Shown piece after piece: positions 1-64,000 of a stretch of DNA of 64,000 bases (position 1 is the stretch's first letter; each line of letters begins with the position of its first letter). The DNA lies in NCBI RefSeq assembly GCF_004799035.1, contig NZ_MWIO01000046.1, positions 1 to 64,000 of the forward strand, in the 5' to 3' direction. The notes beneath the pieces were generated by a model. It searched no databases, had not been told where the DNA came from, and was given only the letters and a program-made list of their open reading frames with translations. The translations under genes were made by a program, and so were the position numbers. This DNA comes from Rhodanobacter lindaniclasticus. GTDB taxonomy: Bacteria; Pseudomonadota; Gammaproteobacteria; Xanthomonadales; Rhodanobacteraceae.

Positions 1-20
1 TCGAATTTACCCTTTGCCAT
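1..20 (-). CDS. tuf: elongation factor Tu, first codons only (cut by left edge)
   Basis: Reading leftward from an ATG at 20, the six codons present give MAKGKF, which is the N-terminus of bacterial EF-Tu (MAKxKFER...). EF-Tu delivers aminoacyl-tRNA to the ribosome as a GTPase. The position directly downstream of tRNA-Tyr, tRNA-Gly and tRNA-Thr matches the classic tRNA-tufB arrangement. The match is short, so the call leans on this context as well as the residues. Confidence 0.85.
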
Positions 21-55
21 GCGCGCTAAACCCCGATGGAGTCAATCAATTGTAG

Positions 56-79
56 AAAAAAACAGCCCGTTCCGGGCTG
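56..79 (-). terminator. intrinsic terminator or attenuator between tRNA-Thr and tuf
   Basis: On the minus strand a 7-bp stem (CAGCCCG/CGGGCTG at 63-79) with a 3-nt loop is followed at once by a run of seven T (56-62). It lies after the tRNAs and before tuf. It should therefore end part of the tRNA transcripts and set how much transcription reaches tuf. Confidence 0.75.
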
Positions 80-97
80 GCCGTGAAGGCCGGAAGC

Positions 98-173
<76 letters not shown>

Positions 174-298
174 GGAGATTTCAGCCACCTTCCGTGATGG
201 CGAAGAACAGGCCGGCATCCTGCCGGACATTTCAAAAAAGGCGTTGACCTGCGCAGCGACTGCTTCGATCAACGGCATTTGACACTTGAGCAGCACAA

Positions 299-372
<74 letters not shown>

Positions 373-420
373 CCTGCGCGGAAATCGTGCCGTACGCGCC
401 GCTTTCGCGTCGCTTGTTGC

Positions 421-506
421 TGGTGGAGGGAGGTGGATTCGAACCACCGAAGGCGTAAGCCAGCAGATTTACAGTCTGCCCCCGTTGGCCGCTTGGGTAT
501 CCCTCC
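421..506 (-). tRNA. tRNA-Tyr (GTA)
   Basis: This is an 86-nt class II tRNA with a long variable arm. The acceptor is GGAGGGA, the anticodon loop CTGTAAA gives GTA, the T-arm reads GGTTCGAATCC, and CCA is encoded at 421-423. It is the first gene of the tRNA string, starting just after a consensus promoter. Confidence 0.97.
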
Positions 507-520
507 AACAAAGAACGCGT

Positions 521-549
521 ATTGTGTGGATCGTGCCGGGAACTGTCAA
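521..549 (-). promoter_or_regulatory. sigma-70 promoter of the tRNA-Tyr-Gly-Thr(-tuf) operon
   Basis: On the minus strand a perfect -35 TTGACA (549-544) is separated by 17 nt from CACAAT (526-521), which matches four of six -10 positions. Initiation would fall near 514, just upstream of the tRNA-Tyr 5' end at 506. Confidence 0.75.
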
Positions 550-599
550 CACCTCATGGCACGCATATCGCATGTCGGCACGCCATCCGGCCGTGCCCG

Positions 600-1088
600 T
601 CAGGTGCCGGCAAGGTCCTGCGGATCGACCAGTTGCTCCATCCCCCGGGACAACTCCAGCAGTTGTCTGGCCTTGGCCTGCAAGCGGCGCTCGGCCTCGC
701 TGTGGGGCTCCCAGCGCGGTACCTGGGTGGGCTTGCCGTCCGGGCTGTCCAGCGCAACGAAGACCATCACGCAACTGGTCGCCAGGCGCTGCCCGCCCTT
801 GCGCAAGTCGCCGGCCATCACGTCCACGGCCAGGTGCATGCTGCTGCGGCCGGTGTGGATCAGACGCGCCCGCACGGTGACGAGGTCGCCAATCAGGATC
901 GGTGCGACGAACTGGATGCCGCTCACCGAGGCAGTGACGCAATATGCTCCGCTCCAGGCCACCGCGCAGGCATAGCCGGCCTGGTCGATCCACTTCATCG
1001 CCATGCCGCCGTGTACCTTGCCGCCGAAGTTGACATCGGTGGGCTGGGCGAGAAAGCGGAAACTGACTTCCTGCTGTTGTCCGGGCAT
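600..1088 (-). CDS. acyl-CoA thioesterase, hotdog fold (YciA-like)
   Basis: This 162-aa protein is a cytosolic hotdog-fold thioesterase expected to hydrolyse acyl-CoA to free acid and CoA. The family hallmark is the N-terminal stretch VNFGGKVHGGMAMKWIDQAG, with the Asn-Phe-x-Gly and His-Gly-Gly turn preceding the hot-dog helix. A second core strand reads DLVTVRARLIHTGRSSM, also typical. Length fits the single-hotdog YciA/BACH type. It stands alone, divergent from the PP2C gene on its right, and faces the tRNA promoter region on its left. Substrate chain length cannot be read from the sequence. Confidence 0.88.
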   Translation of the reverse strand: MPGQQQEVSFRFLAQPTDVNFGGKVHGGMAMKWIDQAGYACAVAWSGAYCVTASVSGIQFVAPILIGDLVTVRARLIHTGRSSMHLAVDVMAGDLRKGGQRLATSCVMVFVALDSPDGKPTQVPRWEPHSEAERRLQAKARQLLELSRGMEQLVDPQDLAGT

Positions 1089-1227
1089 GACGGGTCTCCG
1101 CGGCGTAATCCGGGGCGTGGATTATGCCCGATCGTGCGCGTTTCCCCGGACCAGCGCACAGTTGCCGGCTTGCGGCATACCCCGCTTCATGGCTAGATGC
1201 CAGGCAGGGAAACAGGAGGGTCGCCCA

Positions 1228-3543
1228 TTGGCCTTGCGCAGCATCGCATCACGGACGGCGCTGTGGGTTCTGGCCGGTTCCACCCTGGTGCTGGCGGCCG
1301 TGGGTACCTTGCTGCTCACCCTCACCCGCACGCAGATCCTCGATCATACCCATCACGAAGCAGCCGCCCTGGCCGCCAGCGCAGGCAGCCAGATCCAGGC
1401 GCGGATCGGCCGCGTCGCGGCATCGGCGCGGATGCTCGCCGCGATCATCGACACTCGCCAGGGCGATGCCGAGTCGCTGCTGCGGGACACCCTCGCCGCG
1501 AACCGGGACATGGACGGGCTGGCCGCGGTGTTCCGCCCCTCGTCGGACCCCGGCAGCGTCCCCCCGTACTCGCCATTCGTGAGCCGCCGCGACGATGGCA
1601 CCATGGTCAGTCGCGACCTGTCGCAGGATGCCGCCGAGCCTTACTGGAACAGCAACTGGTTTCTAGGTGGACTCGGCTGCAGCAGCGGCTGCTGGCAGCG
1701 ACCGTTCTTTTCGCAGTCGCGCCACCGCCTGGTGATCAACTACTCCGTGGCGATCAGCCGCGACGGACACCCGATCGGCATCATCAACACCGACGTCACG
1801 CTCGACTGGCTGCACCGGATACTCGGCAGTCTGGACAAGCCCGAGGGCGCCTATGCCTTCGTGCTGGACAGCGACGGCGATTTCCTGGCGCACGACGACC
1901 CGGACCTGATCGGCAAACGCGGCATGCCCGTCCTGCTCGAAGCGATGGCCAGCGACCGGCCCGAGACGGTGCGCCTGGCAGCGGCGCAAAGCTCGCACAT
2001 GCAGGGGCCGGTGTGGATCTATTCCGCGCCGATCGACGGCACCCATTGGCGGCTCGGCCTGGCCATACCGGAGCGCCAGATCTACGCCGGCGTGCGGCGC
2101 ATCTTCCTGCTGAGCCTGGTGCTGGGCCTGCTGGCGCTGCTGGGCGTGGCCCTGATCACCCTGATGACCATCCGCCGCACGATGGCGCCGCTGGGCATAC
2201 TGGCCGACCGCGCCGAGCACGTCGCGCGCGGCGAACTGGACTTCGAGCTGCCGCCGGCCCGCCGCCCCGACGAGGTGGGCCGCCTCACCCATTCCTTCGA
2301 CCACATGCGCCGCGAGCTGGCCCTGCACCTGGAGGATCTCGCGCGGGTGGCCCGGGAGAAGCAGCGGCTGGCCAGCGAACTGGAGATCGCGCACCAGATC
2401 CAGATCGGCCTGCTGCCGAACGAGCACTACCTCGATGCCGTCTGCGCCCACTTCGAGCTGCACGCGGCACTGCGCCCGGCGCGGGCGGTAGGCGGCGATC
2501 TCTACAGCTACTTCATGCTCGATCCGCAGCGCTTCTTCGTGATGGTCGGCGACGTTTCCGACAAGGGCATCCCGGCCGCCCTGTTCATGGCCCAGACAAT
2601 CACCCTGGCCAAGGCGCTGGCGCCGCGCGCGCAAACCCCGCGGAACCTGCTGCAGCTGCTCAACCTCGAACTTTGCCGCGGCAACGACAGCTGCATGTTC
2701 GTCACCCTGCTGTGCGGCCTGCTCGACACCGACAGCGGCAATCTGGTGCTGGCCAGCGCCGGCCACGAGCCGCCGGTCCTGTGCGGGCGCGGCGCGCCGC
2801 AATTGCTGGATTTCCCCACCGGCGCCGTGCTTGGGCTGTACGAGGACACCGACTACCCCGAACACCACCTGCGCCTGCAGCCGGGCGAAACCCTGCTGAT
2901 GTACACCGACGGCATCACCGAGGCCAGCGACCAGGAACAGCGGCTGTACGGCATCGAGCGCACCGTCGCAAGCCTCACCCGGGTGCCGGCGACAGCGCCT
3001 CCCGCCGGCTACATCGAACGGCTGCTGGGCGATGTCGACCGTTTCGTGGCGGACGCCACCCAGGCCGACGACATCACCGTGCTGGCGCTCACCTGGCACG
3101 GCGAGGCGGCAGGCACGGAGCTGCGCATCGGCAGCCAGCTCCCGGACGTGTTCGATGCGCTCGACCGCTGCGAGAACCTGCTGGAGGAAGCCGCGGTGCC
3201 GGCCACCTTGCGCGGCGACATGCGGCTGGTGCTGGAGGAGCTGATGGTCAACACCGTCGAGTATGGCTATCCCGACGGTCGCCCGGGTCAGATCCGCATC
3301 CGACTGCAGCCCCGACCGGACGCCGTCGCGGTCGAACTCACCGACGACGGCATCGCCTTCGACCCGCTGCAACCCGCCACCCCCGACCTTACCGGCGACC
3401 TCGCCGACCGTGAACAGATCGGTGGCCTGGGCATCCACCTGGCGCGCACCATGACCAGCGAAATGCGTTATACACGGAGCGCAGACGGCAACCACCTGCG
3501 GCTCCGCTTCATCTACCCGAACCTCGATGGACCTTCGTCATGA
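1228..3543 (+). CDS. membrane sensor PP2C (SpoIIE-type) phosphatase with C-terminal RsbW-like kinase domain
   Basis: This is a predicted signalling protein that dephosphorylates and possibly phosphorylates a STAS anti-anti-sigma partner. From a TTG at 1228 (771 aa) the order is: TM helix about 11-33, periplasmic dCACHE-like sensor about 40-290, TM about 292-315, HAMP about 316-370, PP2C/SpoIIE phosphatase about 395-620 (ARAVGGDLYSYF, GDVSDKGIPAALFMA, YTDGITEA), and an HATPase domain about 640-770 with the N-box EELMVNTVEYGY. The TTG is chosen because AGGAGGG ends 7 nt before it. An ATG at 1189 lacks such a site, and an upstream ATG at 1003 would run into the opposite-strand thioesterase. The stop overlaps the next ATG by 4 nt (ATGA), so the pair is translationally coupled. 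The exact start is the main doubt. Confidence 0.9.
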   Translation: MALRSIASRTALWVLAGSTLVLAAVGTLLLTLTRTQILDHTHHEAAALAASAGSQIQARIGRVAASARMLAAIIDTRQGDAESLLRDTLAANRDMDGLAAVFRPSSDPGSVPPYSPFVSRRDDGTMVSRDLSQDAAEPYWNSNWFLGGLGCSSGCWQRPFFSQSRHRLVINYSVAISRDGHPIGIINTDVTLDWLHRILGSLDKPEGAYAFVLDSDGDFLAHDDPDLIGKRGMPVLLEAMASDRPETVRLAAAQSSHMQGPVWIYSAPIDGTHWRLGLAIPERQIYAGVRRIFLLSLVLGLLALLGVALITLMTIRRTMAPLGILADRAEHVARGELDFELPPARRPDEVGRLTHSFDHMRRELALHLEDLARVAREKQRLASELEIAHQIQIGLLPNEHYLDAVCAHFELHAALRPARAVGGDLYSYFMLDPQRFFVMVGDVSDKGIPAALFMAQTITLAKALAPRAQTPRNLLQLLNLELCRGNDSCMFVTLLCGLLDTDSGNLVLASAGHEPPVLCGRGAPQLLDFPTGAVLGLYEDTDYPEHHLRLQPGETLLMYTDGITEASDQEQRLYGIERTVASLTRVPATAPPAGYIERLLGDVDRFVADATQADDITVLALTWHGEAAGTELRIGSQLPDVFDALDRCENLLEEAAVPATLRGDMRLVLEELMVNTVEYGYPDGRPGQIRIRLQPRPDAVAVELTDDGIAFDPLQPATPDLTGDLADREQIGGLGIHLARTMTSEMRYTRSADGNHLRLRFIYPNLDGPSS

Positions 3544-3929
3544 CGCTCAGCCTGCACCATGAATTTCCGGCGTCCAGCCGTCTCGTCGTCCACGTCGGCG
3601 GCCGCCTGGACGCGATGACCTTCGGCGAGTTCGACGAGGCCCTGCTGGAGCTGCTGCCCCGGCTCGCCGAAGGCGGCACCGTGGTGGTCGACCTGGCCGC
3701 CCTGGAATACGTCAGCAGTGCCGGGCTGCGCAGCTTCGCCAGGATCCGCAAGAGCATGCGCGCCCGCAACGGCCACACCCTGCTGCTGAACCCGCAGGCG
3801 CAGGTGCGCAAGGTGTTCGACATCGTCAAGGCGGTGCCGGTGAGCGAGGTGTTCGCCAGCACGCAGGAACTCGACGCCTATCTGGACCGCATGCAGCGGC
3901 AGATCACCGAGGGCGACGACGACGCCTGA
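3540..3929 (+). CDS. STAS-domain anti-sigma factor antagonist
   Basis: This 129-aa single STAS domain is the expected partner of the upstream PP2C/kinase protein. The phosphorylation-loop motif is LEYVSSAGLRSF, with the Ser-Ser-Ala-Gly signature of SpoIIAA/RsbV proteins after a buried strand TVVVDLAA. By family logic, the unphosphorylated form binds an anti-sigma factor or another output protein, and its phosphorylation state is set by the neighbour. No anti-sigma/sigma pair lies immediately downstream, so the output is unknown. It overlaps the preceding gene by 4 nt. Confidence 0.9.
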   Translation: MTLSLHHEFPASSRLVVHVGGRLDAMTFGEFDEALLELLPRLAEGGTVVVDLAALEYVSSAGLRSFARIRKSMRARNGHTLLLNPQAQVRKVFDIVKAVPVSEVFASTQELDAYLDRMQRQITEGDDDA

Positions 3930-3940
3930 ACGGCCCGTCG

Positions 3941-4996
3941 TCAGCGTTGCGGACCCGCCGCGGCGACACCGCGCCGCAGGTTCAGCTTGCCGTCGCGCAC
4001 GTCGGCAATCGCCTCGAATACCGGCCGCGCCACGTCGAGGCTGCGCAGGTCGATCCGGCTCTGCGTGCCGATGCCGGTCACCCGCACGTCGCGATAGTCC
4101 AGTGGCTTGCCAGCTTCGATCCGCTCCGGCTGACCCTGCGGGCGCAGCAGCCAGGCGAAGCCGTCGGTCAACGTGAACACGCGGCCGATACCGTTGCCGT
4201 CGACGGCCAGCACCGTCCCTTCATCCACGCCCAGCCCGACCACGTCCCGATGGCCTTCGTGCCGCAACCGGGCGAGGAACGCAATCAGCCGGCCCTGCCG
4301 CGCGCGGGCGTCGAAGTGGGTATCGGTGATCACCTGCTGCAGGCGCGGCATGTGCAGGAAGCCGTCGACCAGGGTGACGCCCTCGCCCAGCGGATCGGCC
4401 AGCGCTTCCTCCGAGGTGATGCTGCCGCCGTCCAGCGCGCCATAGGCATGGCCGCCGAGGATTGCCAGCCCGGCACTGCTGCCACCGATCGGCTTGCCCG
4501 CGGCGACGTGCTGGTCGAGCAGCGCGTTCAGCGGCGTGCCCTTCCAGAACCGCACGTAGTTGGCCTGGTCGCCGCCGGCGATGAAGATGCCGTCGGCCCG
4601 CCGCACGATCTCCAGCACGCGCGGATCGCTGGCCGCGGCGCGGCTGTGGAACACCAGCGTCTGCACCGAGGCCACGCCGCCGACGTCGTGGTACAGCTCC
4701 TTCTGCAGGTCGTCATCACCGGACGCACGCAGGATCAGGAAATGCCCGTGGCCACCCTTGGCCGCCAGCCACGCGAACGCCTGGTGCGGCCACTCGCCGC
4801 CGCCCATCAGCAGCAGCGCCGGCTCGGTGGCGCCGGGCCGGGTCGCCTTAAGGTCGCCGACCTGGTAGTACTCGTAGCCGTTGCGCACGGCAGCGGAATC
4901 GGCCAGCGCGTTCGCGCCGGTCAGTGCGAGGCCCAAAGCCAGCAGGCACAGGGCGGCTGGATGCAGCAGGCCGGGCAGCCGCTTGGTGGAAAACAT
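3941..4996 (-). CDS. secreted cyanophycinase-like peptidase (family S51)
   Basis: This 351-aa protein belongs to the class-I glutamine-amidotransferase-like S51 fold. The nucleophile elbow is IGGSSAGLAILG, the GGDQ turn appears in FIAGGDQANYVRFW, and VITDTHFDARARQGRL resembles the cyanophycinase signature that normally reads DQHF-x-x-R-x-R-x-GRL. Cyanophycinases cleave the Asp-Arg polymer cyanophycin to beta-Asp-Arg. The start at 4996 gives a Sec signal peptide with a Leu/Ala-rich core ending near ANALADS, so the enzyme should be exported. An upstream ATG at 5101 is less likely because it would place about 35 polar residues before the signal. It diverges from a FecI-FecR-TonB receptor unit. 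An exopeptidase of another substrate remains possible. Confidence 0.8.
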   Translation of the reverse strand: MFSTKRLPGLLHPAALCLLALGLALTGANALADSAAVRNGYEYYQVGDLKATRPGATEPALLLMGGGEWPHQAFAWLAAKGGHGHFLILRASGDDDLQKELYHDVGGVASVQTLVFHSRAAASDPRVLEIVRRADGIFIAGGDQANYVRFWKGTPLNALLDQHVAAGKPIGGSSAGLAILGGHAYGALDGGSITSEEALADPLGEGVTLVDGFLHMPRLQQVITDTHFDARARQGRLIAFLARLRHEGHRDVVGLGVDEGTVLAVDGNGIGRVFTLTDGFAWLLRPQGQPERIEAGKPLDYRDVRVTGIGTQSRIDLRSLDVARPVFEAIADVRDGKLNLRRGVAAAGPQR

Positions 4997-5127
4997 GCGT
5001 ACGATCCCCCGGGACAAGAGTGGCAGTCCGCACCGCAAGACGCGGCGCGCTTCAAGTCGGGACGAACCGGCGCGGCGTTTCCCCCATGGCTGTATTTCCA
5101 TCGCGGATTGACGCTAAGGTCACCTCC

Positions 5128-5703
5128 GTGGACGACTCCCTCAACAGCTGGTTTGCCCGCGAGATCCTCGTCCACGAGGGCGCGCTGATGCGCTATCTGC
5201 GGCGCAGCTGGTTCCGTCGCGAGGAGGTTCACGACCTGCGCCAGGAGATCTACGTGCGCGTCTACGAAGCCGCGGCAAGGTCGCGCCCGACCCAACCCAA
5301 ATCGTTCATGTTCACCACGGCGCGCCACCTGATGACCGACCGGCTGCGCCGCGAAAGGGTGGTCTCGATCGAGGCCGTGGGTGATATCGACGCGTTGAAC
5401 GTCCCGGTAGACGAGGTCACGCCGGATCGTCGGCTGGACGCACACCAGGAGTTGAAACGCCTCGCCGACGCGTTCGACCGCCTGCCCGACCGCTGCCGCG
5501 AGGTGGTCTGGCTGCGCCGGGTCGAGCAGCTGTCGCAGAAGCAGGTTGCCGCCCGCATGGGCATCAGCGAGAAGACCGTGGAGAAACAGATCGCCAAGGG
5601 CGCACGACTGATCGCGCAGTACGTCCACGGCGATCGCCACACCCGCCGCCACACCCGCGCAGGCGAACAGGAAACCGCCATCGAGCTTGGTCATGACCAG
5701 TAG
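5128..5703 (+). CDS. FecI-type ECF sigma factor
   Basis: This extracytoplasmic-function sigma factor of about 191 aa would direct transcription of the receptor operon. Region 2 shows EALMRYL-type and EVHDLRQEIYVRVYEAA segments followed by SFMFTTARHLMTDRLRRE. Region 4 shows LPDRCREVVWLRRVEQLSQK and the helix-turn-helix GISEKTVEKQIAKGA. GTG 5128 is preferred because AAGGT lies 7 nt upstream; ATG 5086 in the same frame has no visible ribosome site. The 3' end overlaps fecR, the usual FecI-FecR layout. Confidence 0.9.
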   Translation: MDDSLNSWFAREILVHEGALMRYLRRSWFRREEVHDLRQEIYVRVYEAAARSRPTQPKSFMFTTARHLMTDRLRRERVVSIEAVGDIDALNVPVDEVTPDRRLDAHQELKRLADAFDRLPDRCREVVWLRRVEQLSQKQVAARMGISEKTVEKQIAKGARLIAQYVHGDRHTRRHTRAGEQETAIELGHDQ

Positions 5704-6736
5704 CAGGGAGATCGAACACATCGCCGCGAGCTGGCTGGCCCGACGCGACGGCGAGCACTGGAATGAGCGCGACCAGCGTCGGCTGGACGCGTGGCTGGAT
5801 GCGTCGACGGCGCACCGGGTGGCCTTCGTGCGACTCGACGCGGCGTGGCAGCAAAGCGGCCGGCTGCAGGCGCTGGGCGCCGGCTGGCGCACCGGCGGCG
5901 TGCCGCCGCGTGGCAGCTGGGCGACGCCGCGGACAGGCGCGGCCGCGCTGGCAGCGCCGCGCCCCTCCCCCGCCTCCCGGCAGCACCGATCCCGGCCGCA
6001 CGCTCGACTGCTCGCGGTCGCCGCCTCGCTGCTGGTGATCGCATCACTGGCGCTGGGCTGGCATTGGTATTACGGGGCGGTGGAACAGGCGTCCTATCGC
6101 ACCGCCATCGGCGAGCTGCGCGAGGTGCCGCTGGCGGACGGCTCGGTGGCCACGCTCAGCAGCGACAGCCGCATCCGCGTCACCTGGTCGCGTCGCGAAC
6201 GCCACGTGGACCTCGAACAGGGCGAGGCGTTCTTCAGCGTGGCCAAGGACCGTGCGCGCCCGTTCGTGGTCAGCGCCGACGCCCGCCGGGTGATCGCCGT
6301 CGGCACCCGCTTCGCGGTGCGCCGTGACGCGACGGATCTGCGCGTGGTGGTTACCCAGGGCCTGGTGCGGCTGGAATCCGACAGTCGCCCCGACGGACCG
6401 CACCAGGCCACCACCTTGCTGCCGGCCGGCAGCGTGGCCATCGCCAGCGACGGCGGCGTGGTGGTGCATTCGGGCACTGTGCAGCAGGCGCAGGAGTACC
6501 TGAGCTGGCGCGACGGTTTCGTCAACTTCCACGACACCCCGCTGGCCACTGCCGTGGCCGAGTTCAACCGTTACAACCAGCGCAAGATCGTGATCGCCGA
6601 TGCGCGGGTCGGCGCCATGCGCGTGGGCGGCCACTTTCGCTGGTCCAACACCGATGCCTTCGTGCGGCTGTTGACGCGCGGCTTCCCGATCAAGGCCAGC
6701 CCGCACGGGGACACCATCGTATTGAGTCCGCGCTGA
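5693..6736 (+). CDS. FecR-type transmembrane anti-sigma regulator
   Basis: This inner-membrane regulator should hold the FecI-like sigma factor until a loaded TonB receptor signals. The order is an N-terminal cytoplasmic DUF4880-like helix bundle (EIEHIAASWLARRDG, about 4-45), one TM helix (LLAVAASLLVIASLALGW, about 105-122), a periplasmic FecR beta domain (VPLADGSVATLSSDSRIRV, then EQGEAFFSVAKDRARPF), and a C-terminal DUF4974-like domain ending in RGFPIKASPHGDTIVLSPR. ATG 5693 is used; a TTG at 5687 in frame is also possible. It overlaps fecI and is followed about 90 nt later by the receptor gene. Confidence 0.9.
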   Translation: MTSSREIEHIAASWLARRDGEHWNERDQRRLDAWLDASTAHRVAFVRLDAAWQQSGRLQALGAGWRTGGVPPRGSWATPRTGAAALAAPRPSPASRQHRSRPHARLLAVAASLLVIASLALGWHWYYGAVEQASYRTAIGELREVPLADGSVATLSSDSRIRVTWSRRERHVDLEQGEAFFSVAKDRARPFVVSADARRVIAVGTRFAVRRDATDLRVVVTQGLVRLESDSRPDGPHQATTLLPAGSVAIASDGGVVVHSGTVQQAQEYLSWRDGFVNFHDTPLATAVAEFNRYNQRKIVIADARVGAMRVGGHFRWSNTDAFVRLLTRGFPIKASPHGDTIVLSPR

Positions 6737-6827
6737 GCGAAGCGGGCCGTGGGGGGATTTTCCGCGCCCGCTCGTCATGGCAGATACGCGGCGCGCATCG
6801 TGCGCGCCTGCCCGGGGAGAACTGCTC

Positions 6828-9800
6828 ATGACTCGTTCGCTACGCGGCGCGCTGTTGATCCTTGCTTGCTCGGCATCGGCCATCGCTGCCGCACAGGCAC
6901 CGGCGGTGCGGCCGGTCGACATCCCCGCCGGCGACCTGGTCGCCGCGCTGGACACGCTGGCCCGCCAGTCCGGCGCGCAGTTCATCTACCAGGCCGACCA
7001 GCTGCGCGGCCTGCGCACCGCCGGCGTGCGCGGCACGCTGTCGACCGACGAGGCGCTGCGACGCCTGCTGGTCGGCACCGGCTTCACCATGCAGCACGAC
7101 GAGTCCGGCGCCGTGGTGATCGTCAAGGCAGCCCGGCAGGCACCGCCACCTGCGGCGGCGCCTGCCAGCAGCGGCAGCGCCGAACCGGACCCGCAACAGG
7201 CCACCCGACTGGACGAGGTGCAGGTCACCGGCTCGCGCATTCCGCGGGTGCAGGTCGAGGGTCCGGCGCCGGTCACCGTGGTCACCGCGCAGGAGATCAA
7301 GGCCGCCGGCTTCGCCAGCGTGCCCGACGTGATGCGCGCGATCACCCAGAACAGCGGCGAGACGCAGAGCCAGCAGTCCTCCAGCGGCGCCGATTTCTCG
7401 CCAGGCGCGGAGGAAGTCGACCTGCGCGGCCTCGGCCCCAACCACACCCTGGTGCTGGTCAACGGCCGGCGCATCGCCGACTTCCCGCTGCCATTCAAGG
7501 GTCGCAGCAACTTCACCGACATTTCCAACATCCCGATCGGCATGATCGACCGCATCGAGGTGCTCACCGGCAGCGCCTCGGCGGTGTACGGCTCGGATGC
7601 GATCTCCGGCGTGGTGAACTTCATCCTGAAGGACCACGCCGACGGCACCACCATCGACCTGCGCTACGGCGACACCACCCGCGGCGGCGGCGCATCGACC
7701 AAGCTGAACTTCTCCACCGGCTTCTCGCAGGGCGACTTCAACCTGGTGTTCGGCGCCGAGCTGATCGACCAGAAGCCGCTGTGGGCCTACGACCGCAAGA
7801 TCCAGGACTCCACCGCCGACGCCCCCACCGAACGCTCGCAGGTGCCGCGACGCACCTTCCTCAATGGCGACTGGAACGACGACTACATCGACCCGGGCCA
7901 GGCCACCTGCGACGCGCTGGGCTATCTCAATGGCGGCACCACGGTGTACGCGAACCGGCCCCGCTACGGCAATTTCTGCGGCAGCGCCGAGTCGATCGGC
8001 TACGGCACCATCCTCAGCCAGCGCCGCGGCATCAACACCTACACCTCGGCCAACCTGAAGATCAATGACAGCATGAGCTGGTTCGGCGACATGCAGCTGG
8101 GCTGGAGCAAGGTCGAGCTGTTCCGCGACGTCGAGCAGTGGAACTACCAGGCGCCCGACGGCAACGAGGACGGCTACTTCTACAACGCGCACAGCGGCGG
8201 CATCGAGAACTGGTATCGCCAGTTCACGCCCGAGGAAATGGGCGGCCTCGGCCGCGGCATGATCGAGAACACGCAGAAGACCTTCAGCCTCACCACCGGC
8301 GTCAAGGGCACGTTCGGCCAGGCCTGGGATTACGAGGCCTCGCTCAGCCACTCGCAGTACAAGGCCACGATCAGCTGGCCGCAGACCGTCGCTGCGAAAG
8401 CGAACGACCTCTACCTCGGCCCGCAGCTCGGCGTGGATCCCGACAGCGGCCTGCCGATCTTCGACGCCGATCCGATCCGCCTCTATACGCCGCTGACCCG
8501 CGCCGAATACGACGCAATCACCGCGCGCACCAACTACCACCCCGAGTCGCGCAGCGACACGCTGGCGTTCACCCTGACCAACACCGCCCTGTTCAACCTG
8601 CCCGCCGGTCCGGCCGGCTTCGCCGGCGTGGTCGAGTTCGGCAACCAGGCCTACGACCTCAATCCCGATCCGCTGGCCACGCAGTACTACTACTACAGCT
8701 GGAAGGATTCCGACGGCCACGGCAGCCGCAACCGCTGGGCCACTGCCGGCGAGCTGCGCCTGCCGCTGCTGGAGTCGCTCAACCTCAGCCTGGCCGGCCG
8801 CTACGACCAGTACCGATTTTCCGGCCACAAGACCGGCAAGCTGACCTACAGCACCGGGCTGGAATGGCGCCCGCTCGACACCCTGCTGTTGCGCGGTTCG
8901 TACGGCACCGCGTTCCGCGCGCCGGACCTGCACTACGTCTACGCCGGCATCGGCAATGACGAAACCTCAGGCAACGACTATTACCGCTGCCGCACCGAGG
9001 AGCCGGACGTCGACATCACCGATTGCGACTATTCCGACGAGGGCCTGATCCGCACCCGCCAGGGCAACCGCGACCTCGACTCCGAGACCAGCACCTCATG
9101 GACCGGCGGTTTCGTGTGGTCGCCGACGCCGAACCTGGACCTGTCGGTGGACTACTTCAACATCCGCATGAAGAACCAGGTGCAGGACCTGAGCACCGAT
9201 CGCATCCTGCAGCTGGAGGCCAGTTGCCGCATCGGCAGCGACGCCAGCGGCAACCCGGTCGACGCGAATTCGCCCAGTTGCCTCGACGCGATCTCGCGGG
9301 TCAACCGCTATCCGGCCGACAGCGCGGTGGACCCCGGCGGCCTGTACGGCATCTACGTCAACCCGATCAACGTGGCCAACGAGCGCACCAGCGGCATCGA
9401 CGCCAGCGCGCACTACAAGCTGGAGACCGCGATCGGCACGTTCCGCCTCGCCGGCAACTACACCTGGACGCGCAACCACCTGTTCCAGCAATACCCCGGC
9501 GACCCGACCCTGGACGAGCTGGCGGTCAACAGCGGCTTCGACATCCCGCGCGAGAAGACCAGCGCCAGCGTGTCGTGGGAGCGCAAGGCCTGGTCGGCCA
9601 CCCTGTTCGGCACCCGCCTCGGGCGGCTGCCGAACTCCGATTCGTACGACCAGATCGTCGACACCGAGGCCGGCGAACCGGCCTGGGTACACGCCACCTA
9701 TCGCTACAACGCCACGCTGCAATACAAGTTCAGCGACCACGCGCAGCTGTCGCTGGCGGTGGACAACCTGTTCGACAAGATGCCGCCACGCGACCCCAGC

Positions 9801-9899
9801 TACACGGCGTACCCGTACTACGACATCTCGTGGTTCGACGCGGCCGGTCGCAGCTACTACGTGCAGTTCACCTACAAGTTCGGCGGCAGCGCGCTCTAA
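6828..9899 (+). CDS. TonB-dependent outer-membrane receptor with N-terminal STN signalling domain
   Basis: This 1023-aa transducer-type TonB receptor starts at ATG 6828 with GGGGAGA 8-9 nt upstream. After a signal peptide (LLILACSASAIAAAQA) comes the STN domain (VDIPAGDLVAALDTLARQSG ... LSTDEALRRLL). Next is a TonB-box region (LDEVQVTGSRIPR), the plug with IDRIEVLTGSASAVYGSDAI, and a long 22-strand type barrel ending in the aromatic YYVQFTYKF segment. The STN domain is what contacts FecR in cell-surface signalling, in agreement with fecI-fecR just upstream. Length is above that of simple siderophore receptors and resembles the large Xanthomonadales receptors for sugars or peptides. The substrate cannot be read here, though the adjacent secreted cyanophycinase-like gene is suggestive. 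Confidence 0.93.
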   Translation: MTRSLRGALLILACSASAIAAAQAPAVRPVDIPAGDLVAALDTLARQSGAQFIYQADQLRGLRTAGVRGTLSTDEALRRLLVGTGFTMQHDESGAVVIVKAARQAPPPAAAPASSGSAEPDPQQATRLDEVQVTGSRIPRVQVEGPAPVTVVTAQEIKAAGFASVPDVMRAITQNSGETQSQQSSSGADFSPGAEEVDLRGLGPNHTLVLVNGRRIADFPLPFKGRSNFTDISNIPIGMIDRIEVLTGSASAVYGSDAISGVVNFILKDHADGTTIDLRYGDTTRGGGASTKLNFSTGFSQGDFNLVFGAELIDQKPLWAYDRKIQDSTADAPTERSQVPRRTFLNGDWNDDYIDPGQATCDALGYLNGGTTVYANRPRYGNFCGSAESIGYGTILSQRRGINTYTSANLKINDSMSWFGDMQLGWSKVELFRDVEQWNYQAPDGNEDGYFYNAHSGGIENWYRQFTPEEMGGLGRGMIENTQKTFSLTTGVKGTFGQAWDYEASLSHSQYKATISWPQTVAAKANDLYLGPQLGVDPDSGLPIFDADPIRLYTPLTRAEYDAITARTNYHPESRSDTLAFTLTNTALFNLPAGPAGFAGVVEFGNQAYDLNPDPLATQYYYYSWKDSDGHGSRNRWATAGELRLPLLESLNLSLAGRYDQYRFSGHKTGKLTYSTGLEWRPLDTLLLRGSYGTAFRAPDLHYVYAGIGNDETSGNDYYRCRTEEPDVDITDCDYSDEGLIRTRQGNRDLDSETSTSWTGGFVWSPTPNLDLSVDYFNIRMKNQVQDLSTDRILQLEASCRIGSDASGNPVDANSPSCLDAISRVNRYPADSAVDPGGLYGIYVNPINVANERTSGIDASAHYKLETAIGTFRLAGNYTWTRNHLFQQYPGDPTLDELAVNSGFDIPREKTSASVSWERKAWSATLFGTRLGRLPNSDSYDQIVDTEAGEPAWVHATYRYNATLQYKFSDHAQLSLAVDNLFDKMPPRDPSYTAYPYYDISWFDAAGRSYYVQFTYKFGGSAL

Positions 9900-9947
9900 C
9901 GGGTGTTGCAGGAGCGCGCCCTGTCCACAAGGTGCGCTTCCGCAGAC

Positions 9948-10016
9948 GTAGGGCGGGCACCGCCCGCCGGCTCTTCAATATCCACGAACAGGAGCGGCGG
10001 GCAGTGCCCGCCCTAC
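9948..10016. repeat. GTAG-type paired palindrome (REP/SMAG-like), family 1, copy 1
   Basis: A head GTAGGGCGGGCAC-GCCCGCC palindrome and its inverted copy GGCGGGCAGTGCCCGCCCTAC face each other across a short linker. The terminal GTAG/CTAC tetranucleotides are the mark of REP elements handled by RAYT transposases. The element sits between the convergent TonB receptor and ychF genes. A degenerate family-2 palindrome precedes it at about 9911-9940. Confidence 0.85.
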
Positions 10017-10031
10017 GCCCGAACGCGACCG

Positions 10032-11120
10032 TCAGACGTTGAACAGGAAGTGCAGCACGTCGCCGTCCTTGACGATGTAATCCTTGCCTTCCTTGCGCAG
10101 CCGGCCGGCGGCGGCGGCGCCGGCTTCACCCTTGTACTGGATGAAGTCGTCGTAGGAGACGGTCTCGGCGCGGATGAAGCCCTTCTCGAAATCGCTGTGG
10201 ATCACGCCCGCAGCCTGTGGCCCGGTGGCGCCTCGCTTCACCTGCCAGGCGCGCACTTCCTTCACGCCGGCGGTGAAGTAGGTCTGCAGATCGAGCAGCT
10301 TGTAGCCGGCACGGATCACCCGGTTCAGGCCCGGCTCGTCCAGGCCCATGTCCTTGAGGAACTCGTCGCGGTCGGCCTCGTCCAGCTGCGCCAGCTCTTC
10401 CTCGATCGCCGCACACACCGGCACCACCTCGGCACCCTCGCCTGCCGCACGCTCGCGCACCGCGTCCAGCAGCGGGTTGTTCTCGAAGCCGTCGTCGGCC
10501 ACGTTGGCGATGTACATCAGCGGCTTCAGGGTGAGCAGGAACAGGTCGCGCACCAGCGCCTTCTCCTCCTCGTCCAGGCCCAGGCTGCGCGCGGACTTGC
10601 CTTCGTTGAGGCCGGCAGCCAGCTTCTGCAGCACCGGCTTCTTCGCCAGCGCTTCCTTGTCGTTCGCCTTGGCCGCGCGCTCGGCGCGGTTCAGCGCCTT
10701 GTCCACCGATTCCAGGTCGGCCAGCGCCAGCTCGGTGTCGATGGTCTCGATGTCGGCGATGGGGTCGACCTTGCCGGCGACGTGGATCACGTCACCCTCG
10801 AAACAGCGCACCACGTGGGCGATCGCGTCGACCTCGCGGATGTGCGCCAGGAACTTGTTGCCCAGCCCCTCGCCCTTCGACGCGCCGGCGACCAGCCCGG
10901 CGATGTCGACGAACTCCACCGCGGTCGGAATCACCTTCTGCGGATTGACGATTGCCGCCAGTGCATTCAGCCGCGGGTCCGGCACCGGCACCACGCCCAC
11001 ATTCGGCTCGATCGTGCAGAACGGAAAATTCGCCGCTGCGATGCCCGCCTTGGTCAGCGCGTTGAACAGGGTGGACTTGCCGACATTGGGCAGTCCGACG
11101 ATGCCGCATTTGATGCCCAT
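10032..11120 (-). CDS. ychF: redox-regulated ribosome-binding ATPase YchF
   Basis: This 362-aa Obg-related P-loop ATPase binds ribosomes and affects stress responses. It shows the G1 motif [14 protein letters not shown] near the N-terminus, G3 in [20 protein letters not shown], a central coiled-coil of about 100 residues, and the C-terminal TGS domain ending [15 protein letters not shown]. The G4 position is NVAD rather than NKxD, as expected for YchF, which prefers ATP. ATG 11120 has GGAG upstream, while an ATG at 11156 would add 12 residues with no homology. It is the last gene of the prs-rplY-pth-ychF series. Confidence 0.97.
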
Positions 11121-11156
11121 GGATAACTCCGAGATAGGTGCTGTTCCGGGCGCCAT

Positions 11157-11223
11157 CCCCGCGAAAGCGGGAATCCATCGGGCGTTTGCGTGCCCGCAGC
11201 AAATGGGTTCCCGCTTTCGCGGG
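11157..11223. repeat. inverted repeat with CCCGCGAAAGCGGG arms
   Basis: The left arm CCCCGCGAAAGCGGGAATCC (11157-11176) and the right arm ending TTCCCGCTTTCGCGGG (to 11223) are inverted copies of one palindrome, about 21 nt each, around a 24-nt centre. It lies between pth and ychF. This palindrome class is widespread in Xanthomonadales intergenic DNA, and as RNA it would form a strong hairpin. Confidence 0.8.
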
Positions 11224-11234
11224 AACGACGGCCG

Positions 11235-11819
11235 CTATATTCCAGACGCTGTGTGTAGCTCTTGCATCGCCTTGTCGAACTGGCCGTCCACCGCCAGCGG
11301 CAGCACGTCCAGCGCGCGTGCTATGCCGTCGAGGATCGCGTCCTCGTCCGTGGCCGAGGGCCGGCCCAGCACCCACGGGGTGACCTGGTCGCGGTGGCCG
11401 GGGTGGCCGATGCCCACGCGCAGGCGATGGAACTTGCCGTGGCCGAGGTGGCCCATGATGTCGCGCAGGCCGTTCTGGCCGCCGTGGCCGCCGTCGAACT
11501 TCAGGCGCACGGTGCCGGGGGGCAGATCCAGGTCGTCATGCGCGACCAGGCACTGCTCCGGCTCGATCTTGTAGTAGCGCAGCGCCGAAACCACGGCGAT
11601 GCCGCTCTTGTTCATGAAGGTGGCGGGCTTGAGCAGCCACACCGGTTCGCCGCCGAGGCGCACGCGGCAGCTCTCGCCATGCAGCTTGCCGTCGAAGGCG
11701 AAGCGTTCGCCCTGACCGCCGGCGAGGGCGTCCACCAGCCAGAACCCGGCGTTGTGCCGGGTTCTGAGGTATTCGGTGCCGGGATTGCCCAGCCCGACGA
11801 TGAGTCGCAAACCAGCCAT
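11235..11819 (-). CDS. pth: peptidyl-tRNA hydrolase
   Basis: This 194-aa enzyme cleaves the ester bond of peptidyl-tRNA released from stalled ribosomes. The N-terminus LRLIVGLGNPGTEYLRTRHN carries the conserved GLGNPG loop, the substrate Asn and the catalytic His of RHNAGF. FMNKSG and the AHDDLDLP segment with the catalytic-site Asp follow, then GGHGGQNGLRDI, all family signatures. Length is standard. It is 54 nt downstream of rplY and probably cotranscribed with it. Confidence 0.98.
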   Translation of the reverse strand: MAGLRLIVGLGNPGTEYLRTRHNAGFWLVDALAGGQGERFAFDGKLHGESCRVRLGGEPVWLLKPATFMNKSGIAVVSALRYYKIEPEQCLVAHDDLDLPPGTVRLKFDGGHGGQNGLRDIMGHLGHGKFHRLRVGIGHPGHRDQVTPWVLGRPSATDEDAILDGIARALDVLPLAVDGQFDKAMQELHTASGI

Positions 11820-11873
11820 GCGGACAAGCAGCCCTGACGGCCTGCGCTCCGAACGAGCGCAGGCCGGCGCGGC

Positions 11874-12548
11874 TTACTTCTTGTCGTCCTTCTTGGCCGG
11901 TGCCGGAGCCGCGGCGGGAGCGGCGGCAGGAGCGGCTTCGCCCTCGGCCGGCGTCGCCTCGGCTTCTTCCTGCACGGTGTTGGCCGTGACCACGGCAGTG
12001 TCATGGCCTTCACCGCCATGCGCCGCGACCAGCTCCACGCCCTTGGGCAGCTTCAGCTGCGACAGGTGGATGATGTCGCCGGGCTTGAGCTCGCCCAGGT
12101 CCAGCTCGATCGACGCCGGCAGATCCTTCGGCAGGCAGGTGATTTCCACTTCGATCAGGTTGTGCGAGATCACCACGCCGGAGGTCTTGGCGGCCGGCGA
12201 CTTCTCCTTGTTGAGGAAGTGCAACGGCACGCTGACGCGGATCGCTTCCTTCTCGTTGATGCGCAGGAAATCCATGTGCATCATCAACTGCTTGAACGGG
12301 TGCTTCTGCCAGTCGCGCACCAGCACCTTCTGCACCTTGCCGTCGACGTTGAGGTCGAGGATCGAGGAGAAGAACCACTCGTTCTTGGCGGCGAGCAGGA
12401 TGGTGTTGTGCTCGATCTGGATGCTTTCCGGCGGCTGGCTGCCACCGTAGACGACGGCCGGCACGAAGCTCGCGCGACGCAGGCGGCGGCTCGCACCTTT
12501 CCCCTCGTCCTTGCGGCTCTGCGCCTTGATTTCATGAGTCTGGGTCAT
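11874..12548 (-). CDS. rplY: 50S ribosomal protein L25/general stress protein Ctc
   Basis: This 224-aa protein binds 5S rRNA. The N-terminal L25 domain (to about residue 95) shows RKDEGKGASRRLRRASFVPA and VLVRDWQKHPFKQLMMHMDF. The C-terminal TL5/CTC beta domain shows PLHFLNKEKSPA and LDLGELKPGDIIHLSQLKLP. It ends in a low-complexity Ala/Pro tail closed by KKDDKK, so it is the long CTC form rather than the short E. coli L25. Translation begins just after a 280-nt gap with three hairpin repeats. Confidence 0.97.
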   Translation of the reverse strand: MTQTHEIKAQSRKDEGKGASRRLRRASFVPAVVYGGSQPPESIQIEHNTILLAAKNEWFFSSILDLNVDGKVQKVLVRDWQKHPFKQLMMHMDFLRINEKEAIRVSVPLHFLNKEKSPAAKTSGVVISHNLIEVEITCLPKDLPASIELDLGELKPGDIIHLSQLKLPKGVELVAAHGGEGHDTAVVTANTVQEEAEATPAEGEAAPAAAPAAAPAPAKKDDKK

Positions 12549-12630
12549 TTCATTTGCTCTTGGTTGGTGTTTGCCGCCTCGCGGCGGCCAAGTGACTTCC
12601 CCGCGACCAGGGAAGACGTTACTTCACGTG

Positions 12631-12834
12631 GCATCCGTGCCGCGAAAAGCCGAACATCAAAACCGCCCATCCCGGGCGGACTCTTCAATTTTTTCACGCG
12701 ACATCCGTGCCGCGAAAAGCCGAACATCAAAACCGCCCATCCGGGGCGGACTCTTCAATTTCTTCCGCGCGGCATCCATGCCGCGAAAAACAAAGATCAA
12801 GACCACCCATCCCTGGGTGGACTTTTCAAATTTC
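12631..12834 (-). repeat. three tandem ~70-bp hairpin units between prs and rplY
   Basis: Units begin at 12631, 12701 and 12772. Each has a GGCATCC-TGCCGCG palindrome and, on the minus strand, a CCGCCC...GGGCGG stem. In units 1 and 2 that stem is followed by TTTTGATGTTCGG. In unit 3 the stem is CCACCC...GGGTGG, a paired change that keeps the stem intact. The units lie in the transcribed direction between prs and rplY and look like a series of weak terminators or processing hairpins. Confidence 0.85.
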
Positions 12835-13792
12835 AATCCACGTACAGCGAGCTCACCGACTCGCCGAAGGCGATGCGGCGGATGGTTTCGGCCAGCAGTT
12901 CGGCGACCGAGAGCTGGCGGATCTTGCTGCAGGCCTGGACTTCGGGGCGCAGCGGCAAGGTGTTGGTGACGACCAGCCGGTCGAGCTGGGAGCCTTCGAT
13001 GTTGCTGATCGCCGCGCCGGACAGCACCGGGTGCACGCAGTAGGCGACCACCTTGCGGGCACCGCGCTCCTTGAGGGCGGCAGCAGCCGCGCACAGGGTG
13101 CCGGCGGTGTCGACGATGTCGTCGACCATCACGCAGGTCTTGCCTTCCACGTCGCCGATGATGTTCATCACGGTGGAAACGTTGGCCCGCGGACGGCGCT
13201 TGTCGATGATCGCCAGCTCGGCATCGTCCAGCCGCTTGGCGATCGCCCGCGCGCGCACCACGCCGCCCACGTCGGGGCTGACCACGATCAGGTCTTCCAT
13301 GCTGTAGCTGCGCCAGATGTCGGCCAGCAGCACCGGCGAGGCGTATACGTTGTCGACCGGGATGTCGAAGAAGCCCTGGATCTGGTCGGCGTGAAGATCC
13401 ACCGTCAGCACCCGATCCACGCCCGCGGCGCCGATCATGCGGGCGGCCAGCTTGGCGGTGATCGGCACCCGCGCGGAGCGCGGCCGGCGATCCTGCCGGG
13501 CATAGCCGAAGTACGGGATCACTGCGGTGACGCTGGCGGCCGAGGCGCGCTTGAGTGCGTCGGTGAGCGCCAGCAGCTCGAACAGGTTCACCGCGCTGGG
13601 CGCGCCGGTCGGCTGGATCACGAACACTTCCTGCCGACGCACGTTCTCCTCGATCTCGATCTGCACCTCGCCGTCGCTGAACGTGCCGACCAGCGCCTTG
13701 CCCAGCGGCACACCCAGGCGGTGGGCGACATCCTCGGCCAACGCGCGATGCGCATTGCCGGTGAACAGCATCATCGGAGTGGACGTGTCCAC
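12833..13792 (-). CDS. prs: ribose-phosphate pyrophosphokinase
   Basis: This 319-aa PRPP synthase makes 5-phosphoribosyl-1-pyrophosphate from ribose-5-phosphate and ATP for nucleotide, His and Trp synthesis. Signatures are the [15 protein letters not shown] phosphate loop, the [13 protein letters not shown]-binding loop, [15 protein letters not shown] (PRPP synthase signature), and the ribose-5-phosphate loop [13 protein letters not shown]. Length matches class I enzymes. It follows tRNA-Gln by 33 nt, the common gammaproteobacterial layout. Confidence 0.98.
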
Positions 13793-13825
13793 AAGTGCTA
13801 CCTCGATACTCGGCCAACAGTGAAG

Positions 13826-13902
13826 TGGCTGGGGCGGCAGGATTCGAACCTGCGAATGCGGGAATCAAAATCCCGTGCCTTAACCAGCTTGGCGACGCCC
13901 CA
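13826..13902 (-). tRNA. tRNA-Gln (TTG)
   Basis: The reverse complement starts TGGGGCG and ends CGCCCCA-G-CCA, with CCA encoded at 13826-13828. The anticodon stem-loop GGGATTTTGATTCCC gives TTG. It lies between ispE and prs, as in many gammaproteobacteria. Confidence 0.97.
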
Positions 13903-13941
13903 GTGTTTGGTGTTTTCGGTCGTGCCTTTGCCTGAAATCCG

Positions 13942-15321
13942 TCAACTGGCGCGTTGCCGCGCCAACGCCTGATGCAGCGGCGAAACATCCATCCCGCCCG
14001 CCACGTGTACCCTGAATGCCGCCGGGCAACGCTCGGCCACCGCATGCGCCCGCGCGAGCGAACGCAGCTCCAGGAACACGCAGCCGCCGCTGCCCGAAAG
14101 CCGGGCCTTGCCGAAGCCGCCCAGCCATTCCAGCGCCTCGACCACCCGTGGATAGCGCGCCCGCACGACCGGTTCGAAGGCGTTCTCGACCGTTTCGCCC
14201 GAAACAAAGGATGAAATTGTCGCCCGCGGCGCATTTCGTGTCAATTCAGGCGCTTGAAAGAGCGCCGCGGTGGGCACCTGCTCGCGCGGATCGAGTACCA
14301 CGTAATGTCGCCGCGGCAGCTGGATCGGGCTGAGCCGCTCGCCGACGCCCTCGGCCCAGGCCGAGCGCCCGCGTACGAACACCGGCACGTCGGCGCCGAG
14401 CCGGCCGCCCAGCTTTGCCAGGCCGTCCTCGTCCAGATTCAGCTGCCACAGATGGTTGAGTGCCACCAGCACGGTGGCCGCATCGGAACTGCCGCCACCG
14501 AGGCCGCCGCCCATCGGGATGTGCTTGTCGACGGCGATGTCCGCACCCAGCGCACAACCCGCATGCTGCTGCAGCAACCGCGCCGCGCGCACGACCAGGT
14601 CGTCCGCCTCGGCCACCCCCTGCGCGCCGTGCAGCCGCCGTATCTCGCCATCGTCGCGCACCCGCAGGCGCACTTCGTCGCCCCAGTCCAGCAGGCGGAA
14701 TACGGTCTGCAGCTCGTGGTAGCCGTCGGCTCGGCGACCAGTGATGCTCAGGAACAGGTTCAACTTGGCCGGCGCGGGCCACGCCGTCCATTCACCGCGC
14801 ACCGGTGCGGCCAGCGGGCGGCTCATGAACACGCGCAGGTCGTCAGGGAAACCGTGCTCGCGATCGCGCTGACGGGCGTGGGCGAACGCCGGGGCGTTCT
14901 TGTCGACCACCGCGAAGCCATGCCGGGCATAGAACGGCGCGTTCCATGGCACGTCGGCCAGGGTGCCCAGATCCACCCGGCGATAGCCCGCCTCCCGCGC
15001 CCAGGCGCAGGCGTGTTCGAGCAGGGCCGCACCGATGCCGCGGCGGCCATGCTCGGGCAGCACGTCGATCTCGGCGACGCCGATCGCGCCGTCGCCCGGC
15101 TCCTCATCCAGCCAGATGAAGCCGAGCGGATCGCCCGCCTCATCCAGCGCCACCCAGACCAGACCGCGCTCGATCCCCTGCCGCAGCAATTCGACCGGCA
15201 TCGACACCGCCGCATAGGCCGGCCACGCCGGATGGCCGCGAAACAGCTGCAAGGCCTTGCGCTCGATCGCGCACAGGGCGGCGGCATGGCCCGGCTGGGC
15301 GCGGTCGATGTGGACGTTCAT
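13942..15321 (-). CDS. ispE: GNAT acetyltransferase fused in frame to IspE (CDP-ME kinase)
   Basis: One uninterrupted frame encodes two proteins usually separate. Residues 1-170 are a GNAT N-acetyltransferase (AEIDVLPEHGRRGIGAALLE acetyl-CoA loop, NAPFYARHGF). From about residue 180 it is a full IspE, the MEP-pathway kinase that phosphorylates 4-diphosphocytidyl-methylerythritol. IspE signatures are WPAPAKLNLFLSITGRRADG with the catalytic-site Lys and Asn, the GHMP ATP loop MGGGLGGGSSDAATVL, and ARLSGSGGCVFLEL. No stop codon separates the parts. An internal ATG at 14826 (FMSRPL) would give a 294-aa stand-alone IspE but has no visible ribosome site. GNAT start 15321 reads MNVHID. The gene sits in lolB-ispE-tRNA-Gln-prs order. 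Whether one or two proteins are made is open. Confidence 0.88.
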   Translation of the reverse strand: MNVHIDRAQPGHAAALCAIERKALQLFRGHPAWPAYAAVSMPVELLRQGIERGLVWVALDEAGDPLGFIWLDEEPGDGAIGVAEIDVLPEHGRRGIGAALLEHACAWAREAGYRRVDLGTLADVPWNAPFYARHGFAVVDKNAPAFAHARQRDREHGFPDDLRVFMSRPLAAPVRGEWTAWPAPAKLNLFLSITGRRADGYHELQTVFRLLDWGDEVRLRVRDDGEIRRLHGAQGVAEADDLVVRAARLLQQHAGCALGADIAVDKHIPMGGGLGGGSSDAATVLVALNHLWQLNLDEDGLAKLGGRLGADVPVFVRGRSAWAEGVGERLSPIQLPRRHYVVLDPREQVPTAALFQAPELTRNAPRATISSFVSGETVENAFEPVVRARYPRVVEALEWLGGFGKARLSGSGGCVFLELRSLARAHAVAERCPAAFRVHVAGGMDVSPLHQALARQRAS

Positions 15322-15374
15322 GATGGGGATGCGCACCGTCGGCAGGGCGCAAAGCCTAACCCAAGCGGCGGCGC

Positions 15375-15980
15375 TTACCGAAACTGCCAGGATTCGATCG
15401 ACAGCCGCACCTTGTAGGGTGGCCTGGCCGCATAGACCTTGGTCGGCAGCGGTGGATCGCGAGCTTCGTCCCAGGCGCGGTAGTCGACCGACCAGCCATC
15501 CTGCTGCAGCAGCGACGGCAACCGGTTCGCGCCGAAGCGGATTTCCGCCTTGCCGCCATCGGCGCGCAGGCCCAGCACCCACGCGCGCAGCTCGCGCAGC
15601 GGCACCTCCCAGCCCAGCGCCTTGCGCATCAGCGCTTCCGCATCGGCGCCACGCAGCGGCCCGCCATCGAGCCCCTCGAGCAAGGCATCGTGCGCATCGC
15701 CGCTGAGCCGAAAACTCTTGCCGGTCACCGGGGCGCGCAGCACGAACTCATAACGCTCGCCGTCCTGGGTCCAGCTGAAACTGCCGCTGCCGCCGTCACG
15801 GCCGTCCGATACGCCCAGCCGGCCCTGCAGCGACCAGTGCTCGGCGCCGGACAATGTGTGTTCGCGCTCGCGTTGGGCGGCGAGCAGGCCGGCATCGCCC
15901 TGCATGCGTACTGCCGGCGCGCAGGCGGTCAGCAGCAACGGCAGCAGCAATGCGGCGCCGTACCAGGTGATCGGCTTCAA
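15375..15980 (-). CDS. lolB: outer-membrane lipoprotein localisation factor LolB
   Basis: This 201-aa protein receives lipoproteins from LolA and inserts them into the outer membrane. It is a lipoprotein itself, with signal ALLLPLLLTAC and lipobox Cys20. The WSLQGRLGVSDG strand and SFSWTQDGERYEFVLRAPVT match the LolB beta-barrel core, and FRLSGDAHDALLEG continues it. The TTG start at 15980 is chosen because it overlaps the upstream gene's stop (TTGA) and has GGAG about 9 nt before it. ATG codons further upstream would destroy the signal peptide. Confidence 0.93.
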   Translation of the reverse strand: MKPITWYGAALLLPLLLTACAPAVRMQGDAGLLAAQREREHTLSGAEHWSLQGRLGVSDGRDGGSGSFSWTQDGERYEFVLRAPVTGKSFRLSGDAHDALLEGLDGGPLRGADAEALMRKALGWEVPLRELRAWVLGLRADGGKAEIRFGANRLPSLLQQDGWSVDYRAWDEARDPPLPTKVYAARPPYKVRLSIESWQFR

Positions 15981-17725
15981 GGATGCGCTCCAGCCGGCAA
16001 CAGGCGCTTCAAGGCATCGCGCAGGGTGAGGCTGTGCGGATCGAGCTTGCGCACCTCGTCGAACACTTTCTGCGCATCGTGGTGACGGCCCTGCTTCCAC
16101 AACACCTCGGCCAGGTGCACGCCGACGTCAGCGTCCTTGCGCGCCAGCCAGGCGCCGCGCAGCGTCTGCTCGGCCTGCTCCAGATGGCCGAGGCGATACT
16201 GCAGCCAGCCCCAGGAATCGGCGATGGCCGGGTCGTCGGGCTTGGCCGCGCGCGCGACCTGCAGCAGCTTCTCTGCCTCGACCAGGTCGCGGTTGGCGTC
16301 GGCCAGGGTATAGCCCAGTGCGTTGCTGGCGTCGACGTCACCGGGCTTGATCTTCAACAGATGCTGGAAGTCCTTCACCGCCAGGTCGATCTGGCCAGCC
16401 TGGGCATAGGCCAGGCCACGGCCATAGAGCAGGCCGGGGTCGTCCGGCACCACCTGCAGGGCCCGGCTGAACGCGGCCTCCGCCTTCGCGTAGTCCTGTT
16501 CGCGCAGGTACAGCTCGGCCTCGGCCTGCAAGGCCTGGCGCAGTTGCTCGGGCTGTTCGAGGTAATCGATCTCCAGCTGGGCCAGCAACTGGTGGGCCTG
16601 CTCGCGTTTGCCCTGCGTGTGCAGGATCAGCGCGCTGCGCACCGCAGCCTCGAATGCATGCGGATCGTCCTCGTCCACCTGGTCGTACCAGGCCAGCGCC
16701 TCGGCGTCGCGATGCTGCATCTCGGCCAGCTGGCCCAGCAGGTAACTGCTCTGCGCGCGCACCTCGGGCGAGGCCTGCTGCAATTGGCGATACAGGGTAG
16801 CCAGCGCCTTGGCGTCCTCGTGGCGAGCGGCCAGCCCCGCGCGCAAGGCGTAGGTGTCGGCATCCTGCGTACCGTGCGCGAGCAGCTGGCTGGCGGCCGC
16901 GTCGTCGCCCGACGCGCTGAGCATGCCGGCATAGGCCAGGCGCAGGCGCGTGTTCGACGGGGCCTGGTCGAGTGCCTTGCGCAGCAGCGCCTTCGCGCCG
17001 TCGTGGTCGCCGTCCTTGAATTTCATCTGCGCGGCCCAGGCGTAGGTCTCGGCGTCGTGGAAGCGCTTCACCGCCGCCGCGGCGATCTCCCGCGCATAGG
17101 CCTTGCGGCCCAGCTTGTCGCCCAGCTCGCTCATCGCCAGCCACGCCTTGGGGTCGGCCGGCAGGCGCGCGGGCACGGCCAGCGCTTCCAGCAGGCGGGC
17201 CGCCTGCGCCTGGTCGCGCGCGCCCAGCAGCACGCGGCCGAACTGCCGCCAGGCGTCCTTGTCGCCGCTGGCGATCAGGCGTTCCAGTTGCCGTTTCGCC
17301 TCGGCCGCATTGCCTTGGTCGAGTGCCAGCTCGGCGCGCGCGCGCGCGATCGGCGCGGGCTTGGCGCCCAAGGCCTGCCAGCGGTCCAGCGCGCGACCCG
17401 CGGCCTCGTCGCGATGCACGGCGATGGCCAGCTCCGCCGCCCGCTCGGCCACCGCGGGGTCGCTGCTGAGCGCCATTGCCTTGTCGTAGTGCGCGGAGGC
17501 CGCGACCAGATCGGTACGGCCCAGCGCCATTTCGCCGGCCATCAACTGGGCCACCAGGTCGTGATCGGCGTCCGGCGTAGCCACCGTCAGCCGCTCCATC
17601 GGTTGCGGTGTCGGCGCGGCCTGCGGACGCAGCGGCGCCGTGGTGCAGGCGCCCAGCGCGAGCGCCAATGCGATCAGTGCCGTAAAATGCCGCAGTTGCT
17701 TGAACTTGCTCGACCCGCTCCGCAC
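15977..17725 (-). CDS. TPR-repeat lipoprotein
   Basis: This 582-aa protein is made almost entirely of tetratricopeptide repeats (for example AYAQAGQIDLAVKDFQHLLKI and WGWLQYRLGHLEQAEQTLRG) after a lipoprotein signal ending LALALGAC. It should be a periplasm-facing scaffold. GTG 17725 is used because GGAG lies 6 nt upstream and the signal follows directly. It overlaps lolB by 4 nt and diverges from hemA, a placement conserved in Xanthomonadales and pseudomonads, which suggests a role linked to outer-membrane lipoprotein traffic. That role is inference. Confidence 0.9.
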   Translation of the reverse strand: MRSGSSKFKQLRHFTALIALALALGACTTAPLRPQAAPTPQPMERLTVATPDADHDLVAQLMAGEMALGRTDLVAASAHYDKAMALSSDPAVAERAAELAIAVHRDEAAGRALDRWQALGAKPAPIARARAELALDQGNAAEAKRQLERLIASGDKDAWRQFGRVLLGARDQAQAARLLEALAVPARLPADPKAWLAMSELGDKLGRKAYAREIAAAAVKRFHDAETYAWAAQMKFKDGDHDGAKALLRKALDQAPSNTRLRLAYAGMLSASGDDAAASQLLAHGTQDADTYALRAGLAARHEDAKALATLYRQLQQASPEVRAQSSYLLGQLAEMQHRDAEALAWYDQVDEDDPHAFEAAVRSALILHTQGKREQAHQLLAQLEIDYLEQPEQLRQALQAEAELYLREQDYAKAEAAFSRALQVVPDDPGLLYGRGLAYAQAGQIDLAVKDFQHLLKIKPGDVDASNALGYTLADANRDLVEAEKLLQVARAAKPDDPAIADSWGWLQYRLGHLEQAEQTLRGAWLARKDADVGVHLAEVLWKQGRHHDAQKVFDEVRKLDPHSLTLRDALKRLLPAGAHP

Positions 17726-17833
17726 ACTGTTCTCCGTCAAACGACCCGCCGCAGCCGTATCCGTGATGATCGGCACCCGCGCCAAGCTTAGCCTACGCCG
17801 CCAGACTCCTGCCGCCGAGATGCCTGCCGTCCC

Positions 17834-19102
17834 ATGCCACTGATCGCCCTCGGGCTCAATCACCTCACCGCGCCGGTCAGCCTGCGCGAGCAGGTGGCGT
17901 TCGATGAGGACGCCGCCGGCGCGGCCCTGCGCGAACTGGCCCGCGAGCCGGGCATCGAGGAAGCGATGATCCTGTCCACCTGCAACCGTACCGAGCTGTA
18001 CGTGGGCGTGGCCGAAGGTGCGCAGGACATCCCGCAGGCGTGGTTGAACCGTCACCATCATCTGACCCCCGGCAAACTCGATGAGTTCCTTTATCGGCAC
18101 GAGGAACGCGACGCCGTGCGCCACGTGTTCCGGGTCGCCACCGGGCTGGATTCGATGGTGCTGGGCGAGCCGCAGATCCTGGGCCAGGTGAAGGACGCCT
18201 ACCAGCAGGCGCGTCTGGCGCATGCGCTGAAGGCGCCGATGGATCGCCTGCTGCAACACACCTTCGCGGTGGCCAAGCGGGTACGCACCGACACCCGCAT
18301 CGGCGCGCACACGGTGTCGGTGGCGTTCACCGCGGTGCGCCTGGCCGAGCAGGTGTTCACCGACCTGAAGCAGGCATGCGTGCTGCTGATCGGCGCCGGC
18401 GACACCATCGAGCTGGCCGCACGCCACCTGGCCGAGCACCGCGCCCGCCGCCTGATCGTGGCCAACCGCACGCTGGAGACGGCGCAGGACCTGGCCGGCC
18501 GCTACGGGGGTTATGCGGTGGCGCTGGCCGACCTGCCGCAGCATCTGGCCGAGGCGGACATCGTGATCTCCTCCACCGCGGCGCGACAGCCGGTCGTCAC
18601 CCGCGCGATGGTCGAGCAGGCAATGGCAAGCCGCCGGCGCAAGCCGATGTTCATGGTCGACATCGCGGTGCCGCGCGACATCGAGGAATCCGTGGCCGAG
18701 CTGCCGGACGTCTATCTCTACGGCATCGACGACCTGCGCCAGGTGATCGACGACAACCGCCGCTCGCGCGAAACGGCCGCCCGCGAGGCGGACGCCATCA
18801 TCGACCTGCAGGTCGACCGCTACATGGCCTGGCGCCGCGCGTTGACGACGAAGAACCCCGCGCTGGACATGCGCCAGCACGCCGAGACCTACCGCGACGA
18901 AGTGCTGGGCAAGGCGCGCGCGATGCTCGCCCACGGCAAGCCGCCCGAGGAGGCGCTGGCCTTCCTCGCCAACACGCTGACCAACAAGCTGCTGCACCAC
19001 CCCAGCGCACGCCTGCGCGAAGCGGCACTGAGCGGCGACCTCGACCTGCTGCATGCCGCGGGGCGGCTGTACGGGCTGGACGAGCAGGACGGGGATCTGT
19101 AG
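17834..19102 (+). CDS. hemA: glutamyl-tRNA reductase
   Basis: This 422-aa enzyme reduces glutamyl-tRNA(Glu) to glutamate-1-semialdehyde, the first step of C5-pathway heme synthesis. The N-terminal catalytic domain carries [13 protein letters not shown] and the nucleophile Cys in [28 protein letters not shown] follows, then the NADPH-binding domain with [16 protein letters not shown] and the C-terminal dimerisation helices. The TAG stop is the TAG of a GTAG palindrome. prfA follows 92 nt later, the standard hemA-prfA order. Confidence 0.98.
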
Positions 19103-19172
19103 CAGCGCACCTTGTGCGCGAATGCTTTTCGCCGGATCCCAGACAGCCATCGCGCACAAGATGCGCTCCTAC
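19099..19172. repeat. GTAG-type paired palindrome, family 2, at the hemA stop
   Basis: GTAGCAGCGCACCTTGTGCGCG at 19099-19120 is mirrored by CGCGCACAAGATGCGCTCCTAC at 19151-19172. The hemA stop codon TAG (19100-19102) is the element's own GTAG head. It would form a long hairpin in the hemA-prfA message. Confidence 0.85.
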
Positions 19173-19194
19173 ACAGAAGCGAACACCGCCACGC

Positions 19195-20274
19195 ATGACC
19201 CCCTCGATCCGCCGCAAGCTCGAAGCGCTCGCCGAGCGTCACCAGGAAATCGGCCTGCTGCTGTCACAGCCCGAGGTGCTGGCCGACAACACCCGCTTCC
19301 GCGAGCTGTCGCAGGAATACGCCCAGCTGGAACCCGTCGCCGGTTCGCTGCGCGAGCACGAGCGTGCCGAGCATGAACTGGCCGAATCGCGCGCGATGCT
19401 GGACGACCCCGAACTGCGCGAGATGGCGGTCGACGACGTGGCGCGGCTGGAGCGGCGTCTGCAGGATCTCGATGGCGAGCTGCAACTGTTGCTGCTGCCG
19501 AAAGACCCGCGCGACGAGGCCAACCTGTATCTTGAAGTGCGCGCCGGCACCGGCGGCGACGAGGCGGCGATCTTCGCCGGCGACCTGCTGCGCATGTATC
19601 TGCGCTATGCCGAAAGCCGCCGCTGGCACGTGGAGATCCTCAGCGAACACGAAGGCGAACACGGTGGCTACAAGGAGGTCGTGGCGCGCATCGAGGGCAA
19701 GGGCGCGTATTCGCAACTGAAGTTCGAATCCGGCACGCACCGCGTGCAACGCGTGCCGGAAACCGAATCGCAGGGACGCATCCACACCTCGGCCGCGACG
19801 GTGGCGATCCTGCCCGAGCTGGACGACATCGACGACATCGAGATCAACCCGGCCGACCTGAAAGTGGACACCTTCCGCGCCTCCGGCGCCGGCGGCCAGC
19901 ACGTCAACAAGACCGACTCGGCGATCCGCATCACCCACCTGCCGACCGGCACCGTGGTGGAGTGCCAGGACGAACGCAGCCAGCACAAGAACCGCGCCCG
20001 CGCGATGAGCCTGCTGAAGGCGCGCCTGCTCGACGAGGCACAGGGCAAGCAGGCCGCCGCGCAGGCACAGGAACGGCGCCTGCAGGTGGGCTCCGGCGAC
20101 CGCAGCCAGCGCATCCGCACCTACAACTATCCGCAAGGCCGGATCACCGACCACCGCATCAACCTCACCCTGTACCGCCTGCCCGAGGTCATGCAGGGCG
20201 ACCTGGGCGAGCTGATCGATACGCTGACCCGCGAACACCAGGCCGATCAGTTGCAGGCGCTCAGCGGCGCCTGA
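19195..20274 (+). CDS. prfA: peptide chain release factor 1
   Basis: This 359-aa class I release factor recognises UAA/UAG stops. The catalytic motif [15 protein letters not shown] is intact, with the GGQ tripeptide that reaches the peptidyl-transferase centre. Other family segments are [39 protein letters not shown], and the C-terminal [20 protein letters not shown] 19195 starts [16 protein letters not shown]. The region before it carries the hemA-end palindrome. Confidence 0.98.
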
Positions 20275-20324
20275 GTCCTTCGGCCGGGACTCGGGATTCG
20301 GAAAACAAAAATCGCCCGGGCAGG

Positions 20325-20591
20325 CTAGGCGGTGCGGAAGCCGCGCAGCACCTGGTCGGGCAGATCCTCGCGGGCGACGGCCGTGACGCGGGCAGCCGGC
20401 GGGCCTTGCTGCAGCCACTGCGCCAGCGCTTCCAGCGCGTCGTCGCTCCCACCAGCAAGCACCTCGACGCGGCCGTCATCCAGGTTCCTCGCGTAACCGG
20501 CGACGCCCAGCACCAGCGCCTGTTCGCGGGTGCTGGCGCGAAAGAACACGCCCTGCACCCGACCCTCGACGAGAAACCGTGCCGTCGGCAT
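20325..20591 (-). CDS. acyP: acylphosphatase
   Basis: This 88-aa enzyme hydrolyses carboxyl-phosphate bonds. The signature EGRVQGVFFRASTREQA holds the phosphate-binding loop and catalytic Arg, and GYARNLDDGRVEVLAGG holds the catalytic Asn. It is converging on prfA and begins inside the TGATG junction with the thioredoxin-like gene, so the two are coupled. Confidence 0.95.
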   Translation of the reverse strand: MPTARFLVEGRVQGVFFRASTREQALVLGVAGYARNLDDGRVEVLAGGSDDALEALAQWLQQGPPAARVTAVAREDLPDQVLRGFRTA

Positions 20592-21064
20592 CAGTCGGCC
20601 CCGATCCACTGCTTGAGCAAGGCCTCCGTCACCGGCCCCAGCTTCTGCTGCGCCACCCTGCCCTGCGGGTCGATCAGGTAGGTCATCGGAAGGCCGCGCG
20701 GTGCGTCGAAATCCTTCAACGGCTTGTCCACCGTGACCTGGGCGATCGGATAGACCACCGGGTGTTTGGCCAGGAACGCCTTGATGTCGGCCGGCTCGCT
20801 GTCCTCGTAGGCCAGTCCGATCGCGCGCACGTTCTTGTGCGCGGCGACGAAGCGCGAGATGTCCGGCATCTCCTTGATGCACGGCACGCACCAGGTCGCC
20901 CAGTAGTTGACGATGACCCAATGCCCGCGCTGCGCGGCCAGGTCGAAGCTCTTGCCGTCGAGCGTGCCGACCTTGAGCGTCGGCTGCTCCGGCATCGCGG
21001 CATGCAGCGGGGCGACGAAGGCCAGCGCCAGGGCGACGGCGGCGAAGCGATTCAACAACATCAT
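20591..21064 (-). CDS. TlpA/ResA-like periplasmic thiol-disulfide oxidoreductase
   Basis: This 157-aa thioredoxin-fold protein has a cleavable signal (NRFAAVALALAFVAPLHAA) and the redox site YWATWCVPCIKEMPD, a WCxxC motif. The cis-Pro segment is GLPMTYLIDPQGRV. It should act on periplasmic disulfides or cytochrome maturation, but no cytochrome genes are near. It overlaps yihY upstream (ATGA) and acyP downstream. A second ATG one codon later is equally possible. Confidence 0.92.
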   Translation of the reverse strand: MMLLNRFAAVALALAFVAPLHAAMPEQPTLKVGTLDGKSFDLAAQRGHWVIVNYWATWCVPCIKEMPDISRFVAAHKNVRAIGLAYEDSEPADIKAFLAKHPVVYPIAQVTVDKPLKDFDAPRGLPMTYLIDPQGRVAQQKLGPVTEALLKQWIGAD

Positions 21065-22338
21065 GCGGGGAGTTCCTCGGTATCGGCGGCGGGGTCCGCA
21101 GCCGGGGGATAGATCTGATCGAGCCGGGTGCCCAGCTTCGAGTGCAACGCGGCGGCCACCTCGTCGAGCAGCACCAACAGTTCCGTCGGCAGCACCACGT
21201 TCATCGCCGCGGCTTCCTCGCGCGGTTGCAGCGGCAGTCGGTGATGAGTGCAACGATACAGCCGCAGCAGGTCGGTGCTGTCCAGGCTGCGGCTGAGCAG
21301 CCAGCCGCCCGCCTCGCCGCGCTGGATCAGGTCGGCGTCCTGCAGGTCGTCGAAATAGCCGGCGATCGCGCCCGCGCTGAGGCCCGGCGCGCACAGCCGC
21401 ACCTCGGCCACGTCCACGCTTGCACCCTTGCGCTGCGCGTCGACGAACAGCCCCAGCACCACCAGCAAGCCGAGGAACTCGGCGCCCGCCGGCAGGGTCT
21501 CGGCGGGCGGGACGTACTCGTAGGCGGAGATCGACGCCGCCACCGAGGCGGCCAGGATCACGATCACCCACGACAGGTAGATCCACAGCAGGAAAATCGG
21601 AATCGTCGCCAGCACGCCGTAGATCTGCTGGTAGGTCTGCGCATGCCCCACGAACTGGCCGAAGCCCCAGCGCGCGATCTCGAACAGCACCGCACCCAGC
21701 AGCGCACCGATCGCCGCGTCGCGACGCGATACGCGGGTGTTGGGAATCACCGCATACATCAGCCACAGCGTGCAGAACGTCACCAGGAACGGCAGCGTCG
21801 CCAGCAGGCTGGCGCCGATCGTGTGGATCTGGCCCGCCGCCACGCTGAGCAACGGCATCGCGGTGACGTACGAGGTGGTGGCGATGCCGCCGCCGACCAG
21901 GATCGGCCCCAGTGTCAGCGCCGCCCAGTACAGCAGCAGGCGCGAACTCCAGCGGCGCGCCTGGTGCACGCGCCAGATGCGGTTGAGCCGGTCCTCGATG
22001 CTGATCATCATCGACAGCGCACTGAACAGCATCACCAGGATGCTGACGCCGGTGAGGCCCTTGGCGTTGTCGGCGAAACTCTGCAGCGCCGCCTGCACCT
22101 TCTCGCCGGCGGTCGGTACGAAGTTGTTGAAGACGAAACTGATCAGCGTGTCGCGCGCGCCGGCAAACACCGGAAACACCGCGAACATCGCCAGCACCGC
22201 CACCGTCAGCGGCACCAGCGACACCAGCGTGGTGTAGGACAGCGCGCCGGCCGTCTCGAAGCACTTGTCGTCGATGAAGCGCTGCCACACGAAGCGGCGG
22301 AAATAGCGCATGCGATCAGGATCGAAGCGGCGGTCCAT
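21061..22338 (-). CDS. YihY/BrkB-family inner-membrane protein with C-terminal extension
   Basis: This 425-aa protein has the six-helix YihY/UPF0761 core (to about residue 290) with ETAGALSYTTLVSLVPLTV, SALSMMISIEDRLNRIW, and a final hairpin PIFLLWIYLSWVIVILAASVA. The remaining 135 residues form a soluble domain with a winged-helix-like GYFDDLQDADLIQRGEAGGW segment, absent from the shorter E. coli form. Function is not established; older ribonuclease BN labels for this family are wrong. It leads a three-gene overlapping unit with tlpA-like and acyP. Confidence 0.9.
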   Translation of the reverse strand: MDRRFDPDRMRYFRRFVWQRFIDDKCFETAGALSYTTLVSLVPLTVAVLAMFAVFPVFAGARDTLISFVFNNFVPTAGEKVQAALQSFADNAKGLTGVSILVMLFSALSMMISIEDRLNRIWRVHQARRWSSRLLLYWAALTLGPILVGGGIATTSYVTAMPLLSVAAGQIHTIGASLLATLPFLVTFCTLWLMYAVIPNTRVSRRDAAIGALLGAVLFEIARWGFGQFVGHAQTYQQIYGVLATIPIFLLWIYLSWVIVILAASVAASISAYEYVPPAETLPAGAEFLGLLVVLGLFVDAQRKGASVDVAEVRLCAPGLSAGAIAGYFDDLQDADLIQRGEAGGWLLSRSLDSTDLLRLYRCTHHRLPLQPREEAAAMNVVLPTELLVLLDEVAAALHSKLGTRLDQIYPPAADPAADTEELPA

Positions 22339-22403
22339 CGGTATCCTCGGGCGGCCGTGGCAACATGCCGGGCCAATCGTCGTCGTGTCGGCCGGTACAC
22401 TAG

Positions 22404-23404
<1,001 letters not shown>

Positions 23405-23407
23405 GCG

Positions 23408-24103
23408 TCACGTGCGCCGGATCACCCGCACCACCGATTCGCGGTAGTCGACGAAGCCCATGCGCCGATACAACGCGCGGGCTCCTTCGTTGGCGCGCAT
23501 CACGTGCAGGAACGGCATTTCACCGCGCAGCAGCTGGCGCCGGATCAGCTTGGCGGTGAGCCGGCGGGCCAGTCCGCGGCCCTGTGCATCGGGATGGGTG
23601 CAGATGCCGCTCACCTCGCGCCAGCCACCGGCGAAGGCGCGCTCGCCGGCCATGGCGATCAATCGCGTGCCGTCGAACAGGCCGAAGTAATCGCCCAGCT
23701 CCAGCGTGCGCGGGCCGAACGGGCCGGGCTTGGTCAACACCGCCAGTGCCATCGCCTGCTCCGCATGCCGCGGCTCCAGCGGCAACGCCTCCGGCGCATC
23801 GTCCCGCGCCGGCAGTTCGCCCGCCCAGCGCATCTTGAACATGGTCGATTCCAGTTCGATGCTCCAACCGACCGGAGCCGGCCCCGACCAGCCATCGGTA
23901 TAGAACGATTCGCCCGACGCGCAGAACGGCAGCAGTTCGCCGAACGCCGGCTCCGCCGGATCGGCAAAACCGAGGATCGGCGAAAACCCCGGCGCGAACC
24001 GCCGCGCACCGCCCGCACCCTGGGCAAAACCCGCCTGCGGGCCGCTCAGCGCATGCCAGAAGATGTTGTCGAGAAGGGCCGGCACCGGCGGCTGCGCGGC
24101 CAT
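23408..24103 (-). CDS. GNAT-family N-acetyltransferase (FR47-like)
   Basis: In this 231-aa protein the C-terminal half is a clear acetyl-CoA-binding GNAT fold: SGICTHPDAQGRGLARRLTA carries the Q/R-x-x-G-x-G/A loop, then FLHVMRANEGARALYRRMGF. The N-terminal half is not a second recognisable GNAT loop and probably forms the substrate side. It starts at the TGATG junction with another GNAT gene, so two acetyltransferases are coupled. Substrate is unknown. Confidence 0.88.
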   Translation of the reverse strand: MAAQPPVPALLDNIFWHALSGPQAGFAQGAGGARRFAPGFSPILGFADPAEPAFGELLPFCASGESFYTDGWSGPAPVGWSIELESTMFKMRWAGELPARDDAPEALPLEPRHAEQAMALAVLTKPGPFGPRTLELGDYFGLFDGTRLIAMAGERAFAGGWREVSGICTHPDAQGRGLARRLTAKLIRRQLLRGEMPFLHVMRANEGARALYRRMGFVDYRESVVRVIRRT

Positions 24104-24558
24104 CACAAATCGCGACTCATGAACACGCTGTACGGATCGGCGACGTAATCCGCAAACGGCTCGCAGTGGACGAAACCGAAGCCGGCATACAGGCGATGGG
24201 CGGGCGCGAACGCCGCGGCTGATCCGGTTTCCAGACAGAGTCGACGGCAGCCCCGCCGCCGCGCCTCGTCGATGATGTGCCGCAGCAGTGCCGCGGCGAC
24301 GCCCTTGCGCAGATGGCGCGCAGCGGTGCGCATCGACTTGACCTCCGCCTGCTGCGCATCGAGCTGCTTCAGCGCACCGCAACCCAGCAGTTCGCCATCC
24401 TGCCACGCCGTCCAGAAGCTGACTTCCGGCCGGCGCAAGGCGTCGATGTCGAGCGCGTGGATGCTCTCCGGCGGCGAGTGCAGCGCCACGCCCTGCAGGT
24501 GCTCGCGCAGCAGATCGATGACGGCAGGCGCGGTGAGATCGTCGGGCCGGATGTCCAT
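24103..24558 (-). CDS. GNAT-family N-acetyltransferase (YafP/ElaA-like small type)
   Basis: In this 151-aa GNAT the beta-4/alpha-3 region VKSMRTAARHLRKGVAAALL gives the acetyl-CoA loop, and LCLETGSAAAFAPAHRLYAG is the following strand-helix with the Tyr general acid position. Start 24558 (MDIRPDD) is used; longer upstream reading adds only low-quality sequence. It overlaps the next acetyltransferase by 1 nt and diverges from the acyl-CoA dehydrogenase gene. Substrate is unknown. Confidence 0.88.
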   Translation of the reverse strand: MDIRPDDLTAPAVIDLLREHLQGVALHSPPESIHALDIDALRRPEVSFWTAWQDGELLGCGALKQLDAQQAEVKSMRTAARHLRKGVAAALLRHIIDEARRRGCRRLCLETGSAAAFAPAHRLYAGFGFVHCEPFADYVADPYSVFMSRDL

Positions 24559-24655
24559 GCGCGCGGATGGTAGCGCAGCCACGCCCGCGACCGAGATTGC
24601 GACCTGGTCGCTGCGCCTATACTCGAATTCCCCGCTTCGCCTTGCCGAGAATGCC

Positions 24656-26296
24656 ATGGCCTTTCTGCAGGAAGCCCCGCAACTCGCCCACCCCTATCGC
24701 GGTGACCGCCTGCTGCTGGCGCTGCTCGATCGCGTGCTTCCCGCCGAACGGCGCGCCGCACTCGATGCCGACCTCGACGCCTTGGGCGATTACGCACTGA
24801 TGGCGTGGCAACGCACCTGCACCACCACGCGGCGCAAGCCGGTGCTGACGCGCTGGGGTGCCTGGGGCCAGCGCGTCGACCGCATCGAGCTGACCACGGC
24901 GTGGCAGGAAGGTCCGCGGCTGACCACCGCACATGCGGTGCTCGCCGCCGGCCACGCGGACAGCGAGCATGCGCGGCTGGAGGAATTCGCCCGCGTCTAC
25001 CTGTACCACCTGGCCAGCGAGTTCTACACCTGCCCGCTGGCGATGACCGACGGCGCCGCCACCGCGATCAAGGCCTCGGGCAACCGCGAGTTGATCGCAC
25101 GCGTGCTGCCGCATTTCCTCAGCCGCGACCCGGCCACCTTCTGGCTCAGCGGCCAGTGGATGACGGAGACCATCGGCGGCTCCGACGTGGGCAACACCGA
25201 GACGATCGCACGGCAGGATGCGAATGGCCAATGGCGCCTGTACGGGCGCAAGTGGTTCAGCTCGGCAGTGGTCGGCGAGGCGGCGCTGGCGCTGGCGCGC
25301 CCGGAAGGCGCCGGCGGCGGTACCGGCGCGCTGGCGCTGTTCTACGTCGAGACGATGGACGGCGAGCGGCGCAAGAGCGAACTGGTCATCGACCGGCTCA
25401 AGGACAAGCTGGGCACGCAGGAACTGCCCACCGCGGAAATCCATCTCGACGGCCTGCCCGCCTGGCCGCTGGGCGAACTGGCCCACGGCGTGCGCCAGGT
25501 GGCGCCGATGCTCAACGTCACGCGCAGCTGGAACGCGATCTGCGCGGTGGCCAGCATGGCGCGGGCGATCAGCCTGGCGCGGGATTTCGCCGCCCGCCGG
25601 CAGGCGTTTGGCCGCCCCTTGATCGAGCAGCCGCTGCACGCGCAGACGCTGGCCAACATGCAGGCGGATTTCGAGGCCGCGTTCGCACTGGCATTCGAAG
25701 TCGCCCATCTGCTTGGCCGCGCGGAACACGGTGCTGCCAGCGCGGAGGAAGCCGCCGTGCTGCGCCTGCTCACGCCGCTGGCCAAGCTGTGGACAGGCAA
25801 GCTGGCGGTGAAGATCTGCTCGGAAACGCTGGAATGTTTCGGCGGCGCCGGCTACATCGAGGACACTGGCTTGCCGCAACTGCTGCGCGACGCGCAGGTC
25901 TACGCGATCTGGGAAGGCACCACGAATGTCCTTTCGCTGGACAGCCTGCGCGCACTGGCCGGCGACAGCCTCGGCGCGTTGCGCCACGCCATCGGCCGCT
26001 GGCTGGACGGCAACGACGACATGCACGCGGCCAGCGCGATCCGGCAGACGCTGGATGCGGCGGCGCGCTGGCTAGACCAGCACGCGGCAACGCGTGACAC
26101 GCTGGAGGCCGGCGCGCGCGGCCTGGCCTTCACCCTGGCACGTTGCGCCGCCGCCGCGCTGCTGGCGCGGCAGGCGAGCTGGTCGAGCCAGCGCGGCGAC
26201 CCGCGCCCCGCCGCGGCACTGCACCGCTTCGTCGGCCGCGGCCTCGACCGGCTGGTGACGCCCGATGCCGGCAACACCGCGTCGCTGCTGAGCTAA
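24656..26296 (+). CDS. acyl-CoA dehydrogenase family protein, AidB-like
   Basis: This 546-aa flavoprotein has the ACAD core preceded by an AidB-like N-terminal segment and followed by a long helical C-terminus, matching AidB in length (about 540). Visible marks are SGQWMTETIGGSDVGNTETI (FAD-binding strand), NVTRSWNAICAVASMARAI, RRQAFGRPLIEQPLH, and ECFGGAGYIEDTGLPQLLRD followed by YAIWEGTTNVLSLD. AidB in E. coli belongs to the alkylation response, but no ada or alk genes are near, so the role is open. ATG 24656 gives MAFLQEAPQL. Confidence 0.9.
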   Translation: MAFLQEAPQLAHPYRGDRLLLALLDRVLPAERRAALDADLDALGDYALMAWQRTCTTTRRKPVLTRWGAWGQRVDRIELTTAWQEGPRLTTAHAVLAAGHADSEHARLEEFARVYLYHLASEFYTCPLAMTDGAATAIKASGNRELIARVLPHFLSRDPATFWLSGQWMTETIGGSDVGNTETIARQDANGQWRLYGRKWFSSAVVGEAALALARPEGAGGGTGALALFYVETMDGERRKSELVIDRLKDKLGTQELPTAEIHLDGLPAWPLGELAHGVRQVAPMLNVTRSWNAICAVASMARAISLARDFAARRQAFGRPLIEQPLHAQTLANMQADFEAAFALAFEVAHLLGRAEHGAASAEEAAVLRLLTPLAKLWTGKLAVKICSETLECFGGAGYIEDTGLPQLLRDAQVYAIWEGTTNVLSLDSLRALAGDSLGALRHAIGRWLDGNDDMHAASAIRQTLDAAARWLDQHAATRDTLEAGARGLAFTLARCAAAALLARQASWSSQRGDPRPAAALHRFVGRGLDRLVTPDAGNTASLLS

Positions 26297-26299
26297 CGC

Positions 26300-26341
26300 G
26301 TAGGGCGGGCACTGTCCGCCCTGCGCCCGGTGCGCTCCTAC
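26300..26341. repeat. hybrid GTAG palindrome (family 1 head, family 2 tail)
   Basis: GTAGGGCGGGCACTGTCCGCCC at 26300-26321 is a family-1 head, while GGTGCGCTCCTAC ending at 26341 is a family-2 tail. The copy therefore looks recombined or decayed. It sits between the acyl-CoA dehydrogenase and the asparaginase-like gene. Confidence 0.7.
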
Positions 26342-26399
26342 AGGCACGCGGCATCTACGCGGGCTAAAATGCCGCGATCCCCTCCATGGCCCCTCCGAC

Positions 26400-26894
26400 A
26401 TGCAGCACCTGACCATCGTCACCACCGGCGGCACCATCGACAAGGTCTATTTCGACGACAAGTCGGATTACAAGATCGGCTCGCCGCAGATCGGCGAGAT
26501 CCTGGGCCATCTCGGCGTGGCGTTCGAGTTCGACGTGATCCCGATCCTGCGCAAGGACAGCCTGCACATCACCGACGAGGATCGCGCGCTGATCCGCTCC
26601 ACCATCGAGGCGCAACCGCACCGCCACGTGCTGGTCACCCACGGCACCGACACCATGGTGGAAACCGCGCGCGAGCTGGCGCAGGTCAAGGGCAAGGTGA
26701 TCGTGCTCACCGGCGCGCTGAATCCGGCACGGTTCCAGGGCTCCGACGCGGTGTTCAACGTCGGGTGCGCGGTGGCCGCCGTGCAGACCCTGCCGGACGG
26801 CGTCTACATCACCATGAACGGCCGCGTGTGGGACCCGGCCAAGGTGCGCAAGAACCGCGCGGAAAACCGCTTCGAGGAAGCGAAGCCGTCCTGA
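26400..26894 (+). CDS. asparaginase-domain protein, N-terminal domain only
   Basis: This 164-aa protein carries both asparaginase active-site motifs, TIVTTGGTIDKV near the N-terminus and VLVTHGTDTMVETA in the middle. It ends after about one domain, whereas type I and II asparaginases have about 330 residues in two domains. The reading frame looks intact, with NGRVWDPAKVRKNRAENRFE as a natural C-terminus. This is therefore a compact family and not a truncation by mutation. It may hydrolyse an amide, but activity of the half-size form is not shown. Confidence 0.87.
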   Translation: MQHLTIVTTGGTIDKVYFDDKSDYKIGSPQIGEILGHLGVAFEFDVIPILRKDSLHITDEDRALIRSTIEAQPHRHVLVTHGTDTMVETARELAQVKGKVIVLTGALNPARFQGSDAVFNVGCAVAAVQTLPDGVYITMNGRVWDPAKVRKNRAENRFEEAKPS

Positions 26895-27042
26895 CCGGCC
26901 CCCGCCCCGTTCGCCCCCCCTGCACGCGGCCGACGACGGGTCCGCAAGCCGGCCGGTTTGGCCCGCCAGTGGGGCAGCCATCACGATCGCGGCCCCCGCG
27001 GCTGGCTATAGTGCCCACAGGATGGGGAAATCCGGGGTTTCC

Positions 27043-27573
27043 ATGAGCGACAGCACGCCAATACCGTTTCGTCGTTCCGGCGAACGATCTTCGGGGCCGC
27101 AGGGCACCCGTTTCTTCTCGACGGAGGCCTTGCGGCAATACGCCAGCGACGCCGCCGACGGGGTGGATGGCACCGTCAGCGCGCACGCGCCGGTGCTGGA
27201 GGGCAGCAGCCCCGGCATCGAGGGCCGCCGCTTCGTCATCCGGCCGGGGCGGCAGGCAATCGGCCGCCGGCTCGACAACGACATCGTCGTCGACGACATG
27301 AGCGTCTCCGGCTGCCATGCGTGGATCACCCACCAGCATGACCGCTGCGTCATCATGAACACGCTCTCCACCAACGGCACCTTCGTCAACGACAAGCGCA
27401 TCCACGAAGTGGCCTTGTGTCATGGCGATCACATCCGGCTCGGCCAGGCCGAGTTCGTGTTCCTGACCCGCGAGCACGACCAGCCGAAACGCGCGCCCTG
27501 GCGCCGGATCGGCGCTGCCGTCGTGCTGCTGGCAGCCGGTGCCGTCATCTGGTGGTGGCTGCGGTCGCCGTGA
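27043..27573 (+). CDS. FHA-domain protein with C-terminal membrane anchor
   Basis: This 176-aa protein has an FHA domain at about 60-145: IGRRLDNDIVVDDMSVSGCH gives the phosphothreonine-binding Arg and the Ser-x-x-His segment, and NTLSTNGTFVNDKRI the conserved Asn-Gly turn. A TM helix (AAVVLLAAGAVIWWWL) closes it as a tail anchor. The stop overlaps the GTG start of a serine/threonine kinase (GTGA), so it probably binds kinase-phosphorylated partners. ATG 27043 is chosen over ATG 27022, which is spaced worse. Confidence 0.9.
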   Translation: MSDSTPIPFRRSGERSSGPQGTRFFSTEALRQYASDAADGVDGTVSAHAPVLEGSSPGIEGRRFVIRPGRQAIGRRLDNDIVVDDMSVSGCHAWITHQHDRCVIMNTLSTNGTFVNDKRIHEVALCHGDHIRLGQAEFVFLTREHDQPKRAPWRRIGAAVVLLAAGAVIWWWLRSP

Positions 27574-29228
27574 GCGCGGGCGCCACGCCCTCGAAGGTCG
27601 GCCGCTACCGCATCGAGGGCGTCCTCGGCGAAGGCGCGATGGCGGTGGTCTATGCCGGCTTCGATCCGGACATCGAGCGCAAGGTGGCGATCAAATGCCT
27701 GCACCAGCAGATCGCCGCCGACCCCGCCTACCGCAGCCGGTTCCTGATCGAGGCCCGCGCCGCGGGCCACCTGACCCATCCGCACATCGTCACCATCTTC
27801 GACGTCGGCGAGACCGACGATGGCCGCTCGTACATCGCGATGGAGCGGCTGCCGGGCGAGACGCTTGCCGGCAAGGTCAGCCGCGAGGGATTTCCGCCGC
27901 TGGCGGCGATCATCGACCTGATCGGGCAGCTCGCCGCCGCGCTGGATTACGCGCATGCCCGCGGCGTGCTGCACCACGACATCAAGCCCGAGAACATCAT
28001 GCTGGCCGATGGCTGGAGCTACGCCAAGATCAGCGATTTCGGCATTGCCGAACGCCGCGCCTCGCCCCGCGATGCGCTGCGGCGACCGGCGGAAATCGGC
28101 GGCACGCCGGCCTACATGGCGCCGGAGCGCCTGCGCGGCGAACGCAGCGATGCGCGCAGCGACCTGTTCTCGCTGGGCGTGGTGCTGTACTGGCTGCTCA
28201 CCGGCAAGTTGCCGTGGCCGGAGATCGGCAACGTGCAGCAGTTGATCCGCAAGCGGTTGCGTTCGCCACTGCCGGCAGTCCGGCCACGCGACCCGGCCAC
28301 GCCGTCGATGTTGATCAGCATCGCGCGCACCCTGCTGGCGCCGGCAGCGGAATCGCGTTACCAGCGCGGCGCGGAGATCATCGACGACCTGCGCCTGGCG
28401 GCACGCGAGTACGAACGCGAACGCGAGAAGCCGCTGGCCAAGCGCATCATTTCATTGCGGCTGCGCTGGGCCAGCAGCCTGGGCGCGATCCTGAGCCTGG
28501 TGCTGGTGCTGGGGCTGGCCGCGATCTATGCCAAGCAGCACGCCGCGGTGACCGGGCTGGCGCTGGATTTCGGCAGTTCGATGGGGCGCATGATCGCCGG
28601 TGAATCCGCCGAGAACCTGCTGCTCGGCGATCACGCGGCCACGCGCGCGCTGGTGACGGACATCTCGCGCAACCGGCAGATCCACTACCTGGCAATCGCC
28701 GATCGCAGCGGGGAGATCATCGCCAGCACGCAGCAGGACGAAATCGGTCGCAAGCTGCTCGCCGCGCAAGGGCAAGGCGACATGCTGCTGTTCGACGTGC
28801 CGATCCTCTACCAGACGAAGACGATCGGCGAGCTGCGCCTGGGTATCAGCAACGCGGAGCTTCGCGCGGCGCAGAAGACCACGCTGGGGGTGATCGCCCT
28901 CGTGCTGGCACTGACCCTGGCGGCCGTGGTCGGCGCCGCGTATTGGCTGTTCCGCCGGCCGCTGATGATGCTGAACCTGCTCGGCGACGCCCTGCTGCGG
29001 GTGGCCCGCGGCGACTTCGCCCATCGCATCCGGCTGGCACGCCGCGACGAGTTCGGGCGCCTGTTCGCCACCTTCAACCTGATGAACAGCACCTTGCAGA
29101 CCCGCCAGCGCCGCGCCACCGAATCCGCACCAGCGGTCGGCGAGGAAGACGTCACCCGCCCGACGCACATCATGTCGACGGTAGCGGCCGAGGACACCTT
29201 GACGCCCGCTCCGGTCACGCCACCGTAG
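27570..29228 (+). CDS. serine/threonine protein kinase with two TM helices, extracytoplasmic sensor and HAMP
   Basis: This 552-aa Hanks-type kinase starts at GTG 27570 overlapping the FHA gene. Kinase motifs are VLGEGAMAVVYAG, VAIKCL (Lys42), HHDIKPENIML (Asp137), ISDFGIAE (Asp156) and GGTPAYMAPERL. The catalytic loop reads HHD rather than HRD, a non-RD variant. After the kinase (to about 285) come TM1 (about 297-315), a sensor of about 125 residues including HYLAIADRSGEIIAS, TM2 (about 440-460), and a HAMP domain (FRRPLMMLNLLGDALLRVAR) with a short tail. A cytoplasmic kinase followed by sensor and HAMP differs from PASTA kinases. The TAG stop is the head of a GTAG palindrome. Confidence 0.93.
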   Translation: MSAGATPSKVGRYRIEGVLGEGAMAVVYAGFDPDIERKVAIKCLHQQIAADPAYRSRFLIEARAAGHLTHPHIVTIFDVGETDDGRSYIAMERLPGETLAGKVSREGFPPLAAIIDLIGQLAAALDYAHARGVLHHDIKPENIMLADGWSYAKISDFGIAERRASPRDALRRPAEIGGTPAYMAPERLRGERSDARSDLFSLGVVLYWLLTGKLPWPEIGNVQQLIRKRLRSPLPAVRPRDPATPSMLISIARTLLAPAAESRYQRGAEIIDDLRLAAREYEREREKPLAKRIISLRLRWASSLGAILSLVLVLGLAAIYAKQHAAVTGLALDFGSSMGRMIAGESAENLLLGDHAATRALVTDISRNRQIHYLAIADRSGEIIASTQQDEIGRKLLAAQGQGDMLLFDVPILYQTKTIGELRLGISNAELRAAQKTTLGVIALVLALTLAAVVGAAYWLFRRPLMMLNLLGDALLRVARGDFAHRIRLARRDEFGRLFATFNLMNSTLQTRQRRATESAPAVGEEDVTRPTHIMSTVAAEDTLTPAPVTPP

Positions 29229-29324
29229 GAGCCCGCTCGCGGGCGATGCTCTTGCTCTCGCGAATCCCGAATCCCGAATCCCGAATCCCGGCTCAAGAGC
29301 ATCGCCCGCGAGCGGGCTCCTGCG
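29225..29324. repeat. GTAG-type palindrome, 30-bp arms, with heptamer repeats in the loop
   Basis: The left arm 29225-29254 and right arm 29295-29324 match at 29 of 30 positions, built on GAGCCCGCTCGCGGGCGATG. The loop holds four tandem copies of CGAATCC-like heptamers. The kinase stop TAG (29226-29228) is the GTAG head. It separates the convergent kinase and LysM genes and could act as a two-way hairpin. Confidence 0.85.
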
Positions 29325-29333
29325 GGATGGGGT

Positions 29334-30242
29334 TCAGTACTGCTTTAGTCGCTGCTTGAGTTCGAGCGCACGCGCCCGGTAGGCGACCGCCGGCTCGTAA
29401 TCCGGCGCGATCGCCAGCACGCGGTTCCACAAGGCGATGGCCTTGTCCAGCTGCTGGTCGCGGTACAGCACCACGGCCCGCTCGTGGTAGGAATCCAGCA
29501 GGCGGCTGCGCAGGCTCGCCGCCTCGGCGCCGGTCGGCCTCAGCCGCGGATCGACCTTCAATGCCTCGTCCATGCGGGCAAGCGCCTGCTGTCCCTGGCC
29601 GTGGTCGAGCAGGGAGACGCTCTCGTCCTGCAGCCGGCGCGCCTTGGCCACCGCCGATTCCGCGACCAGTGCCGGATCGGCGGATGGTACATCGGTCGCC
29701 ACCACTTCGACCGCCGGCGAAGCGCCCCGTGCCGACAGCGGGATGCGCAGCGTCTGGCCGGTGCGCAGCAACGAGGGGTTGGTCGCGTGGTTGTAACGGG
29801 CCAGGATCAGAAAGAGATTGGCGTCGCCCAGATAGCGATCGGCCAGCGTGCTGTAGGACTCGCCCGACTGCACGACATGCGCGCGCGAGCGGCTGCCGAG
29901 CCACCGCTGCGGATCGGCGGTGAGCTGGCGCAACATGCCCTGGGCGGCCCGGTCGCCGGGATGCTGCTGCAGGTATTGCCGCAGCGCCTGTTCGCCCTCG
30001 GCGTAGTGGCCGGGCAGAAGTTGCCGCTCGATGATCGTCGCCAGCGAGGAACCCGGAGGCGGCACGGCCGCTCCAGTCGATGCCGCGGATACCGGCGTGG
30101 CCACCGGCGTGACCACGACCGAGGAATAGCCGCGCAGCGAACCGCAACCGGCGAGGCCCGCGGCCAGCACGGCAGCGACCAGTGTCGTCGACCAGCCGCG
30201 GCAGCGGTGCCGTGTCGTGATCATGCGTTGCGGAAAGTCCAT
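29334..30242 (-). CDS. LysM-domain lipoprotein with TPR-like tail
   Basis: This protein of about 302 aa has a lipoprotein signal TLVAAVLAAGLAGC, then a short TPR-like helix pair (YAEGEQALRQYLQQHPGDRA). Next is one LysM domain (HVVQSGESYSTLADRYLGDA ... LLRTGQTLRIP) for peptidoglycan binding, and C-terminal TPR helices (ERAVVLYRDQQLDKAIALWN). It is convergent with the FHA-kinase pair, which suggests a cell-envelope role tied to that signalling unit. ATG 30242 is used, while ATG 30224 (MITTRH) would also leave a full signal. Confidence 0.88.
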   Translation of the reverse strand: MDFPQRMITTRHRCRGWSTTLVAAVLAAGLAGCGSLRGYSSVVVTPVATPVSAASTGAAVPPPGSSLATIIERQLLPGHYAEGEQALRQYLQQHPGDRAAQGMLRQLTADPQRWLGSRSRAHVVQSGESYSTLADRYLGDANLFLILARYNHATNPSLLRTGQTLRIPLSARGASPAVEVVATDVPSADPALVAESAVAKARRLQDESVSLLDHGQGQQALARMDEALKVDPRLRPTGAEAASLRSRLLDSYHERAVVLYRDQQLDKAIALWNRVLAIAPDYEPAVAYRARALELKQRLKQY

Positions 30243-30567
30243 GCCCGATGATCCGTCAGATCATGGCGTGCAGGGTAGCCGGGGCGACGGCGACGCACGG
30301 CATGGCGCCCCGGTGCAAGCGCCACGGGTGGCAAGGCATGGAACTCGACATGTAAGAACTTCATCCGGCAGTCCCCCTTCGCAGCATCCGTCCCGGGGAC
30401 GAACCATACCGTCGGCGCTGGCAGTATAGCTGTGCCACCGTACGGGTTTGCGCGGGACCGCATCACCGGATCGGAACAAGGCAGGCCCGGACGATTCGAC
30501 CGGGCCTGCCTTGCGGGTACCGCTCCATGGGTACGGCAACGGGCCATCCCTGGCCCGCCTGGGGGAT
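30243..30567. other. 325-nt gap with a 13-bp perfect inverted repeat
   Basis: Arms at 30478-30490 and 30500-30512 (AAGGCAGGCCCGG and its complement) form a 13-bp stem with a 9-nt loop. It lies about 56 nt beyond the 3' end of the M4 peptidase gene and probably ends or stabilises its message, although no T-run follows on either strand. I see no other clear signal in the gap. Confidence 0.65.
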
Positions 30568-33229
<2,662 letters not shown>

Positions 33230-33787
33230 TCAGAGCATGCCGGTTTCCAGCTTCGCCTCGTCCGACATCATCGAGTGGTTCCACGGCGGGTCGAACACCA
33301 GGTCCACGTCAGCTTCGGTGATGGTGGGGATCATCTCCAGCTTGGTGCGCGCGTCGTCCACCAGGATGTCGCCCATGCCGCAGCCGGGCGCGGTGAGGGT
33401 GAGCTTGACGTAGACCTTGCGTTCGCCGGATTCGCCGTGTTCCATGCTCAGGTCGTAGACCAGCCCGAGATCGACCACGTTGACCGGGATCTCCGGGTCG
33501 AACACGGTGCGCAGCTGGTCCCAGGCGAGCTTCTCCACGTCGGCGTCGGTCGCATCCGGCGGCACCTCGATCGGGATAGGCCGATCCTTGCCAAGCGCAT
33601 CGGCATCGTCGCCGGCCACGCGGAACAGGTTGCCCTCCACGTACACGGTGAAGCTGCCGCCGAGGGCCTGGGTGATGTAGCCGATCTGGCCCGCGGGCAA
33701 CGTCACCACCTCGCCCTGCGGCACCATCACCGCGCTGCAATCACGCACCAGGGTGACCGGTTCGCTGCTCAGACTGAAACCACTCAT
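33230..33787 (-). CDS. sufT: putative Fe-S cluster assembly protein SufT
   Basis: This 185-aa protein has an N-terminal extension (RDCSAVMVPQGEVVTLPAGQ) and a C-terminal MIP18/DUF59 domain. That domain reads WDQLRTVFDPEIPVNVVDLG followed by LTAPGCGMGDILVDDARTKL, with the conserved PGCGM Cys. SufT proteins help mature Fe-S proteins. Here it stands alone without sufBCDSE. Length matches the family. Confidence 0.95.
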   Translation of the reverse strand: MSGFSLSSEPVTLVRDCSAVMVPQGEVVTLPAGQIGYITQALGGSFTVYVEGNLFRVAGDDADALGKDRPIPIEVPPDATDADVEKLAWDQLRTVFDPEIPVNVVDLGLVYDLSMEHGESGERKVYVKLTLTAPGCGMGDILVDDARTKLEMIPTITEADVDLVFDPPWNHSMMSDEAKLETGML

Positions 33788-34000
33788 GCCGACGACTTTC
33801 CCGTATCCACAGGCGCGGCCACATGCCGTACCGAAGTGCCCATTATGCCGCCCGCGGCGCGCGGCCGCTTGTTCCAGATCAGCCCGGCGGGAGATGAGGC
33901 GACGTTTTGCCCGTCCGTCGCGGCGCGCAGCGCACGGTATGATGGCCGCTTTGCCGACGGATCAAGTGATGCATTGCACCCACCTGGCGGGGCACCACCG

Positions 34001-34435
34001 ATGAGGGCGAGCAGCATGCCTGCCCTGCTGTTTGCACTGTTCAGCGCCGCCATGCTGGGACTTGCCGCCGGCGCTGCGTGGATGGTGGCGGCGCTGTATT
34101 CGCGCCATCCCCTGCCCTGGCTGGCGGTACCGATCGGCGTCGCGCTGGCGTGGGTCATCCGCGCGGGCGTGCACCGGCCAGGCACCGGGGCGATGCTGCT
34201 GGCTGCCGGCGCCACCGGGCTGTCGGCGATCTACGTCAACCTGCTGATCGCCGGCGTGAAGGTCGCGGGCAGCATGGGGCTGGACCTGATCGAGGCGATG
34301 CGCACCGCCGGCCTCGGCATGCTGTGGCAGCTGGCGCGCATGGGCCTCACTCCCGCCGATATCGCGTGGACCGTGCTGGCCATGGCGCTGGCCGGATGGC
34401 TCGCCTCGCGCAGAAAGCGCGGCACACGCGCGTAG
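34001..34435 (+). CDS. small four-helix membrane protein of unknown function
   Basis: This 144-aa protein has about four hydrophobic helices (LLFALFSAAMLGLAAGAAWMV, WLAVPIGVALAWVIRAGV, AMLLAAGATGLSAIYVNLLIAGV, IAWTVLAMALAGWLA) and a basic C-terminus. I do not recognise a family. Start may be ATG 34001 or ATG 34016. The stop TAG at 34433-34435 is the head of a GTAG palindrome. Confidence 0.65.
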   Translation: MRASSMPALLFALFSAAMLGLAAGAAWMVAALYSRHPLPWLAVPIGVALAWVIRAGVHRPGTGAMLLAAGATGLSAIYVNLLIAGVKVAGSMGLDLIEAMRTAGLGMLWQLARMGLTPADIAWTVLAMALAGWLASRRKRGTRA

Positions 34436-34500
34436 GGCGGGCACCGCCCGCCGCCTTTCAATCCGTGAAGCAAAAGCCGGCGGGCCGTGCCCGCCCTACG
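34432..34500. repeat. GTAG-type paired palindrome, family 1, copy at a stop codon
   Basis: CGTAGGGCGGGCACCGCCCGCC at the left is mirrored by GGCGGGCCGTGCCCGCCCTACG at the right. The TAG at 34433-34435 ends the upstream membrane-protein gene. The element separates convergent genes. Confidence 0.85.
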
Positions 34501-34511
34501 GAGAGTCGGCT

Positions 34512-35969
34512 TCAGCCGTCGATCGCCTTCACCTCGTTGACCAGCTCGCCCACCGCGGCCTGGCCGTCGCCGTAGAGCATGCGGGTGTTGTCAGCGTAGA
34601 ACAGCGCGTTCTCGATGCCGGCGAAACCGGTACCCTTGCCGCGCTTGATCACGATTACCTGCTTCGCGTTCACCACATCGAGGATCGGCATGCCGTAGAT
34701 CGGCGAGGCCGGGTCGGTCTTGGCCACCGGATTGACCACGTCGTTGGCGCCGATCACCAGCGCCACGTCGGTGGCGGGGAATTCGGGGTTGATGTCGTCC
34801 ATGTCGGCGATCAGGTCGTACGGCACGCCGGCCTCGGCCAGCAGCACGTTCATGTGGCCGGGCATGCGGCCGGCCACCGGGTGGATCGCGAATTTCACCT
34901 TCACCCCGCGCTTGATCAGCAACTGGGCGAACTCCCACACCTTGTGCTGCGCCTGGGCCACGGCCAGGCCGTAGCCGGGCACGATCACCACGCGTTCGGC
35001 GTAGGCCATCATCACCGCCGCGTCGGCGGCATCGACCGGCTTCTGCGCGCCCTCGATCGCCTGCGCCTCGCCTCCGGCTGCGCCGAAGCTGCCGAACAGC
35101 ACATTGCCGATCGAGCGGTTCATCGCCTTGGCCATCAGCTGCGTGAGCAGGGTGCCGGCGGCGCCGACCACCATGCCGGCGATGATCATCGCCTCGTTGC
35201 CAAGCACGAAACCCTCGAACGACACCGCCAGGCCGGTGAACGCGTTGTACAGCGAGATCACCACCGGCATGTCGGCGCCGCCGATCGGCAGCGTCATCAT
35301 CAACCCGAAGGCCAGCGCCAGCGCAAAGAACGCCGCAATCAGCGCCGGGCTGGCATGACCGATCGCCAGCAGCACACCGACCACCACCGCCGCGGCGAGC
35401 AGCAACAGATTCACCGCGCGCTGGCCGGGGAACACGAAGCGCTTGTCCATCCAGCCCTGCAGCTTGGCGAAGGCGATCATCGAACCGGAGAAACTCACCG
35501 CACCGATCAGCGCACCGAGCACGCCCAGCGCCAGCTCGGTCGGCGACAGCGCCGGCGGCAGGCCGTTCACCGCCCAGGCTTCCGGCCGCAGCGGCGAGGT
35601 ATCCGGCACCGCATGCAGCAGCCCCGACGAACGCGCGTAACCGATCAGCTCCACCGCGCCGATCGCCGCCGCCGCGCCGCCGCCCATGCCGTTGTACAGC
35701 GCCACCATCTGCGGCATCGCGGTCATCGCCACGCGCCGACCGGTCCACCACGCGGCGCTGACGCCGATCAGCACTGCGGCAATGATCAGCCCGCGGTTGT
35801 GCATGTCCGGCAGGAAGAACGTGGCCAGCACCGCCAGCAGCATGCCGTAACCGGCCCACACGATGCCGCCGCGCGCGGTGCGCGGCGAGCTCATGCGTTT
35901 CAGGCCGAGGATGAACAGCAGCGCGGCGAGGAAGTAGCACGCCTTGATGATGGTGGGCAGCCAGCTCAT
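34512..35969 (-). CDS. pntB: NAD(P) transhydrogenase subunit beta
   Basis: This 485-aa subunit forms part of the proton channel and binds NADP(H) (domain III) in the proton-translocating transhydrogenase, which drives NADPH formation from NADH. The N-terminal half has about nine membrane helices. The C-terminal nucleotide fold shows VIVPGYGLAVAQAQHKVWEF, FAIHPVAGRMPGHMNVLLAE and VIGANDVVNPVAKTDPASPI. ATG 35969 overlaps the stop of the preceding small subunit (TGATG). Confidence 0.97.
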   Translation of the reverse strand: MSWLPTIIKACYFLAALLFILGLKRMSSPRTARGGIVWAGYGMLLAVLATFFLPDMHNRGLIIAAVLIGVSAAWWTGRRVAMTAMPQMVALYNGMGGGAAAAIGAVELIGYARSSGLLHAVPDTSPLRPEAWAVNGLPPALSPTELALGVLGALIGAVSFSGSMIAFAKLQGWMDKRFVFPGQRAVNLLLLAAAVVVGVLLAIGHASPALIAAFFALALAFGLMMTLPIGGADMPVVISLYNAFTGLAVSFEGFVLGNEAMIIAGMVVGAAGTLLTQLMAKAMNRSIGNVLFGSFGAAGGEAQAIEGAQKPVDAADAAVMMAYAERVVIVPGYGLAVAQAQHKVWEFAQLLIKRGVKVKFAIHPVAGRMPGHMNVLLAEAGVPYDLIADMDDINPEFPATDVALVIGANDVVNPVAKTDPASPIYGMPILDVVNAKQVIVIKRGKGTGFAGIENALFYADNTRMLYGDGQAAVGELVNEVKAIDG

Positions 35970-36274
35970 CACTTGGCCTCCTTGCCGGCACCAGGCTTGC
36001 TGGACTTGAACATCTCCAGCATCCGCTCGGTCACCACGTAGCCGCCGGCGGCGTTGCCGGCGCCCAGCAGCACACCGACGAAACCGATCGCGATCTCGAA
36101 CGGCGTGTTCGCGTGGCCTAGCGCGATCATCGCCCCGACCAGCACAATGCCGTGCACGAAGTTGGAGCCGGACATCAGCGGTGTGTGCAGGATCACCGGC
36201 ACTCGCGCGATGATTTCATAGCCGGTAAAGGCGGCCAGCATGAAGATGTACAGCGCCAGGAAACCGTCGATCAT
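35969..36274 (-). CDS. pntAB: NAD(P) transhydrogenase small alpha subunit (membrane part)
   Basis: This 101-aa protein corresponds to the membrane C-terminus of PntA in organisms where alpha is split. Helices are FLALYIFMLAAFTGYEII, GSNFVHGIVLVGAMIALGH and FEIAIGFVGVLLGAGNAAGG, with VPVILHTPLMSGSN as the conserved loop. It is coupled to pntB. The soluble alpha subunit is not adjacent: 1.8 kb with three opposite-strand genes lies between. Confidence 0.95.
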   Translation of the reverse strand: MIDGFLALYIFMLAAFTGYEIIARVPVILHTPLMSGSNFVHGIVLVGAMIALGHANTPFEIAIGFVGVLLGAGNAAGGYVVTERMLEMFKSSKPGAGKEAK

Positions 36275-36442
36275 GAGCCCATCCCCCGTGAGAGCCGCCC
36301 GCCAGGATGCATCCGAACCCGCATCATACGGGAAGCCCGGCGGGCGTCGAGGCCGGGGCGTCGATCGGTGCACGGCGCCGCGCGGCTCGCGCAGGCGGTC
36401 AACCCTGGCAGGCCTGCCGCGTTGAACAGGCAGGAACCACCG

Positions 36443-37087
36443 ATGGAGCCTGTCGATGACATCACCGATGGCGGCGGAGCGTCGGCCGTGAATGCCGCCG
36501 CCGGCATGCTCGAGGCCGACCTGCTCGCCGCAGGCGAGCTGGGCGATGCGCGCGCGATTCCGGCCACGCTGGATGCGTTCCTGGCCGACGTGGAACGCCG
36601 CGCGTTCCGCATGGCCGAGCTGCAGCTGCGCCACCGCGAGGACGCCATGGATGCGGTGCAGGACGCCATGCTGCGGCTGGTACGGCACTATCGCGACAAG
36701 CCGGCCGCGGAATGGGCGCCGCTGTTCTGGGGCATCCTGCGCCGGCGCGTCGTGGACCTGCAGCGCCGGCGCAAGGTGCGCTCGATCGTGGTCGGCTGGC
36801 TCGGCGGCGGGCATGACGACGACGGCGACGAGCTGCCCGTGTGGGAGCCGGCCGACCCGGGCAAGGACCCGCTGGGCCGGCTGCACGACGCCCAGTCGTA
36901 CGCGGACATGGCCGCCGCGGTACGGCAGTTGCCCAGGCGCCAGCGCGAGGCCTTCATCCTGCGCATGCTGGAAGGGCTGGACGTGGCGGAAACCGCGCGC
37001 GCCATGGGCTGCGGCGAAGGCAGCGTGAAAACCCATCTGTCGCGCGCCATGCATCAGCTGCGCGACCAACTGGAGGATTGGCGATGA
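36443..37087 (+). CDS. ECF-type RNA polymerase sigma factor
   Basis: This 214-aa sigma-70 family factor has region 2 with DVERRAFRMAELQLRHREDA and DAVQDAMLRLVRHYRD, then WAPLFWGILRRRVVDLQRRR. Region 4 has LPRRQREAFILRMLEGLDVA and GCGEGSVKTHLSRAMHQLRD. AGGA precedes ATG 36443. It overlaps the next gene (ATGA), a small TM protein of the kind that acts as its anti-sigma factor. The unit lies between two parts of the pnt locus on the opposite strand. Confidence 0.92.
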   Translation: MEPVDDITDGGGASAVNAAAGMLEADLLAAGELGDARAIPATLDAFLADVERRAFRMAELQLRHREDAMDAVQDAMLRLVRHYRDKPAAEWAPLFWGILRRRVVDLQRRRKVRSIVVGWLGGGHDDDGDELPVWEPADPGKDPLGRLHDAQSYADMAAAVRQLPRRQREAFILRMLEGLDVAETARAMGCGEGSVKTHLSRAMHQLRDQLEDWR

Positions 37088-37494
37088 ACTCGCCCGAGCA
37101 CGAGCATCAGCACGAACCCGTGGAACAGCGCCTCAAGCAGCGCACGCGCGAGCTGTGGCGCAAGGCCGCGCAACATCTTGACGCGAGCACGGCCGCGCGA
37201 CTGCGCGCCGCCCGCCGCGAAGCGCTGCAGTCGTCAACCGCACCGCATCGTCAGGCGGTGCGCTGGCTGATCCCCACCGGCGCGCTGGCGGCCATGGCGT
37301 TGGCGGTGATGATGGTGTGGCAGCCGCTGCCGCACGCGCCCGCGCCGCCGGTGAACCAGGCAGCCGGCACTGCCCCGCAGGACGCGGACAACGAGCTGCC
37401 GCCCGACGCCGAACAGGTCGACCCGGGCCTGTACCAGAATCTCGATTTCTACGCCTGGCTCGCCGCCAACGACCGGCAACCGACCTCACGCTGA
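37084..37494 (+). CDS. small single-TM protein, probable anti-sigma regulator (DUF3619-like)
   Basis: In this 136-aa protein a charged N-terminal cytoplasmic helix (RLKQRTRELWRKAAQHLDAS) precedes one TM helix (WLIPTGALAAMALAVMMVW) and an acidic periplasmic tail (NLDFYAWLAAND). It is coupled to the sigma factor by ATGA and followed by a DUF3106 gene. Topology and place suit an anti-sigma factor, but no zinc-binding HxxxCxxC motif is present, so the role is inferred. Confidence 0.78.
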   Translation: MNSPEHEHQHEPVEQRLKQRTRELWRKAAQHLDASTAARLRAARREALQSSTAPHRQAVRWLIPTGALAAMALAVMMVWQPLPHAPAPPVNQAAGTAPQDADNELPPDAEQVDPGLYQNLDFYAWLAANDRQPTSR

Positions 37495-37498
37495 ACCC

Positions 37499-38026
37499 AT
37501 GAACAAGCCGCTGCCTACCCTCTTGTCGCTGTTGCTCGCTGCCCTGCTCGGGGCCGTGGCCGCGCCACTGCGTGCGCAAACGCCCGCGCCGCCACCGGCG
37601 AGCGAGGAGACACCTGCACGCACCCCGTGGAGCGGCCTGGCACCAAACCAGCGCGAGATGCTGGCACCACTGAAGGACGAATGGGATCAGCTGTCGCCAC
37701 GCAGGCAGGCGCACCTGCTGCACCGGACTCGATACTGGACCACGCTGCCGCCCGAGCGTCGCGAGGAAATCCGCCAGCGCATCATCCAATGGCAGCAGAT
37801 GACGCCGGAGCAACGCCGTCAGGTACGCGCCAACGAACACCGGTTCCGCGAGATGTCGCCGGCAGAACGCCAGCGCTTGCACCGCAGCTTCGAGCGCTTC
37901 CAGAGCCTGCCCCCGGCGCAGCGCGAGCAGCTGAAACGCGAATGGCGTCAAATGTCGCCCGAGCAGCGACAGCAGCGAATCCAGCAGCGCGACCGCGACG
38001 GCAGCACCGGGCATCCGCCCCGGTAA
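37499..38026 (+). CDS. DUF3106 exported protein
   Basis: This 175-aa protein has a signal peptide (LLSLLLAALLGAVAAPLRA) followed by repeated WxxLxPxxR-type segments: WSGLAPNQREML, WDQLSPRRQAHLL, WTTLPPERREEI, WQQMTPEQRRQV and others. This short tandem motif defines DUF3106. The mature part is Arg/Gln-rich and predicted helical. It follows the sigma and anti-sigma genes, the same trio seen in related genera, and may be an envelope-stress or Spy-like periplasmic protein, which is inference. Confidence 0.88.
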   Translation: MNKPLPTLLSLLLAALLGAVAAPLRAQTPAPPPASEETPARTPWSGLAPNQREMLAPLKDEWDQLSPRRQAHLLHRTRYWTTLPPERREEIRQRIIQWQQMTPEQRRQVRANEHRFREMSPAERQRLHRSFERFQSLPPAQREQLKREWRQMSPEQRQQRIQQRDRDGSTGHPPR

Positions 38027-38056
38027 CTCAAGCAGGGTCGCGGATGACCGCGGCCA

Positions 38057-39157
38057 TCAGCCCTGGAAGCGGGTCTCTCCGGCGTGCGTCAGGCAGCTCC
38101 TGGCGACCAGTTCGTCGTCGAAATCGGGTTTCAGCGCACCTTCGTGCAGGAGCAGCTCGACGAAGTTGTACACGTTGCGCGCATACATCTCCGAGGCGTG
38201 CAGCGGCGCGCCGGCCGGCAGGTTCAGCGGCCCGATGATCGTCACGCCGCCATGCTCGATCCGCTCGCCGGGACGGGTCAGCTCGCAGTTGCCGCCGCCC
38301 TCGGCGGCGAGGTCGACGATCAGCGCGCCGGGCTTCATGCCCTCGACCATCGCGGTGGTGAGGATCTTCGGCGCCGGGCGCCCCGGCACCGCCGCGGTGC
38401 TCACCACCACGTCGAACGACTTCAGGTGATCGGCCAGCGCCTGCTGCTGGGCGGCGCGCTCCTCTGCCGACAACTCGCGCGCATAGCCGCCGCTGCCGGC
38501 GGCGCTGACACCAAGGTCGAGGAATTTCGCGCCCAGCGACTCCACCTGCTCGCGCGTTTCCGGGCGCACGTCGTAGCCCTCGATCTGCGCGCCCAGCCGC
38601 CGTGCGGTGGCGATCGCCTGCAAGCCGGCCACGCCGGCGCCGATCACCAGCACCTTCGAGGGGCGGATCGTGCCGGCGGCGGTGGTCAGCATCGGAAAGA
38701 ACTTCGGCGAGGCCTCGGCGGCGATCAGCATGGCGCGATAACCGGCCACCGCCGCCTGCGAGCTCAGCACGTCCATCGCCTGCGCGCGGGTGGTGCGCGG
38801 CAGCAGCTCCAGCGAAAACGCGGTCAGCTTGCGCGCGGTCAGCGCGGCAATGCGTTCGGCGGCGCCGTACGGGCGCAACTGGCCGACTACCACGCTGCCC
38901 TCGCGCAGGCTCGTGAACACCGCGTCCTCGGGCGGCAACACGCAGGCCAGCACGTCGGCCTGGGCCAGCACGCCGGCGGCATCGGCAAACTCCGTCTCGA
39001 CATAGGCCTGGTCAGGGAAACCCGCCGCACGACCGGCGTCGTGCTCCAGCAGCACGCGCAAGCCCTTGCCGCGCAGCTTCTTCGCCATTTCCGGGGTGAT
39101 CGCCACGCGCCGCTCACCGGCGGCAGTCTCTCGCAAGGCGGCAATGGTGACAGGCAT
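38057..39157 (-). CDS. pntA: NAD(P) transhydrogenase subunit alpha, soluble NAD(H)-binding part
   Basis: This 366-aa domain I of the transhydrogenase binds NAD(H). Signatures are ERRVAITPEMAKKL at the N-terminus, SSQAAVAGYRAMLIAAE, and the dinucleotide fold VLVIGAGVAGLQAIATARRL ending in GYDVRPETREQVESLGAKFL. KSFDVVVSTAAVPGRPAPKI follows. ATG 39157 starts MPVTIAALRE. The membrane partners pntAB-pntB lie 1.8 kb further on in the same direction. Confidence 0.97.
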   Translation of the reverse strand: MPVTIAALRETAAGERRVAITPEMAKKLRGKGLRVLLEHDAGRAAGFPDQAYVETEFADAAGVLAQADVLACVLPPEDAVFTSLREGSVVVGQLRPYGAAERIAALTARKLTAFSLELLPRTTRAQAMDVLSSQAAVAGYRAMLIAAEASPKFFPMLTTAAGTIRPSKVLVIGAGVAGLQAIATARRLGAQIEGYDVRPETREQVESLGAKFLDLGVSAAGSGGYARELSAEERAAQQQALADHLKSFDVVVSTAAVPGRPAPKILTTAMVEGMKPGALIVDLAAEGGGNCELTRPGERIEHGGVTIIGPLNLPAGAPLHASEMYARNVYNFVELLLHEGALKPDFDDELVARSCLTHAGETRFQG

Positions 39158-39286
39158 GGTGCGATCCCCGTGGAATGTTCCGGCCATCTTAGCGGCAGTC
39201 GGCTTTGATCCGGACGTGTGCGCGAGAGTAAGCTGGCCCGCCGGATCGCGCTGCATGCAGCACCGGGGTCATCGCCGGAGATCACG

Positions 39287-39703
39287 ATGCCCGCAAGCCC
39301 CCTCGCCCTGGACGACCTGCTCGCGCTGGCGCGCGCCGTGCGCGAACACGCCTATGCGCCGTACTCCGGCTTCCACGTCGGGGCCGCGGTACGCACCCGC
39401 GACGGCCGCACGTTCGGCGGCTGCAACGTGGAAAACGCCTCGTACGGCCTGTGCAATTGCGCCGAGCGCACGGCCCTGTTCAGCGCGGTTGCCGCCGGCT
39501 GCCGGCCCGGCGACGTCGTGGCCATCGCGGTGGTCGCCGATACCCCGGAGGCGGTCACACCCTGCGGCGCCTGCCGTCAGGTGATGGCCGAACTGTGCGA
39601 CGAGGGCACCCCGGTGCTGCTGGCCAACCTCACCGGCGCCACCCGCGAAACCAGCGTGGCCGCGCTGCTGCCCGGCTCGTTCAAGCTGCCGCTGCGGGCT
39701 TGA
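39287..39703 (+). CDS. cdd: cytidine deaminase
   Basis: This 138-aa enzyme deaminates cytidine and deoxycytidine in pyrimidine salvage. The zinc site is complete: NCAERTALFSA carries the first Cys and the catalytic Glu, and TPCGACRQVMAEL the other two Cys. The substrate strand is GGCNVENASYG. The length is that of tetrameric homologues. GGAG sits 6 nt before ATG 39287. Confidence 0.96.
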   Translation: MPASPLALDDLLALARAVREHAYAPYSGFHVGAAVRTRDGRTFGGCNVENASYGLCNCAERTALFSAVAAGCRPGDVVAIAVVADTPEAVTPCGACRQVMAELCDEGTPVLLANLTGATRETSVAALLPGSFKLPLRA

Positions 39704-39722
39704 GGGGCGGCGTGGAAATAGC

Positions 39723-39797
39723 GTAGGGCGGGCACCGCCCGCCGGCTTTCTGCTTCGCGACAGCGTGACGGGAAGCGGCGGGCAGTGCCCGCCCTAC
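39723..39797. repeat. GTAG-type paired palindrome, family 1
   Basis: GTAGGGCGGGCACCGCCCGCCG is mirrored by CGGCGGGCAGTGCCCGCCCTAC with a 31-nt linker. It lies between cdd and the nitroreductase gene, both on the plus strand. Confidence 0.85.
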
Positions 39798-39865
39798 CTT
39801 CGACGGTTCGCGCCTTGGCGACCCGCCAGCTAGGATGGAGCGCCCCGCCTTCGTCGAACCGATCC

Positions 39866-40435
39866 ATGACCAACGCGTTATCCCTGCTGCAGCAACGCCA
39901 CTCCGTGCCCGCACGCCAGCTCGGCGAACCGGCGCCGGACGACGCCACCCTGCACGCCCTGCTCGAAGCGGCCATCCGCGTACCCGACCACGGCAAGCTG
40001 GTGCCGTTCCGGCTAATCCTGCTGCGCGACGAGGCCAAGCTGGCGTTCGGCGAACGGGTGACCGCGATCGGCATGCGCAACAACCCGGCGATGACCGGCG
40101 CCAAGCTGGAGAAGGAGCGCCACCGCTACACCTTCGCGCCGCTGGTGGTCGCCGTGGTCGCGCGCATCGACGCCGACAGCAAGGTGCCGGAAATCGAGCA
40201 GAAGCTGTGCACCGGCAACGTGGCCTACAACATCCTGCTCGGTGCCTTCGCGCTGGGCTACGGTGCGCAATGGCTGACCGGCTGGGCCGCCTACGACCGC
40301 GAGGTCGCCGCGCTGCTGGGCCTGGCCGCCAACGAGCACGTGGTCGGCTTCATCCACCTGGGCACGCCGCAGGTCGAGGTACCCGACCGTGACCGCCCGG
40401 GGCTGGACGACCTGCTGAGCACGTGGACGCCGTGA
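39866..40435 (+). CDS. nitroreductase-family oxidoreductase (YdjA-like)
   Basis: This 189-aa FMN protein of the small nitroreductase type has an N-terminal FMN-phosphate segment LLQQRHSVPARQLGEPAP, AAIRVPDHGKLVPFRLILLR, and a C-terminal GYGAQWLTGWAAYDREVAAL ... HVVGFIHLGTP. It probably reduces nitro or quinone compounds with NAD(P)H; the natural substrate is unknown. Its stop overlaps a GTG of the next gene. Confidence 0.92.
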   Translation: MTNALSLLQQRHSVPARQLGEPAPDDATLHALLEAAIRVPDHGKLVPFRLILLRDEAKLAFGERVTAIGMRNNPAMTGAKLEKERHRYTFAPLVVAVVARIDADSKVPEIEQKLCTGNVAYNILLGAFALGYGAQWLTGWAAYDREVAALLGLAANEHVVGFIHLGTPQVEVPDRDRPGLDDLLSTWTP

Positions 40436-41352
40436 ACGACGCAGCGATCGGACGTCCGGACGTCCATCTTCCCACTGCCCACCTGATCGACGGCAGCCTG
40501 TACGTCTTTCGCGCCTGGCACTCGATGCCGGACGAGTTCCACGACGTCGACGGCCATCCGGTCAACGCCGTGCACGGCTATGCGCGCTTCCTGTGCGAGC
40601 TGCTGGAGCGGGCACAGCCGGAGCATGTCGCGGTGGCGTTCGACGCCTCGTTGACCAGCTCGTTCCGCAACACGATCTACCCGGCCTACAAGGCCAACCG
40701 CGAGCTGCCGCCGCCGGATCTGGAACGGCAGTTCGTGCAGTGCCGGGCGCTCACCGAAGCGCTCGGCGTGCATCTGATGATCGACCACGAGTACGAGGCC
40801 GACGACCTCATCGGCAGCACCGTGTGGAACCTGCGCGCGCTGGGCTGGCGCAGCGTGATCGTGTCGGCGGACAAGGATTTCGGCCAACTGCTCGGCGAGC
40901 ACGACGAGCAGTGGGATTACGCGCGCAACCTGCGCTGGGGGCCGGCCGGCGTCCACGACAAGCTCGGCGTGCATCCGCACCAGGTCGCCGACTATCTCGC
41001 GCTGTGCGGCGACGCGGTGGACAACATCCCCGGCGTGCCCGGCATCGGCGCCAAGACCGCCGCGGCCCTGCTCGCCCACTTCGGCAGCCTGGATGCCCTG
41101 CTCGAACGCATCGACGAAGTGGCCTTCCTGCGCCTTCGTGGCGCGGCCAGTTGCGCGGCGCGGCTGCGCCAGCATGCCGAACAGGCGCGCATGTGCCGCC
41201 GGCTGACCCGGATCGCACTGGATGCTCCCGGCGTCGGCGAAGTCGAAGTCCTGCAGCGCCGGCCTCGCCCGGTCGATCAGCTCGACGCGCTGTGCGAGCA
41301 GTTGCGCTTCGGCCCACTGACCCGCAGCCGCCTGCGCGCCATTGCAAGCTGA
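40432..41352 (+). CDS. 5'-3' exonuclease of the FEN superfamily (Pol I exonuclease-like)
   Basis: This stand-alone 306-aa flap-endonuclease-type nuclease resembles the N-terminal domain of DNA polymerase I. Metal-binding acidic clusters appear in HLIDGSLYVFRAW, VAVAFDASLTSSFRN, EYEADDLIGSTVW and VSADKDFGQLL. The helix-hairpin-helix is LCGDAVDNIPGVPGIGAKTAAALLA. GTG 40432 overlaps the nitroreductase stop (GTGA), and GTG 40423 in frame is an alternative. It may process primers or flaps. Confidence 0.93.
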   Translation: MNDAAIGRPDVHLPTAHLIDGSLYVFRAWHSMPDEFHDVDGHPVNAVHGYARFLCELLERAQPEHVAVAFDASLTSSFRNTIYPAYKANRELPPPDLERQFVQCRALTEALGVHLMIDHEYEADDLIGSTVWNLRALGWRSVIVSADKDFGQLLGEHDEQWDYARNLRWGPAGVHDKLGVHPHQVADYLALCGDAVDNIPGVPGIGAKTAAALLAHFGSLDALLERIDEVAFLRLRGAASCAARLRQHAEQARMCRRLTRIALDAPGVGEVEVLQRRPRPVDQLDALCEQLRFGPLTRSRLRAIAS

Positions 41353-41420
41353 CGCGGCCGCTTGTCGCGCCGCGCCCGACGGGCCACCATGGACGTTCCG
41401 GCTTCGACCTGCGAGCACCG

Positions 41421-42017
41421 ATGAACGACACCGCCCACCCCATCCCCGCCGACGCCAGCGCGCCGGTGGAAACCCTGTGCGAAGGCCGCTGGCTGAGCCT
41501 GCGCAAGCGGGGCCGCTGGGAGTACGCCGAGCGCAACAATCCGGCGGGCGCGGTGATCATCGTGGCGGTGACTCCGGAAGACCGCGTGCTGTTCGTCGAG
41601 CAGTACCGCGTGTCGATCCTGCAGAACACGATCGAGATGCCGGCCGGCCTGGTCGGCGACCTGGCCGACCAGGCCGACGAAAGCGCGCTGGTGGCGGCGC
41701 AACGCGAACTGGAGGAGGAGACCGGCTACCGCTGCGCCAGCGTGGAGTTCATCCACCGCGGCCCGTCGTCGTCGGGCATGAGCACCGAGATGATCGCCTT
41801 CGTGCGCGCGCGCGACCTGCAGAAGATCGGCCCTGGTGGCGGCGACGAGACGGAGAACATCGTGGTGCACGAGGTGCCGCGGCGCGAGGCCGGCGCCTGG
41901 CTGTTCGCGCGCGCGGCCGAGGGCTACTCGATCGACCCGAAGCTGTTCGCGGGGCTGTGGTTCATCGAGCACGACGGTGCGGAAAAGCAGTCCGTGATGC
42001 CCGACCGCTCGCGCTGA
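41421..42017 (+). CDS. NUDIX hydrolase (ADP-ribose pyrophosphatase-like)
   Basis: This 198-aa NUDIX protein hydrolyses a nucleoside diphosphate linked to another group, probably ADP-ribose by family likeness. The Nudix box runs from GLVGDLADQADESAL to QRELEEETGY, with the metal-binding RELxEE core. The N-terminal beta strands VIIVAVTPEDRVLFVEQYR are typical of the ADPRase type. It starts 68 nt after the exonuclease gene. Confidence 0.93.
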   Translation: MNDTAHPIPADASAPVETLCEGRWLSLRKRGRWEYAERNNPAGAVIIVAVTPEDRVLFVEQYRVSILQNTIEMPAGLVGDLADQADESALVAAQRELEEETGYRCASVEFIHRGPSSSGMSTEMIAFVRARDLQKIGPGGGDETENIVVHEVPRREAGAWLFARAAEGYSIDPKLFAGLWFIEHDGAEKQSVMPDRSR

Positions 42018-42019
42018 GC

Positions 42020-42039
42020 GTAGCCCGCGCAGCGGGCGG
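42020..42039. repeat. single GTAG palindrome
   Basis: GTAG followed by CCCGC-GCA-GCGGGC forms one small hairpin just after the NUDIX stop. It looks like a solo REP unit of a third sequence type. Confidence 0.6.
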
Positions 42040-42172
42040 AGTCGAAGCGGCGCCTATCGGGAAGCCCGTCGCCGGCGTGCCTTTCGACTTCCTCGCTCCT
42101 CAGGACTGTGGCTGTCCATGGCCATTCTCCGCGTGCGGCCTTCGGCCTGCGCCCAGGGTGAACGGGTCCAAG

Positions 42173-43213
42173 TCAGTGATCTTGCCGGCGCAGACACCAG
42201 ACCGACAGCGCCACGCCGACCAGGGTCACTACCACCCAGCCGCCCAGCACATGGGCGTTCTCGCCCCCCAACCACAACACGCTGGCGACGGCGCCCACGC
42301 CGATCGAACCCAGGCCCAGCGCCAGCAGCGGGTCACGGCGGCGCCCCTGGGCCGCGAGCAGCGCCAGTGCGCCCAGCGCCGCCAGCAGCACGGAGAGAAC
42401 CCGCCACAGCGTCACGTACTGCGGCGGCACCGGCAGGTCGGGAAACAGCGCCAGCAAGGGCACGTCACCGACCTGCACCTGGTAGCCCTTGCCATCGGGA
42501 GCATCGGCGGCCGCTTCCAGCCGGGCGCCATCCAGGCGTGCCACGATGGTGACCTGCTGCAGCGGCACGGCGCTCCAGCTCACCCGCAGGTCGCCCAGGC
42601 GCGGATCGCCAGGATGGGCGCTGGTCACCAGGTAATCCTGATAACGGCTGAAGGTGACGGCAAGGTTCTGCGGCAGCGCCGCCGGGTCGGGTTCGATCAG
42701 CTCCGAACCGGGCAAGGCGTGCACCAGCACGCGGCCGAGCCTGAAGCCGCCCATCTGCACCAGTCCGGCGTCGAACTGCTTGCTTTCGATCGGGAAACGA
42801 CCGGGATTGACGTGCCCGCGAACGTCGCGGAACCGACTGGAATCCACCGGCTGGTCGACCCAGTCCAGTTCGTAGTGGACGCTGCCGCCGATGCTGATCT
42901 CCCGCCACTGGAACATCTCGACATGCCGCACCAGCACGGGTGTATTGGCGGTCTGGTTGAACTCCGGGTCGTGCGGCGCCTCGACCACGCGTGGCGTCCC
43001 GGCCAGGCGTGCCATGTAGCCGTGCTGGCCGGGTTGCGGCAGCGCATCCGCGCCCAGTTCGATCGCCTCGCCGCCGTGCCGGACGGACGCCTGGCGGAAA
43101 TCGATCAGGCTGTTGGCGTTGAGCGCCTCCAGACCGATGCCGGCGAGCACCAGCAGGGCGCCGATGATGTTCAGCGCCAGCAGGCGCCAGGACATGCCCT
43201 TGCCCAGCTCCAT
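42173..43213 (-). CDS. TMEM43-family membrane protein
   Basis: This 346-aa protein has one N-terminal TM helix (LLALNIIGALLVLAGIGLEAL), a large soluble domain of about 240 residues, and three C-terminal helices (LWRVLSVLLAALGALALLAA, LLALGLGSIGVGAVASVLWL, LGGWVVVTLVGVALSVWCL). The domain contains FQWREISIGGSVHYELDWVD and PIESKQFDAGLVQMGGFRLG, matching the TMEM43/LUMA family shared with animals. Bacterial function is unknown. Confidence 0.85.
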   Translation of the reverse strand: MELGKGMSWRLLALNIIGALLVLAGIGLEALNANSLIDFRQASVRHGGEAIELGADALPQPGQHGYMARLAGTPRVVEAPHDPEFNQTANTPVLVRHVEMFQWREISIGGSVHYELDWVDQPVDSSRFRDVRGHVNPGRFPIESKQFDAGLVQMGGFRLGRVLVHALPGSELIEPDPAALPQNLAVTFSRYQDYLVTSAHPGDPRLGDLRVSWSAVPLQQVTIVARLDGARLEAAADAPDGKGYQVQVGDVPLLALFPDLPVPPQYVTLWRVLSVLLAALGALALLAAQGRRRDPLLALGLGSIGVGAVASVLWLGGENAHVLGGWVVVTLVGVALSVWCLRRQDH

Positions 43214-43274
43214 CAGGCGACCCGTGCCGATGGAAACGAGGGAGGATGCAGGACGTAACCCATCATGCCGGCGC

Positions 43275-45259
<1,985 letters not shown>

Positions 45260-45328
45260 TCAGGAGTGAGAAACGAGGAGTGAGAGAAAGCGGACTTCCC
45301 TCACTCCCCTGCACTCACCCCTGCTTCA

Positions 45329-46412
<1,084 letters not shown>

Positions 46413-46414
46413 TT

Positions 46415-46704
46415 AAGGCAACGCTGCTCAAGTATCACCACCGTCACCCACCCTCTCTGTTCGCAGACCACAGGGCCGTCGACGAAGGCAGACTGGCCGT
46501 CTGTCGAGGCGGCGGACCGAAGGTATGCGAACAGAGAGGGTGGGCCTCAACGTGTTGAATCTGAAATGATGAGGTGATGACTGGAAGGCCCGCAGGCGAT
46601 GCCGCGCGGCTTGGCAAGACAGCCAGTCTTGCCGGCGCCACGCAGCACCACCTGCGGGCCTTCCAGTCATCATGACGGCGGCGATACTTGATCAGCGTTG
46701 CCTT
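46415..46704 (-). repeat. 290-nt cloverleaf-like nested inverted repeat between rsmD and coaD
   Basis: An outer pair of 32-nt arms (46415-46446 and 46673-46704, 29 of 32 matched) encloses three hairpins lying edge to edge. Hairpin A is 46447-46544 (98 nt, 19-bp perfect base stem CCCACCCTCTCTGTTCGCA). Hairpin C is 46545-46574 (30 nt, base CCTCA/TGAGG). Hairpin B is 46575-46672 (98 nt, 22-bp perfect base stem, with an 8-bp GGCAAGAC stem near its tip). No base is left over at any junction. On the minus strand two of the three outer mismatches become U-G pairs, so an RNA in the rsmD-coaD direction would fold best. The right arm contains the rsmD stop codon. I do not recognise the element. Confidence 0.85.
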
Positions 46705-47279
46705 GACGGAAGCGAACGCCGATAGAGCGCAAAACGCACCTCGCCGGCCTGTCCCTCGCGATGCACCGACCAGTTCGGCGGCAGCCCGGGGACACCGGCG
46801 CGGGGCGATTCGACGTAGATCAGCGCCTGCGCGGCCAGCCAGCCGCCCGCTTCCAGTTGCCCGGCCAGGGGCGCCCACAGGTCGAGCGAAAACGGCGGGT
46901 CGAGGAAGACCAGATCGTGAGCCTGCGCTGCCCCGCGCAGGAAAGTCGTCGCATCCGCCGTCGTCACCACCGCGGAGGTCAGCCTGAGCCGCGCCAGGTT
47001 CGCGCGCAGCGCCTGCGCCGCCTGCGCGTCGCGCTCGACGAACTGCACGCTGGCCGCACCGCGCGAATACGCCTCGATGCCCAACGCGCCGGTGCCGGCG
47101 CAAAGATCCAGGCAGCGCGCACCGGCGATCACCGGCGCCAGCCAGTTGAACACCGTCTCGCGCACGCGCGCCGGGGTCGGCCGCAGGCCAGGCAGTTCCG
47201 GCACCAGCAGGCGCGAATTGCGCAGGTTGCCGCCGATGATGCGTACCTGGCCGGGTGCCGGCCTGCGGCCCGCGCTCAC
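46692..47279 (-). CDS. rsmD: 16S rRNA (guanine966-N2)-methyltransferase
   Basis: This 195-aa SAM-dependent enzyme methylates G966 of 16S rRNA. It shows VRIIGGNLRNSRL and LRPTPARVRETVFNWL at the N-terminus, the SAM loop CLDLCAGTGALGIEAYSRGA, and catalytic motif FLDPPF. The last four codons and the TGA lie inside the right arm of the folded repeat, so the repeat supplies the C-terminal residues. It diverges from ftsY, the usual order. Confidence 0.96.
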   Translation of the reverse strand: MSAGRRPAPGQVRIIGGNLRNSRLLVPELPGLRPTPARVRETVFNWLAPVIAGARCLDLCAGTGALGIEAYSRGAASVQFVERDAQAAQALRANLARLRLTSAVVTTADATTFLRGAAQAHDLVFLDPPFSLDLWAPLAGQLEAGGWLAAQALIYVESPRAGVPGLPPNWSVHREGQAGEVRFALYRRSLPSRQR

Positions 47280-47353
47280 GTGTCCTGGCCCTCAGCTGGG
47301 AGTACGGGTCGGAGTGTTAGCATGCCGCCCATTGTCTTTGAATCGTCCCGGTC

Positions 47354-48496
47354 ATGCTCAAGTTCTGGAAGAAAAAATCCGCCGAGACGGATGCCCACGG
47401 CAAGGAAGTGCCGCCCGCCGCGCCGGATGCGGCGGTCGACGCTGGCCTACCGGAAGCCGCGGCATCGGGCCTGCGCGAGGCACTCGCCGAGATGCCCTCG
47501 CCCGAAGACAGCCGCCGCGACTCCGAGAGCTTCGTGGCGCCGGCGGAAGAACCCGCCCCGACGCCGCCGAAGCGCAGTTGGCGCGAGCGCCTGTCCGGCA
47601 GCGTGTTCTCGCGCAGCCTGGGTTCGCTGTTCGTGCGCAACCCCAGGCTCGACGACGACCTGCTCGACGAACTGGAAACCGTGCTGATCACCGCCGACGT
47701 CGGCGTCGAGGCCAGCAGCGCGCTGGTGGAAGACCTGCGCAAGCGCATGCACAAGCGCGAGTTCGCCGATGCCGCGGCCCTGCTGGCCGCCTTGCGCCAA
47801 GCGCTGATCGAACTGCTCAAGCCGGTCGAACAGCCGCTGGACGTGCGCGGCAGGCAGCCCTTCGTGGTGCTGGTCGTCGGCATCAACGGCGCCGGCAAGA
47901 CCACCACGATCGGCAAGCTGGCGCGCCGCTGGCGTGACGAGAAACGCGCCGTGATGCTGGCCGCCGGCGACACCTTCCGCGCCGCTGCGGTCGAGCAGCT
48001 CAAGACCTGGGGCGAGCGCAACGCCGTGCCGGTGATCTCGCAGGGCCAGGATGCGGACGCTGCCAGCGTGATCTTCGACGCCCTGCAGGCTGCGCGTTCG
48101 CGCCACATGGATGTGCTGATCGCCGACACCGCCGGCCGCTTGCACACCCAGGGCGGCCTGATGGACGAGCTGGGCAAGATCGCCCGCGTGCTGAAGAAAC
48201 TCGACGCCGACGCGCCGCATGAAGTGCTGATGGTGATCGACGGCACCACCGGCCAGAACGCGGTCAACCAGGTACGCCAGTTCCGCCAGATCGTGGGCGT
48301 CACCGGCCTGGTGGTGACCAAGCTCGACGGCACCGCCAAGGGCGGCGTGGTGTTTGCGCTGGCGCGCGAGTTCGGTCTGCCGATCCGCTTCGTCGGTCTG
48401 GGCGAAAGCGCCACCGACCTGCGCGCATTCGATGCCGAGGCCTTCGTCGACGGCCTGCTGCCGGACAACCTCGGCCAGGCTCGCGGCCATGGCTGA
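47354..48496 (+). CDS. ftsY: signal recognition particle receptor FtsY
   Basis: This 380-aa SRP GTPase docks ribosome-SRP complexes at the membrane. A short acidic A-domain leads into the N domain and the G domain with P-loop GINGAGKTTTIGKLA (about residue 176). DTFRAAAVEQLKTWGER (insertion box), DTAGRLHTQ (G3), TKLDGTAKGG (G4) and GLGESATDLRAFDAEAFVDG at the C-terminus complete it. Confidence 0.98.
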   Translation: MLKFWKKKSAETDAHGKEVPPAAPDAAVDAGLPEAAASGLREALAEMPSPEDSRRDSESFVAPAEEPAPTPPKRSWRERLSGSVFSRSLGSLFVRNPRLDDDLLDELETVLITADVGVEASSALVEDLRKRMHKREFADAAALLAALRQALIELLKPVEQPLDVRGRQPFVVLVVGINGAGKTTTIGKLARRWRDEKRAVMLAAGDTFRAAAVEQLKTWGERNAVPVISQGQDADAASVIFDALQAARSRHMDVLIADTAGRLHTQGGLMDELGKIARVLKKLDADAPHEVLMVIDGTTGQNAVNQVRQFRQIVGVTGLVVTKLDGTAKGGVVFALAREFGLPIRFVGLGESATDLRAFDAEAFVDGLLPDNLGQARGHG

Positions 48497-48519
48497 CGCC
48501 GGCTGGCGGGGCTGAGCCG

Positions 48520-49569
48520 GTGTCGCGCCGACTGCGCCTGGTCGCGATGGTGCTCGGCGGGGTAGTCGTGGCGGCCACGCTCACCGTGGTGGCCGCCGTC
48601 TACCTGCTGCTGCAACCGGACCGCTTCACCGCCATGCTGCAGAGCCAGGCGCGTGCCGCCGGACTGGAGTTGAACCTTTCCAGCCCCGCCAGCCCCGGCC
48701 TGTTCCCGCAGCCGGCGCTGGACCTGCGCGGCATCACGCTCAGCGCCAAGGGCGCCAGCGCACCGATCCTGCTGGCCGCGCGCGGGCGGCTGGTGCTGCC
48801 GTGGCATACCCTGTTCGGCGGCCCCACCGTGATCTCGCAACTGGAGATCGACTCGCCGCGGGTCGACCTGGACGCCCTGCAGGCGTGGATGGCTGCGCTG
48901 CCGGCGCAGGAAAGCGAGGGGCCGCTCGACATCCCGCGCATCGACACCGGCGTGGAGATCACCCGCGGCAGCGTGGTGCGCGGCAACGAAGTGCTGATGG
49001 ACAACGTCTCGATCCGCGCCGGCAACCTGGTTTCCGGGCAACCGTTTCCGCTCAGCGTGAACGCCACCGTCGCCGGCAAGCCGTGGCGGCTGCAGCTGGC
49101 GGCGACACCGCGCATCGAGGGCAACGCGCTGCGGGTGGACGACATCAATTTGCACCTGTCGCAGGAACAAGCCGTGGCGCTGGCGATGCACGGGCGCGCG
49201 CACTGGCACGGCGCGGCCGATGCCGCGGCCAGCCTGGCCGGCAAGCTCGACCGCACCGGCGGAGGCCAGTACGACTTGTCGCTGGTGCTCACCCCGGCCA
49301 ACCAGGACAACCCGCTGCTGCTCGCGCTGAAACTGGACGGCCCCGGCAACCACGCCGACCTGCGCTTGCCGCCACTGGCACTGGCGCGCTGGTGGGGTCG
49401 CCTGGGCGATCCGCAGGCACCGCAACTGGGCGTGCCGCCGGGCAGCGGACACGCCGAGTTCGACAGCATCGACGTCGGTGGCGTGCACGTGGAAGGGCTG
49501 ACCCTGCAGGCCGGCGACAACGTGCCGGCAACCGCATCCAGCAGCGCGACGCCGGCCGCCGCGAAGTAG
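48520..49569 (+). CDS. AsmA-like membrane-anchored protein
   Basis: This 349-aa protein has an N-terminal TM helix (LVAMVLGGVVVAATLTVVAAVYL) followed by a beta-rich periplasmic domain. That domain shows ALDLRGITLSAKGASAPILL, GPTVISQLEIDSPRVDLDAL and IEGNALRVDDINLHLS, as in AsmA/YhdP-type proteins linked to lipid transport or outer-membrane homeostasis. It lacks the long C-terminal AsmA half. GTG 48520 begins 23 nt after ftsY, and mutY follows 10 nt later, so the three may share a transcript. Confidence 0.78.
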   Translation: MSRRLRLVAMVLGGVVVAATLTVVAAVYLLLQPDRFTAMLQSQARAAGLELNLSSPASPGLFPQPALDLRGITLSAKGASAPILLAARGRLVLPWHTLFGGPTVISQLEIDSPRVDLDALQAWMAALPAQESEGPLDIPRIDTGVEITRGSVVRGNEVLMDNVSIRAGNLVSGQPFPLSVNATVAGKPWRLQLAATPRIEGNALRVDDINLHLSQEQAVALAMHGRAHWHGAADAAASLAGKLDRTGGGQYDLSLVLTPANQDNPLLLALKLDGPGNHADLRLPPLALARWWGRLGDPQAPQLGVPPGSGHAEFDSIDVGGVHVEGLTLQAGDNVPATASSSATPAAAK

Positions 49570-49579
49570 ATCAGGATCC

Positions 49580-50659
49580 ATGACGAACACCGACGTGTCC
49601 GCACGCCTGCTGCGCTGGTTCGACCGGCACGGCCGCAAGGATCTGCCATGGCAGTCGGAAACCTCGCCGGGCCAGCGCGATGCGTACCGCGTGTGGCTAT
49701 CCGAAGTGATGCTGCAGCAGACCCAGGTCGCCACCGTGCTGGCCTACTTCGAGCGCTTCGTGGCCGCCCTGCCGACCTTGCGCGACCTCGCCTGCGCCGA
49801 CGAGGACACCGTGCTGGCGCTGTGGTCGGGCCTCGGTTACTACCGCCGAGCACGCTTCCTGCACCGCGCCGCGCAGATCTGCGTGGAGCAGCACGGCGGC
49901 GAACTTCCGCGCGACTTCGCCGCCCTCGCCGCCCTGCCCGGCATCGGCCGCTCCACCGCCGGCGCGATCCTGGCGCAGGCGCACGGGCTGCGCTTTCCCA
50001 TCCTCGACGGCAACGTCAAGCGGGTGCTGACGCGCTACCACGGCATCGACGGCGACCTCGCCACCAGCGCGGTCGAGAGGCAATTGTGGTTGCATGCCGA
50101 GGCGCATACGCCCGTGCGCCGCGTGGCCGATTACACCCAGGCCATCATGGATCTCGGCGCCACCGTCTGCGCGCGCAGCAACCCGCGTTGCGATGCCTGT
50201 CCGCTGGCGGGCGAATGCGTTGCCTTCCGCGAAGGCCGCACCGCGCAGCTGCCCGCGCGCAAGGCCGGCAAATCCATTCCGACCCGCGCCACCGTGATGC
50301 TGGTACTGCGCGACACCCGGCAGCGCATCCTGCTGGAGCGGCGTGGTCCCCAGGGCGTGTGGTCAGGCTTGTGGAGCCTGCCCGAAGCCACCGATGCCGA
50401 CGACGCCTGGCGCATCGCCCAGCGTCATGCGCGCATCGACGACGCGCAGGCGCTCGCGCCATTCACCCACGTGTTCAGCCATTACCGCCTGAACGTCGAA
50501 CCGCTGCTGTTCGACCAGGCAACCGCACGGCAGGAAGTTGCCGACGATGCGCAGCTGCGCTGGTGCAGCGCCGGCGACCTGGCCGCGCTGGGCCTGCCCG
50601 CCCCCGTGCGCAAATTGCTCCAGCACCTCACCGCCGAAAAAAACCTCCGCTCTGCGTAG
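49580..50659 (+). CDS. mutY: A/G-specific adenine glycosylase
   Basis: This 359-aa repair enzyme removes adenine mispaired with 8-oxoguanine. The catalytic Glu42 lies in WLSEVMLQQTQVATV. The helix-hairpin-helix LPGIGRSTAGAIL leads to catalytic Asp143 in FPILDGNVKRVLTRYHG. The 4Fe-4S loop is intact (Cys197, 204, 207, 213; spacing C-x6-C-x2-C-x5-C). The C-terminal NUDIX-like domain recognises 8-oxoG. The stop TAG belongs to a GTAG palindrome. Confidence 0.97.
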   Translation: MTNTDVSARLLRWFDRHGRKDLPWQSETSPGQRDAYRVWLSEVMLQQTQVATVLAYFERFVAALPTLRDLACADEDTVLALWSGLGYYRRARFLHRAAQICVEQHGGELPRDFAALAALPGIGRSTAGAILAQAHGLRFPILDGNVKRVLTRYHGIDGDLATSAVERQLWLHAEAHTPVRRVADYTQAIMDLGATVCARSNPRCDACPLAGECVAFREGRTAQLPARKAGKSIPTRATVMLVLRDTRQRILLERRGPQGVWSGLWSLPEATDADDAWRIAQRHARIDDAQALAPFTHVFSHYRLNVEPLLFDQATARQEVADDAQLRWCSAGDLAALGLPAPVRKLLQHLTAEKNLRSA

Positions 50660-50728
50660 GAGCGCACCCTGTGCGCGATGCCTTCCGTCACACTGGCGGA
50701 AAGCGTTGCGCACAGGGTGCGCTCCTAC
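50656..50728. repeat. GTAG-type paired palindrome, family 2, at the mutY stop
   Basis: GTAGGAGCGCACCCTGTGCGCG is mirrored by CGCACAGGGTGCGCTCCTAC at 50709-50728. The mutY stop TAG (50657-50659) is the head tetranucleotide. A family-1 copy follows 16 nt later. Confidence 0.87.
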
Positions 50729-50744
50729 AGAAACGAAGCGACGC

Positions 50745-50807
50745 GTAGGGCGGGCAATGCCCGCCACCGGCGTGCCGGGAACCATCGGCGGGCAGTGCCC
50801 GCCCTAC
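50745..50807. repeat. GTAG-type paired palindrome, family 1
   Basis: GTAGGGCGGGCAATGCCCGCC is mirrored by GGCGGGCAGTGCCCGCCCTAC, tandem with a family-2 copy. The pair fills the gap between convergent mutY and the S9 peptidase gene. Confidence 0.87.
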
Positions 50808-50811
50808 GACG

Positions 50812-52932
50812 CTATTTCGACGCGCCGGACGGTGCGTCCTTCTCCGTCCACTGCTTCAGCCACGCATTCACCGTTTCGTGCCACTGCACGCTGTTGTGCG
50901 GCTTCAACACCCAGTGGTTTTCATCCGGGAAGGTGAGGAACTCGCTGGGGATGCCGCGGCGCTGCAGCGCGGTGAAGGCGCCGAGGCCCTGGGTGATCGG
51001 GATGCGGAAATCCTTGCCCGAGTGCACCACCAGCATCGGCACGCGCCAATCCTTGACGTGGTCGATCGGGTTGAACTTCTCGTAGTTCTGCGGCACGTCG
51101 TACTGCGTACCGCCGTTCTCGCGCTCCTCGAACCACAGCTCCTCGGTGGCGTAATACATCATGCGCGCATCGAACACGCCGTCGTGGTCGACCAGGCATT
51201 TCCACGGCTGGTTCCACATGCCGGCGATCCAGTACACCATGTAGCCGCCGTAGCTGGCGCCGAGTGCGCAGGCGCGGTCGCCGTCGAGGAACTTGTACTT
51301 GTCCAGCGCGGCCTTCCAGCCCAGTTTCAGATCCTCCAGCGGCTTGCCGCCCCAGTCGCCGGAGATCGAATCGGTGAACTTCTGGCCGTAGCCGGTGGAG
51401 CCGTGGAAGTTGATCGTGACCACCGCAAAACCCTGGCCGGCATAGGTCTGCGGATTCCAGCGATAGCTCCAGCCATTGCTCATCGCGCCCTGCGGGCCGC
51501 CGTGGATGATGAAGGCGACCGGATAGGTCTTGCCCTTCTGGTAATCGACCGGCTTGACCACGTAGCCCTGCACGGTTTCATTGTTCCAGCCCGGGAACTG
51601 GAAGAACTCGAAGTCGCCAACCTTGGCGTTCTTCAGATCCTCCGCGTTGAAATGCGTGACCTGCTTCAGGCCCCGCCCATCGGCCTTGGCCAGGTACAAA
51701 TCGGCTGGCCGCTTCAGGTCGTCGCGCGCGAACAGCAGCTTGCCTGCCGCCAGCGAAAACGCGTTCACGTCACCGGCGCCGGACAGGCTGCGCACCTCGC
51801 CGTTGGCCGGGTCGATCGCGAACAGCGGGCGTTGGCCCTCGTCGTCGGCGGTGGCATACAGGGTCTTGCCGTCGGCGGAAATCGCCAGGCTGCCGGGCGA
51901 ACGATCCCAGCGCGGATCGACTTCGTGCTTCGCGCCGGTGGCCAGGTCCATCGCCATGATGGCGAAGCGGTCGGCTTCGAAACCGGGGGTCTTCATCGCC
52001 AGGTAATAAAGCGTCTTGCCGTCCGGCGAGGGCACCGGATACGCATCCCACGCCTTGTTGTCGGGGGTGAGGTTGACCGGTGCAGCCGAGCCATCCGCCG
52101 GCACTCGGTAGAGATCGAAATTGGTCGACCACGGCTCGGTGGTGCCGGCGATGCGCACGTCGAAATACACGCTCTTGCCATCCGGCGCGAAGGCGAACTC
52201 GCCGGCGTCGCCGAACGGCTTGCTGGGGACGTCGCCATCGATGCCGCGGCTCAGCAGGGTCGGTTCGGCCGGCAGCTGGCCATCGGCGCCGAACGTTCCC
52301 ACGAACAACTGGTTGCGCCGGCCGTCGGCCCAGGTATCCCAGTGCCGCACGAACAGCTTCTTGTACAAGGTGCCGCTGGCCTTGTCCTTCGCGCGCGTCT
52401 CGATCCGCTGCTCGGTGCACGCCAGCGTGGCGCAGTCAGTGAACACCTCATAAGAGAGCAGTACCTGCTTGCCGTCGGGGCCCAGCTTGTAATCGACGAT
52501 GTCCAGCGGCCCATGGCTGACCTGCACCGGCGTCGCCGGGTGGGACAGGTCCGCGCCCAGGTCGACGCGCCACAGCTGCGCCACGTCCCTCGCCGGCGCG
52601 ACGAAATACAGGCTCTTCCCATCCGCCGACCAGCGCGCCGACGACCCCTTGTCCACCACCTTCACCGGCTGCGCACCCTTGCGCTCCAGGTCCAGCACGT
52701 AGATCGCGGTGACGCCCTTGTTCGCCGCGTAATCCGTGCTGCGCACGCTGAACGCCGCATGGCGCCCATCCGGCGACAACTGCGGATCGCTGACCCGATC
52801 CATCATCACCAGATCGCGCACGTTGAACGCGTGCGAGCCCTGGGCCTTGGCAAAAGTGGTGCCGACGACACCGCCCGCCAGCGCGGGCGACGCCACCAGC
52901 GCAAGCAGAAGCGCGGCAAGCAACGGTTTCAT
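50812..52932 (-). CDS. secreted S9-family prolyl-oligopeptidase-type peptidase
   Basis: This 706-aa enzyme with a signal peptide (LLAALLLALVASPALA) has an N-terminal WD40/TolB-like beta-propeller (repeats such as DRVSDPQLSPDGRHAAFSVR and PDNKAWDAYPVPSPDGKTLY). A C-terminal alpha/beta hydrolase follows. The nucleophile is Ser560 in ALGASYGGYMVYW, and the His lies in FPDENHWVLKPHN. Family members release dipeptides or cleave oligopeptides in the periplasm. ATG 52932 has AAGGA 8 nt upstream; the frame upstream of it has no homology. Confidence 0.95.
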   Translation of the reverse strand: MKPLLAALLLALVASPALAGGVVGTTFAKAQGSHAFNVRDLVMMDRVSDPQLSPDGRHAAFSVRSTDYAANKGVTAIYVLDLERKGAQPVKVVDKGSSARWSADGKSLYFVAPARDVAQLWRVDLGADLSHPATPVQVSHGPLDIVDYKLGPDGKQVLLSYEVFTDCATLACTEQRIETRAKDKASGTLYKKLFVRHWDTWADGRRNQLFVGTFGADGQLPAEPTLLSRGIDGDVPSKPFGDAGEFAFAPDGKSVYFDVRIAGTTEPWSTNFDLYRVPADGSAAPVNLTPDNKAWDAYPVPSPDGKTLYYLAMKTPGFEADRFAIMAMDLATGAKHEVDPRWDRSPGSLAISADGKTLYATADDEGQRPLFAIDPANGEVRSLSGAGDVNAFSLAAGKLLFARDDLKRPADLYLAKADGRGLKQVTHFNAEDLKNAKVGDFEFFQFPGWNNETVQGYVVKPVDYQKGKTYPVAFIIHGGPQGAMSNGWSYRWNPQTYAGQGFAVVTINFHGSTGYGQKFTDSISGDWGGKPLEDLKLGWKAALDKYKFLDGDRACALGASYGGYMVYWIAGMWNQPWKCLVDHDGVFDARMMYYATEELWFEERENGGTQYDVPQNYEKFNPIDHVKDWRVPMLVVHSGKDFRIPITQGLGAFTALQRRGIPSEFLTFPDENHWVLKPHNSVQWHETVNAWLKQWTEKDAPSGASK

Positions 52933-53088
52933 GGAGGGTCCTTGAGTTGTGCGGCGAAACAGCCACGGTAAGGCGCTGCCTCGCAACAGGCAAGCCCAGC
53001 GTCTGGGGAGCGAAGTCAACGCGGCGACAGCATTCGCTCGGGCGCGTTCCGGAATGACCGTGGCAACGACCATACACGACCGGCTCAC

Positions 53089-53117
53089 TTGAACAGTATC
53101 ACTATTGATACTATGTT
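53089..53117 (+). promoter_or_regulatory. hicAB promoter with operator palindrome filling the spacer
   Basis: TTGAAC (53089-53094), 17 nt, then TATGTT (53112-53117) forms a sigma-70 promoter. A perfect inverted repeat AGTATCA-CTAT-TGATACT (53095-53112) occupies the spacer, ideally placed for repression by HicB. The hicA ATG at 53124 falls where transcription should start. Confidence 0.8.
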
Positions 53118-53123
53118 TCTCGC

Positions 53124-53372
53124 ATGGACAAGATCACGGATTTGATCGAACGGATGCGCCAGGCACCGAAAAACGTGGCCTATACCGACCTCTGCAAGGT
53201 CTGCGATCACCATTTCGGAAAAGCGAGACAGGAAGGCACAAGCCATCGCGTATACAAGACGCCCTGGCATGGCGATCCCCGCGTGAACATCCAGAAAGGT
53301 GACGCCGGGAAGGCCAAGCTGTACCAGGTACGGCAAGTGCTGCAAGCAATCAAGAAGCTGGAGGACAAATGA
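53124..53372 (+). CDS. hicA: HicA-family toxin (mRNA interferase)
   Basis: This 82-aa protein contains the HicA dsRNA-binding-like fold. APKNVAYTDLCKVCDHHFG, then GTSHRVYKTPWHGDPRVNIQ with the catalytic-type His, and KAKLYQVRQVLQAIKKLEDK match the longer HicA subgroup. Free toxin would cleave mRNAs. No ribosome site precedes ATG 53124, and the promoter -10 ends 6 nt upstream, so the message may be leaderless. It overlaps hicB by ATGA. Confidence 0.9.
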   Translation: MDKITDLIERMRQAPKNVAYTDLCKVCDHHFGKARQEGTSHRVYKTPWHGDPRVNIQKGDAGKAKLYQVRQVLQAIKKLEDK

Positions 53373-53695
53373 TGGACGCTCGTCACTATACCTATCGCGT
53401 CATCTGGTCCCCGGAAGATGGGGAATACGTAGGCCTGTGCGCCGAATTTCCGAGCCTGTCATGGCTGCACGGCAACCAGGCGAAGGCGCTGGCGGGCATC
53501 GTGCGCGTGGTCGGTGAGACCGTCAGCGACATGGAGGCCCATGGCGAAGCACCGCCGGAGCCGATGAGCGCCAAGTCCTACTCGGGCAAGTTCCAGGTGC
53601 GCATCCCGCCGGAACGCCACAAGGCGCTCGCCATGCAGGCAGCTGAGCAAGGCATCAGCCTCAACCGGTACGTCACGGACAAGCTTTGCGCTTGA
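53369..53695 (+). CDS. hicB: HicB-family antitoxin
   Basis: In this 108-aa protein the N-terminal HicB fold (YTYRVIWSPEDGEYVGLCAE and FPSLSWLHGNQAKALAG) would bind and mask HicA. The C-terminal RIPPERHKALAMQAAEQGIS with NRYVTDKL is a ribbon-helix-helix DNA-binding domain, expected to bind the operator upstream of hicA. Ribosome site GGAGG lies near 53360. ATG 53372 is an alternative start one codon later. Confidence 0.92.
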   Translation: MMDARHYTYRVIWSPEDGEYVGLCAEFPSLSWLHGNQAKALAGIVRVVGETVSDMEAHGEAPPEPMSAKSYSGKFQVRIPPERHKALAMQAAEQGISLNRYVTDKLCA

Positions 53696-53893
53696 AGGAG
53701 GCCGCGCCGAGCAGGACGCGTTGTCCAGCTACGCCGTTCCTGCGATCCACCTGCAGCCGGCCTGATGCCTGACCCGCCGCAATGCGACCGCTCGAACAAC
53801 TGACTCCAACCCCTCCCTCTCCTGCCAGCCAGCAGCGGCGAACCAAGCCGCGCGTCAAGACTGTGATGCGTCGCACAAGGACGCTCCGTTCCT

Positions 53894-53910
53894 CGGTACA
53901 AAACGTGCTT
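53894..53910 (+). promoter_or_regulatory. sigma-54-like promoter of the first pilin gene
   Basis: CGGTAC-AAAAC-GTGCTT keeps the essential GG (53895-53896) and GC (53907-53908) at the 10-nt spacing of -24/-12 promoters. It lies 31 nt before the pilin ATG. Type IV pilin genes of related bacteria use RpoN. Confidence 0.55.
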
Positions 53911-53941
53911 GACCCCTGGCGACTTCCAGGGGGAATCCACC

Positions 53942-54385
53942 ATGTCACGCCAGCGCTTGTCCGCCGGTTTTACCTTGATCGAACTGATGATCGTCGTGGC
54001 GATCATCGCCATCCTTGCTGCCATCGCCATCCCGGCTTACCAGAACTACTTGATTCGGGCACAGGTTTCCGAAGGGATGGTCTTGGCCAGCGGAGCCAAG
54101 GCAGCGGTTTGGGATTTCGTGTCGAACACGGGACGCTACCCATCGAACAACAAATCGGCCGGAATGGTTTCGAGTTCGTCGATCTCAGGAAAATACGTCT
54201 CCAGCGTCGACGTGACCGGTGGGAAAATAACGGTCCTCTTTCAGGGACCGGCTGCCAACTCGCACATCAGCGTCGGCGGGAAAAACGTGATTTTGTCGCC
54301 AATCGATCTCGGCGGGAGCATCGACTGGACGTGCAAGCCGAGCACCATCGATCCCAGATACTTGCCATCGGCCTGCAGAAAGTAG
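53942..54385 (+). CDS. type IV major pilin-like protein (first of two)
   Basis: This 147-aa prepilin has a short leader MSRQRLSAG, then FTLIELMIVVAIIAILAAIA with the Gly/Phe cleavage site and Glu5 of the mature pilin. AIPAYQNYLIRAQVSEGMVL continues the N-terminal helix shared with the next gene, and a C-terminal disulfide loop is formed by Cys residues in DWTCKPSTID and LPSACRK. It is followed by a second pilin 339 nt downstream. The variable middle differs, so the two may be alternate or minor and major subunits. Confidence 0.93.
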   Translation: MSRQRLSAGFTLIELMIVVAIIAILAAIAIPAYQNYLIRAQVSEGMVLASGAKAAVWDFVSNTGRYPSNNKSAGMVSSSSISGKYVSSVDVTGGKITVLFQGPAANSHISVGGKNVILSPIDLGGSIDWTCKPSTIDPRYLPSACRK

Positions 54386-54724
54386 GGATAGGGGGATGTC
54401 CCCTTTCGACTCACAAACTGACGCGATGCGTCACTAGTTGACGCGTCGTGCCAGTCCACAAGAGGCGGATGGAGCCACCTGCAAAGCGTCTCGCCTCTTG
54501 TTGTACCAAGGCTTGCCGCCATCCGTGACGAAAGGCACAATCCCGAGGCCCGCAATATGCGGGAATACACCAGCGGTACAAGTGGCATGCAACCTGCTTC
54601 ACTTTTCCGCGAGCTTCCTGGTCGTTCCTGACCATTGAGTAAGGGGTCCGATCCTGCCTAGGGGGATCCAGGACTGGGGCTCAGGGGGCATCACCGGTTA
54701 GCTAACCAACACAGAGGAACCACC
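54386..54724. other. 339-nt region between the two pilin genes
   Basis: It contains an AGGGG...CCCCT hairpin just after the first pilin stop, and a 9-bp inverted repeat CAAGAGGCG (54459-54467) with CGCCTCTTG (54492-54500). The second pilin's sigma-54-like promoter lies near its end. No coding frame looks real. Confidence 0.6.
54583..54599 (+). promoter_or_regulatory. sigma-54 promoter of pilA
   Basis: TGGCAT-GCAAC-CTGCTT matches the TGGCAC-N5-TTGCT consensus closely, with GG (54584-54585) and GC (54596-54597) correctly spaced. It predicts a leader of about 115 nt before ATG 54725. Confidence 0.7.
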
Positions 54725-55177
54725 ATGAAGAGCATGCAGAAAGGCTTTACCCTGATCGAACTGATGATCGTGGTTGCGATCATCGCGATCCTCGCCGCCA
54801 TCGCCATCCCGGCCTATCAGGACTACCTGATCCGTGCACAGGTGTCCGAAGGCGCCGTTCTGTCCGATGGTGCCAAGACCGCTGTCGCCGAGTTCTATTC
54901 GAACCACGGCCACTATCCGAAGACCAACGAATCCGCGGGCCTGCCGACCCAGGCGGCCTCGGTCAGCGGCAAGTATGTTTCGAAGGTTGAAGTCGCCACC
55001 GGCGTGATCACCGCTACCTTCAGTGGCCCGGAAGTCAACAGCAAAATCGCCGGCACCACCTTCACGCTGTCGCCGACGGACAACGGTGGCTCGATGAACT
55101 GGACCTGCGACCCGACCACCGCCGTGGGCACCCCCGTTCCCGCCAAGTACCTGCCGTCGTCCTGCCGCAAGAACTAA
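54725..55177 (+). CDS. pilA: type IV major pilin PilA
   Basis: This 150-aa prepilin has leader MKSMQKG, then FTLIELMIVVAIIAILAAIA, the class IVa N-terminus cut by PilD. The C-terminal Cys pair (MNWTCDPTT and LPSSCRKN) forms the D-loop. A sigma-54-like promoter and AGAGGAA ribosome site precede it, and a strong terminator follows, so it can be made at high level alone. The mature N-terminal half is nearly the same as in the first pilin, which points to duplication. Confidence 0.95.
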   Translation: MKSMQKGFTLIELMIVVAIIAILAAIAIPAYQDYLIRAQVSEGAVLSDGAKTAVAEFYSNHGHYPKTNESAGLPTQAASVSGKYVSKVEVATGVITATFSGPEVNSKIAGTTFTLSPTDNGGSMNWTCDPTTAVGTPVPAKYLPSSCRKN

Positions 55178-55212
55178 GCTAAATGTGTCCTGATATCAGG
55201 GCGTAGTAAGAA

Positions 55213-55240
55213 GGGCCACCCCATGGTGGCCCTTTTTTTT
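55213..55240 (+). terminator. intrinsic terminator after pilA
   Basis: GGGCCACC-CCAT-GGTGGCCC makes an 8-bp perfect stem followed by eight T (55233-55240). It isolates pilA from the downstream membrane-protein genes. Confidence 0.95.
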
Positions 55241-55272
55241 CGAGTCAACACAAGTTGCTGCAGAACAACGGC

Positions 55273-57291
55273 ATGCCTTTACGTTACAAACATTATTTAC
55301 TCCTGCCCTTTCTTGCCCTCGTCCTGATTGCGACTTGGTGGGCCTACGCCCCCGGACTGCATGGCGGCTTCTTGTTTGATGATCTCGGCAGCCTTCCGGC
55401 ACTGGGGGCTTCCGGCCCCGTCACCCAATGGGCCACGTTTTGGCGTTACATCACATCAGGTACGGCGGACCCTACCGGCCGGCCGCTGGCGATGCTCACC
55501 TTCCTGCTCGACGCGCGCAACTGGCCGGCCGATCCATTTCCCTTCAAACGCACCAACCTTATCCTGCACCTCTGCAACGGAGTGTTGTTGTACGCGCTGG
55601 GTACCCGCCTCGGGAAATTGCTGAACATCGACGCGCAACGCGCTCGCTGCGCCGCCTGCCTCACCTCCGTGATGTGGCTCCTGCATCCTCTGTTGGTATC
55701 GACCACGCTCTACATTGTGCAGCGCGAAGCCATGCTGGTCGCGACCTGCGTGATATGCGGGCTGCTACTTTGGCTGCACGGGCGTCAGCAGCTGATTGAA
55801 GGACGATTGAAAGCCGGCACGCTGTGGAGCATCTGCGGATTGGGTGGCTTCACGCTGTTAGGCTCGCTGGCAAAGGCAAACGGGGTGTTGCTGCCGCTAT
55901 ACGCCTTGCTGATCGAGATCATAGTGCTGGCACCACGGCGCCCCGTACCCACCGGCACGGCACGACGCACCCACCTCATCCTGCTGGCAGCACTCGCCGT
56001 CATTCCCACTGTTGTGGTGCTCGGTTATGTGTTTTGGACAGGGCTGCATGGATTGTGGATTGGCGGGCCTGTTGGCGTCCGGTCATGGAGCACCGGCCAA
56101 CGTCTCTTGACCGAACCACGCGTGCTCATCGACTACCTGAAGCTGCTCTGGCTGCCCCGGCCCTTCTCTACCGGTCTATTCAACGATCAATACATCGCGT
56201 CGACTTCATGGCTGCACCCAGCAACCACGCCACCGGCGATGCTCGCCGTGCTGGGCCTGACCGCGGGCGCATGGGTTCAAAGGAGGCGATACCCGGCGCT
56301 AGCGCTGGCTGTCCTGTTTTATTTTGCGGGCCAGGTGCTGGAATCCAGTGCGATCCCGCTGGAGTTGTATTTCGAACACCGCAACTATGTCCCGGCATTG
56401 CTCATGTTCTGGCCTTTGGGTTTGTGGCTCACCGATACCCGGCAACTACGTTGGGTCAAGGTCGCGCTGATGGTGGTGATACCCCTGACACTGGCGGTGA
56501 TGACCCATGTTCGGGCCACCGTATGGGGCAATGTGCAAACACAAGCCCTCATCTGGGCACATATCAATCCCGGATCGCCTCGGGCTCAAGCCAACGCTGC
56601 CGAGGTCATGATTCAGCAGGGACACGCAGAAGAAGCGGCTGCGAAACTGGAAAGCCTGCTCGCCGCCCAACCCGATCAAGCCCAGTTGGCGTTCAACCTC
56701 ATCAATGCCCGCTGTATGTCAGGTGCCATCGATTCCGCGGACTTGGAAGCCGCTCGTAAAGCGATGCGGCACACCGCCAATACCGGCTCACTGTTCGTGC
56801 GCTGGTTCGAGCAAGTTCTACCGATGACCATGTCCGGCAGTTGTCGCGGCTTGACACCATCGGCCCTGCTAGCCTTGATCGATGCAGGATCGAGCAACCC
56901 GAACCTGCAAGCTGCAGGGCAACGTCAGGATAGGTCCTATCTGCGCGGACTGGTTGCGTTGTCACAGCGCCATCCCTACGCGGCACTGGATCATTTTGTC
57001 ATTGCATTGGACTTCCTGCCACGGCCCGGTATGGCTTTGAGGGCAGCAGCGACCTTTGGACAGCACGGTTACCCCGTACAAGGTTTGCGGTTGCTGGATC
57101 ACTATCAGGAGATACCAGCTCAAGTCGGTTCCATGAGCCTCAACATGGTCACACTCCACGATTGGGTGCTTCGACGACAGAACTACTGGGCGCGGGAGCT
57201 GACTCAGCTGCGCAATGAATTGAGTCTCGCCGCTCAAGGGGCAAGCATGCATACAATGCCGCCAATGCACTCTTCGGCTACGACTCACTGA
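55273..57291 (+). CDS. GT-C-like membrane glycosyltransferase with C-terminal helical repeats (first paralogue)
   Basis: This protein of about 672 aa begins with a TM helix and then GLHGGFLFDDLGSL, whose Asp-Asp (36-37) is in the first periplasmic loop as in GT-C enzymes. NLILHLCNGVLLYALGTRLG is the second hallmark, followed by about ten more helices. The last 250 residues are soluble, with TPR-like helices (MIQQGHAEEAAAKLESLLAA). Such proteins use lipid-linked sugars. The place after pilA suggests pilin or surface-protein O-glycosylation, which is inference. ATG 55273 is used; a TTG at 55255 also reads in frame. It overlaps the next gene by 1 nt. Confidence 0.75.
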   Translation: MPLRYKHYLLLPFLALVLIATWWAYAPGLHGGFLFDDLGSLPALGASGPVTQWATFWRYITSGTADPTGRPLAMLTFLLDARNWPADPFPFKRTNLILHLCNGVLLYALGTRLGKLLNIDAQRARCAACLTSVMWLLHPLLVSTTLYIVQREAMLVATCVICGLLLWLHGRQQLIEGRLKAGTLWSICGLGGFTLLGSLAKANGVLLPLYALLIEIIVLAPRRPVPTGTARRTHLILLAALAVIPTVVVLGYVFWTGLHGLWIGGPVGVRSWSTGQRLLTEPRVLIDYLKLLWLPRPFSTGLFNDQYIASTSWLHPATTPPAMLAVLGLTAGAWVQRRRYPALALAVLFYFAGQVLESSAIPLELYFEHRNYVPALLMFWPLGLWLTDTRQLRWVKVALMVVIPLTLAVMTHVRATVWGNVQTQALIWAHINPGSPRAQANAAEVMIQQGHAEEAAAKLESLLAAQPDQAQLAFNLINARCMSGAIDSADLEAARKAMRHTANTGSLFVRWFEQVLPMTMSGSCRGLTPSALLALIDAGSSNPNLQAAGQRQDRSYLRGLVALSQRHPYAALDHFVIALDFLPRPGMALRAAATFGQHGYPVQGLRLLDHYQEIPAQVGSMSLNMVTLHDWVLRRQNYWARELTQLRNELSLAAQGASMHTMPPMHSSATTH

Positions 57292-59306
57292 TGCATAAGA
57301 CGCGTAAAGGTTTTCCGCAGCACGGCTGGTTGCTGGCAGCGGCATTCATCGTCACAATGGTGGTCTACTGGCCGGGCCTTTCCGGCAGCTTCCTGTTCGA
57401 CGACTACCCCAACATCGTCGACAACCATAGCGTCCAGCCATCCAGCGCCAGCTTCTCGTCACTGGTCGGTGCCGCACTTTCTTCCCCGTCCAGCGAGTTC
57501 AAGAGGCCGCTGGCGTCGTTGAGCTTCGCGGCCAACTACCTCGTCAGTGGCCTCGATCCGTACTGGATGAAGGTGACCAACTTGGTAATTCACCTGCTGA
57601 ACGGCCTGCTGGCATTCCTGCTGGCACATGAACTGCTTCGCCTCGCCCTTGATCGACGAGCGAATCTTGCAGGCACTCGCGAGGGAGTCCCAACCAGCGT
57701 GAGGGCCGGCGAACAACAACGCATCGGAATCATCGCGGCCCTGATCGCCACCTGCTGGATGCTACTGCCGATCAACCTAACCGCCGTGCTGTACGTGGTG
57801 CAGCGCATGGAGAGCATGGCCAACTTGTTCGTGCTGCTCGGCCTACTCGGCTACATCTCCGGCCGCCGACGCATGTTGACTGCGATGCGACGCAATGCAT
57901 CGGACGAGGCTGGCAGGCTGCCAACGGGAAGGTTGGCCGGCATGCGAGGGTTTGCCTGGTGTGTAGTCAGCCTTGTCGCCTGTACCGGAGCGGGGGTACT
58001 GGCCAAGGAAACGGCGGTGATGCTGCCTCTGTATGCGGTGCTCGTCGAATGGATTCTGTTCGGCTTTCACCAACCGACTGGCCGCCCGGATTACCGCGTG
58101 GCCGGACTATTTGCCATCGTATTGTTGCTTCCGATGATCGCCGGCCTGGTATGGCTGGTCCCCGGCTTGCTCAATCCTGAAAACTGGGCGACTCGCGACT
58201 TCGACCTGCATACGCGACTACTCAGCGAAGCCCGCATCGTTGTCGACTATATCCGCTGGACAGTGCTGCCGACGCCAGATGCACTGTCGTTCTATCACGA
58301 TGATTTCGCGATCTCTACAAGTCTATTGAAACCATGGACCACCGTTGCCTGCGTCGTGGCACTTGCCGGATTGGCCACGCTGGCGTTTTGGCTGCGCAAG
58401 CGCCAGCCACTGGCGGCGTTGGGCATCGCTCTCTTCCTCGGCTGCCAGTTGCTTACCGGCACCATCATTCCGCTAGAGCTGATCTACGAGCACCGCAATT
58501 ATTTCGCCAGTTTTGGCTTGATGCTGGTAGTGGTGCCACTGCTCGCCGCACGCCGCGGGGAAGCCTTCGCCCTTCCTCGTCACGTGTTGCTAGGCGCGCT
58601 CATGGCCTGCTGGATCGCCCTCACTGCGCTCAGCGCTTACGCCTGGGGCAACCCGCTACGACTGGCAGAGGACCTGGCTGGCCGCGCGCCACAATCTCCA
58701 CGCGCTCAATACGAGCTGGGCCGCACCTACATCGTCTACTCGCACTACGATCCGACCTCGCCGTTCACCAAGCTGGCCTACGCGCCACTGGAGAAGGCCG
58801 CCGCCCTGCCCGAAGCCTCGATCCTCCCCGAGCAAGCGCTGATCTTCATGAACTCGCGCATGCATCTGCCGATCAGAGAGGCTTGGTGGGACAGCCTGAT
58901 CGCCAAACTCAAGGCCCGTCGCCCGGGCGTACAGGATGAAAGCTCGCTGGGCGCACTTACCCAGTGTGCGCGCGAAGGTCGCTGCGATCTGGCGAAGCAG
59001 CGCATGATCGAAGCCTATCTGGCCGCGTTGTCGCACCCGAACCCGAGCGCCCGGCTACTGTCGATGTACGGCGACTATGCGTGGAATGTGCTGGATGATC
59101 ACGAGCTCGGCGAACGCATGACCGCCGATGCCGTCAAGGCAGCACCAAACGAACCGGCCTATCGCATCACCTTGGTGCGGATGCTTGCCGCGCAGGGGCG
59201 CAGGACGGAGGCGCATGAAGCGCTGAAGGGTCTGCAGGCTCTCGACATAGGGGGAAGGCTGGGTACGACTCTAAGTGAGTTGAACGCCTTGCTTGGACTG
59301 AAGTGA
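57291..59306 (+). CDS. GT-C-like membrane glycosyltransferase with C-terminal helical repeats (second paralogue)
   Basis: This 671-aa protein has the same layout as its neighbour: TM helix, GLSGSFLFDDYPNIVDNHSV (Asp-Asp 37-38), LVIHLLNGLLAFLLAHELLR, a multi-helix membrane core, and a soluble TPR-like tail (LGERMTADAVKAAPNEPAYR). The two differ enough that they are old duplicates, so donor or acceptor specificity may differ. It is coupled to the first by TGATG. Codons are less GC-rich than in the housekeeping genes to the left. Confidence 0.75.
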   Translation: MHKTRKGFPQHGWLLAAAFIVTMVVYWPGLSGSFLFDDYPNIVDNHSVQPSSASFSSLVGAALSSPSSEFKRPLASLSFAANYLVSGLDPYWMKVTNLVIHLLNGLLAFLLAHELLRLALDRRANLAGTREGVPTSVRAGEQQRIGIIAALIATCWMLLPINLTAVLYVVQRMESMANLFVLLGLLGYISGRRRMLTAMRRNASDEAGRLPTGRLAGMRGFAWCVVSLVACTGAGVLAKETAVMLPLYAVLVEWILFGFHQPTGRPDYRVAGLFAIVLLLPMIAGLVWLVPGLLNPENWATRDFDLHTRLLSEARIVVDYIRWTVLPTPDALSFYHDDFAISTSLLKPWTTVACVVALAGLATLAFWLRKRQPLAALGIALFLGCQLLTGTIIPLELIYEHRNYFASFGLMLVVVPLLAARRGEAFALPRHVLLGALMACWIALTALSAYAWGNPLRLAEDLAGRAPQSPRAQYELGRTYIVYSHYDPTSPFTKLAYAPLEKAAALPEASILPEQALIFMNSRMHLPIREAWWDSLIAKLKARRPGVQDESSLGALTQCAREGRCDLAKQRMIEAYLAALSHPNPSARLLSMYGDYAWNVLDDHELGERMTADAVKAAPNEPAYRITLVRMLAAQGRRTEAHEALKGLQALDIGGRLGTTLSELNALLGLK

Positions 59307-59400
59307 GTCGAGAATCCCGCCCAGGAATGGGCACAGCCATTATCATGCATGCCTTGCTTGATTCAACACATGATCACCGAACGTAAGGGGCGGGCAACGC

Positions 59401-60579
59401 GTGGCTAGCAAAACTATTCGCAGCAAAGCCGACCTCGCCATCAATGGCGCACCGCCGGCGTTCGACCAGCCACTGCATGTCGGCCGACCCAACATCGGTG
59501 ATCGCGACGCGTTCCTGCAGCGGGTCAACCAGATTCTCGACAATCAATGGCTGACCAACAACGGCCCGATGGTTCAGGAGTTCGAGCGACAAATTGCCGA
59601 GCGCCTCGGTGTCAAACACTGCGTGGCGATGTGCAACGGTACCATCGCGCTGGAGATTGCCATCCGTGCGCTAGGACTGTCCGGCGAGGTGATCGTACCA
59701 TCGTGGACCTTCGTGGCCACCGCACACGCGCTGTACTGGCAGGGCATCACGCCGGTGTTCGCCGACATCGACCCAGCCACCCACAACCTCGACTCGGGGG
59801 CCGTGCGGCGCATGATCACGCCGCGCACCACCGGCATCATCGGCGTGCATTTGTGGGGTCGCGCGGCACCCGTTGACGAACTGCAAGCCATCGCCGACGA
59901 GCACGGTCTGAAACTGATGTTCGATGCTGCGCATGCGTTCGGCAGCACCTATCACGGCCAGAGCATCGGCCGTTTCGGTGAGTGCGAGGTCTTCAGCTTC
60001 CACGCCACCAAGGCCTTCAACACGATGGAAGGCGGCGCCGTCACGACCAACGACGACAGGTTGGCAGACGCGATGCGCCTAATGCGCAACTTCGGTTTCA
60101 AGGGCTACGACAACGTCATCCACCCCGGGATCAATGGCAAGATGATCGAGGTTTGCGCCGCCATGGGACTGGCGAACCTCAGTGGTTTCGACGAGGTGAT
60201 AGCCATCAATCGGCGCAATCATTCTGCCTACCACGAGGCGCTGGCCGGCATCCCCGGCATCACGCTGCTGGGCTACGACCCAGCCGAGCGCAACAGCCAT
60301 CATTATGTGGTGGTCGAGGTGGATGAAACCTGCCCCATCTCGCGCGACGCCATCATCGCCGCCCTGCACGCCGAGAACATCCTGGCACGCAAATATTTCT
60401 GGCCGGGTTGTCACATGATGAAGCCCTACCGCGACCTGTTCCCGCACACGGGGTTGCTGCTGCCGCACAGCGAGGCAGTGGCCAGCCGCGTGATCGTGCT
60501 ACCCAATGGTGGGGCGATAAACGAGGCGATGATATCGACCCTTCGCGATATTCTCGCCGTTTCCACTCATGAGGCCTGA
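59401..60579 (+). CDS. DegT/DnrJ/EryC1-family sugar aminotransferase
   Basis: This 392-aa PLP enzyme should transaminate a nucleotide-activated keto-sugar. The PLP lysine is in CEVFSFHATKAFNTMEGG (Lys204), with EVIVPSWTFVATAHALYW and LMFDAAHAFGSTYHGQSIG as cofactor-site segments. The SFHATK form is typical of 4-amino-4,6-dideoxy sugar (VioA-type) aminotransferases. GTG 59401 has AAGGGG about 10 nt upstream. It heads a run of overlapping genes for an acylated sugar. Confidence 0.92.
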   Translation: MASKTIRSKADLAINGAPPAFDQPLHVGRPNIGDRDAFLQRVNQILDNQWLTNNGPMVQEFERQIAERLGVKHCVAMCNGTIALEIAIRALGLSGEVIVPSWTFVATAHALYWQGITPVFADIDPATHNLDSGAVRRMITPRTTGIIGVHLWGRAAPVDELQAIADEHGLKLMFDAAHAFGSTYHGQSIGRFGECEVFSFHATKAFNTMEGGAVTTNDDRLADAMRLMRNFGFKGYDNVIHPGINGKMIEVCAAMGLANLSGFDEVIAINRRNHSAYHEALAGIPGITLLGYDPAERNSHHYVVVEVDETCPISRDAIIAALHAENILARKYFWPGCHMMKPYRDLFPHTGLLLPHSEAVASRVIVLPNGGAINEAMISTLRDILAVSTHEA

Positions 60580-60582
60580 TCC

Positions 60583-60822
60583 ATGACTATCGAAGATTTC
60601 ATCGACAAGTTCGCCTTCGCCATCGAGGTCGACACCAACACGCTGGCGCCGGACACCCATTTCAAGACGCTGCCGAGTTGGGATTCGCTCAACACGCTGG
60701 CTGTAATTGCGATGGCGGACGCCGACTACGGCGTGACCGTGACGGGGCGTGACATCGAAGCCGCCACGACCGTGGCTGACATGTGGGCCGTCGTATCCTC
60801 GAAGTGCGTGGCGACGGAATGA
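60583..60822 (+). CDS. acyl carrier protein
   Basis: In this 79-aa protein the phosphopantetheine site is Ser35 in LPSWDSLNTLAVIAMADA, within a standard four-helix ACP. It is not the fatty-acid AcpP (usual DSLDTVEL), so it is a dedicated carrier for the adjoining ketosynthase. It overlaps the ketosynthase start by ATGA. Confidence 0.92.
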   Translation: MTIEDFIDKFAFAIEVDTNTLAPDTHFKTLPSWDSLNTLAVIAMADADYGVTVTGRDIEAATTVADMWAVVSSKCVATE

Positions 60823-61880
60823 ACGCCATCACGGGAGTCGCCCTGCGGGCGGTTGCCGCGGCGACGCCGGCGCGCGTGGTGCGCACGGCGGATTACACCT
60901 ACCTTAATCCCGATGAACGCAGGCGATTCCAGAAGGCAACGGGCATTTCCGAACGTCGTATTGTCGCCGCTGGACAATGCGCCTCGGATCTTTGCCTGAC
61001 AGCAGCCAAAGCGGTACTGGAGCATCTTGGCTGGGATCCGGCCAGCATCGGCGCGCTGATCCTGATTACCCAAACCGGTGACCAGCCAGTGCCAGCCACC
61101 AGCATCGTGTTGCAGGACAAGCTGAGGCTTCCGCAAAGTTGCCTGGCATTCGACATCAACCTGGGTTGCTCCAGCTACCCGTACGGCCTGGCGGTGGTTG
61201 GGTCGATGATACGCACGCTGGGCATCGCGCGGGCCTTGCTGCTGGTTGGCGATGTCTCCAGCCGCGTCTGTGCCGAGCACGACAAGAGTGCGTGGCCGCT
61301 ATTCGGCGATGCCGGTTCAGCCACCGCGCTGGAACTCGACGAGAACGCGCCGCCCATCCACGTCGACCTGTGCTCGGACGGCGCCGGCAAGGACGCGATC
61401 ATCATCCCCGGTGGCGGCTTGGCCTCGCGACTGCCTCCGGTGGACGGCCACCTCGTCGATGCGACTGGTAGCGATGGCGTGCAACGCCACGCTGGAAACT
61501 TGGTGCTGCGCGGCGCGGACATCTTCAGCTTCGCCATCTCCCGTGTGCCCGGCAGCATTCAGCGCGCGATGTCTGCCAGTGGGCGCGCGGCACAGGATTT
61601 CGACTTCCTGCTGCTGCACCAGGCGAACAAGATGATCAACGACACCATTGCCCGCAAACTGGGGTTCGCGCCGGATCGTGTGCCCACGTCAATCGAGCAC
61701 TACGGCAACACCAGCTCCGCCTCCATCCCGGTCACCCTCTGCGCCAACGCAGAGCTGTTCGCAATGCCGCGCTGGGTCGTGGCGTCCGGCTTCGGGGTGG
61801 GTCTGTCTTGGGGTAGCGCCACGTTCCAATTGCCGGCGGCTTCGGTCCTTCCCTGCATTGCGTCCGACGATGTCTATTGA
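60819..61880 (+). CDS. beta-ketoacyl-ACP synthase III (FabH-like)
   Basis: This 353-aa thiolase-fold condensing enzyme has the Cys-His-Asn triad visible: nucleophile Cys117 in NLGCSSYPYGLAVV, His in FLLLHQANKMINDTIA, and Asn in IEHYGNTSSASIPV. It would condense acetyl-CoA or another starter with malonyl on the adjacent ACP to give a 3-ketoacyl unit. It overlaps the Rieske gene by 11 nt. Confidence 0.93.
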   Translation: MNAITGVALRAVAAATPARVVRTADYTYLNPDERRRFQKATGISERRIVAAGQCASDLCLTAAKAVLEHLGWDPASIGALILITQTGDQPVPATSIVLQDKLRLPQSCLAFDINLGCSSYPYGLAVVGSMIRTLGIARALLLVGDVSSRVCAEHDKSAWPLFGDAGSATALELDENAPPIHVDLCSDGAGKDAIIIPGGGLASRLPPVDGHLVDATGSDGVQRHAGNLVLRGADIFSFAISRVPGSIQRAMSASGRAAQDFDFLLLHQANKMINDTIARKLGFAPDRVPTSIEHYGNTSSASIPVTLCANAELFAMPRWVVASGFGVGLSWGSATFQLPAASVLPCIASDDVY

Positions 61881-62907
61881 ACGGCGCGACTACAACGATT
61901 CGAATGTCTTCACGCGCGAGCTGGAGACGCTCTTCGCCGAGCGCCTGTTTGCCGGTACGCAGTCTGATTTCGCCCAGCTCGACGACTACCGCAGTCTGCG
62001 GATCGGGAACAAGGCCGTAAGCCTTCGCCGTACACGCGATGGCGTGCGGGCATTCAATAACGTCTGCCTGCACCGCAATGCCCTGATTGATCTGCCCGGT
62101 TGTGGCAACCGCCCCTTCCGTTGCAGCTATCACGGCTGGAGCTATACCAGTGACGGCAGCTTGGCTACGGCACCACTAGCCGACGTGGAGTGCATGACGC
62201 TGCGCCAGCTGGATACCTATCCCGTTAGTCAAACACATGGGCTGTATTTCCTCGGCCTTGCAGGAACGGCTCCGCCCATCGACGAAGTGGCACAAGTACT
62301 CGCCGACACCGGTGTCGTGCCAGATGCACCGTTCCACCATGCCAGCCTCGAACACGCCTGCAATTGGAAGCTGCTGGTAGAGAACGTATTGGAGGGTTAT
62401 CACCTCAGCTTTGTCCATGCCGACAGCTTCAGGCCGGCAGGTTTTACTTCCACCGGCCGCTACACCTGGCATGGCGGCCAATACACTTCCTGGAACGATA
62501 TGCTGCCTTCGGCCGCTTCGGACAAGAGCGCCACGATCCAGCGTTTAGCGCCTCAGGCAGGGCACTATTACCGTCACGCCTATGTCTTTCCCGACCTGTT
62601 CCTTTCCAATACGAACGGCTTGGTCGGCTTCCTGAGCCACGTGGTGCCCATCGATGCCGCGCATACACAGCTGGCCTGGCAACTGTTCGAGTTACCGGCG
62701 CTGAAGGCGCTGGCGCCTGCTCTGCGGCAACACATGAAGGATGAGGCGATCGCCTTCACGCAACAAGCGCTGGCCGAAGATAGAGTGCTGGTCGAAGCCT
62801 GCCAGTACGGCATGTCGGCCGAGGGGCCCGACGTGCAGTTGCAGCCGCAGGAGGCGCGCATCAGACACTTCCATGCGCTTTATCAGACAAGGATGGGGCA
62901 TGTTTGA
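61870..62907 (+). CDS. Rieske non-heme iron oxygenase (alpha subunit type)
   Basis: This 345-aa protein has a Rieske [2Fe-2S] site formed by Cys66 and His68 (NVCLHRNAL) and Cys85 and His88 (RCSYHGWSY). The mononuclear iron site is seen in NVLEGYHLSFVHADS with both His. Such oxygenases hydroxylate or demethylate substrates with electrons from a reductase, which is not encoded here. Its place inside a sugar and acyl gene run is unusual and suggests hydroxylation of the acyl group or sugar. It overlaps genes on both sides. Confidence 0.9.
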   Translation: MSIERRDYNDSNVFTRELETLFAERLFAGTQSDFAQLDDYRSLRIGNKAVSLRRTRDGVRAFNNVCLHRNALIDLPGCGNRPFRCSYHGWSYTSDGSLATAPLADVECMTLRQLDTYPVSQTHGLYFLGLAGTAPPIDEVAQVLADTGVVPDAPFHHASLEHACNWKLLVENVLEGYHLSFVHADSFRPAGFTSTGRYTWHGGQYTSWNDMLPSAASDKSATIQRLAPQAGHYYRHAYVFPDLFLSNTNGLVGFLSHVVPIDAAHTQLAWQLFELPALKALAPALRQHMKDEAIAFTQQALAEDRVLVEACQYGMSAEGPDVQLQPQEARIRHFHALYQTRMGHV

Positions 62908-63634
62908 CGGCAAGACGGTACTCGTCACTGGAGCGACCTCGGGGATCGGGTTCGCCACTGCGCAGCGACTGTTGGTGGAGGGTGCCCGTGTGGTGGCGGT
63001 AGGCCGCAACGCGCAGCGACTGGACGAACTCGTACGGCTTGGCGGCGATGCGGTCATGCCATTGGCTTTCGACCTGACGGCATTCGCGCGCTATCAAGAA
63101 ACGCTTGCCGCGGTGCCGGCACTGGACGGCCTCGTGCATTCGGCCGGTATCGTGGAGAACAACCCGCTGCGCTTCTTTTCTCTGGAAACGCACCAGCGCA
63201 TCGTGGCCATCAACCAGACCGCGCCGCTGGCGCTGGTGGCCGAGTTGGCGCGCGGCAACAAGCTCAACACGGGCAGTTCGGTGGTGCTGTTGTCGTCCAT
63301 CCTCGGCGCGCACGTGGGCATCAAGGGCACGGCCAGCTACGCCGGCACCAAGGCGGCGCTGGCCGCGTTCGCCCGTGTGATGGCACTGGAACTGGCGCAC
63401 AAGGGCATCCGCGTGAATTGCGTGGCCCCCGGCATGGTGCAGACCGAGCTAGTGGATCAACTGCACCAGTTGTCCGACGAGGCGCTGCAAGCCGACCGGG
63501 CCCGCTATCCGCTGGGCAAGCGCTACGCGACGGCACAGGAGGTGGCTGCCGCCATCCGTTTTCTGCTGTCGGCCGACGCCGCCTTCATGACCGGCCAGAC
63601 AATCGTGGTTGACGGAGGATTTACCGCCCAATGA
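62900..63634 (+). CDS. short-chain dehydrogenase/reductase (3-ketoacyl-ACP reductase-like)
   Basis: This 244-aa SDR has an NAD(P) loop LVTGATSGIGFATAQRL, VHSAGI in place of the usual NNAG strand, and the catalytic Ser...Tyr-x-x-x-Lys in SSILGAHVGIKGTASYAGTK. The C-terminal AAFMTGQTIVVDGGFTAQ is typical of FabG. With the ACP and ketosynthase next to it, reduction of a 3-ketoacyl-ACP is the simplest role, though a sugar could also be the substrate. Confidence 0.92.
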   Translation: MFDGKTVLVTGATSGIGFATAQRLLVEGARVVAVGRNAQRLDELVRLGGDAVMPLAFDLTAFARYQETLAAVPALDGLVHSAGIVENNPLRFFSLETHQRIVAINQTAPLALVAELARGNKLNTGSSVVLLSSILGAHVGIKGTASYAGTKAALAAFARVMALELAHKGIRVNCVAPGMVQTELVDQLHQLSDEALQADRARYPLGKRYATAQEVAAAIRFLLSADAAFMTGQTIVVDGGFTAQ

Positions 63635-64000
63635 GCACGCAACCGTTACTGATTCTGGGTTGTGGTGGCTTCGGTCGCGAGCTGGCTGCATGGATCGCAG
63701 CTCGCGACATGCCGTACGCGGTCGAGGGTTTCCTGGATGACGAAAAGCCACACGCCGCTGGTGTCCTGGGGCCGATAAGAGACCACCTGCCGGGGGAAGT
63801 GCATTACCTTACTGCCTTTGGTCAAGGGCGGGCGCGGCATCAGATTCGTCTGCAGCTTGAAGCGCGAGGTGCACGCTTCGCCACTTTGGTTTCGCCCGAT
63901 ACCATGACCGCCACGCCGCTGGCAGGTGCGGCCAACAGCATTTTTCTCGGCGCCTGCAGCATTTCTTCCAGCGTGGCATTGGGCGAGGACCTGCTGATCC
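63631..64000 (+). CDS. PglD/NeuD-like sugar O/N-acyltransferase, cut by right edge
   Basis: From ATG 63631 the frame reads STQPLLILGCGGFGRELAAW, the N-terminal Rossmann-like loop of the PglD/NeuD acyltransferase family. It goes on through EGFLDDEKPHAAG to the first hexapeptide-repeat turns near ANSIFLGACSISSSVALGED before the edge. These enzymes acylate the amino group or hydroxyl of nucleotide sugars. It overlaps the SDR by ATGA. The C-terminal half lies outside the window. Confidence 0.85.
   Translation, partial: MSTQPLLILGCGGFGRELAAWIAARDMPYAVEGFLDDEKPHAAGVLGPIRDHLPGEVHYLTAFGQGRARHQIRLQLEARGARFATLVSPDTMTATPLAGAANSIFLGACSISSSVALGEDLLI

Follow-up and report, generated by a model that had tools for sequence, protein, structure and literature searches.

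An element between rsmD and coaD of Rhodanobacter lindaniclasticus, best explained as an IS5-type MITE with a conserved hairpin core

In Rhodanobacter lindaniclasticus, the genes rsmD and coaD are separated by a stretch of DNA that can be folded into a four-armed structure, and the question raised by this locus is what kind of element it is. The window in which it lies comprises 64,000 nt (positions 1 to 64,000 of contig NZ_MWIO01000046.1), and a sequence-only reading of the window had suggested either a mobile, cruciform-forming DNA or a structured RNA that sets coaD expression. In our view, the best explanation, to which we give a probability of about 0.87, is that it is a non-autonomous IS5-type MITE in which the core of one hairpin (hairpin 1) has been kept, and paired as an RNA would be, across elements with differing ends. 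On this reading, what was first seen as a conspicuous fold becomes a defined mobile element, one for which a mobilising enzyme can be proposed.

Layout of the element and its insertion at the end of rsmD

The 290-nt cloverleaf described at 46415-46704 was confirmed. Outer arms of 32 nt each (46415-46446 and 46673-46704; 91% complementary) enclose hairpins of 98, 30, and 98 nt with no spare base between them, and the base stems of the two longer hairpins (A and B of the sequence-only reading) are indeed perfect over 19 bp and 22 bp, respectively. The two A-C mismatches reported for the outer stem, which become U-G pairs in minus-strand RNA, are also present, as is a third mismatch, C opposite T. 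Since 2 nt at each end of this interval belong to a target duplication, the element proper spans 46417-46702 (286 bp). Its sense orientation was set by the hairpin-1 core and corresponds to the minus strand of the window. Read in that direction, it comprises a 5′ terminal inverted repeat starting with GGCAACGCTGATCAAGTATC (46673-46702), the 98-nt hairpin 1 (hairpin B; 46575-46672) with its 72-nt core (46588-46659; 96.1 bits with core model R1), a middle 30-nt hairpin with a 5-bp stem (46545-46574), the 98-nt hairpin 2 (hairpin A; 46447-46544), and a 3′ terminal inverted repeat ending in ...CTTGAGCAGCGTTGCC (46417-46446). The predicted fold of the minus-strand RNA has an energy of -224.9 kcal/mol (z -17.6; 0 of 100 shuffles were equally good), and that of the plus-strand DNA of the element has a z of -15.3. 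The only ORFs within the element are mechanical ones of at most 81 aa, none of them transposase-sized, and in a search of 45900-47300 against Rfam, none of the six weak matches obtained reached its gathering score; five of them were to miRNA models.

The element lies between rsmD (PF03602; 46692-47279, minus strand) and the next gene in the same direction, coaD (PF01467; 45822-46382, minus strand). It is bordered by TTAA at 46413-46416 and, at 46703-46706, by TTGA on the plus strand (TCAA on the minus strand), a second copy of the target with one base changed. In four relatives (L294, L296, L297, and L299) the corresponding site is empty and holds a single TTAA, in the context CGCTTCCG-TTAA-GC. 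The sequence-only reading had noted that the element reached into the end of rsmD, and this proved right: because the insertion occurred at a TTAA overlapping the end of the gene, the last codons and the stop of rsmD now lie inside the terminal repeat. Comparing the rsmD C-termini with and without the element, as had been proposed, gave RRSLPSRQR before the stop codon in the window and RRALPLS in the four empty-site relatives. The insertion also widened the gap between rsmD and coaD, which from the coordinates would be ~25 nt without the element, to 309 nt, so that the changed gene end and the changed spacing are both explained by the element.

Similar sites were found elsewhere. Of 18 copies with target duplications, 7 had exact duplications, 8 had one mismatch, and 3 had two, and the flanks were mostly TTAA or CTAG, that is, YTAR tetranucleotides. 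When the flanks were joined and used as a query, many genomes of the genus gave matches that spanned the junction. When 16 copies were compared base by base with relatives (20 pairs), a clean single tetranucleotide without the element was seen in a relative for 9 of them; for the other 7, the empty site was diverged or unclear, with no clean target. A YTAR target can itself supply a stop codon (TAG or TAA), and insertion at gene ends therefore spares the reading frame. In keeping with this, it is our uncounted impression that co-oriented upstream ORFs, crudely called, often stop exactly at the start of the element (many loci within L119-L198).

Dispersed copies and a candidate mobiliser

The element of the window was matched in 21 of 60 genomes, including its own (E <= 0.001), in some of them by short stretches only. 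Full-length copies are ~93-96% identical and are dispersed in six genomes (G001, G007, G028, G031, G032, and G033), with the exception of a copy in G028 that occupies the same rsmD-coaD site; in G032 and G001 they lie on two and four contigs, respectively. We refer to the subfamily of the window as A1, and to a diverged one (~70-80%) in other genomes as A2. Not all copies are complete. The window's own genome (G000) carries a second, shorter copy without hairpin 1 (G000:C36:55547-55727), and this form, like others at L064, L065, and L068, has its breakpoint near the base of that hairpin and looks like a deletion. One-end remnants in G001 and G007, of 26 nt (L086; flanks ATAA and TTAA) and 29 nt (L087 and L088; TTAA on both sides), are probably deletion products as well. 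No match to a 310-nt query was found in a plasmid collection. The proposal made from the sequence had hung on there being further copies with compensatory changes, and both were found; its suggestion of mobility is borne out by the dispersed copies, the empty sites, the 4-bp YTAR-like duplications, and the matching ends of IS5-family insertion sequences.

The candidate partner transposase matches NF033581 (IS5 family; 309 bits, with a cut-off at 140), as well as the Pfam models DDE_Tnp_1 and DUF772, and insertion sequences of this family are ~1190 bp long. At E <= 1e-20, the transposase was found in 24 of 97 genomes of the family and 11 of 45 of the genus, with 0 matches in the window's own genome. 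In G026, 12 of 14 transposase matches carry the MITE-like ends GGATGCTCTGATC, flanked by, for example, CTAG, TTAA, TTAG, or CTAA, and many have YTAR on both sides. The element of the window has the ends GGCAACGCTGATCAAG... and ...CTTGATCAGCGTTGCC, the former being characteristic of subfamily A1. One end of each of two insertion sequences (the right end of L330, and an end of L246) is identical to that of subfamily A2 over 18 of 18 nt (GGATGCTCTGATCTATTC); in L330 there are two candidates for the right end, which lie 136 bp from each other and are alike. In a third insertion sequence, L318, the left end, GGCAACGCTGAATAAGT, is of the window type (15 of 18 nt, i.e., 3 mismatches) and the right end is GGATATGCTGAACAAGT, so that a single insertion sequence combines A1-like and A2-like ends. 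The match is thus weaker for A1, for which it comes from L318, than for A2, and among the matches listed when a pattern list from 233 family genomes was judged by eye, no insertion sequence had an A1 end at each terminus. The transposase gene of L246 (G033), whose insertion sequence has A2 ends, is broken.

Other results bear on how closely the two kinds of element are tied. G026 has 14 transposase matches yet no match to the hairpin core, and the numbers of insertion sequences and MITEs hence do not track one another. PF05598 genes are absent from several copy-rich genomes, and ends like those of A2 were present at 2 of the 11 loci found. For a further type of end (family B; GAGCCTGTT...), matches were obtained in 20 of 97 family genomes scanned; among the matches listed, inward-facing pairs of these ends lie ~180-270 bp apart, with no insertion sequence recognised there. 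The target duplication motif of IS5 is given as YTAR in the accessible text of one report (PMC10359306). We class the element as an IS5-type MITE because it shares these YTAR targets and because matching ends occur on IS5-family insertion sequences. We infer that it is mobilised in trans: a DDE transposase of the IS5 family, supplied by another element, would bind the ends GGCAACGCTGATCAAG... and ...CTTGATCAGCGTTGCC and insert the element into a YTAR tetranucleotide. Comparison with the empty sites shows that the event in the window was an insertion into the TTAA overlapping the end of rsmD, with duplication of that TTAA.

Pairing of the arms and strand signature of the hairpin-1 core

In an alignment of 29 full copies (14 of A1 and 15 of A2), 93.1% of the cells pair, compared with 83.6% in shuffles, and two-sided changes occur in 49 of 117 pairs, compared with 31.9 in shuffles; many of these changes, it should be said, reflect the one split between A1 and A2 (14 versus 15 rows). 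For the inner part of hairpin 2 the support is poor: two-sided changes are present in 2 of 14 pairs, and 82.2% of the cells pair. A further distinction came from the mismatches that can be tolerated in RNA on one strand: G-T outnumbers A-C by 132 to 6 in hairpin 1, compared with 58 to 61 in hairpin 2 and 42 to 17 in the terminal arms. When 79 distinct cores were oriented by their loop pattern, there were 371 G-T and 13 A-C, counts that are uncorrected for descent. Of the 31 core pair columns, 24 contain G-T and 8 contain A-C, and leaving out the six commonest G-T columns still gave 109 to 11. Orienting by model score instead gave 392 to 17 (84 cores). The terminal arms of 56 elements, in contrast, had 32 G-T and 26 A-C; these were the distinct ones of 80 loci, the others being duplicates or below the arm threshold, and the perfection of the arms is partly by construction, since they were picked for pairing.

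That G-T is kept and A-C avoided in the core, and not in the arms, suggests that one strand of the core is under selection, which probably acts on it as RNA. The core would then function as an RNA hairpin, single-stranded DNA of that strand being a less likely substrate, and the symmetry of the terminal arms is read as a DNA-level property. Covariation in a palindromic mobile element should in this manner be split into a DNA part (the arms) and an RNA part (the core).

An alternative is that no structure is selected and that all of the pairing, two-sided changes included, arose as imperfect palindromes were corrected at the DNA level during replication; template switching is a mechanism for such correction. 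It would account for arms that stay paired in spite of large sequence differences from copy to copy, including copies in a single genome, for their lack of strand bias (32 to 26), and for the deletions that break close to the base of hairpin 1, and it may well be right for the terminal arms alone. As an account of the whole element we consider it unlikely, however, as the retention of G-T without A-C on one strand of hairpin 1 (371 to 13, and 132 to 6) is left unexplained, and two U-G pairs persist uncorrected in 25 and 21 of the 29 copies.

Within the IS5-type MITE, hairpin 2 is probably an inverted, decayed copy of hairpin 1, a reading for which the support is mixed. In 11 of 85 elements, model R1 detected a weaker second core on the opposite strand, at a distance of 90-140 nt from the first, and hairpin 2 of A1 copies has the loop AGACTGGCCGTCT on the opposite strand; on the other hand, a pairwise alignment of the two hairpins beat all 300 shuffles in only 2 of 7 copies.

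Model R1 (72 nt) was built from 18 sequences; a second model, R2, mixed sense and antisense rows and was left out of all results. With R1, the core was found in 31 of 45 genomes of the genus and in 22 of 200 genomes, representing 12 of 69 genera, of an order-wide sample. In a phylum-wide sample it was found in 2 of 398 genomes, one of them the window's own, and since 12 candidates per genome were scored, the misses there are weak evidence. The core pattern occurs in at least 120 stretches of named genomes, and 80 listed stretches come mainly from Rhodanobacter, Dyella, Xanthomonas, Pseudoxanthomonas, and Luteimonas; the matches listed also include Plastoroseomonas, an alphaproteobacterium, and one Eremiobacterota MAG. 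No match to the core pattern was found in viral contigs. The element in the contig binned as Eremiobacterota (L143 1540-1850) is family-A-like, and the contig may be mis-binned. In Plastoroseomonas hellenica (L133 4920-5120 and L139 4090-4290), single copies of the same core are found with very different ends, beside CTAG.

Core-bearing elements indeed differ in their ends (GGATGC..., GAGCCTGTT..., GGCGTGTC..., GGGCCTGTT..., and GCGGGATCGACATTCAGC...), and it is our uncounted impression that many of those with differing ends adjoin YTAR. Shorter forms with a single core occur at L084, L133, L139 (folded), and L153 (163 bp). In another genome, G075 (L105 and L355-L365), 22 of 24 candidates scored were core matches and fell into groups of equal score, which suggests recent expansion; no mobiliser was found for it. 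The core itself was not found in 55 loci with the IS5 transposase or its relatives (E <= 0.1). A tentative extension of these observations, which we hold to be possible rather than probable, is that IS5-type transposases in the Xanthomonadales have spread a conserved RNA, the 72-nt core having been recombined among unrelated-looking ends, kept under one-strand selection, and doubled in inverted form. If that were so, inverted doubling would yield one sense hairpin from read-through in either direction, and the element would be a mobile non-coding RNA that is functional for itself or for its host, and not dead MITE filler.

Role beside rsmD and coaD, and relation to known systems

The strong fold on the transcribed strand, and the fact that the two genes would be ~25 nt apart without the element, could also be taken to mean that a cis-acting RNA evolved in place to set coaD expression. 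We consider this very improbable. In four other genomes of the genus the end of rsmD is present and the element is not, and these empty sites by themselves largely refute it. Copies elsewhere lie in both orientations. Among 110 loci with crude ORF calls, some of which duplicate one site, an ORF was present on both sides at 76, across the core at 15, and on a single side at 14, and 5 were without the core pattern; the orientations relative to the flanking ORFs at the 76 loci were close to random (++27, --19, +-17, and -+13), which lends no support to a fixed role in cis. Within 46300-46800, we found no sigma-70-like promoter and no intrinsic terminator (a GC stem followed by a T run). Of the earlier suggestion of a structured RNA that sets coaD expression, the RNA-like constraint on hairpin 1 thus stands, given its G-T/A-C asymmetry, and the dedicated role at coaD is not supported, given the near-random orientation of copies elsewhere. 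The inserted MITE may plausibly affect the rsmD-coaD message: the hairpin-1 core would sit in a read-through transcript of the two genes and might there either shield the upstream message or retard read-through.

Still less probable is a palindrome of the REP/BIME type, mobilised by a Y1 (RAYT) transposase. The element resembles REP/BIME repeats in being palindromic, multi-copy, and dispersed between genes, but its 286 bp, long terminal repeats, 4-bp target duplication, and IS5-like ends do not fit, and we know of no target duplication made by REP/BIME with RAYT. According to the accessible text of one source (PMC3733652), REP/BIME units are 20-40 bp long and carry GTAG/CGTC tags. That the locus is an assembly artefact has a negligible probability: perfect palindromes can be misassembled, but the same insertion occurs in a second assembly (G028), and copies are dispersed in other assemblies (e.g., on two contigs of G032).

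The sequence-only reading knew of no described element with this plan. A literature search, which covered titles and the openings of abstracts, with subscription journals mostly outside its reach, retrieved no published description of the layout; the general kind, the MITE, is known. IS5-family insertion sequences are like the element in their ends, YTAR target, and 4-bp duplication, and differ in being ~1190 bp long with a transposase gene, whereas the element is 286 bp without one, and in that the hairpin core was not found at their loci. As far as the accessible portions of the sources describe them, bacterial MITEs including NEMIS, RUP, ERIC, and YPAL (PMC3733652; PMC2229807), and QMITE2 of Coxiella (PMC10969869), are like the element in being short, non-coding, and gene-adjacent, with terminal repeats and a stable RNA fold; the element differs from those accounts in its four-armed plan, in which two hairpins are probably an inverted pair, and in a core that is common to differing ends and bears a one-strand G-U signature. 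The CIR repeats of Caulobacter, as portrayed in the accessible part of one paper, likewise have two long inverted repeats that form two arms and a linker, but are ~110 bp long, carry GANTC, and are only partly MITE-like (PMC2229807). The presence of a one-strand core in elements with differing ends raises the question of whether bacterial MITEs carry functional RNA. What is new here, within a kind of element that is itself known, is a group of IS5-type MITEs with a conserved, strand-specific hairpin core.
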